Under the pieces are notes generated by a model. It was not told the DNA's origin. It saw only the letters and a program-made list of their open reading frames with translations, and did no database searches. A DNA stretch of 41,002 nt from Cohnella sp. (GTDB lineage Bacteria; Bacillota; Bacilli; Paenibacillales; Paenibacillaceae), in the NCBI GenBank assembly GCA_028287445.1, contig JAQBPQ010000144.1:1-41002 (forward strand). Direction: 5' to 3'. Of the stretch, positions 1-41,002 are shown in pieces (the stretch's first letter is position 1; each line of letters begins with the position of its first letter). The position numbers were made by a program, and so were the translations under genes.

Positions 1-2
1 AT

Positions 3-347
3 ACGGCGGATCATTATTTTCGGGTGTCGGACGATATGCAGACGGTACCGGGCAATCCGTGGATCATTTGTACGCTTTGGCTCGCCAAATTTCAGATCGA
101 GACGGCCCGTGTTCCCGCCGATCTGGAAGAGCCTCGGCGCACGCTGGAGCGAGTGGCGGGATTCGCTTTGCCGGGCGGCAACCTGCCGGAACAGCTCCAT
201 CCGATGGACGGCTCGCCGTTGTCGGTTGCGCCGCTCACTTGGTCGCATGCCACCTATGTCCAAACGGTATCCGACTATGTGCGAAAAAGCGAGCAGCTTT
301 CCGCCGCCAAACCGTTGGAGAGCGAGAGCGGGCTGCATTCGGCGTGA
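3..347 (+). CDS. C-terminal fragment of a glycoside hydrolase family 15 (glucoamylase-like) protein; 5' end outside window
   Basis: Open frame from the left edge; ...GNPWIICTLWLAKFQIE...LPEQLHPMDGSPLSVAPLTWSHATYV resembles the conserved C-terminal GH15 segment. Confidence 0.75.
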   Translation, partial: TADHYFRVSDDMQTVPGNPWIICTLWLAKFQIETARVPADLEEPRRTLERVAGFALPGGNLPEQLHPMDGSPLSVAPLTWSHATYVQTVSDYVRKSEQLSAAKPLESESGLHSA

Positions 348-361
348 GGCAAGAAACGCGG

Positions 362-402
362 TCCCGAACGGCTGTGCATTTGCAGCCTGCTCGGGATTTT
401 TT
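362..402 (+). terminator. Rho-independent terminator after the GH15 gene
   Basis: TCCCGA...GGCTG..CAGCC...TCGGGA followed by TTTTTT. Confidence 0.8.
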
Positions 403-404
403 GC

Positions 405-503
405 ACGTTTCAGAAAAGTATAAGTTGTCACCTATACTTTTCTGAAACGTCTCCGACATAAACGTATACTGCCATCCAAGGACGGCGACACCCGTTTATA
501 CTT
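405..503 (+). repeat. Copy A of a ~99-nt two-hairpin intergenic repeat
   Basis: Perfect 18-bp stem ACGTTTCAGAAAAGTATA/TATACTTTTCTGAAACGT with 10-nt loop, then CTCCGACATAAACG...GGACGGCGACACCCGTTTATACTTG; near-identical to 32653-32751. Confidence 0.85.
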
Positions 504-813
504 GTTTATGGAACTTATCATGGGAATCCGCATATTTTGGGGCTTGATAAGCCCTCTCCAAAGTGCGATCGGAAAAAGCGGGCAAAGCCCAAGCGCGGCG
601 CGGGGCGGACGGGGTTTTTCCGGTACGAAAAAAACAGTTGCATTTCGGGCGGATAGATGTTATTTTTAGTTTCGTTGACAACACAATAGGAACCAGGATT
701 CACTCAGGAATGGAATGCGATCAACGAGCAAATTCCCTCGAGAAGTGAATGACGTAGGTCCTAGCGGATGAAATCAGCTTCACATTTTATTCCTAGGAAG
801 GGGGAACCGAAAG

Positions 814-1212
814 ATGGAATACTCTACTTTCGGACGGCACGTTGCGGTTGACACATGGGGAGTAAGCTTTAATATGCTGAACAACGCCGAACTTCTCCAA
901 TCGCACATGGTGGAGGCAGCCGAAGCTTGCGGCGCCACCGTTCTCTCGGTTCAAGCCAAACAGTTCGAACCACAAGGTGCGACCGTACTGGTTCTGCTGT
1001 CGGAGAGCCATTTGTCCATTCACACGTATCCCGAGAAAGGCTTTGCCGCGATTGATTGCTACACCTGCGGTGAAACGGTCGATCCGCAAGCGGCGATCGA
1101 CTATCTCGTGTCAGTTCTGAAACCTGATCGTACGTATGCGAAGAAGCTCGTGCGCGGTCTGGGTGAAATGCAAGTCGAAGAGCCGGCAATGAAACAACCC
1201 GAGCTTGTCTAA
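814..1212 (+). CDS. speH: S-adenosylmethionine decarboxylase proenzyme (prokaryotic type)
   Basis: MEYSTFGRHVAVDTWGV...LLSESHLSIHTYPEKGFAAIDCYTCG with the ESHLS self-processing motif. Confidence 0.93.
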   Translation: MEYSTFGRHVAVDTWGVSFNMLNNAELLQSHMVEAAEACGATVLSVQAKQFEPQGATVLVLLSESHLSIHTYPEKGFAAIDCYTCGETVDPQAAIDYLVSVLKPDRTYAKKLVRGLGEMQVEEPAMKQPELV

Positions 1213-1229
1213 TCCGAATTAGACGACGT

Positions 1230-1262
1230 GGGCCATGAGGGACTCTCCTCATGGCCCTTTCC
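1230..1262 (+). terminator. Rho-independent terminator after speH/speD
   Basis: GGGCCATGAGG-GACTCT-CCTCATGGCCC-TTT. Confidence 0.85.
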
Positions 1263-1369
1263 ATTTGTCAGGAATAGAGTGGTGTCCCATCGTCGACAAT
1301 AGGGAAAACGCCAACGCGTTTCCTGTCATAAACTTTTCATATTTGGCCGTGAGTCCAATTGCCTAACTG

Positions 1370-1378
1370 TGATATAAT
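1370..1378 (+). promoter_or_regulatory. Probable extended -10 promoter of the hem operon
   Basis: TGATATAAT (TGnTATAAT) about 57 nt upstream of the hemA start; no good -35. Confidence 0.5.
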
Positions 1379-1434
1379 GAGGCTTGACCTTACAGGTCCT
1401 GAACGAACGTGCTTTGCACGCTGGAAAGAGGTGA

Positions 1435-2835
1435 TTGCCCGTGCATCTGATTGTCGTCGGTTTGAATTACCGGACCGCGCCCGTCGAAGTCCGCGAACGG
1501 TTTGCGTTAGCGGAAGGTGAATTGCCCCAGGCGCTGGAGTCGCTGAAACAGACAACGGGCATCCTGGAAGGCGTGATCGTGGGGACCTGCAATCGGACGG
1601 AAATTTACGCGGTGGTGGATCGGCTTCATCTGTGCGGTCACTATATCCGTTCTTTTATGGAACAATGGTTCCAAATGGAGAGGGAGACCTTTAACAGCCA
1701 TCTGTATATATATGAAGACGATCAGGCGATTGAGCATTTATTCCGGGTCGCATCCGGACTCGATTCGATGATCGTCGGCGAGACGCAAATTCTCGGCCAG
1801 GTGAAGGATGCGTTCCAGCTCGCGCAGGAACATCAGACGACCGGAACGATATTTAACCGTTTGTTCAAGCAGGCGGTTACGTTCGCCAAACGGGCGCATT
1901 CGGAGACCTCGATCGGCGAGAGCGCCGTTTCGGTCAGCTACGCTGCGGTAGAATTGGGACGCCGCATTTTCGGTCGTTTTGACGACAAGACGGTATTCAT
2001 TATCGGCGCCGGCAAGATGAGCGAGCTCACGGCCCGGCATTTGTACTCGGACGGGGCGAATCGTGTGTTCGTTGCGGGCCGGACAATATCGCGAGCTCAA
2101 GAGTTGGCCGTTAAGTTTGGAGGAAAGGCGCTTACGATCGATGAGGCGCTCGCGCGGCTCCACGAAGCCGACATCGTTATTAGCAGCACCGGAGCCGAGA
2201 AGTTCGTGCTGGAGCGCCAGGCATTGGAAACCGCGATGGCCCGTCGCAAAAAAAAGCCGCTTTTCCTCATCGATATTGCGGTCCCGAGGGACATCGATCC
2301 CGGATGCGGTAACTTGCCCAACGTATTTCTCTACAACATCGACGATCTCGAAGGAATTGTCGAGAGCAACCTGGACAAGCGCCGTCAAGAAGCGTCGGCG
2401 GTCGAGGACATGATCGAAGAAGAGCAGGAAGCCTATCGCGAATGGTATGCGACACTCGGCGTGAGCCCGCTCATTCGCGCGCTTCAGGACAAAGCCGCGG
2501 CCATTCATGAAGCGACGCTGCAGAGTATGCTTCGCAAGCTGCCCGAACTGGACGAGCGCGAGATCAAAATCATTCGCAAGCTGACCAAAAGTATGGTAAG
2601 TCAGATGATCCACGAGCCGATTCTGCGAATCAAAGAGCTGGCTGCCGAGAAGAAAAGCGACGAGGCCATGAAGCTGTTCGTCCAACTCTTCTCTTTGCAT
2701 GACGAAGTCGCTAAGCTTCAGGCGCAAGCCGGTGCCGAACGCAAATCCCGTAAAGCCGCGGATCTCCGGGAGCCGTCCGGTACGGCGCGCGAACTTGAGA
2801 GTTTGCTGAACCAACTGGCAGGCGCGCTTCAATAA
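1435..2835 (+). CDS. hemA: Glutamyl-tRNA reductase
   Basis: HLIVVGLNYRTAPVEVRERFAL...GTCNRTEIYAV...ASGLDSMIVGETQILGQVK; TTG 1435 or GTG 1441 start. Confidence 0.97.
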   Translation: MPVHLIVVGLNYRTAPVEVRERFALAEGELPQALESLKQTTGILEGVIVGTCNRTEIYAVVDRLHLCGHYIRSFMEQWFQMERETFNSHLYIYEDDQAIEHLFRVASGLDSMIVGETQILGQVKDAFQLAQEHQTTGTIFNRLFKQAVTFAKRAHSETSIGESAVSVSYAAVELGRRIFGRFDDKTVFIIGAGKMSELTARHLYSDGANRVFVAGRTISRAQELAVKFGGKALTIDEALARLHEADIVISSTGAEKFVLERQALETAMARRKKKPLFLIDIAVPRDIDPGCGNLPNVFLYNIDDLEGIVESNLDKRRQEASAVEDMIEEEQEAYREWYATLGVSPLIRALQDKAAAIHEATLQSMLRKLPELDEREIKIIRKLTKSMVSQMIHEPILRIKELAAEKKSDEAMKLFVQLFSLHDEVAKLQAQAGAERKSRKAADLREPSGTARELESLLNQLAGALQ

Positions 2836-2892
2836 ACGCCGGGCCGAAGTCCGAACGCGTCGCGGCCGGAGAAGAGGGAGGCACAGGCCCCC

Positions 2893-3714
2893 ATGTTGAC
2901 GCAAGATTGGTTGACCGACGCCGTACTTTATGTTTATGCCCTGAGCTTGCTGTTCTTCGTGTCCGACGCCGCATCCGGCAACCGGAGCGCAAGGAAGGTG
3001 GGAACAGGGCTGCTTGTTTTTGTCTGGGTTCTGCAAACCGTCTTCTTGCTGTTTCTGCTCGTTCAACGGTTTTCCGTGTCCGAGTTGTCTCCGAGGGAAT
3101 ATTTGTTTTTCGTTTCGTGGCTGCTCGTCTCCGTCTCATTCATCGTAAATCGCTGGATTCGTGCGGAGCTTCTTGTGCTGCTGGTGAACACAGTAGGCTT
3201 CGCCGTGCTGGCCTTGAATCTGCTGCAGCGGCCGGACCGGAGCATGTCGCTTTCCGCATGGGAGGTGGCAAGACGGCTGCTTGTTCTCCATATCAGTCTG
3301 ATCACGATTTCGTTTGCCGTTTTGACTGTGGGAGCGATACTGGCCGGTATGTATTTGTTTTTGCACACACGGCTCAAAAAGAAACGCTGGACCCCGATGA
3401 TGAGCCGTATGCCGAGTCTCGAAGTGATCGACCTGTATGCTTTCCGGGCAGGGCTGATCGGAGTTCCACTGTTGTTTTTGTCACTGTCCACCGGGGCTGC
3501 GGCGCTGATGCAGGACGGCCGATCCGCTTTTCTATTGGACGAAAAAGTGCTTCTTTCGTTTGGCGCCGGCGTCCTGTATATCGTCTATCTGTTTCGCCGA
3601 ATGGCTTCCGGTGACGACGGGACCAGACTCGCCCGATGGAACTTGTTCGGTTATGCGCTGCTCATTGCCGGGTTTTTCGCCAATTCCGGTTCCGCATTTC
3701 ACCGCTGGCTGTAG
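2893..3714 (+). CDS. hemX: HemX/CcsA-type membrane protein
   Basis: Multi-TM protein between hemA and the downstream tetrapyrrole genes, the position of hemX in Bacillus. Confidence 0.82.
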   Translation: MLTQDWLTDAVLYVYALSLLFFVSDAASGNRSARKVGTGLLVFVWVLQTVFLLFLLVQRFSVSELSPREYLFFVSWLLVSVSFIVNRWIRAELLVLLVNTVGFAVLALNLLQRPDRSMSLSAWEVARRLLVLHISLITISFAVLTVGAILAGMYLFLHTRLKKKRWTPMMSRMPSLEVIDLYAFRAGLIGVPLLFLSLSTGAAALMQDGRSAFLLDEKVLLSFGAGVLYIVYLFRRMASGDDGTRLARWNLFGYALLIAGFFANSGSAFHRWL

Positions 3715-3744
3715 AAGTAGTTAAGCGAGAGGGGGAAACCAAGG

Positions 3745-4416
3745 TTGACGGAGTGGTATCCGGTTATGCTGAACATAAGCGGTAAAAGGTGCGTGGTCAT
3801 CGGCGGCGGACCGGTAGCTGAGCGTAAGGCGGCGGGGCTTCTCGCCGCGGGGGCGCAACTGACCATCGTCAGCCCTCAGGTGACACCGGAGCTCGGCAGA
3901 ATGGCCGATGCGGGCGCGATAGAATGGGTGGCCCGGGAAGCGTCGCAAGCGGATGTGGCAGGAGCCGCTCTCGTATTCGCGGCTGCCGGTCAGCCGGAAG
4001 TAAACCGCCAGGCAGCCGAGGCCGCCCGTCGGCTCGGCATTCCGGTGAACGTGGCGGACGACGGCGAAAATGGGGATTTTCTCGTGCCTGCGGTACTCCG
4101 GCGGGGACGGTTCGTACTCGCGGCAGGTGTTTCCGGTGCGGGACCTTCTTTGGCGGCTCGCATTGTAAAAGAATTAGCTGCGCGATACGGGCCGGAATAC
4201 ACAGAGTATGCCGAGGCGCTTCGACACATCCGCCGGACGGTAAAGTCGCATGTGGCGGACCCGGAAGAGCGAAGGCGTCTGCTCACCGCTGCTGCGGAAG
4301 CGGATGCACTGGAGGAATGGCGGCAGGCCGAATGGCTGACTGCAGACCCGCAACGCCTGCTGGAGCGGCTCAGAAGCCGGGCAGCAGCCGCAAAGCAAGA
4401 GGAGGACAAAACGTGA
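3745..4416 (+). CDS. Precorrin-2 dehydrogenase / sirohydrochlorin ferrochelatase family
   Basis: [40 protein letters not shown]; siroheme synthase N-terminal Rossmann motif. Confidence 0.92.
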
Positions 4417-5363
4417 CAGCACATTCCAAACGCCGTATTGTCGTCGGAACCCGTCAAAGTGCACTCGCACTGACGCAAACGGGACAAACCGTCGAAAGTC
4501 TTCAGTCGATTTGTGATGCTGCCGGCTTATCCTATACGTTTGAATTAAAACCGATCGTAACCCGGGGGGACCGCATTCTGGACATGACGCTCTCCAAAGT
4601 CGGAGGGAAAGGGTTATTTGTCAAAGAAATCGAGCAGGCGCTGATGGACCGCGAAATCGACCTTGCGGTACATAGCATGAAAGACATGCCTTTTGCGCTG
4701 CCCGTTGGTCTGGTTATCGGCGCCGTGCCGAAGCGGGAAGATCCGAGAGACTGTCTGATCGGCCGCACCGCCACACATTTGGACGAGCTGCCGCATGGAG
4801 CGCGCATCGGCACGAGCAGTCTGAGGCGCGGGGCGCAGCTCCAAGCGGCGAGACCGGATCTCTCGATCGAATCGATCCGGGGCAATATCGACACGCGTTT
4901 GCGCAAATTGGAAGAAGAACAATTCGACGCGATATTACTCGCGGCAGCCGGTTTGCACCGAATGGGCTGGAAGGACCGAATCACCTCGTACTTATCCACG
5001 GAACTTTGTCTTCCTGCGGTTGGACAAGGAGCGCTCGCTGTCGAATGCCGGGCAGACGACGAAGAAGTGATGTCCTTGCTGGCACGCTTCAACGATCCTG
5101 TGACGGCACGGACGATAACGGCGGAGCGGACAATACTGGGCCTGCTCAACGGGGGCTGCCAAGTGCCGATCGGGGCTTATGCGGAGGTCGTCAATGGCGA
5201 AGACAGTGACCTTGTGTTGACAGGATTGGTCGCATCACCGGACGGTTCGCGGATCTTGAAGGAGACGGCCTCCGGCAAGGATCCCGGCAAACTCGGACAG
5301 ACGGTCGCCCAATTGCTGCTCGCCCGCGGAGCGGACATGATCCTGGCGGAAGCGAGGGAGTGA
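4413..5363 (+). CDS. hemC: Porphobilinogen deaminase (hydroxymethylbilane synthase)
   Basis: [17 protein letters not shown]...HSMKDMP...[13 protein letters not shown]...[16 protein letters not shown] start overlaps the previous stop (GTGA). Confidence 0.97.
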
Positions 5364-5367
5364 CCAC

Positions 5368-6924
5368 ATGGCCAAGGGCAAGGTGTATCTGGTAGGTGCG
5401 GGACCGGGCGACCCTAAGCTTATCACCGTCCGAGGACTGGAGGCGCTCCAGCGGGCCGACTGCGTGGTGTATGACCGTTTGGCCGGGCCTCAATTGCTCA
5501 ATCGGGCCCGAGTGGATGCGGAGTTGATCTATGTCGGCAAGCTGACCGACCGCCACACCATGAAGCAGGAGGATATCAGCCGGCTGCTTGTCGATCTGGC
5601 CCTTCGGGGCAAGACGGTCATCCGGCTCAAGGGCGGTGATCCGACCGTATTCGGACGGGTCGGCGAAGAGGCCGGGCTGCTTCGGCAAAACGGCATTCCA
5701 TTCGAGATCATCCCCGGCATCACCTCCGCGATTGCGGTACCGGCTTACGCGGGTATCCCGGTCACTCACCGGGATTTGGCCTCTTCCTTTTCCGTCATCA
5801 CGGGGCATGAAAGCTCCGACAAGCTCGACCGCTCGATCCATTGGGATAAGGTCACGAATGCAACAGGCACGCTCGTCTTCCTGATGGGCGTCGCCAAAAT
5901 CGGTTACATCGCCGAGCAGTTGATCAAACACGGAAAACCCGCGCAAACGCCTGTCGCTTTGGTTCGTTGGGGGACTCGCGCGGAGCAGCGGACCTTAACC
6001 GGAACGCTTGAAGATATCGAAGAACGCGTCAAAAAAACGGATTTTCAGCCGCCTGCCGTCATTATCGTAGGCGAAGTGGTGCGGCAGCGGCAGTCTCTGG
6101 CCTGGATCGAAGACAAGCCTTTGTTCGGACTCAGGGTGCTTGTGACTCGTGCCCGTTCCCAGGCCAGCGAATTGGTCGACAAAATCGACGAGCTCGGCGG
6201 GGAACCTTACGAGTTTCCGGTCATCGAAACCCGGCTGCCTGAATCGGCAGAGGCCGTAGAGGCTGTCCGTGCGGCTTTGGCGGAGCCCGAGTCTTACGAT
6301 TGGGTGGTGTTGACCAGTGTAAACGGGGTCGACTATTTCTTCCGTTGGCTGAAAAGCATCGAGTCCGACATCCGCCGGTTCCATCGTGCCCGATTCGCCG
6401 CGGTTGGGCCGAAGACGGCCGAAGCGCTGGCGGTGCGCGGGATTCGTGCGCACACACTGCCCGAGCAATTCCGGGCGGAAGGCTTACTGGATTCGCTGGC
6501 GGATCAACTAAAACCCGGCCAAAACGCATTGCTGCCGCGCGGTGATCTGGCTCGGGAACTGCTTCCTCGGGAGCTTGAACGACTCGGCGTCAGAGCCGTG
6601 GAAATTGATGTTTACGAGACGGTGCCGACCGAGAGCCGGGATCCCTTTTTACTTGAAATGATTCAAAACAGGGAAATTCATGCCGTCACCTTCACCAGCT
6701 CTTCCACCGTCGTGAACTTGCTGGACGCGCTCCGGCGCCTGGGGGCAGAGGATCCTGCCGCACTGCTGCGCAATGTCGACATCGCCTGCATCGGCCCGAT
6801 CACGGCCCGTACCGCGGAAGAAAACGGGTTGCACGTTACTGCGCTTGCTCAATCGTCGACGATCGACGGGTTGGTACAAGCGTTGGCGGATGGACGGTCT
6901 CATCATGAAAGGAGCACGGATTGA
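5368..6924 (+). CDS. Fused uroporphyrinogen-III C-methyltransferase / uroporphyrinogen-III synthase (CobA-HemD)
   Basis: N-terminal [34 protein letters not shown] (SUMT), C-terminal [20 protein letters not shown]...[15 protein letters not shown] (HemD). Confidence 0.95.
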
Positions 6925-6925
6925 C

Positions 6926-7924
6926 ATGACTTATCCGATTACAAGACACAGAAGACTACGATCGACAGCTGCCATGCGCAGCCTGGTTCGCGAGACGGTG
7001 CTTGGCGCGGACGACTTCATTGCCCCGATTTTCATCACACAGGGCGAAGGGATCCGTCAAGAAATTTCGTCCATGCCCGGGGTATATAACTGGTCCCTCG
7101 ACATGATGGATCAAGAACTGTCCGAAATTGTAGCGCTCGGCATTAAGGCGGTGCTTGTGTTCGGGGTACCACATCCAAATGAGAAGGACGCATTGGGCAC
7201 ATACGCTTACGACGAGCATGGAATTGTGCAGGAAGCTATCCGCAGGATAAAAGCCGGTTATCCGCAACTCATCGTTGTGGCGGATACTTGCCTTTGCGAG
7301 TTTACCGACCACGGCCATTGCGGCGTCGTTCATGAGTACGAGGGCGTGGCTTATGTGGACAATGACGAGTCGCTGAAGCTGCTCGTCCAGACAGCGGTAT
7401 CCCAAGCCGAAGCCGGGGCGGATATTATCGCACCTTCGAATATGATGGACGGGTTTGTCGCGGCGATCCGCCAAGGTCTCGATGAAGCAGGTTACCGGGA
7501 CATTCCGATCATGTCGTATTCAGTCAAATACTCCTCGGCGTATTACGGCCCTTTCCGTGAAGCCGCCCAATCGGCGCCCCAATTCGGAGACCGCAAATCT
7601 TACCAGATGGATGCCGCCAATGCCCGGGAAGCGCTTCGTGAAACCCAGACCGACGTGCAGGAAGGCGCCGACTTCCTGATGGTGAAGCCCGGGCTCGCAT
7701 ACTTGGATATCGTGCGTATGATCAGGGACAGGTTCGATTTGCCTCTTGTTGTTTATAACGTAAGCGCTGAATACTCCATGGTCAAGGCCGCGGCCATGCA
7801 GGGCTGGATCGACGAGAAGGCGATTGTGCTCGAAACGCTGATCGGCATGAAACGAGCCGGGGCCGATCTGATCATTACGTACCATGCCAAAGACGCCGTT
7901 CGCTGGTTACGAGGAGAAGGGTAA
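6926..7924 (+). CDS. hemB: Delta-aminolevulinic acid dehydratase (porphobilinogen synthase)
   Basis: [18 protein letters not shown]...[16 protein letters not shown]...[16 protein letters not shown] at 6926 gives 333 codons including stop. Confidence 0.97.
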
Positions 7925-7926
7925 GG

Positions 7927-8589
7927 TTATCCGCGGAGCTTAGCCAAATTGAGACGGTATTCATTGAAACCGAACTGCAGCACGCCGCGGCTTTCCAGCT
8001 CGCGGAGCACATCGGTAAGCACCGCCTTGGTTACTCCGGCCATTTGAGCCAACTCGTCGTGGTTAAGCGCCATGTGAATCGAGACGAACGGGCCATCGCG
8101 TTTGCCTTTGTTGTTGGCCATTTGAACCAAGTTTTTGATGACCCGCGTCGGACCGTCCAGGAATGTCAGATCGTTGACGTGCTCGCTCGTTCTTCGCAGT
8201 CTGCGGCACAGTTGGGCTAGAATGGCCCGCGTGATATCGAAGTGATTTTCAAGCAGATCCATAAATGCCTGGGAGGGCAGCTCCAAAACGGTGGTCATTT
8301 CCAGCGTCTTGGCCGTGGAAGAACGGGGAAGTCCGTCGAGCAGCGAGAGCTCTCCGAAAGTCTCGCCCGCCCCTAAGACGGACAGCACCTTTTCCTCGCC
8401 GGAAGCGCTGCGGCTGAACAGCTTAACGGATCCCGAGAGGATCGCGTAAAACGCAATGCCCGGCTGATTTTCCTGAAAAAGGATCGTTCCATCGTAAAAG
8501 GTGCGCCGTTGTCCGATTTGAACAATGTGCTGGAGTTGTTCGTCGTTGAGATTATCGAAGAATGCCGCTTTTTGAAGCCATTCGATCAT
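7927..8589 (-). CDS. Crp/Fnr-family transcriptional regulator
   Basis: MIEWLQKAAFFDNLNDEQLQHI...GETFGELSLLDGLPRSSTAKT (cyclic-nucleotide-binding fold) plus C-terminal HTH MALNHDELAQMAGVTKAVLTDVLRELESRGVL; AGGAGG upstream of the ATG. Confidence 0.92.
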   Translation of the reverse strand: MIEWLQKAAFFDNLNDEQLQHIVQIGQRRTFYDGTILFQENQPGIAFYAILSGSVKLFSRSASGEEKVLSVLGAGETFGELSLLDGLPRSSTAKTLEMTTVLELPSQAFMDLLENHFDITRAILAQLCRRLRRTSEHVNDLTFLDGPTRVIKNLVQMANNKGKRDGPFVSIHMALNHDELAQMAGVTKAVLTDVLRELESRGVLQFGFNEYRLNLAKLRG

Positions 8590-8615
8590 TACCGGTAGTT
8601 CCTCCTCATGATTGT

Positions 8616-8639
8616 CTATGTATTTCCAGTTTAACATAG
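8616..8639. promoter_or_regulatory. Inverted repeat in the 75-bp crp-like/hemL divergent intergenic region
   Basis: CTATGT-N12-ACATAG. Confidence 0.35.
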
Positions 8640-8664
8640 CCTTTTCCAATTCTGATAGCAGGAT

Positions 8665-9975
8665 GTGACGAACATGAGTGAAAATCGTCGAATTCGCTTG
8701 GATTCCCGTTCCACAGAAGCATTCGAACGGGCCAAACGCGTCATCCCGGGAGGCGTGAACAGTCCGGTCCGGGCTTTTAAATCGGTCGGAATCACTCCGC
8801 TTGTCATTGAACGGGCCGCAGGATCCCGGATCACCGACATCGACGGGCAAACTTACATCGACTACGTGCTCTCCTGGGGGCCTTTGATTGCCGGTCATGC
8901 CCATCCGGAGGTAGTGGAAGCGATCAAACGGACCGCGGAAAAAGGAACGAGCTTCGGAGCCCCAACCGAGTTGGAAACGGATATGGCGGAACTGGTGTGC
9001 GAGCGGGTGCCGTCCGTTGAAATCGTCCGCATGGTCAATTCCGGAACGGAAGCCACCATGAGCGCGCTTCGTCTGGCACGGGGATACACGAACCGGAGCA
9101 AAATTGTTAAGTTCGAGGGATCCTATCACGGTCATTCCGACAGTCTACTGATTAAAGCAGGATCCGGTGTCGCCACTCTGGGGCTTCCCGACAGCCCGGG
9201 AGTGCCGGAAGCCGTCGCCGCAAATACGATCGCGGTTCCTTACAACGATCTGGAGTCGGTCAAGCTGGCCTTCGAGCGATACGGTGAAGAAATAGCCGCA
9301 GTCATCGTGGAACCCGTTGCCGGAAACATGGGTGTCGTACCGCCGCTGCCGGGTTTTCTGGAAGGACTGCGCGATGTGACCTCTGAATACGGCAGCGTGC
9401 TTATCTTTGATGAAGTGATGACCGGTTTTCGCGTACACATGAACTGTGCGCAGGGATTGTTCAGCGTAATGCCGGATCTCACGTGTCTGGGTAAAGTGAT
9501 CGGCGGCGGCTTGCCCGTAGGCGCTTACGGCGGGAAACGCGAAATCATGGACAAGATCGCGCCGACAGGGCCGATCTATCAGGCAGGAACGCTGTCCGGC
9601 AATCCGCTTGCTATGGCGGCAGGATACACGACGTTAAAGCTGATGACGGATGACAAGTACCGGTTGCTGGAGCACCTTGCGACGCGGTTGCAGACCGGGC
9701 TCGAAGGGAATGCACGCGAATTTGGAGTTCCGATGACGATCAATCGTGTGGGATCCATGATTTGCCCTTTCTTTACGGACAGGCAGGTGGTGAACTACGA
9801 CACGGCGAGAACCGCCAACGGCGAAACGTTTCGCGTCGTGTTCCGCAACCTGCTGGACGGCGGAGTTAATATCGCCCCGTCGCCGTTTGAGGGATGGTTC
9901 GTCTCCACGGCTCACACGGACAACGATATCGACCTGACGATCGATGCTCACCGCGAAGCGTTGCGGCTGCTATAA
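8665..9975 (+). CDS. hemL: Glutamate-1-semialdehyde 2,1-aminomutase
   Basis: [24 protein letters not shown]...[11 protein letters not shown]...[17 protein letters not shown]; alternative ATG at 8674. Confidence 0.97.
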
Positions 9976-9991
9976 CGCACGATTCACTGCG

Positions 9992-10047
9992 CCAAACAAC
10001 CCCGCCGGTATGACGTTCCGGCATCAGGTGGGGTTGTTTGCTTTTTG
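9992..10047 (+). terminator. Rho-independent terminator after hemL
   Basis: AAACAACCCC...GCCGG..CCGGC...GGGGTTGTTT-GCTTTTT. Confidence 0.85.
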
Positions 10048-10149
10048 CCTATACGGAGGCATGCCCGAATTTCGGCGGCATATAGATAAATAGGGAGTTG
10101 CCAAGGGCCTGGAACGATCGGGCGCGATGCCGAAAGGAGGACGTAATTC

Positions 10150-11442
10150 GTGACGGATCCGTTAAACGGTTTAAGGTTCGATATTTATGAACGGGTTCAC
10201 TTGCCCGACGATGTAGCCGCCATAGAAGAACTGGAGGAAATAGAACTGGTGCCCCATATGCAGGCTGTGCCCCAGGACGATCAAGTGATGCTGAAGGGGC
10301 ACTTGCTGCTGTCCGGGGTTTATCGGCCGCAGAATTCGCCGGGCGGCACGTCACAATTGGAGCATTGGATTCCGGTGGAGATTACTCTCCCCTTCAACCG
10401 GGTGGAGAGGGTCGAGGATTTAGCGGTCGAGATCGACAATTTCGACGTGGATTTGCTGTCTACCCGCAGTTTGAATGTGACCGGGGTTCTCGCGCTCCGC
10501 GGGCTTCAGGCGACGGCGCCGCAAATACCCGTGTGGCGGGACGACAGTTTTACAGTCGTCCACCAAGCGCCGGCGGCATCGGAAGTTCCGGAAACCCTGG
10601 AAACCCCGGATTCGCCGCGTGCGGGCGGGGGACAAGAAGAGCGGTTGGCGCAGATGCCGGAACCGGAAGCCATAGCGGCACCAGCCGTGGCAATGGAGAA
10701 CGAGCGGCAACTGGAAAGTTCGTCCGAATTGTCGACTTCCGAGTATTCCCCTCCCTACTATCCGAGCTCCCTGGGGCGGGAAGCCGGCGTTTGGCCGAAC
10801 GCTTACCCGGAACCGGAACCTTCCGTCGAATCGGCCCCGCAGCCGGAGTTCGACCTGGAACAATGGATCCGTTCGCAGGAAGCGGAGTCCGCGTCCTTGT
10901 ACGAACCGGATGAGGAGTCGCAGTACGATTCCTATGCGGTGAACAGAGTGCCGGAATCATCCGGTTGGGGAGATTTGTCATCAAGCAGACCGGAATCCGA
11001 GATTTCGGTTCCAGAGGTGTACACACCCGTTCCGGAAGAGAAACCGGAGATGAAAGTGGCCTTGGGCGGCAAGCCATTGGAAACACCTGTCTTTCCCTTC
11101 TCCGGTGTAGGACTGCTGTCGCAGCTCGGAGACAAGGGCGCCGCCCGGGAAGCTGAGCTGCAGGCCCTGCGTTCGGCTCAAGCCGAGGCCGAGGAGGCCG
11201 AAGCTGCGGAGAACAAACAAGCCCGTTCATCCACGGGTGATGAACTCGAATGGACGCGGCTGTTTCTGACCAAAGGCACGGAGATCCAGGCGTTCCGCAA
11301 GGTGAAGTTATGCATCGTCCAAAGAGAAGATACGTTAGACGTGATCGCCGCCCGTTACCATGTCCAAACACGGGAACTGCAATTATATAACCGGCTCAGC
11401 GATCCGTATTTATCGGCAGGGCAAGTGTTGTATATACCTTGA
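10150..11442 (+). CDS. spoVID: SpoVID-like spore morphogenesis protein with C-terminal LysM
   Basis: N-terminal FDIYERVHLPDDVAAIEELEEIELVPHMQ..., long acidic low-complexity middle, C-terminal IVQREDTLDVIAARYHVQTRELQLYNRLSDPYLSAGQVLYIP (LysM); position hemL-spoVID-valS as in Bacillus. Confidence 0.85.
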   Translation: MTDPLNGLRFDIYERVHLPDDVAAIEELEEIELVPHMQAVPQDDQVMLKGHLLLSGVYRPQNSPGGTSQLEHWIPVEITLPFNRVERVEDLAVEIDNFDVDLLSTRSLNVTGVLALRGLQATAPQIPVWRDDSFTVVHQAPAASEVPETLETPDSPRAGGGQEERLAQMPEPEAIAAPAVAMENERQLESSSELSTSEYSPPYYPSSLGREAGVWPNAYPEPEPSVESAPQPEFDLEQWIRSQEAESASLYEPDEESQYDSYAVNRVPESSGWGDLSSSRPESEISVPEVYTPVPEEKPEMKVALGGKPLETPVFPFSGVGLLSQLGDKGAAREAELQALRSAQAEAEEAEAAENKQARSSTGDELEWTRLFLTKGTEIQAFRKVKLCIVQREDTLDVIAARYHVQTRELQLYNRLSDPYLSAGQVLYIP

Positions 11443-11453
11443 TCAACAACAGG

Positions 11454-11475
11454 CCGTCCCGTCCGGGACGGTCGT
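11454..11475 (+). terminator. Rho-independent terminator after spoVID-like gene
   Basis: CCGTCCCG-TC-CGGGACGG followed by TCGTTT; weak T-tract. Confidence 0.55.
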
Positions 11476-11544
11476 TTCTTCTATTTGGGAAACCCAAAAG
11501 TAAGGAATATGTACGGAGGCAGTTGTCACATTAAGCGGTCGGTT

Positions 11545-11859
11545 ATGCCTTATTGACTCTCGATGGCGAGCCGGGTAAAATAGGGTAGAAAGACGCGGAA
11601 AGGGAATTGTACGCGATTCACCCCTTCAGAGAGCGGAACCGCCGCATTGCCGGCGCTGTGAGGTGCCGCAGGCGGAAGGACGCGACAAGTCGCCCTGGAG
11701 TTTCTCGTTTGAGCCGGGGCGGAAGAGCCTGGGGTAGAACGAGACGGGTTGCAGCCGTTACCCTGCGCTAAGTGCCGTACGGTCATGCGTGTTAGCCGAA
11801 CGGAACGAAGGTGGTACCACGGAAGTTCAACCTTTCGTCCTTTGCGACGGGAGGTTTTT
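11545..11859 (+). ncRNA. T-box leader of valS (tRNA-Val-sensing)
   Basis: Canonical T-box GAACGAAGGTGGTACCACGG at 11804-11822 followed by an antiterminator/terminator region; probable specifier GTC (Val) at 11689-11691 in CAAGTCGCCCTGGAG. Confidence 0.92.
11829..11859 (+). terminator. T-box-controlled terminator upstream of valS
   Basis: AACCTTTCGTC-CTTTGC-GACGGGAGGTT then T-run; 11-bp stem with G-U pairs. Confidence 0.88.
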
Positions 11860-11886
11860 GTATTTTATAAGGAGGTTGTCGCTCAC

Positions 11887-14556
11887 TTGTCCGAATCACA
11901 AGAACGGCTCCAGTCCGAAATGCCGACGACATACGATCCGACGGTTGCGGAGCGCAAATGGTACGACACATGGATCCGTGAAGGCTTTTTTCAAGCCGGA
12001 CGCCGGCCGGATGCCCCCAAATATTCGATCGTGATTCCCCCGCCGAACGTGACCGGCATGCTGCACATCGGCCATGCACTTGATTTTACGCTGCAGGATA
12101 TTCTGGTCCGCTTCAAGCGGATGCAGGGATTCGATGCGCTCTGGCTACCCGGCACCGACCATGCGGGTATTGCCACGCAGACAAAGGTCGAGCAGAAGCT
12201 TCGGGAGGAAGGCAAAACCCGATTTGATCTTGGCCGGGAAGCATTCCTTGAAAAAGTGTGGGAATGGAAAGAACACTATGCCGGTACAATCCACAGCCAA
12301 TGGGCCAAAATGGGACTCAGCCTGGATTATTCCCGCGAACGTTTCACGCTGGACGAAGGTTTGTCCCAAGCCGTCCGTGAGGTTTTCGTGCGCCTGTACG
12401 ACAAGGGCCTCATCTATCGGGGCAAACGGATCATCAACTGGGATCCCGCAGCGCGTACGGCTCTTTCCGACATTGAAGTCGAATATAAAGAAGTGAACGG
12501 GCACCTGTATCACCTGCAATATCCGTTAGTGGATGGAAGCGGCCATCTTACCGTGGCGACGACAAGACCCGAAACGATGCTCGGCGACACCGCGGTTGCC
12601 GTACATCCGGATGATCCGCGCTATAAGCATATGATAGGCAAGATGCTGCGCCTTCCCATTGTGAACCGGGAAATCCCGATCATTGCCGATGAATACGTAG
12701 ACAAAGAATTCGGCAGCGGTGCGGTGAAGATTACGCCCGCCCACGACCCGAATGACTTTGAAGTCGGCACGCGACACGATTTGCCGCAAATCACCGTAAT
12801 GGATGAAGGCGGTCAGATGAACGCCAATGCCGGTCCTTACCAGGGCATGGACCGTTCGGATTGCCGCAAGGCGATCGTGAAAGAACTTCAGGACAGCGGC
12901 GTCTGCGTCAAAATCGAAGATCACGTACATCAAGTGGGCCACAGCGAGCGTTCCGGCGCCGTTGTAGAACCATACTTATCGACCCAGTGGTTCGTGGCCA
13001 TGAAACCTCTGGCTGAACGTGCGATAGAATCGCAAAAAGCGGGCCAAGGGGTCAACTTCGTTCCGGATCGATTCGAGAAAGTTTATTTGCAGTGGATCGA
13101 AAATGTCCGGGATTGGTGCATTTCCCGTCAGCTTTGGTGGGGGCATCGCATTCCGGCCTGGTATTGCCAAACTTGCGGGGAAACCCACGTTTCACATGAC
13201 GATTTGGCCGTATGCCCGGCATGCGGAGGCAGCTCCCTGAAACAAGACGAGGACGTTCTCGATACTTGGTTCAGCTCTGCACTGTGGCCGTTTTCTACTT
13301 TGGGTTGGCCGAACGAGACCGAAGATCTGAAAAAGTATTATCCGGTCGACGTGTTGGTGACGGGTTACGACATCGTATATTTCTGGGTGGCCCGGATGAT
13401 TTTCACCGCGCTTGAATTTACCGGCCGGGTTCCTTTCCGGGATGTACTGATGCACGGTCTCGTACGTGACGCCGAAGGCCGCAAAATGTCCAAATCGCTG
13501 GGCAACGGGGTAGACCCGCTGGAAGTCATCGCGGAATACGGCGCCGATGCGATGCGTTATATGATTTCTACCGGCAGCACCCCAGGACAAGATCTGCGAT
13601 TCCGCTTGGAGAAAGTGGAACAAGCCCGCAATTTCGCCAACAAAATATGGAACGCCTCCCGTTTTGCACTGATGAATCTGGAGGGTTTCCGGCATGAGGA
13701 TATCGATTTGTCGGGCGCTCTGTCGACAGCCGATCGCTGGATTTTGCACCGCTTCCATGAGACCGCGCGGGAAATCACGCGCCTCATGGAAAGCTACGAT
13801 TTCGGAGAAACGGGCCGTTTGCTGTACAACTTCATTTGGGACGACTTGTGCGACTGGTACATTGAATTTGCCAAGCTTAGTCTCTATGGCACGGACGATC
13901 ATGCCAAGCGAAGCACGCAATCGGTACTCTCTTATATACTGGATCGCACGCTGCGTCTGCTTCACCCGTTCATGCCGTATTTGACGGAGGAAATTTGGCA
14001 GCATCTACCGCATGAGCCGGGCGAAACGATAACACTCGCCGCATGGCCGGCTTACGACGCGGCCTTCGAGGCGGGGGACGCCGTGAAGGAGATGGAGCTG
14101 CTCATGGACGCGATCCGGGCGGTGCGCAATATCCGAGCCGAAATGAACGTGTCGCCGGGCAAGAAGATCGAATTGCTGGTGAAGCCGACGGGAACGGCGG
14201 AAGAAGCCATTCTGCGCCATAATGAGGAGTATGTCCGCCGCTTCTGCAATACGTCTGCTCTGACGCTGGATGCGCAGCTCTCTCCTCCGGACAAGGCCAT
14301 GACCGCGATCTTGACGGGTGCCGAGCTGTACCTGCCGCTCGCCGGCCTCATCGATATCGGACAGGAAATCGCCCGTCTTGAGAAAGAACTGTCGAACCTG
14401 CAAGCGGAAGTGGAACGCGTCGAGAAGAAGCTCGCCAACGAAGGCTATATCGCCAAAGCGCCTGCCCATGTCGTGGAACAAGAGCGGGCCAAAGGCGAAG
14501 ATTACCGGGACAAGCGCGACAAAATGATGTCCCGGATCGCCGAGCTTCGCGGATAA
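11887..14556 (+). CDS. valS: Valyl-tRNA synthetase
   Basis: [18 protein letters not shown] (HIGH) and [14 protein letters not shown] (KMSKS); RBS AAGGAGG upstream of TTG 11887 (alternative ATG 11920). Confidence 0.97.
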
Positions 14557-14563
14557 TGGAGGA

Positions 14564-15961
14564 ATGGGCGGCATGAGCGAATACGATACGAAAACGACAG
14601 TGACCGGGCCGTTTCGGACGGCCGGGGAAGCGACAGCATGGATCACCGGCCTAACCCCCTTCGGTATCCGCCCCGGCATGGAGCGGATCGAACGGCTGAT
14701 GGAGCGATTCAATCATCCGCATCGGCGGTTAAAATTCATACATGTGGCGGGCACCAACGGTAAGGGTTCGGTATGCGCCTATCTAACCAGCGTGCTGAGA
14801 CAGAGCGGTTATGACGTGGGAACGTTCACGTCTCCTTATTTGACTTCGTATGCGAATCGTCTGCAATATAACGGCCAAGACATTGACGGCGACACGCTGC
14901 TCCATCTGGCCAACCGGTTGAAACCCGCAGCGGATGCAATGGCGGGCAGCGAGCCTGGGTATCCAACGATGTTCGAGGTCACCACAGCGCTCGCTATCCT
15001 CTACTACGGCACTGTTGTATACCCGGACTATGTCGTGTGGGAGACGGGTCTCGGGGGCCGGCTTGATGTGACGAACATCGTCAACCCTGTCGTCAGCGTC
15101 ATTACCAATATAGGACACGACCATATGGATGTGCTGGGGCCGACATTGGCCGAGATAGCGAAGGAGAAAGCCGGCATCATCAAGCCGGGAGTGCCGGTCG
15201 TCACTGCGGAAACCAATCCGGAAATCGTCTCGATCTTTCGGGAGACGGCGGAGGCGAATCGTTCCACGCTGTACCTGCCCGGGGAGAGATACGGTTTTGA
15301 ACCGTTATCCGTGGCCGAGGACGAACAAAGCTTTTCGTTTTCCGGACCTTACCGGGATATTTCGTCGCTGACGATTACACTAAACGGAGCCCATCAACGA
15401 ACCAACGCCGCCACGGCGGTCATGACGCTGGAAGTGCTCCGCCAATATTATGCGCTGATCGTGGAAGACGAAGATTTGGCTGAGGGGCTGCGGCGCGCTT
15501 CTTGGCCGGGAAGGCTGGAGATGGTGTCGCGAAGCCCGCGTATTTTGATTGACGGAGCGCACAATCCCGAAGGGATGGCGGCGCTCGCGGCGGCTTTGCG
15601 TGATATTTACAGCTTTGACCGGCTCAACGTCGTCTTGGCGATGATGCCGAATAAGAATCACGAACATTCCCTGCGGCATATACTACCCTTGGTAGATACG
15701 CTCGTTATTACGGAACCTGATTTTCATAAAAAAATGAAGGCCGAAGACCTGGCCGCTGTCGCAGAACGGCTGCAGGAGGAAATCGGCCGCCCCCGCGAAA
15801 TCGCGGTGGAACCGGATTGGCGCCGCGCGGTGGCGCGGTTGCTTGAGACCGAAGGCGCCTCGTCCGAACGGACGTTGAACCTCGTCACCGGCACGTTATA
15901 CCTGATTGCCGACATCCGCTCGTGGCTGCTCCATGGAAAGAATTCAGAAAAAGGGTGGTGA
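14564..15961 (+). CDS. folC: Folylpolyglutamate synthase / dihydrofolate synthase
   Basis: [36 protein letters not shown]...[12 protein letters not shown]. Confidence 0.95.
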
Positions 15962-15968
15962 AGCGTCG

Positions 15969-17357
15969 TTGGGAACGGCAGAACATGTGCATTTTATCGG
16001 CATCGGGGGATACGGCATGAGCGCCATCGCCCGCGTGATGCTGGAGCTGGGATATGAAGTGTCCGGCTCCGATGTCGTCAGACAGGAATTGACCGACAAA
16101 CTGGCCGCCATAGGCGCTCGTATTAGTATCGGGCATGACCCGGAGCATGTCAGGGGAGCCGACCTGGTCGTCTACTCCACCGCGCTGCCCAAAGACAATG
16201 TCGAGCGGCAGGCTGCGGAACAACTCCATATTCCGACCCTGCACCGCTCTCAAATGCTGGCGCGGCTGTTAAACGCCAGAACCGGCGTCGCCGTGGCGGG
16301 CGCACACGGGAAGACGACGACGTCTTCGATGATCGCGCTTGTCTTGGAGACTTGCGGTTTAGATCCGACCTATATCATCGGCGGAGAAATTGTAAATGTC
16401 GGCACGAACGCCAAAGCCGGCAAAGGCGATATCGTTGTGGCCGAAGCGGACGAGAGCGACGGTTCGTTCCTCCAGTACACACCTGCCATTGCGGTCGTAA
16501 CCAATATCGAAGCGGATCATCTCGAGAATTATGAAGGTGATTTCGGAAAGTTGATGGAGGCGTACGTCTCTTATTTGCGGAATGTGCGACCGAACGGAAT
16601 CGCCGTTGTGTGCACCGATGATGAGAACGTGCGCACCATCATTCCGAAAGTAAGCGATGTGACGAATCTTGTGACCTACGCCATCGATCGGGACGCGGAT
16701 TACACCGCATCCGAAATCCTTTTGGGCGATCGTTGCGCCACCTTTACGGTGCGACGCGGCAACCAGACACTCGGCGACGTAACTTTGTCGGTGCCTGGGC
16801 TTCATAACGTATATAACGCGATGGCTACCATCATTGTTTGCCTCGAGGCCGGTGCGCCCTTCGAGGGGATCGCGGCGGCGATACGGGATTTCCGCGGAGC
16901 CAAACGGCGGTTCCAAGTGCTCGGAGAAGTGAGGGACATGCTGGTCATCGACGATTACGCTCATCACCCGACCGAAATCCAGGCCACCATCCAAGCGGCG
17001 AAAGCCACAGGCAAACGGATCATCGCCGTCTTTCAGCCTCAGCGTTACACGCGAACCTTCTTTTTGTTGGACGCATTCAGCAGAGCGTTCGCAGACGCCG
17101 ACGAGGTGATCATTACCGACATCTATTCACCGGCCGGCGAGCAGCGGATCGAAGGTGTCCATTCCCAGCGGCTGGTAGAGCTCATTGCGGGAAACAGCAA
17201 TCCGAACGTATCCTACGTGCCGACAAAGGAAGAAGTGCGGGACTTGCTCGCGGAGCGCATCGCTCCAGGAGATCTCGTGCTCACAATGGGAGCCGGCGAC
17301 ATCTGGAAAGCGGCGGACAGCCTGGTAACCATTTTGCGGGAGCGGGAAGGGGCGTAA
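15969..17357 (+). CDS. murC: UDP-N-acetylmuramate-L-alanine ligase
   Basis: [31 protein letters not shown]...[17 protein letters not shown] 15969 or ATG 15933 start. Confidence 0.96.
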
Positions 17358-17378
17358 CCCAATAATATGGACTTAAGA

Positions 17379-17416
17379 AACCTTCAGCTCCGTTAATTTT
17401 GGAGCTGGAGGTTTTT
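17379..17416 (+). terminator. Rho-independent terminator after murC
   Basis: CCTTCAGCTCC-GTTAATTTT-GGAGCTGGAGG-TTTTTG. Confidence 0.9.
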
Positions 17417-17420
17417 GTCC

Positions 17421-17520
17421 ATCATTCGGGATTTATAAGTTTGCACCGCTCATCTCTGAATGATCTCCGACATCAACGTTTACCACCGCGATGAGGACGG
17501 CGATAGTCCGTTTATGCTTG
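17421..17520 (+). repeat. Copy C of the two-hairpin repeat (diverged)
   Basis: ATCATTC..TTATAAGTTTGCACC..GAATGAT then CTCCGACATCAACG...GGACGGCGATAGTCCGTTTATGCTTG. Confidence 0.75.
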
Positions 17521-17522
17521 GC

Positions 17523-17621
17523 TATTCAGAATTTATAAGTTTCACTCTTATCTATTTCTGAATATCCTCCGATAAAAACGGGTCCGCACTCTTGAAAGGA
17601 TGGCGAAGCCGTTTTTACTTG
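17523..17621 (+). repeat. Copy D of the two-hairpin repeat (diverged, tandem to C)
   Basis: TATTCAGAA..TTATAAGTTTCACT..TTCTGAATA then CTCCGATAAAAACGG...GGATGGCGAAGCCGTTTTTACTTGG. Confidence 0.72.
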
Positions 17622-17694
17622 GTGTAAAGGATCATATTTGTCTTGTCTCTCTCATATTCTAATTACTAGAGATGAGAGCAAGGGAGAGACACAT

Positions 17695-18900
17695 ATGCAG
17701 CCGAAAGCGAGAATGACGTTCCGGTTTGATCCGCCCCAACCGGCGTCCCGTCCGCAAAGCGCAGGATCACTGGCCGGCCGACTACCGGAACGGCCTGCGG
17801 AAGCCGTCGATGGCCGGCCGATGGCGGGCACAATTCCTCCTCGGGACGAACCCGCGCAGGACCAAACCCTCTACCATACGGAAGGGCCTTTGCGGGATGA
17901 CCTTTACGTGTTGGAAGAAATGATCCGCCGTGCCGATCCGATCCGTGTACCGGTTACCGTTGCCGCGACAACGGTAACCGATTTACCGAATTGGAGTCCG
18001 GAAGAGGACGTCCAGCATCGGGCCGGATGGATCTCCGGGGCATTGACTCGGAGCGAGGGGCCGTCCTGGTGGCGCGTGTTTGCTTCTGTCGCAGGCGCTG
18101 TAGCTACCGGAGCTTTGTTCGGTTATCTGGTTCTCACGCTGTTTACGGGAGAGTCCCCCTTTCCGATTCCGCCTGCCTCCGGTACGGACGCGCACGCTAA
18201 AGCGTCGGCCGAACCAGGCGTGGTGAGCTCTCAAGTGCAAGGCACGATTCCGTCGGGAAATTCGGGAGCAGGAAGCGCGGGCCAAATCACCGCTTCTTCC
18301 ATGTACCTTCTCCAGTACGGTGTTTTCCGTTCGCAGGAAACCATGAACGCGGCGCTGGATGTACTGAAAGGCAAAGGATTGCCCTCCGCAGTCGACCGGG
18401 CAGACGGTTACCGGATCTATGTGGGCGCGACCGATTCCAGCGCGGAAGCGTTGCGTCTGGTCGGGCAACTGGCCGGACTTGAAGTATATGTGAAATCAAG
18501 TGTCGGCGACGCCATCCGTGCAAGCGCGGCTCAAGGCGGGGAGGAGTTGGCCGCATTCGTGCAGCAGAGCGCGGAATTGACCCGGAAGCTGTCCGGTCTT
18601 TCCGTAAGCGCCCTGCAGGATGAACTTCCACAGCCGATGGATCCTTCGGCGCTCTCCTCGCTTAGGGAAACGTACCGGCTTTGGCTTGAAGCGGTGCCGG
18701 GGGCTGCCCGCCTGACAGGAACCGCCCAAGAGGCTGCAAAGTCAATCGAACAAAGCTTAAAAGCGGCGATGGTTTCGGTCGACGACTATAGCCGCAAAAA
18801 TTCGCGGTTCCATTTATGGAGCATCCAATCGGATGTCATGAATGCGATTTTGGGCGACCGGGGGCTTAGGTCCACTTTGCAAAACGATAACAAAAAATAA
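17695..18900 (+). CDS. SPOR-domain, single-TM protein; SpoIIB-like by position
   Basis: ASVAGAVATGALFGYLVLTLF (TM), YLLQYGVFRSQETMNAALDVLKGKGLPSAVDRADGYRIYVG (SPOR repeat); lies between folC/murC and maf-radC as spoIIB does in Bacillus. Confidence 0.75.
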   Translation: MQPKARMTFRFDPPQPASRPQSAGSLAGRLPERPAEAVDGRPMAGTIPPRDEPAQDQTLYHTEGPLRDDLYVLEEMIRRADPIRVPVTVAATTVTDLPNWSPEEDVQHRAGWISGALTRSEGPSWWRVFASVAGAVATGALFGYLVLTLFTGESPFPIPPASGTDAHAKASAEPGVVSSQVQGTIPSGNSGAGSAGQITASSMYLLQYGVFRSQETMNAALDVLKGKGLPSAVDRADGYRIYVGATDSSAEALRLVGQLAGLEVYVKSSVGDAIRASAAQGGEELAAFVQQSAELTRKLSGLSVSALQDELPQPMDPSALSSLRETYRLWLEAVPGAARLTGTAQEAAKSIEQSLKAAMVSVDDYSRKNSRFHLWSIQSDVMNAILGDRGLRSTLQNDNKK

Positions 18901-18943
18901 ATGTTTTTTCAGAAATAGGGACGGCTATAAGGACTTTCGGCCT

Positions 18944-18975
18944 AAACAGCCCCATAAGATGGAGCTGTTTTTTGC
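18944..18975 (+). terminator. Rho-independent terminator after the SpoIIB-like gene
   Basis: AAACAGC...GCTGTTT followed by TTTGCTTTTT. Confidence 0.75.
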
Positions 18976-19128
18976 TTTTTATAAGGCGTCGGTCCCGTGA
19001 AAAGGAAACCGGGCGATCCATCGTTTCGGGTGGACCGGGTATTGGCGTTAATTAGTAGATTGTGCGACTTGTCCGCGGAACGTATAATGAATAAACGGGT
19101 GTCAAAAAATGGTGGGAGACGAGGAATC

Positions 19129-19371
19129 ATGAAGAAAAACGGCTGGATTCTTGTCTTGTTCGTCATATTGGGACTGGTGGCGGGATCATTGGCCGCTCGG
19201 GCGCTTAAGGACGTTCAGGGGATTTCCTTTTTGACTCGTCCAACGTCGCTTTCCTGGTCTCCGGCCGCCGATTTGGCTGTCATCCGCTACGATCTCAAGC
19301 TGCACGTCGACCTGACTTTGCTGAGTATCGTCGGCGCTGCGGCCGCCATTTGGCTTTATCGCCGAATGTAA
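19129..19371 (+). CDS. Small membrane protein, DUF4321-like
   Basis: MKKNGWILVLFVILGLVAGSLAARALKDVQGISFLT...LDLTLLSIVGAAAAIWLYRRM-type two-TM protein just upstream of maf. Confidence 0.65.
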   Translation: MKKNGWILVLFVILGLVAGSLAARALKDVQGISFLTRPTSLSWSPAADLAVIRYDLKLHVDLTLLSIVGAAAAIWLYRRM

Positions 19372-19399
19372 AATGACCTTCGAAAGGAAGACGTTTCTC

Positions 19400-20005
19400 A
19401 TGTTACCTACGATGCGCCCAACTCTGATTTTGGCTTCGACCTCACCGCGCAGGCAAGAATTGATTACCACTTTGGGTCTTCCTGTTATGGTGCGTCCAAG
19501 CCATGCGGACGAGAATACGCCGGCCGACTGGCTGCCGGAGCGAATTGTCGAAGAGTTGGCGAATCGTAAGGCAAGGGTCGTATGGGAAACGGTTCGAGGC
19601 ACGATGAGAACACCGGCGGTTGTCGTCGGAAGCGACACGATCGTGGCATTGGACGGCCAAATTATGGGCAAGCCTAAAGACCCGGAGGACGCCGTCGACA
19701 TGCTGAGCCGTTTGGCCGGACGTACGCATGAAGTGTTTACAGGCGTCTGCTGCATCGGTCTTCTGGATGGGCAGACGGTCACGTCCCATCGGGTAACCAA
19801 AGTGCGAATACGGGAGTTAACTCCCGATCAAATCCGGCGGTATGTCAAAACCGGAGAGCCCATGGACAAAGCGGGCGCATACGGCGTTCAGGGTATTGGA
19901 GCGCTTTTGGTGGATTCGCTGGAAGGCTGCTATTTCAACGTTGTAGGACTGCCGTTGTCTTTGCTGGCCGTTCAACTGGAACGTTTCGGGGTTTCTCTGC
20001 CCTGA
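19400..20005 (+). CDS. maf: Maf family nucleotide pyrophosphatase
   Basis: PTLILASTSPRRQELITTLGL...VVGSDTIVALDGQIMGKPKDPEDAVDML. Confidence 0.95.
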   Translation: MLPTMRPTLILASTSPRRQELITTLGLPVMVRPSHADENTPADWLPERIVEELANRKARVVWETVRGTMRTPAVVVGSDTIVALDGQIMGKPKDPEDAVDMLSRLAGRTHEVFTGVCCIGLLDGQTVTSHRVTKVRIRELTPDQIRRYVKTGEPMDKAGAYGVQGIGALLVDSLEGCYFNVVGLPLSLLAVQLERFGVSLP

Positions 20006-20064
20006 CGGAAATCGACAAGCCAAATCCGCAGCCGACGCGGACTGTCGAAAGAAGGAAGTTAAGG

Positions 20065-20754
20065 TTGGAAAACCATGCTTATCGACTCCGCGACTTGCCG
20101 GAAGAAGAACGGCCAAGAGAAAGAATGGTGCGGCTCGGCCCAGAAGCGCTCAGCCATGCGGAACTTCTGGCAATTTTGCTGCGAACCGGCAGCAGACGGG
20201 AATCCGCCATCCATTTGGCTCATCGCATTTTGCAAGACTGCGGAGGACTTCGCCGGTTTGCGGAACGCAGTTGGGACGAGTTGACGCATATTCCCGGTGT
20301 CGGCCCGATCAAGGCGCTTGAGCTGCAGGCATCGCTGGAACTGGGACGCCGTGTGGTGCGCTCACGCCTGCCGGAAGCTGTGGCGGTGGCGAGACCGCAA
20401 GATGCGGCGGATTTGCTCATGGAAGAACTTCGCCATCTGCGGGAGGAGCATTTTGTCGTTCTTTTTCTGAATACCAAAAACCGGGTCATCGGCCGTCAGA
20501 CACTGTCGATCGGTAGTCTTAACGCATCCGTCGTACATCCGCGGGAAGTGTTTCGGGCCGCCATCCGTAGAAGCAGCGCGTCCATTCTGTGCGCTCACAA
20601 CCATCCGAGCGGGGATCCGACGCCGAGCCCGGAAGATTTGCAACTGACCCGCAGGCTTGCGGAAGCCGGGGAACTGGTCGGAATCGAACTGTTGGATCAT
20701 ATTGTCATCGGGGATAACCGCTTTATCAGTTTGAAGGAACTAGGCTGCTTGTAA
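20065..20754 (+). CDS. radC: RadC family JAB-domain protein
   Basis: [27 protein letters not shown]...[26 protein letters not shown]. Confidence 0.95.
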
Positions 20755-20760
20755 TATAAT
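20731..20760 (+). promoter_or_regulatory. Candidate mreB promoter inside and overlapping the radC 3' end
   Basis: TTGAAG-N18-TATAAT. Confidence 0.45.
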
Positions 20761-20794
20761 AATAAGGATTGTCTATACCAGGAGGTACCGGGAT

Positions 20795-21829
20795 ATGTTT
20801 GGAGGATTTACGCGCGATTTGGGGATTGACCTCGGAACCGCCAACACACTTGTTTATGTCAAAGGAAGAGGAATTGTCGTCAGAGAACCGTCGGTGGTGG
20901 CCTTGCGTACCGATACCAAGAAAATCGAAGCCGTCGGCGGTGACGCCAAGAAAATGATCGGGCGTACACCCGGCAACATTGTGGCCATCCGCCCAATGAA
21001 AGACGGAGTGATCGCGGACTTCGAGACCACCGCGATCATGATCAAATATTTCATCCGCCGCGCTCAGAAGGAGCGCTCCATGTTTCCGCGCCATCCGAAC
21101 GTGATGGTATGCGTACCTTCGGGTATTACAGCCGTGGAGAAGCGCGCAGTAGAGGACGCCACCAAACAAGCCGGTGCCCGGGAAGCTTTCACAATCGAAG
21201 AACCGTTCGCAGCCGCGATCGGCGCCGATTTGCCGGTGTGGGAACCGACCGGCAGCATGGTGGTCGACATCGGCGGCGGAACGACCGAAGTGGCTGTCAT
21301 TTCGCTGGGCGGCATCGTCACGAGCCGTTCGATCCGGATTGCCGGCGACGAAATGGACGAATCGGTCATTCAATACATCAAACGCTTATACAACCTGATG
21401 ATCGGCGAACGGACTGCGGAGCAGTTGAAAATGGAAATCGGATCGGCCATGCCGCTGGATAAGATGGAATCAATCGAAATCCGCGGCCGCGATCTGGTAA
21501 CGGGACTGCCCAAGACGCTCGCGATCACGTCCGATGAGGTCGCCGAGGCGCTGTCCGATACCGTGAATGCCATCATCGACGCCGTCAAGGTCACGTTGGA
21601 GAAATGTCCTCCCGAGCTGTCGTCCGACATTATGGACCGGGGCATCGTACTTACGGGCGGCGGAGCGCTTCTTCGCAATCTGGATAAAATGCTCGCCCGT
21701 GAAACCGGAATGCCGGTAATCGTGGCTGAAAACCCGCTGGACTGCGTGGCGATCGGCACGGGACGCGCGCTTGAGAATATCCATCTGTTCAAATCCAAAG
21801 GCGGATCGAGGTCGAAGTCCGGACGCTGA
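20795..21829 (+). CDS. mreB: Rod shape-determining protein MreB
   Basis: [29 protein letters not shown]...[21 protein letters not shown]. Confidence 0.97.
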
Positions 21830-21876
21830 TCGCACCTCTTACGGGCCGGGAAGGCAGGTGAGCCGAAATTTTTAGA

Positions 21877-22734
21877 TTGATGCGCAACAAACGGCTTTTC
21901 ATCCTGATGATCGGACTGATCGTATTTATCGCCGTCATGGGATTTACGCTTGGACGGACCCGGCTGACTTGGCCGGAGAAGTTCATGAACGACGCCGTTG
22001 GAACGGTGCAGGGAGCGTTGTACCGGCCGGTCGGGGCGGTTGCCGATTTTCTCGGCGACCTCGGCCGGCTTTCCGACGTCTACAACGAAAATCAACAACT
22101 CCGTCAGACGGTAGCCAGGTACGCCCAAGATCAACTGAAGTACAATTTTATCGAAGCCGAAAACGAACGCCTCAAAAACGCCCTTCAATTTACGGAAAAT
22201 CAAAAGCAGTTATATCATTATCGGTACTTAATCGCGCAAGTAATCGGCAGCAGCTCCAATCCGTTTGACCAGACGATCAAGATCAACCTCGGCTCCCGCG
22301 ACGGGATCAAGTCCCAGATGGCGGTGACGACTACCGACGGTTTGATCGGCTTGATCAGCCATGTGTCGGAGTTTACTTCAACGGTGGAACCGATCACCCA
22401 ACTGTCACCGGAGTCGCCGCAAGGGGTGCAGGTGGCGGCTACCATTTTCGGCAAAGAATCGTCCTCATTCGGAATTATCGATTCGTTCGACGAACAAACC
22501 GGTATGCTCCAGATGTCCAAGATCGACGAGAACGATAAAATGGTCAAGGGCGACAAGGTCATTACTTCCGGTCTCGGGAACGTGTTTCCGAGGGGGATCA
22601 TGATCGGAACCGTGGAGAACCGGCAGGTCGGAGATTTCGGCCTCACGCAGAAAGCCTCGGTTCGGCCTGCGGCTAATTTCGATCACATTCGTGAAGTGTT
22701 CGTGGTTATCACTCCGGGAATGGACGGACCGTGA
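21877..22734 (+). CDS. mreC: Rod shape-determining protein MreC
   Basis: Single-TM N-terminus, coiled coil, then VIGSSSNPFDQTIKINLGSRDGIKSQMAV; follows mreB. Confidence 0.95.
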   Translation: MMRNKRLFILMIGLIVFIAVMGFTLGRTRLTWPEKFMNDAVGTVQGALYRPVGAVADFLGDLGRLSDVYNENQQLRQTVARYAQDQLKYNFIEAENERLKNALQFTENQKQLYHYRYLIAQVIGSSSNPFDQTIKINLGSRDGIKSQMAVTTTDGLIGLISHVSEFTSTVEPITQLSPESPQGVQVAATIFGKESSSFGIIDSFDEQTGMLQMSKIDENDKMVKGDKVITSGLGNVFPRGIMIGTVENRQVGDFGLTQKASVRPAANFDHIREVFVVITPGMDGP

Positions 22735-23261
22735 TCATGAAAATGAACCGTGCCGTGTTAGCGGGCATCGTACTGCTGCTGATCGAAAACGGGGTGGTAC
22801 CCTGGCTGGTGCCTGCCGCATGGAGCGATCGGCTGGTTCCGCACCTGACCTTCATTCTAACCCTGTATGTGGCCTGCTTTGCAGGCAGGCATAGAGCTTT
22901 CCTGTTCGGTCTCGGTTTCGGGCTGCTGGGTGATTTACTTTATTACGGAAATCTGATCGGGCCCTACGGTTTTGGGATGGGGCTGATCGGCTATACAGCC
23001 GGCTTGGCGTTTGAACGGAGCATTCCCACCCTTGCAGCCGTGATCGGACTAACGGCTATAGGAGGCTTAGCGCTCAACACAATCGTGTATTTGATTTACC
23101 GGCTGTTCCGGTTAACGCAATGGTCTTACGGATTTGCTTTTTACTGGTATATGGTGCCGAGTTTGCTCCTGGAAATTCTCGCCGCACTTGTCCTCTACTT
23201 GCCTGTCCGGCGTTTTTTATTCCGACAATCGGCGTCCTCCGGAGAGGAACCGCGGGTGTGA
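22731..23261 (+). CDS. mreD: Rod shape-determining protein MreD
   Basis: Multi-TM protein overlapping mreC and preceding minC. Confidence 0.88.
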   Translation: MIMKMNRAVLAGIVLLLIENGVVPWLVPAAWSDRLVPHLTFILTLYVACFAGRHRAFLFGLGFGLLGDLLYYGNLIGPYGFGMGLIGYTAGLAFERSIPTLAAVIGLTAIGGLALNTIVYLIYRLFRLTQWSYGFAFYWYMVPSLLLEILAALVLYLPVRRFLFRQSASSGEEPRV

Positions 23262-23333
23262 CGGGATCTTTCGCTGGAGGCAGGAGTTCTGCTTCGATTG
23301 GCAGAATTCTCATACAAGGGAGGAGCGGACAAC

Positions 23334-23990
23334 ATGGCCGGGAAATCACCCATTATCATCAAGGGCGTTAAAGAAGGTCTGATCTTTCTCTTGGACGACC
23401 AGTGCGACTTCGTTACGCTGCTAGACGACCTGAACGCCAAGCTGGACAAGCATGAACAACAATTTACCGGACCGATCGTGCATGTTTTCCTGAAGCTTGG
23501 ATCCCGCCAGTTGGAGGATGAGGACAAGGAGCGGCTGCGTGCGGTCATTAAAAGACAGGGCAATCTGCTCGTACAATCGATTGAGAGCGATCCACTGCCT
23601 CCGGATGCTGACGCCAAACCGGCACTTTATACGATGACGGGTATCGTCCGGTCCGGCCAAACAGTCGAGTATACCGGGAACTTGGTGCTGCTCGGCGACG
23701 TGAATCCGGGCGGCACGCTGCGTTGCACCGGAGATATTTACGTGCTGGGTGCTATGAGAGGAATGGCGCACGCCGGTTCCGCGGGAGACGATCACGCGAT
23801 AATCGCGGCTTCGCTCATGACGCCGACTCAACTGCGGATCGCCGATGTCATCAGCCGTCCGCCGGACGAATGGGCTTCCGGCGATCCCTGGATGGAATAT
23901 GCATTCTTACGCGACGGCACGATGGCCATCGACAAAATGGCGAGTCTCGGCCGCCATCGCAAGGAAGTCATGCAGTTCAAAGGAGTGTAA
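23334..23990 (+). CDS. minC: Septum site-determining protein MinC
   Basis: C-terminal VRSGQTVEYTGNLVLLGDVNPGGTLRCTGDIYVLGAMRGMAHAG. Confidence 0.96.
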   Translation: MAGKSPIIIKGVKEGLIFLLDDQCDFVTLLDDLNAKLDKHEQQFTGPIVHVFLKLGSRQLEDEDKERLRAVIKRQGNLLVQSIESDPLPPDADAKPALYTMTGIVRSGQTVEYTGNLVLLGDVNPGGTLRCTGDIYVLGAMRGMAHAGSAGDDHAIIAASLMTPTQLRIADVISRPPDEWASGDPWMEYAFLRDGTMAIDKMASLGRHRKEVMQFKGV

Positions 23991-23993
23991 ATC

Positions 23994-24788
23994 ATGGGAG
24001 AAGCGATTGTGGTCACATCCGGTAAAGGCGGTGTCGGCAAAACGACAACAACTGCCAATTTGGGAACCGCCTTGGCTTTGATGGGCAAAAAAGTGTGCAT
24101 GGTGGATACCGACATCGGTTTGCGCAATCTGGACGTGGTCATGGGACTTGAAAACCGGATCATCTACGATCTGATTGACGTGGCGGAAGGCCGTTGCCGG
24201 GTGAACCAGGCGCTGGTCAAGGACAAACGGTTCGACGAACTGTATATGCTTCCCGCAGCCCAAACCAAAGATAAAAACGACATTTCTCCGGAACAGGTCC
24301 GCCAAATTATCGAGAGCCTGAAACCGGATTTCGACTATGTTATTATCGACTGCCCCGCCGGTATCGAGCAAGGTTTCCGCAACGCGGTGGCCGGAGCCGA
24401 TCAGGCGATCATCGTCACCACACCGGAGAATGCAGCCGTACGAGATGCCGACCGGGTCATCGGGCTTTTGGAAAAATCCAAAATGGCCGCACCGAAGCTG
24501 GTCATCAACCGGATACGCCCAAACCTTCTCAAGAGCGGCGATATGCTGGAAATCGATGATATTTGTCAAGTGTTGGCCATTGACTTGATCGGGATCGTGC
24601 CGGACGACGAACTGGTGATCAAAGCAGCCAACCAAGGTGAGCCGACGGTGATGAACCTGGATTCCCGGGCTGCCATCGCTTATCGCAATATCGCCCGCCG
24701 GATTCTCGGCGAGACCGTTCCTCTGATGCAATTGGATGAGAAGACCGGGATGTTCCGCCGGGTCAAGAAGTTTTTGGGAATGGGATGA
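23994..24788 (+). CDS. minD: Septum site-determining ATPase MinD
   Basis: GEAIVVTSGKGGVGKTTTTANLGTALA (deviant Walker A) and C-terminal amphipathic FRRVKKFLGMG. Confidence 0.97.
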   Translation: MGEAIVVTSGKGGVGKTTTTANLGTALALMGKKVCMVDTDIGLRNLDVVMGLENRIIYDLIDVAEGRCRVNQALVKDKRFDELYMLPAAQTKDKNDISPEQVRQIIESLKPDFDYVIIDCPAGIEQGFRNAVAGADQAIIVTTPENAAVRDADRVIGLLEKSKMAAPKLVINRIRPNLLKSGDMLEIDDICQVLAIDLIGIVPDDELVIKAANQGEPTVMNLDSRAAIAYRNIARRILGETVPLMQLDEKTGMFRRVKKFLGMG

Positions 24789-24795
24789 TTCAAGC

Positions 24796-25944
24796 TTGCT
24801 GAACCGAGTCAAAAAAATCGACTGGATAATACTTCTCATCCTGGCCGGTATGATGTGCTTCAGCGCATTGCTCGTTCGAAGCGCGACGTACGGCGATCCG
24901 CGGTATCATCTCTACGACGTCAAGACACTTATTTATTATTCAGTCGGATTTGTTGTGATCATACTCATGACGATGTTCGACTACCGGTTGCTGCTCAAAA
25001 CCTGGTATGTCTGGTACGCGATCGGTCTTATCCTCCTTGTCCTCGTCTTTAAATTTGCACCGCTCATAAACGGGGCGAGAAGCTGGTTCATACTGCCGGG
25101 AGGATTTCAATTCCAGCCGGCCGAGTTTATGAAGGTGTTTATGATATTGGCCATTGCGGCCATCATGGGACGACGACAGGGCGACCCGCTGCGTATGCGC
25201 ACCGATGTGTCGTTGGTGGCCGCCGCAGCACTTGTGCCGTTCGTTCTCGTTATGGCACAGCCTGATTTGGGCAACGCGGTGATTTACATCTTTATTACAC
25301 TCGGCATGCTGTGGATCGGCAATGTCAGATACTCCTACGTCATGATCGGGTTGGTAGCCGTTCTCGGCGGGTTGTTTTTGTTCGTGACCCTGTTCAATAC
25401 CTACAACACCCAAATACACGACTATCTGGAGGCCAAACACAAGGTCCACTGGTATCAAAGGATTAATACCTACATTCATCCCGAACAGGCGTCTGCCGAT
25501 GATCGAAGACAGTCCGAATACGCCAGAATTGCCGTCGGCTCAGGCGGGCTGGCCGGAGACGGGTACATGCAGGGTGAATCCAAGAAGCGCAAAATGATTC
25601 CCTATATGTATTCCGATTCCATCTTCGTCGTCGTCGGTGAGGAGTTCGGCTTCCAAGGAGCCGCGCTGCTGCTTCTGTTATACTTTCTCTTTATCTACCG
25701 GATGATCATTATTGCCTATCAATGCTACGATTTGCGGGGTTCCTTCATTATTATCGGCATTGCCACAATGCTCGTGTTCCAGATCTTCGAGAACATCGGA
25801 ATGATGATCGGCATGATGCCGATTACCGGCATCACGCTTCCATTCATCAGTTATGGCGGAACTTCTCTCCTGCTCAACATGGCATCCATCGGCATCATAT
25901 TCAGTATTCGCGCCCATCAGGACAAATCTGAAATAGACACTTAA
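24796..25944 (+). CDS. rodA: RodA/FtsW/SpoVE (SEDS) family protein
   Basis: Multi-TM; FAPLINGARSWFILPGGFQFQPAEFMK...GEEFGFQGAALLLLLY...ITLPFISYGGTSLL. Confidence 0.93.
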   Translation: MLNRVKKIDWIILLILAGMMCFSALLVRSATYGDPRYHLYDVKTLIYYSVGFVVIILMTMFDYRLLLKTWYVWYAIGLILLVLVFKFAPLINGARSWFILPGGFQFQPAEFMKVFMILAIAAIMGRRQGDPLRMRTDVSLVAAAALVPFVLVMAQPDLGNAVIYIFITLGMLWIGNVRYSYVMIGLVAVLGGLFLFVTLFNTYNTQIHDYLEAKHKVHWYQRINTYIHPEQASADDRRQSEYARIAVGSGGLAGDGYMQGESKKRKMIPYMYSDSIFVVVGEEFGFQGAALLLLLYFLFIYRMIIIAYQCYDLRGSFIIIGIATMLVFQIFENIGMMIGMMPITGITLPFISYGGTSLLLNMASIGIIFSIRAHQDKSEIDT

Positions 25945-25946
25945 CG

Positions 25947-25977
25947 ACGCCCACGCTCAGCGGTGCGTCGTTTTACT
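25947..25977 (+). terminator. Rho-independent terminator after rodA
   Basis: ACGACGC-CCACGCTCAGCGGT-GCGTCGT-TTTA. Confidence 0.75.
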
Positions 25978-26041
25978 TATTCTAATCCTTTCTCGTCTGC
26001 CATAGGCTGTTATAGACAAGTGGACAAGGGAGGTCTTGGCC

Positions 26042-27007
26042 ATGCTCATCCGCGATAATGTACGTCGTCGAAGGCAGGAACGGATCGAGAAGCTGTTAGG
26101 GCAGTTGCCGGACATACGGGAACATCATGAATTGTCCCGGTTTGATCTGTCGCTCGACACCTCGGACGAATCATCGCCGCGGGATCATAAAGGGTCAGAA
26201 GTACTGCAAATTCCAGGCTCATTGACCGAACAAGTTCCCGAATCCGAACCCGAACCCGATCCCGAAAAATGGTGGAAAGAACATGAGCGGCGGCGGCGTG
26301 CAGAGGCACCGAACTGGACAGGAATGGGCAAATTGGCGCCGGTACGGACGTCACCGCCTCGACAGTCCGTTTCTCAGAGAAACGACGGTTCTTCTTTTGG
26401 TCGAAGTTTTGCTCTCCGGCTAGCTGCCGCAGCAGTCGTATTCGGTATGGCTTGGGGCTGGTTTGTATCTGGACTGCCTGGAGGCCGAGAGGCCAGAACG
26501 TGGACAATCCAAGCCGTGACCAAGGACATGGATTTCCATTCCGTGGAGGTGTGGTACGAGCAGAAGTTCGGCGGATCACCTGCTTTTTTGCCGATTTTCC
26601 GCAGCAGTGGAGACACCCGGGCGGTTTCCGGGGTATGGGACCGGCAGCTGGCGGTACTCCCTGTGGAAGGGCGAATCGTCCAAACGTTCGCCCAGGACGG
26701 AAGCGGCGTTCGCATTGCGGCATCGGGGGGGAGCGGGGTGAAGGCCGTGTATGCGGGGCGCATCCTTCAAGTGGCGACGGAAGCAGACGGCAAGTCGACG
26801 GTTTTGGTTCAGCACGCCGGCCAAATCGTTACGGTGTACGGAAACTTGGAGTCTCCAACCATTAAGGCGGGAGATTGGGTGGAAGCTGGACAGCGGCTGG
26901 GCAGCATTCCCGCCCCGCTGGACGCCGGAGGCGAAAGCCTGCTTCGGTTCGCCGTGAAGAAAAACGGCAAAACGCTGGATCCGGCGGAAGTGGTGCCGTT
27001 TGATTAA
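26042..27007 (+). CDS. spoIVFA: SpoIVFA-like protein with LytM/M23 peptidase-like domain
   Basis: TM at residues ~125-145; C-terminal VEGRIVQTFAQDGSGVRIAAS...VKAVYAGRILQVATEADGKSTVLVQHAGQIVTVYGNL; immediately before spoIVFB. Confidence 0.85.
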   Translation: MLIRDNVRRRRQERIEKLLGQLPDIREHHELSRFDLSLDTSDESSPRDHKGSEVLQIPGSLTEQVPESEPEPDPEKWWKEHERRRRAEAPNWTGMGKLAPVRTSPPRQSVSQRNDGSSFGRSFALRLAAAAVVFGMAWGWFVSGLPGGREARTWTIQAVTKDMDFHSVEVWYEQKFGGSPAFLPIFRSSGDTRAVSGVWDRQLAVLPVEGRIVQTFAQDGSGVRIAASGGSGVKAVYAGRILQVATEADGKSTVLVQHAGQIVTVYGNLESPTIKAGDWVEAGQRLGSIPAPLDAGGESLLRFAVKKNGKTLDPAEVVPFD

Positions 27008-27875
27008 ATGGCGGGGAATCGCTTTCACTCTTCATCCTTTATTCGTGCTGGTCATGTTGGCATCCGTAGCGGCCGGGAGGTTCCTGGAATTGGCGGCGCT
27101 TTTCGTCATGGTTCTCATTCACGAGCTGGGACATGTCGCCGCTGCGCTGCGATTCGGCTGGACCGTTAAGGAAGTGAGATTGCTCCCGTTCGGAGGCGTC
27201 GTCGAAATCGAGGAAGCGGGCGCACTCCCGGTGCGGGAAGAAATGTGGGTGGCGCTGGCGGGCCCGGTTCAAAACGTGTGGCTCGCGGCAGCCGGCTGGC
27301 TGCTCGGACAAGCCGGATGGGTGGATGGGACTTGGGCGGATCAGTTTGTGCGCGCCAACTTGCTCATTTGCCTTTTTAATTTATTGCCGATCTTGCCGCT
27401 CGACGGGGGAAAGCTGCTGCAGGCGTGGATCAGCCTGCATTTACCGTTCCATCGGGCACTCGTGTGGTGCGCGACGATCAGTATCGTATTTAGTGCCGGG
27501 GTTATTTTGTGTGCGTTCATTCCCTTGTGGAGAGGCGGCCTGTTGGAGCTTAATTTGCTGGTTGTCGGTTTGTTTCTCATTTTCTCCAACTGGATGCACC
27601 GCCGTCACGTTCCTTTTTTGTTCCTGCGGTTTCTCGTTCATCGCGTTCGCCGATCGGAGCTGCATTTGGACCGGGGCACGCTGGCTCGTCCGATTGTCAT
27701 CGGGGAAAACCGCCCGATCGCTTCGGTTGTTCATCTGTTTATGAAAGAAGGTTATCACCTCGTCTATGTGATGAGGAAAGGCCGAATTGTGAAAGTGGTG
27801 CCGGAAGGGACAATTATCGACGGATTTCTGGGACATTTGACAGCGGGACATGCGGACTTGCGATTTTTCATGTAA
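27000..27875 (+). CDS. spoIVFB: SpoIVFB-like M50 intramembrane zinc metalloprotease
   Basis: VLIHELGHVAAALRFGW (HExxH) and NLLPILPLDGGKLLQAW. Confidence 0.93.
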   Translation: MIKWRGIAFTLHPLFVLVMLASVAAGRFLELAALFVMVLIHELGHVAAALRFGWTVKEVRLLPFGGVVEIEEAGALPVREEMWVALAGPVQNVWLAAAGWLLGQAGWVDGTWADQFVRANLLICLFNLLPILPLDGGKLLQAWISLHLPFHRALVWCATISIVFSAGVILCAFIPLWRGGLLELNLLVVGLFLIFSNWMHRRHVPFLFLRFLVHRVRRSELHLDRGTLARPIVIGENRPIASVVHLFMKEGYHLVYVMRKGRIVKVVPEGTIIDGFLGHLTAGHADLRFFM

Positions 27876-27933
27876 AATGACAAGTATAATGAACTCGCCA
27901 TCCTTTCTACAGGGCGAGAACACGGAGGTCGGC

Positions 27934-29169
27934 ATGAAGCAGCTGTTTGTCCATTGCGCGCGCAATATGACCCAATCGGCTCTGCTGGAAGACGGCCGGC
28001 TGACCGAGTTCAGCGTAGAAAAATCCGAAGGAAATTCGCTCGTCGGCAATCTATATAAAGGCAGGGTTGTGAACGTGCTGCCCGGCATGCAGGCGGCATT
28101 CGTCGACATCGGTCTGCCCAAAAACGCGTTTTTGTACGTAGACGACGCGCTGCACCCCCATTTGGACAAACAGCCCAAGGACAAGCCCTCGATTGCGGAT
28201 CTTCTGTCCACCGGTGACGAATTGATCGTTCAGGTCATGAAAGAACCGTTGGGCGGTAAAGGCGCCCGGATTACGACCCATTTCTCGCTGCCGGGCCGGT
28301 GGCTCGTTTATATGCCGCAGGCGGACTATGTGGGCATATCCAAAAAAATCGAGCAGGAAGAAGAGAGAAGCCGGCTTCGGTCGCTGGCGGAGGAGCTTCG
28401 CCATGCGGGTGAAGGCATCATTTTGCGCACGAATGCGGAAGGAGAAAGCCGCGAGGCGCTGGCTGAGGATTTGGACGCCTTGCGGCGGATATGGAATGGT
28501 GCGGCCCGACTTGGGCAGCAGGCCAAGTCGCCGGCCGAACTTCACCGGGATTCGGGATTGGTTCAGCGTATGGTGCGGGACGTCGTTACGCCGGATACGG
28601 AAGAATTGATCGTCGATGACGAAACCTGTATGGAAGAGACTAAGGCTTATTTGCGCAAGACGGCTCCTCTTCTCGAAGAACGGGTTCACCTGTATCGTGA
28701 ACCGACGCCGCTGTTCGATAAATTCGGTATCAAAGAACAGGTGGATCGTGCGTTCCAATCTCAAATCCGGCTCTTCAGCGGCGGTTATCTGGTATGGGAC
28801 CAGACGGAGGCGCTCAGTGTGATTGACGTGAACACCGGTAAATATACCGGTTCCGTCGACTTGGAGGAGACCGTTTTTCAGACCAATCTGGAGGCGGCCG
28901 AGGAGATTGCCCGACTGCTCCGGCTGCGGGATGTGGGCGGAATTATCATTGTGGATTTCATTGACATGGAGAAAGACGAACATCGCGAGAAGGTGGAGCA
29001 GTTATTGGAAACGACGATGAGACGGGACCGCACCAAATGCCAGGTCGTGGGCTGGACGAGGCTCGGTCTGCTTGAAATCACCCGCAAAAAAGCGCGGGAG
29101 AGCGTGTCCAGCTTCTTTTTTGAAACGTGTCCGACATGCATGGGACGGGGCAAAATATCCTCCCGCTGA
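27934..29169 (+). CDS. rng: Ribonuclease G/E family protein
   Basis: NLYKGRVVNVLPGMQAAFVDIGLPKNAFLYV (S1), DVNTGKYTGS...GGIIIVDFIDM, CPTCMGRGK zinc-link. Confidence 0.94.
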   Translation: MKQLFVHCARNMTQSALLEDGRLTEFSVEKSEGNSLVGNLYKGRVVNVLPGMQAAFVDIGLPKNAFLYVDDALHPHLDKQPKDKPSIADLLSTGDELIVQVMKEPLGGKGARITTHFSLPGRWLVYMPQADYVGISKKIEQEEERSRLRSLAEELRHAGEGIILRTNAEGESREALAEDLDALRRIWNGAARLGQQAKSPAELHRDSGLVQRMVRDVVTPDTEELIVDDETCMEETKAYLRKTAPLLEERVHLYREPTPLFDKFGIKEQVDRAFQSQIRLFSGGYLVWDQTEALSVIDVNTGKYTGSVDLEETVFQTNLEAAEEIARLLRLRDVGGIIIVDFIDMEKDEHREKVEQLLETTMRRDRTKCQVVGWTRLGLLEITRKKARESVSSFFFETCPTCMGRGKISSR

Positions 29170-29186
29170 CTTCCAAACAAACAACA

Positions 29187-29215
29187 TTGAAATCATGTGT
29201 CGTTTATGATACTAT
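29187..29215 (+). promoter_or_regulatory. Promoter upstream of the L21 leader
   Basis: TTGAAA-N17-TACTAT with TG extension. Confidence 0.75.
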
Positions 29216-29249
29216 GTTTGAGTGCGTGCAATGGATTTGCATGCGGAAA

Positions 29250-29350
29250 CCGCTCTTCACCGGGTCGATAAGACCGGCACTGCCCTGGTTCGCTTTACGA
29301 GCTGCGGCAACCGGGCACCCCACGAGGCGAGTCTTAAGTATGAGGAGGTG
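29250..29350 (+). ncRNA. Ribosomal protein L21 leader (autoregulatory 5' UTR)
   Basis: Hairpin TGCCCTGGTT...AACCGGGCA and flanking conserved-looking segments directly upstream of rplU; matches known Firmicute L21 leader location. Confidence 0.7.
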
Positions 29351-29356
29351 CACCAA

Positions 29357-29668
29357 ATGTACGCGATTATTGAAACCGGCGGCAAACAATACAAGGTTCA
29401 GACGGGCGACGTCATCTTCGTGGAGAAACTTTCCGTTACCGAAGGCGACAACATTACGTTTGACCGCGTTTTAGCCGTATCGACCGACAGCGGTTTGACC
29501 ACGGGAAGCCCGGTTTTGGCCGGAGCAACCGTAACGGGCAAAGTCGAGAAACACGTCAAAGGCGAGAAAATCATCGTCTATAAGTACAAGCCGAAGAAGA
29601 ACTATCATCGCAAACAAGGCCATCGTCAGCCGTACACGAAAGTGACGATCGAAGCCATCAAGGCGTAA
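29357..29668 (+). CDS. rplU: 50S ribosomal protein L21
   Basis: [25 protein letters not shown]...[24 protein letters not shown] upstream. Confidence 0.98.
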
Positions 29669-29676
29669 GGCTAACG

Positions 29677-30009
29677 ATGATCACGATCACGATCGAACGC
29701 AGCGAAGCTGGCCGGATCCGGCGGTTTTCCGTCTCGGGTCATGCGAAGTATAAGGATTCCGGCAGAGACATCGTCTGTGCCGGTGTCTCAGCCGTAACCG
29801 TCGGTGCCGTCAACGCGATTGAGAAGCTGACAGGGCTTGTCCCTGAAGCGGAGATGCGCGGAGGCTGGCTGACCGCTGAAGCGCCTTTGAACGAAGACGG
29901 CAATTTCGAAGAGCAGGCGCAACTCTTGCTCGAGGGAATGGTCGCGGCGCTGGAATCCATTGCGGATGAGTATACGAAATACGTGCAAATAAAAGAGATA
30001 TTTACCTAG
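29677..30009 (+). CDS. prp: Ribosomal-processing cysteine protease Prp (YsxB)
   Basis: FSVSGHAKYKDSGRDIVCAGVSAVTVGAVNAIE with conserved His and Cys, between rplU and rpmA. Confidence 0.93.
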   Translation: MITITIERSEAGRIRRFSVSGHAKYKDSGRDIVCAGVSAVTVGAVNAIEKLTGLVPEAEMRGGWLTAEAPLNEDGNFEEQAQLLLEGMVAALESIADEYTKYVQIKEIFT

Positions 30010-30024
30010 AAGGAGGTAGACACC

Positions 30025-30336
30025 ATGTTGAAGCTTAATCTTCAGTTGTTCGCCTCGAAAAAAGGGGTAGGTTCGACCCGGAACGGACGCGACAGCCAGT
30101 CCAAGCGACTCGGCACGAAGCGTGCGGACGGTCAAGCCGTGACGGCGGGAAGCATCCTCGTACGCCAACGCGGCACGAAGATCCATCCGGGCAACAACGT
30201 CGGCATCGGCAAAGACGACACGCTGTTCGCGAAAGTGGAAGGCGTCGTCAAATTCGAGCGCTGGGGACGCGACCGTAAGAAAGTCAGCGTCTATCCTGCA
30301 GATCAGGCGCCCGTTGCGGCGGCTCTCGAAGCTTAA
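30025..30336 (+). CDS. rpmA: 50S ribosomal protein L27 with Prp-cleavable N-terminal extension
   Basis: [37 protein letters not shown]. Confidence 0.98.
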
Positions 30337-30350
30337 TACGCATCCAGAAT

Positions 30351-30380
30351 CCCGGCCGGCGATTGCGGCCGGGGTTTTTG
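30351..30380 (+). terminator. Rho-independent terminator after rpmA
   Basis: CCCGGCCG-GCGATTG-CGGCCGGGG-TTTTTG. Confidence 0.88.
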
Positions 30381-30427
30381 CGTTAAGGAAGGAAAGAAGG
30401 CCTCTTGCCATATGGCCTCCATGTTCG

Positions 30428-30447
30428 TGTTATACTCGGCGAGTATA
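30428..30447 (+). promoter_or_regulatory. Extended -10 element overlapped by a perfect palindrome upstream of spo0B
   Basis: TGTTATACT overlapping TATACTCG-G-CGAGTATA. Confidence 0.45.
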
Positions 30448-30497
30448 GTAATTGGAAATATTCGCCAAATGATGTAGAAACGGAGGGCCGTTTCAAC

Positions 30498-31250
30498 GTG
30501 AACAATCAAACCCGATTAGGTGTCGGGGCTTTCATTTCGCTCCTTCTGCCCGCCGCAGCGGTGTACATTTGGCGGGAAACTTGGTGGCCGTTGGTGTTAT
30601 TCGTGGGTTGGACAGTCGCTTCAGCTGCTCTCTACGTTCTAGCGGACAGACGGAATATCCGCGAGCAGAACGCCCGCATGCTGGAGCATGCCAGGGAGTC
30701 GGCCATCCGCACGCTTAGCCACCATCGGCATGACTGGATGAACGATTTGCAAATTTTATACGGTTACTTGCGATTGAAGAAACCCGATAAAGCGGTCGAG
30801 ATCGTGGACAGAATAAGGGAGCGAATGGAGAACGACAGCAAGATTTCCGGGCTGGGAAGCGCGGAGCTGTCCACGTTTCTCCTTTCCTTCCGTACCTTGT
30901 GCGACCATGTGCGATTGGATTTCAAGGTGGCGGACGGCCTGCAGTTGGACCGGATGCCTTTCCAGATGGAGAAACTGACGCCGGTATTGATCGGGATCAT
31001 CAATTCGGTCCGGTACCGTGCCGTCTCTCCTGCATCGGGAGAGAATCTGCTGCATGTCACGTTATTCCCAAACCAAGGTTCGTTATGCCTGGAACTCGTT
31101 TTCGAGGGTGAATTGGCTGCGGGCAACAGCTTGGCGGATGATATGAAAAAATTGGTGGACGGTTTGGGGCAATTAAAGGAAGAGGAACTGGGAGGGATCC
31201 GGGAGGGTCCGTCCCGCAGATTGCTCGTCACTTTTCCCCTGACCGCCTGA
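30498..31250 (+). CDS. spo0B: Sporulation phosphotransferase Spo0B-like
   Basis: Two N-terminal TM segments then TLSHHRHDWMNDLQILYGYLRLKKPDKA (phospho-His box); between rpmA and obgE. Confidence 0.85.
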   Translation: MNNQTRLGVGAFISLLLPAAAVYIWRETWWPLVLFVGWTVASAALYVLADRRNIREQNARMLEHARESAIRTLSHHRHDWMNDLQILYGYLRLKKPDKAVEIVDRIRERMENDSKISGLGSAELSTFLLSFRTLCDHVRLDFKVADGLQLDRMPFQMEKLTPVLIGIINSVRYRAVSPASGENLLHVTLFPNQGSLCLELVFEGELAAGNSLADDMKKLVDGLGQLKEEELGGIREGPSRRLLVTFPLTA

Positions 31251-31265
31251 CGGAGTTGAATCATC

Positions 31266-32600
31266 ATGTTTGTGGACAAAGCGAAAGTATTCGTAAAAGG
31301 CGGGGATGGCGGCGACGGGCTTGTCGCATTCCGGCGGGAGTTGTATGTGCCGGAAGGGGGCCCCGCAGGCGGGGACGGCGGCAAAGGCGGCAACGTCGTG
31401 TTTCGGGTGGACGAAGGATTGCGCACGTTAATGGATTTTCGCTACCAGAAGCACTTTAAGGCCCCGCGTGGAGAAAAAGGACGGAACAAATCGCAGCACG
31501 GCGCGAATTCCGATGATATGGTCGTGCGTGTTCCGCCGGGTACAGTGGTGATCGATGACGACACCGGAGAAACTGTTGCCGACATGACTCGTCATGGGCA
31601 AGAGGTGATCGTAGCCAAAGGCGGCCGCGGAGGACGGGGGAACACCCGGTTCAAGGCTCCCAACAATCCCGCCCCTGCCATCGCCGAGAACGGCGAAGAA
31701 GGGCAGGAACGCTGGGTCGTTCTCGAACTGAAAGTGATGGCCGATGTCGGCCTGGTCGGATTCCCCAGCGTCGGCAAATCTACGCTGCTTTCCGTTGTAT
31801 CGGGCGCCCGTCCCAAAATCGGCGCGTATCACTTTACGACGATCACGCCGAATTTGGGTGTGGTTGATCTTGGGGATGATCGAAGTTTCGTCATGGCGGA
31901 TCTTCCCGGATTAATCGAAGGCGCGCATTCCGGTGTTGGACTCGGATACGAGTTTTTGAGGCATGTAGAGCGAACCCGCATCATTGTCCACGTCGTCGAC
32001 ATGTCCGGACTCGAAGGGCGCAATCCGTTCGACGATTGGCAGAAAATCAACGAAGAGTTGAAATTATACAACCCGAAGTTGGCGGAACGACCGCAAATTG
32101 TGGCTGCGAACAAAATGGACATGCCGGACTCCGCGGAATTCCTGGAACAATTTCGGAGCCGTCTGGTCGAAATCTCGCCGGATACCGAGGTCATACCCAT
32201 CTCGTCACTAACCCGGGAAGGGGTGCCGGAGCTGTTATATCGGGTAGCGGAACTGCTCGAGTCCCTTCCGGAACCCGTTGCACTGGAAGAAGCCGAAAAG
32301 GCAAGCGCCGAGGAAGGAATCGTATACCGGTATGAACCCGGGAACGATCAGGATTTCACCATTCGCCGGGAAAACGAAACGTTTGTTGTCGAGAGCGAAT
32401 CGATCGAGAAGCTCCTCAAACGGACACAGTTCGGATCCTACGAGGCGATCATGCGGTTCGCCACGATCCTTCGGAATGCGGGGGTCGACAAGGAGCTTCG
32501 CAAGTGGGGGGCCAAAGGCGGCAACACGATCCGGATCGGGGATTTCGAATTCGAATTTTTCGAGGGTGGAGCCGAATCCTACTTATACGACGATGATTGA
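31266..32600 (+). CDS. obgE: GTPase Obg/CgtA
   Basis: [46 protein letters not shown]1 [11 protein letters not shown]-terminal OCT domain. Confidence 0.97.
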
Positions 32601-32604
32601 ACAG

Positions 32605-32650
32605 AAGCCGACCGTTTGCCGCCGCGAAAGCGCAGCTCGGTCGGCTTTTT
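32605..32650 (+). terminator. Rho-independent terminator after obgE
   Basis: AGCCGACCG...CGGTCGGCT-TTTT. Confidence 0.85.
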
Positions 32651-32652
32651 AC

Positions 32653-32751
32653 ACGTTTCAGAAAGTATAAGTTGTCACCTATACTTTTCTGAAACGTCTC
32701 CGACATAAATGTATGCTGCCATCCAAGGACGGCGACAGCCGTTTATGCTTG
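32653..32751 (+). repeat. Copy B of the two-hairpin repeat
   Basis: ACGTTTCAGAAAGTATA-AGTTGTCACC-TATACTTTTCTGAAACGT then CTCCGACATAAATGTATGCTGCCATCCAAGGACGGCGACAGCCGTTTATGCTTG. Confidence 0.85.
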
Positions 32752-32835
32752 CGAAATCGCCTATTGCCGTCGGTGGTGGATTTCGATATAATGTCCACTA
32801 TACACAAACAGTCGTCTTTTCTGGGAGGACGGAAC

Positions 32836-33273
32836 ATGGCAGAGCGCTATTACGTCGTCCGAGAGGACTTGCTGCCCGAAGGCATCCTCAAAGCGGAGCA
32901 GGTCAAGGAATTGTTGCGTCGAGGCGAAGCGGCCACCGTGCATGAAGCCGCGGAACGGGTCGGCCTAAGCCGCAGCGCGTTTTACAAGTATAAGGAAGGC
33001 GTATATTTGCTGGAGCAGGCAACCAGGGAGAGTATCGTCACCCTCTCGGTCGACTTGGAACACCGGTCCGGGGTACTCTCCAAAGTGTTGGGAATGCTCG
33101 CCGTGAGCGAAGGAAACGTACTTACGATTTACCAGTCGATCCCGCTGCAGGGCTTGGCCAATGTCGTCGTGTCACTGGACATTTCCAAACTGAGTGGAAC
33201 GCTGCAGGAATTGACCGGGCAGCTCCGCGCGATTGACGGAGTGAAGCGGGCTGCGATTGTCGGCAGAGGCTGA
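32836..33273 (+). CDS. pheB: ACT domain-containing protein PheB
   Basis: AERYYVVREDLLPEGILKAEQVKELLRRGEA...LSRSAFYKYKEGVY...VTLSVDLEHRSGVLSKVLGMLA. Confidence 0.9.
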   Translation: MAERYYVVREDLLPEGILKAEQVKELLRRGEAATVHEAAERVGLSRSAFYKYKEGVYLLEQATRESIVTLSVDLEHRSGVLSKVLGMLAVSEGNVLTIYQSIPLQGLANVVVSLDISKLSGTLQELTGQLRAIDGVKRAAIVGRG

Positions 33274-33361
33274 TGAAAATAGGGGCATCAAAGAGAACAA
33301 AAGCGAACCGCATCTGGCCGGTAACGGTTAGGCGGCGTCGCGCATAGGAGGAATTCGGCAA

Positions 33362-34648
33362 ATGAAACCGGTAAAAGTCGGGCTGCTCGGACTCGGAACC
33401 GTCGGCACGGGTGTCGTCCGCATCATCGAGGGCCATCATGAAGATTTGCAAAGTCAAGTCGGATCTCCGATTTCCATTCATAAGATTTTGGTCAGGGACA
33501 AATCGAAGGGCCGCAGCATCGCCGTGGATCCCGCCAAGTTGACGGATGACCCGTGGGAAATTGTCCGTGACCCTGAGATCGACGTATTGGTCGAAGTCAT
33601 GGGCGGCATTTCCGGTACGAAGGAAATCATTCTCGAGGCGCTCGAGCGGGGCAAGCACATCGTGACTGCGAACAAGGATCTCATGGCCCTTCACGGACCT
33701 GAACTGCTGGCCAAGGCCCATGAGAAAGGCTGCGACATCCTGTATGAGGCAAGCGTGGCCGGCGGCATACCGATTATCCGCACACTCATCGAAGGCTTTT
33801 CCTCCGACCGCATCACCAAGATCATGGGGATCGTGAACGGCACGACCAACTATATTTTGACGAAAATGAGCCAGGAAGGCGCCGCGTACGAGGATGTTCT
33901 GAAGGAAGCACAGACACTAGGGTACGCGGAGTCGGATCCGACGTCTGACGTCGAAGGACTGGATGCGGCACGCAAGATGACGATTCTCGCAACTATCGGC
34001 TTCCGGGCCAACATCGCGCTGGAGGATGTGGATGTCAAAGGAATCAGTGCCGTCAGTCAGCAAGATATATGGTATGCCAAAAGCCTCGGCTATGTGGTCA
34101 AGCTGCTGGGTATCGCCGAACGTCAGGACGACTATATCAGCGTCAGCGTTCAGCCGACCTTCGTGAAGCAAAGCCATCCGATCGCCGCCGTTAACGGCGT
34201 GTATAATGCGGTATATGTTCATGGAGAAGCGGTCGGAGAAACGATGTTCTACGGTCCCGGTGCAGGCCAAATGCCGACGGCTATTTCGGTGGTAGCGGAC
34301 CTGGTGGCGGTCATTAAAAATTGGAAGCTGGGCGTCAACGGACGCCAAGCCAGCATTTCTTATAAGGAGAAGAAGCTCAAGAGCGACCGGCAAATCGCCT
34401 CGAAATATTTTATGCTCCTTCATGTGGAGGACCGCGCAGGCGTTTTGATGCAAATCGCACAGGTATTCTCCGAATGCGATGTAAGCATCGAGTCCGTCAT
34501 GCAGCCGCCGACTCCGAATCGGAAGGGCGCCGAGCTGATCATCATCACGCACGAGGCCAGCAAAGAATCGATGAACCATGTGCTCAAAGCTTTCGGCAGC
34601 TTGTCGACGGTCCAACAAATACAAAGCATGTACCGTGTGGAAGGCTGA
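33362..34648 (+). CDS. hom: Homoserine dehydrogenase
   Basis: VKVGLLGLGTVGTGVVRIIE...MGIVNGTTNYILTKM...C-terminal ACT domain. Confidence 0.97.
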   Translation: MKPVKVGLLGLGTVGTGVVRIIEGHHEDLQSQVGSPISIHKILVRDKSKGRSIAVDPAKLTDDPWEIVRDPEIDVLVEVMGGISGTKEIILEALERGKHIVTANKDLMALHGPELLAKAHEKGCDILYEASVAGGIPIIRTLIEGFSSDRITKIMGIVNGTTNYILTKMSQEGAAYEDVLKEAQTLGYAESDPTSDVEGLDAARKMTILATIGFRANIALEDVDVKGISAVSQQDIWYAKSLGYVVKLLGIAERQDDYISVSVQPTFVKQSHPIAAVNGVYNAVYVHGEAVGETMFYGPGAGQMPTAISVVADLVAVIKNWKLGVNGRQASISYKEKKLKSDRQIASKYFMLLHVEDRAGVLMQIAQVFSECDVSIESVMQPPTPNRKGAELIIITHEASKESMNHVLKAFGSLSTVQQIQSMYRVEG

Positions 34649-34708
34649 CGTCGACCGCATTCATCTTGAAAAGGATCCACCCATAACCCCATATAAAGGA
34701 GCTCTGAC

Positions 34709-35779
34709 ATGCGTTATCCCGGATTGCTTGCCCAATACAAACAATACTTGCCGGTCACGGACCGGACGCCGCTGCTCACGCTGCAAGAAGGCAACACGCC
34801 GCTCATCCGTGCGGAGAATCTGTCGGAAGAATTGGATTTGGACTTGTACTTCAAATATGAGGGCTTAAACCCGACGGGCTCGTTTAAGGACCGCGGGATG
34901 GTCATGGCCGTGGCCAAGGCGATGGAGGAAGGCAGCCGCACCATCATGTGCGCGTCCACGGGCAATACGTCGGCGGCTGCCGCAGCTTACGCGGCTCGCG
35001 GCGGTTTGCACTGCATCGTGCTGATCCCGAACAACCATATTGCGCTCGGCAAGCTGGCGCAGGCGATCATTTACGGGGCGCAAGTCATCGCGATCGAAGG
35101 CAACTTCGACCGGGCGCTGGAGATCGTACGCGAAATTACAGCCAAACATCCGATTACGCTCGTGAATTCCGTCAATCCTTACCGCATCGAAGGTCAGAAA
35201 ACGGCTGCATTCGAGGTGTGTGAACAACTCGGCGGAGCGCCCGATTATCTGGCGATTCCGGTCGGCAATGCGGGCAATATTTCGGCCTATTGGAAAGGAT
35301 TCAAAGAGTATCATGCGGCGGGTAAATCTTCTTCCTTGCCGAAGATGATCGGGTTTGAAGCGGAAGGTGCAATGGCGATTGTGAAAGGCGAACCGATCGC
35401 GAACCCGGAGACGGTAGCTACCGCGATCCGGATCGGCAATCCGGCCAGTTGGCATACAGCCGTTGCGGCCGCGCAGCAATCCGGAGGCAAAATCGACTAT
35501 GTGACGGATGATGAAATTCTCGATACGTATAAGCTGATGGCATCCCGTGAAGGGATCTTCGCAGAACCGGCTTCTGCCGCGTCTCTCGCCGGCGTTCGCA
35601 AGCGCAAACGGGAGGGCGGGTTCCGCGGAGGAGAGAAAGTCGTTTGTGTGCTGACCGGACATGGATTGAAGGATCCGAACATCGCGATCCAATCGGTTCA
35701 TGCGGAGCCGGTTGTCGTTTCCGACTCTGAGGTTGCGGTTATGGAGGCCATCGCCCGGCTGGAAGAGGCTCGAAAATGA
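34709..35779 (+). CDS. thrC: Threonine synthase
   Basis: [50 protein letters not shown]. Confidence 0.97.
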
Positions 35780-36783
35780 TGCGTGGAAGTTCAGTTCCGC
35801 AAGGGCGTGTCTCCCGAGCGATCGTGCCCGCCAGCACGGCGAACCTGGGTCCGGGATTCGATTCCCTCGGCATGGCGCTGCCTATCTTCTCCGGGTTCGC
35901 GATGCGCCAAGCAGTCAACACTCGAATTCATTTAATTGGCGGTCAACTGGATGGGATTGCACAGGATAAGACCAATCTGGTGTATGAGGCAGCCCAAGCG
36001 GTTTTCCATAAAGCGGGATTCGAAATCCCAGAGCTGGAGATCGGCATACAGAGCGATATTCCTCTGACGCGTGGTCTCGGCAGCAGTGCCGCCGCCATCG
36101 TAGGAGCACTCGTGGCTGCCAACGGATTGATCGGCAGCGTGCTGCCGAGCGATGAGCTGTTTCAGATGGCGACCGCGATGGAACGGCACCCCGACAATGT
36201 CGGGGCGGCTTTATTCGGAGGTTTCGTTGCAGCTGCGTGGGACGGAGAACGAGCCGAGGCGGTGAAGCTTGATCCTCCGGCCGATCTGGATGTGCTCGTG
36301 GCCATTCCCGATTTTGAACTGCCCACTAAAGAAGCCCGCAACGTTCTTCCGCAGCTGGTGACGATGCAAGATGCGGTATTTAACCTGAGCCACAGCTCAT
36401 TATTGACAGCAGCATTGGCAGCGGGGAGATTGGATTTGCTCCGTCACGCGATGCGGGATCGGTTGCACCAACCGTACCGTGCTGCACTCGTGCCGGGTAT
36501 GGAATCCGTGTTGCGCGATGCGCCCAATCACGGTGCGCTCGGTGCTGTGCTGTCCGGGGCAGGACCTACCCTGCTGCTGCTTGCGGATCGGACGGATCCG
36601 AAACGGGGAGAGTTAGAAGGGTATGTGAAATCAGTCATGGTTGCAGAGGGAATACAGGTGTCGATGCGCTGGTTAAAACCGTGTCTGTTCGGAGCGTCTT
36701 GTTTTGTGCAAGAAGCGTACCAGGGCGAAATGGACCCACCGTTGACATCAGCGGCGCCGGTCCGACCGGAGGTGAGGGCATGA
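35776..36783 (+). CDS. thrB: Homoserine kinase
   Basis: [19 protein letters not shown]...[22 protein letters not shown] (GHMP kinase); ATGA overlap with thrC. Confidence 0.96.
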
Positions 36784-37670
36784 GCGGGCGGAAAAGCGTC
36801 GCCGTTCTACCGCAGGGAACGGTGTCGGACGAAGCCGTCCGTTATTTGTTCCACGGACAGGACGTCGATTTCGTTTATTGTAAAATGATTTCCGATGTAT
36901 TCCTGTCCACAGCCGCCGGCCGAACCGACTGGAGCGTCATTCCGATCGAGAATACGATCGACGGCTCCGTCAGCCTTCATATGGATTGGCTGGTTCATGA
37001 AGTGGATTTGCCGATCCGGGCCGAATGGATATTTCCTTCGATTCAGAACCTGATCGGTCGTACTGATGAACTTTCGTCCGGGGAAGACTCATGGGATCCG
37101 GCTAAAATCAACAAAGTGTTTAGCCATCCGGTGGCCATGGCCCAGTGTCATGAGTTTATTCGCGCAAAGTTGCCGCATGCGGAACTCGAAACATTACCCA
37201 GCACCTCGCAAGCGGTACAACTCGTTCATGAGAACCCAGGCAGAGGCTGGGCGGCGATCGGTACCCATCTGGCTGCTGCGAGTTTCGGACTGGACGTTCT
37301 CGAATCCGGCGTAACCGATCATGACCATAACTTCACCCGGTTTCTGCTTGTCGGCGGCACCCCCTATGAACGTCCGGATGCGGACCATCGGAAAACGAGT
37401 ATCCTGATCACGTTGCCGGAGGATTATCCGGGTGCGCTTCATCAGGTATTGTCGGCTTTCGCATGGCGGCGGGTCAACTTGTCGCGAATCGAATCGAGGC
37501 CGACGAAGAAAAGGCTGGGAAGCTACTATTTTTACATCGACGTCGAACTGTCCCTGGATACGGTACTGTTGCCTGCGGCCATTGCCGAAATTGAAGCGAT
37601 CGGCTGCCAGGTTCGCATTCTGGGCTCCTACCCGAGTATTCCGTATTCTTTAACCCATCCGGAGGTGTGA
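36780..37670 (+). CDS. pheA: Prephenate dehydratase
   Basis: VIPIENTIDGSVSLHMDWL...ITLPEDYPGALHQVLSAFAWRRVNLSRIESRPTKKRLGSYYFYIDVE; ATGA overlap with thrB. Confidence 0.95.
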   Translation: MSGRKSVAVLPQGTVSDEAVRYLFHGQDVDFVYCKMISDVFLSTAAGRTDWSVIPIENTIDGSVSLHMDWLVHEVDLPIRAEWIFPSIQNLIGRTDELSSGEDSWDPAKINKVFSHPVAMAQCHEFIRAKLPHAELETLPSTSQAVQLVHENPGRGWAAIGTHLAAASFGLDVLESGVTDHDHNFTRFLLVGGTPYERPDADHRKTSILITLPEDYPGALHQVLSAFAWRRVNLSRIESRPTKKRLGSYYFYIDVELSLDTVLLPAAIAEIEAIGCQVRILGSYPSIPYSLTHPEV

Positions 37671-37677
37671 AACGCGA

Positions 37678-38556
37678 ATGACAGAGCAGTGGATTTATTT
37701 GAACGGAGAATACGTAACCCCGGAAAACGCGAAGGTTTCCGTATTCGATCACGGATTTCTTTATGGTGACGGCATTTTTGAAGGGATCCGGATTTATGAC
37801 GGAAATATTTTCCGCTGTAAAGAGCACATGGACCGGCTGTACGATTCGGCGAAATCGATTATGCTGGACATCCCCCTGACATATAGCGAAATGCAGGAAG
37901 CGCTTATGGAAACGGTGCGCAAAAACGGTCTTCGCGACGGTTACATCCGCCTGGTCGTATCGCGCGGTCCCGGCAATCTGGGAATCGATCCGAAACGGTG
38001 CGAACGATCATGGTTGATCATTATCGTACAGCAACTGTCGATTTATCCAGAGGAAGCTTACCGTACCGGCCTCCGTTCGATTTCCGTCAGCCAGCGCCGC
38101 AACATTCCGGATGCGCTGAGCCCCAAAATCAAATCACTGAACTACCTGAACAACATCCTCGTCAAGATCCAGGCGAACTTGGCGGATGTCGGGGAAGCGA
38201 TCATGCTGAATGCTCAAGGGTATGTGGCGGAAGGTTCGAGCGACAATATCTTCCTCGTGAAGCGCGGCGTCGTTTATACGCCGCCGACCTATCTCGGTGC
38301 GTTGGAGGGGGTCACACGGGGGGCGATCATGGACCTGTGCGTACGCTTCGGCTATACGTTAAAGGAAGAACCTTTTACGCTGCATGACGTGTATGTGGCA
38401 GATGAAGTGTTTTTTACCGGCACTGCGGCGGAAGTCATTGCCGTACGTGAAGTCGACGGCCGGATCATCGGCGAAGGACATGCCGGTCCGGTGACGACTC
38501 ATCTTCTGGCCGAGTTCCGGAAGATCGTGACGGTGGAAGGCGTTAAAGTTTTCTAG
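37678..38556 (+). CDS. ilvE: Branched-chain amino acid aminotransferase
   Basis: WIYLNGEYVTPENAKVSVFDHGFLYGDGIFEGIRIYDG...SLNYLNNILVKIQA...GYVAEGSSDNIFLV. Confidence 0.95.
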   Translation: MTEQWIYLNGEYVTPENAKVSVFDHGFLYGDGIFEGIRIYDGNIFRCKEHMDRLYDSAKSIMLDIPLTYSEMQEALMETVRKNGLRDGYIRLVVSRGPGNLGIDPKRCERSWLIIIVQQLSIYPEEAYRTGLRSISVSQRRNIPDALSPKIKSLNYLNNILVKIQANLADVGEAIMLNAQGYVAEGSSDNIFLVKRGVVYTPPTYLGALEGVTRGAIMDLCVRFGYTLKEEPFTLHDVYVADEVFFTGTAAEVIAVREVDGRIIGEGHAGPVTTHLLAEFRKIVTVEGVKVF

Positions 38557-38574
38557 ACATATGCCCCATGAATG

Positions 38575-38616
38575 ATCAGACTGTCGAGGCCAACTCGACA
38601 GTCTGATTTTGTTTTT
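38575..38616 (+). terminator. Rho-independent terminator after ilvE
   Basis: ATCAGACTGTCGAG-GCCAA-CTCGACAGTCTGAT-TTTGTTTTT; perfect 14-bp stem. Confidence 0.93.
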
Positions 38617-38850
38617 CGCGCTGGTGAGCCCGTCGCGATGCCAATACCGGTACAGGAGTAGACTCACTTTAACCCATGTTATCGCCAAAGCTTCTCTCTA
38701 GCTTGACTGTGGACTGATGCGGATTTTTTCAGCCGATCGGGATTTTTGTACGCTATGATGTCAAACGCCTAACACCTGCATAAGATGTATGGATTACGCA
38801 GGGGCTAACGCCCGCTTGTGAGCTTATGTCAATGCGCAGGAGGGAACGGA

Positions 38851-41002
38851 GTGAAGATTCATATTGTTAAAAAAGGCGATACCTTGTACTTCATCGCACA
38901 AAAGTACAACGTTCCGCTGGAGGAACTCATCCAACTGAATCCGGCAATCGAGCCGGAAAACATGCAAATCGGCGAGAAAGTGAAAATTCCGGATCAGCCG
39001 AAACTGGCTTATGAGCTGATGCATCAGCACACCGTGCAGCAGGGAGATTCCTTGTGGAAGTTGTCGAAAGCTTGGGGAGTTCCACTTGCCGACATGATCA
39101 AAGCGAATCCGCAGCTCAAAAATCCCAATGCTCTGCTTACCGGAGAAGTCGTCAATATTCCCAAAATGCCGATTGGCGGCGCAGGCAATCCAGGAATGAC
39201 ACTGGCGATGCCGGGGAAAAAAGGGACCGGGGTGAAGACGGAAACCGGGTTCAAGCCGGAAACAGGCGTGGCATTTGAGCCGGCTCCTGCTGCGCCGGCT
39301 GTGCCGCCGGCAGTATCCGTCATGCCCGTCCCTGTTTTTCCGGAACATGAAATGAAGGAAATGAAGGAAATGAAGGAAATGAAGGATTCGTTTCCGATGG
39401 GGCACCACCATGATCACGACTTGTTTGCCCAATTGCCGATGCCGGCGGTTGAAGCCGGGGCGGAACATCACTTATCGCAGTTCCACGAGAAAGCTCATCT
39501 GCCGAACACGATGCCTATGTCGAATGTCATGCCGAGTGCCATGGAAAATGTGATGCCGAACATGATGCCAAACATGATGCCGTATGCCATGGAAAACGTC
39601 ATGCCCCACGGGATGGCAAATGTAATGCCGTATGAGATGGAGAACATAATGCCGAATATGATGCCAAATATGATGACAAACATGATGCCAAACATGATGC
39701 CAAACATGATGCCGGCCGTGGAAAACGCCGGATGGGCGGGCGAGCCGAAATCGCAACCAATTCATGATCACGGCTTCGGACACGATTATTTTTATGGCCA
39801 TGATCCTGGATTTCATCACCATCTCCACCACGGCTACCATCATGGTTACGGTTATGCAGGCGAATATCCGTACGCTAATGCTCCGGCGCCCGGTGGTTTG
39901 GAGGGAGTGCTCGGCAGCGTTTACGATCCGAAAGACATGATCGGCTTTGATCCCAAAGATTTGAGTAGAATCTGGGCGGAGAGCGATACAGGCGGACACG
40001 GGAAGGACACCGTAGGCGGAATCAGCGATTATGGCGGCAAACAAGGTATGCCGACAACAATGGCTCCGCAATTCGGCGGAGGAGGTTCATTCGGCGATAT
40101 CGGGCCTTCGACCGGCAATGCTTGGTATCCGACCGCAGTGAGTCCGGCAGCGACCGGCCCGGCCATGATGAGCCCCGTCACCGTTAACGTAAGCCCGACT
40201 GCCGTGAGCCCGATGAACTACCCCCCAACGGCGGTTAGCCCTGCGTCAACGAGTCCGTGGCCTGGCATTCCGGATTATGGAGCAGGGGGCTATCCGGGAG
40301 CGGCCTCTCCTGCTGCAGGATGGATGAAACCAACTTCCGGATGTAAGACTTGCGGCGGCACTCCCCAATGGCCGACCACACCTTCCGCTCTCACGATGCC
40401 TACTGCCGTAAGTCCGGCCGAAACCGGCCCGACCGGCTGGGTTGGTCCCCCTGCTGTCCCGAATATCGGCGCTTATCCTTATGCCGTTTCTCCTTATGGA
40501 TACGATCATCAGATGAATGTTCTTAATGAGCCGTATCACGGTATGGGGTATGCGCCAGCGTATCCGACAGGCGTAGGAGGGGCGATGGCTCCGATGCCGG
40601 GCGAAAAGCTGCCGTATGCTCCGCCGTATTCGTCCCCGTATCCGACAGGCGTAGGAGGAGCGATGGCTCCGATGCCGGGCGAAAACCTGCCGTATGCTCA
40701 GCCGTATGCGCCGCCGTATCCGACAGGCGTAGGAGGAGCGATGGCTCCGATGCCCGGCGAAAACCTGCCGTATGGTCCGCCATATGCGACGCCGTATCCG
40801 ACAGGCGTAGGAGGAGCGATGGCTCCTATGCCGGGCGAAAACCTGCCGTATGGTCCGCCATATGCGACGCCGTATCCGACAGGTGTAGGAGGAGCGATGG
40901 CTCCGATGCCGGGTGATAATCTGCCGTATGCTCAGCCGTATGCTCAGCCGTATGCTCAGCCGTATGCGCCGCCGTATCCGACAGACGTAGGAGGGGCAAT
41001 GG
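38851..41002 (+). CDS. safA: SafA-like LysM spore-coat morphogenetic protein with Met/His-rich and tandem-repeat regions; 3' end outside window
   Basis: GTG start after GGAGGG; my frame-by-frame translation has no stop to the window edge. Two LysM domains: HIVKKGDTLYFIAQKYNVPLEELIQLNPAI...GEKVKIP and HTVQQGDSLWKLSKAWGVPLADMIKANPQL...GEVVNIP. Absent from the ORF track because no stop is present. Confidence 0.85.
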   Translation, partial: MKIHIVKKGDTLYFIAQKYNVPLEELIQLNPAIEPENMQIGEKVKIPDQPKLAYELMHQHTVQQGDSLWKLSKAWGVPLADMIKANPQLKNPNALLTGEVVNIPKMPIGGAGNPGMTLAMPGKKGTGVKTETGFKPETGVAFEPAPAAPAVPPAVSVMPVPVFPEHEMKEMKEMKEMKDSFPMGHHHDHDLFAQLPMPAVEAGAEHHLSQFHEKAHLPNTMPMSNVMPSAMENVMPNMMPNMMPYAMENVMPHGMANVMPYEMENIMPNMMPNMMTNMMPNMMPNMMPAVENAGWAGEPKSQPIHDHGFGHDYFYGHDPGFHHHLHHGYHHGYGYAGEYPYANAPAPGGLEGVLGSVYDPKDMIGFDPKDLSRIWAESDTGGHGKDTVGGISDYGGKQGMPTTMAPQFGGGGSFGDIGPSTGNAWYPTAVSPAATGPAMMSPVTVNVSPTAVSPMNYPPTAVSPASTSPWPGIPDYGAGGYPGAASPAAGWMKPTSGCKTCGGTPQWPTTPSALTMPTAVSPAETGPTGWVGPPAVPNIGAYPYAVSPYGYDHQMNVLNEPYHGMGYAPAYPTGVGGAMAPMPGEKLPYAPPYSSPYPTGVGGAMAPMPGENLPYAQPYAPPYPTGVGGAMAPMPGENLPYGPPYATPYPTGVGGAMAPMPGENLPYGPPYATPYPTGVGGAMAPMPGDNLPYAQPYAQPYAQPYAPPYPTDVGGAM
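39352..39387 (+). repeat. 9-bp tandem repeat ATGAAGGAA (x4, last unit ATGAAGGAT)
   Basis: Encodes MKEMKEMKEMKD. Confidence 0.9.
39511..39714 (+). repeat. Met-Pro-Asn/Met-rich degenerate coding repeats
   Basis: MPMSNVMPSAMENVMPNMMPNMMPYAMENVMPHGMANVMPYEMENIMPNMMPNMMTNMMPNMMPNMMP. Confidence 0.9.
40561..41002 (+). repeat. 78-bp (26-aa) coding tandem repeat, with one unit expanded to 102 bp; continues past window
   Basis: Units YPTGVGGAMAPMPGExLPYxxPYxxP start at 40561, 40639, 40717, 40795, 40873, 40975. Confidence 0.93.

Follow-up and report, generated by a model that had tools for sequence, protein, structure and literature searches.

What is the two-hairpin module of about 99 nt that recurs directly behind transcription terminators in Cohnella, and how does it reach these sites? 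The question is raised by a contig of 41,002 nt from Cohnella sp. (GCA_028287445.1, JAQBPQ010000144.1, positions 1 to 41,002; hereafter the window), which belongs to a fragmented genome assembly of 3.3 Mb in 278 contigs that is 78% complete (G000). A preliminary description had recorded four such modules in the window, all on the + strand and all intergenic, and had proposed either a small mobile, MITE-like element targeting terminators or a structured 3'-end or sRNA-type element. All four were present as claimed, both in the sequence and as matches of 61.5-102.7 bits to a covariance model (R2) that was built from 50 copies out of several Cohnella species and replaces an earlier model of stem 1 only (R1) (Table 1). 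The spacing given for the copies at 405, 17421 and 32653, which start 2, 4 and 2 nt past the T-tracts of the GH15 (domain PF00723), murC-type and obgE terminators, was likewise correct. While the module sites stood, the ends of two units had to be moved: copy A runs to 504, with the conserved CTTG included, and the second unit of the tandem pair begins at 17521 instead of 17523.

Table 1. Element copies in the window and the intrinsic terminators that precede them.
Feature	Position	Strand	Remarks
Intrinsic terminator of GH15 gene (gene end 347)	362..402	+	T-tract 397-402; 2-nt gap to copy A
Element copy A, type I	405..504	+	R2 match 91.3 bits; sequence; ssDNA fold z -6.8
Copy A, hairpin 1	405..450
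Copy A, linker CTCCGAC	451..457
Copy A, hairpin 2	458..499
Copy A, terminal CTTG	501..504
Intrinsic terminator of murC-type gene (gene end 17357)	17378..17416	+	T-tract 17412-17416; 4-nt gap to element
Element copy, type II (stem ATCATTC../..GAATGAT), terminator-proximal in tandem pair	17421..17520	+	R2 71.8 bits
Second tandem copy, more diverged	17521..17621	+	R2 61.5 bits; fold z -4.6; start abuts 3' end of copy 17421..17520
obgE intrinsic terminator (gene end 32600)	32606..32650	+	T-tract 32646-32650; 2-nt gap to element
Element copy, type I, behind obgE	32653..32751	+	R2 102.7 bits; orthologous site empty in some 20 other Cohnella genomes

The element is non-coding, about 95-102 nt long and composed of hairpin 1, which opens at its first base, a conserved linker CTCCGA, hairpin 2 and a terminal CTTG; two subfamilies were distinguished, type I (ACGTTTCAG/CTGAAACGT) and type II (GATCATTCAG/CTGAATGATC). 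The automatic consensus fold returned stem 1 only, as gaps in the alignment caused it to miss hairpin 2, which was entered by hand and then tested. In stem 1, 85.3% of the cells were paired and 154 were double-changed, compared with 50.6 in shuffles, and sliding the stem by one to three columns reduced the double-changed cells to 14-30. Columns 1-5 of this stem interchange freely among GC, CG, AU and UA, and TCAG/CTGA, CTCCGA and CTTG are the near-invariant parts. Stem 1 had G-U pairs in 8 of 599 cells and hairpin 2 in 14 of 600, a scarcity that suggests a better fit to DNA hairpins than to RNA. Three of the window copies fold far beyond chance (ssDNA z -6.8, -5.6 and -4.6); the own fold of the diverged copy at 17421 is not unusual (z +0.3). 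The perfect 18-bp hairpin with which the module had been introduced exists in copy A but is private to it and no trait of the family: the copy at 32653 opposes AAA to TTTT there, and both murC copies (17421 and 17521) pair mainly in a lower stem of about 9 bp. The perfect arm of copy A, which is AAA/TTTT in its sisters, looks like the outcome of quasipalindrome correction.

The own genome of the window holds about 50 copies, with copy A finding dozens of places by blastn and the covariance model retrieving 55 at E <= 0.01. R2 matches were obtained in 31 of 37 Cohnella genomes at 0 to 110 copies per genome (G022, 110; G026, 89; G024, 69; G006, 46; G023, 21; G012, 1; G013, 0). An order-level sample yielded matches in 65 of 300 genomes and 17 of the 49 genera sampled. 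When 301 genomes were sampled at class level, matches were confined to members of the same family. No match was found in the phage, plasmid and IMG/VR viral-contig collections searched with the element, no Rfam 15 family reached its gathering score (only weak miRNA-type chance matches appeared, also when copy A was searched permissively), and no earlier description of the family was found in the open-licence papers searched. Several contigs of draft assemblies stop inside element copies, and these repeats appear to break the draft assemblies of carrier genomes. Two loci (L001 and L002) share a common 3' flank and differ upstream, L002 finishing at a contig end, a pattern that may reflect an assembly break in a repeat.

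Further repeats were seen in genome G110. At L189, L191, L199, L205, L206, L208, L230 and L235, hairpin 1 of the main element is interrupted at TTCTTA|TATTTC by a second double-hairpin element (CCACATTAGAAAGTTTAAGTTC...GGCTCCGTTAGGAGCTTTTTTTA), which ends in a terminator of its own; at L136 this second element follows the terminator of a gene and has the main element directly behind its own terminator, so that the two use one another's ends in a nested way. A third, non-coding repeat of roughly 500 nt with much the same AAATATAAGAAAGTATAAGTTT start is found mostly behind terminators (L219, L226, L229, L234 and L237), and parts of it match Paenibacillus cellulosilyticus plasmids.

Among 142 distinct copies, 107 had an intrinsic terminator ending at the first base of the element, in fixed orientation, as did 60 of 81 in a smaller, earlier copy set. 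Terminators were found in 2-5% at most other control offsets, with an upstream maximum of 10% at -100, and in 6 of 142 cases in the mirror-image test; the raised value 10 nt beyond the 3' end (33 of 142) probably stems from hairpin 2 itself and from tandem copies. About a quarter of the copies had no clear upstream terminator by the test used. The distance between terminator and element peaks at 0-4 nt, and the upstream flank consists of a GC-rich stem and a T-tract with T at 82-87% at -7/-6, 89% at -3 and 63% at -2, followed by any base at -1, that is, a TTN motif in an otherwise loose T-tract. The 3' end of the element, CTTG, obeys the same TTN rule, and tandem units are joined as CTTG followed by the next unit. 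A proposed rule that new tandem units are always added next to the terminator was abandoned, since L010 and L011 fit it and L150 does not. Four copies, in G000, G024, G006 and G110, directly follow T-box leaders; the target is therefore the terminator structure rather than a gene's 3' end in itself. Random insertion followed by survival of only those copies that are tolerated behind terminators is extremely improbable as the source of this pattern: although the region behind terminators is a safe haven, T-box leaders are not, and neither the fixed orientation nor the 0-4 nt peak nor the preference for T at -3 is predicted by it.

The suspicion of the preliminary description that the element is mobile and targets terminators is supported: copies that are nearly identical have sharp boundaries at unrelated sites, single species show expansions, orthologous sites can be vacant, and terminators adjoin 75% of the copies. 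In G110, near-identical units with identical ends occupy about twenty unrelated sites. Behind obgE, only G000 carries the element among the sites read; roughly 20 other Cohnella have an empty site, and in many sister species the terminator runs straight into the next gene. G008 has TTTTTTACAACGAAATTGAC at this position, compared with TTTTTAC, the element and then CGAAATCGCC in G000, so that nearly the same flank exists without the element. Terminal inverted repeats are absent, the ends ACGTTTCAG... and ...CTTG being unrelated and the palindromy internal, and no excess of matching flanks indicative of a target duplication was detected at k = 2-7 in the 142 copies. Mobility and terminator targeting are supported, but the label MITE in its strict sense is not. 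The three outcomes that the preliminary description had named as speaking against its reading (four copies only, no covariation, random placement) were found in none of the genome searches, the covariation analysis and the terminator test. Its second proposal, a cellular RNA element (3' UTR stabiliser, secondary terminator or sRNA) kept near terminators by selection, is disfavoured and very unlikely. The structure is conserved with covariation, and most copies lie downstream of genes, where read-through would transcribe them, but copies also follow T-box attenuators in 5' leaders, copy number is patchy and lineage-specific with bursts in single species and absence from related ones, orthologous sites are vacant, the element nests with other repeats in G110, and it contains no U-tract of its own.

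In G019, a group II intron (RF02003; L154) lies directly behind obgE at the terminator where G000 carries the element; the obgE terminator is one site chosen by two unlike elements. Tandem repeats of about 59 nt (GGTACCTCTTCCCACTGTTGC...) were observed after the obgE terminator of another genome (G033, L157). According to PMC7161350 (citing Robart 2007), group IIC introns enter immediately behind intrinsic-terminator hairpins and in one orientation, as the element does in its 107 of 142 cases. These introns are ribozymes with a reverse transcriptase, whereas the element has 99 nt and its carriers can lack the maturase domain; no Rfam group II model detected ribozyme domains, whether across the window or when copy A was searched permissively. 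An RNA-mediated spread, in which a reverse transcriptase copies a small structured RNA into terminator sites, much as group IIC introns enter them by reverse splicing, and which would make the element a SINE-like satellite of a retroelement, group II or other, would account for the target shared with group IIC introns, which need the terminator stem-loop (PMC7161350), for the intron of G019 at the same terminator, and for a few copies that are shortened on the 5' side directly behind terminators (L032 and L033). We nevertheless regard it as unlikely: the element has no group II signature and no Rfam match, few G-U pairs occur, and internally deleted copies in G000 (L041, L043 and L044) retain both ends. 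The group II maturase was also rejected as driver, as it showed no correlation with copy number, its domain being absent from the genomes with 110, 89 and 21 copies (G022, G026 and G023) and abundant (13 genes) in G012 with 1 copy.

Elements of the IS200/IS605 group and their miniature derivatives (PATE-type) have end hairpins, no inverted ends or target duplication, a T-rich left target and a lagging-strand preference (PMC6006769). The element resembles them in its hairpins near both ends and in the absence of terminal inverted repeats and target duplication, but its target is a hairpin plus T-tract instead of a strict tetranucleotide, and it has no guide tetranucleotide 5' of the left hairpin; an internal left guide has no room because hairpin 1 begins at the first base. 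REP/RAYT repeats (GTAG and CGTC families) are structured, intergenic, species-specific and clustered (PMC3733652, PMC6006769), and so is the element; however, a REP is a hairpin of 20-65 nt that carries a tetranucleotide tag, whereas the element has two unlike hairpins in fixed order, and no GTRG tag is present at the hairpin foot, the flank being TTN and the linker CTCCGA. That a Y1 (HUH) transposase is the specific mover, acting on a miniature derived from IS200/IS605 or on a REP/RAYT-like repeat, is an unlikely explanation. In its favour are, besides the shared end structure and T-rich left target, the resemblance of the right end TTG to the left TTN, the head-to-tail arrays, the lagging-strand-type orientation, and the Y1 genes found in 12 of 37 Cohnella as well as in G110, G114, G127 and G111. 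As the driver, however, Y1 was rejected: it does not correlate with copy number in Cohnella, being absent from the complete genomes G024 and G006 (69 and 46 copies) and from G019 and present in G013 (0 copies), and it occurs in only 5 of 11 many-copy relatives. Moreover, the IS200-like loci of G110 have no ends in common with the element, and no Y1 gene was found flanked by these ends.

bcr1 and other repeats of Bacillus cereus are described in PMC3446304 as taxon-restricted structured intergenic repeats of Bacilli, some of them MITE-like. The element is also a taxon-restricted structured intergenic repeat of Bacilli but belongs to a different taxon, the two being set side by side by description only. 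We know of no reported terminator targeting for bcr1-type repeats. Double-hairpin elements of fungal mitochondria are likewise mobile and built of two hairpins, by a mechanism that is unknown, but sit in organelle genomes; to our knowledge, terminator targeting has not been reported for them either. By the features tested, the element is outside the strict MITE, REP, IS200/IS605 and group IIC families.

We therefore consider it probable that the family is a non-autonomous mobile DNA element whose insertions, all in one orientation, are made at the 3' foot of hairpin-plus-T-tract structures, after TTN and without duplication. Its mobility (copy pattern and vacant sites), target structure, orientation, missing duplication and conserved two-hairpin fold are directly backed by the data, and it works like a terminator-targeting, single-strand-type element. 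The element probably moves as single-stranded DNA, a route that fits because of the hairpins near both ends, the lack of inverted ends and duplication, the similar motifs at the cut sites, the arrays and a modest leading-strand-sense excess. The substrate would probably be the lagging-strand template, on which the hairpins of the element and the target hairpin can both form, and the CTTG end of hairpin 2 could serve as target for another copy, giving head-to-tail arrays. A preference for the lagging-strand template is documented for IS608 and ISDra2 (PMC6006769). Pooled, 49 of 52 copies were in leading-strand sense compared with 76 of 92 gene-end terminators (one-sided p = 0.04); as this excess is modest, the strand bias, which seemed total in G024 alone (26 of 26), is only suggestive, and it is as expected with that template as substrate. 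Movement would be driven by a trans-acting HUH-type or comparable enzyme that may be absent or unrecognised in many present carriers; no mobilising gene was found. More tentatively, it is possible that new machinery, neither Y1 nor a group II reverse transcriptase, reads terminators and spreads a double-hairpin superfamily in Paenibacillales, in which at least two further related G110 elements would share the hairpin-1 end or motif, with each landing at the ends of the others.

Group IIC introns are known to target terminators; for small non-autonomous elements no such targeting was found in the literature searched. Since the family is abundant and limited to one order in the samples searched, it offers a tractable system for the recognition of a hairpin plus T-tract and for the enzyme that moves it. 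For the carrier genomes, insertions behind T-box attenuators put a strong hairpin into regulated leaders.
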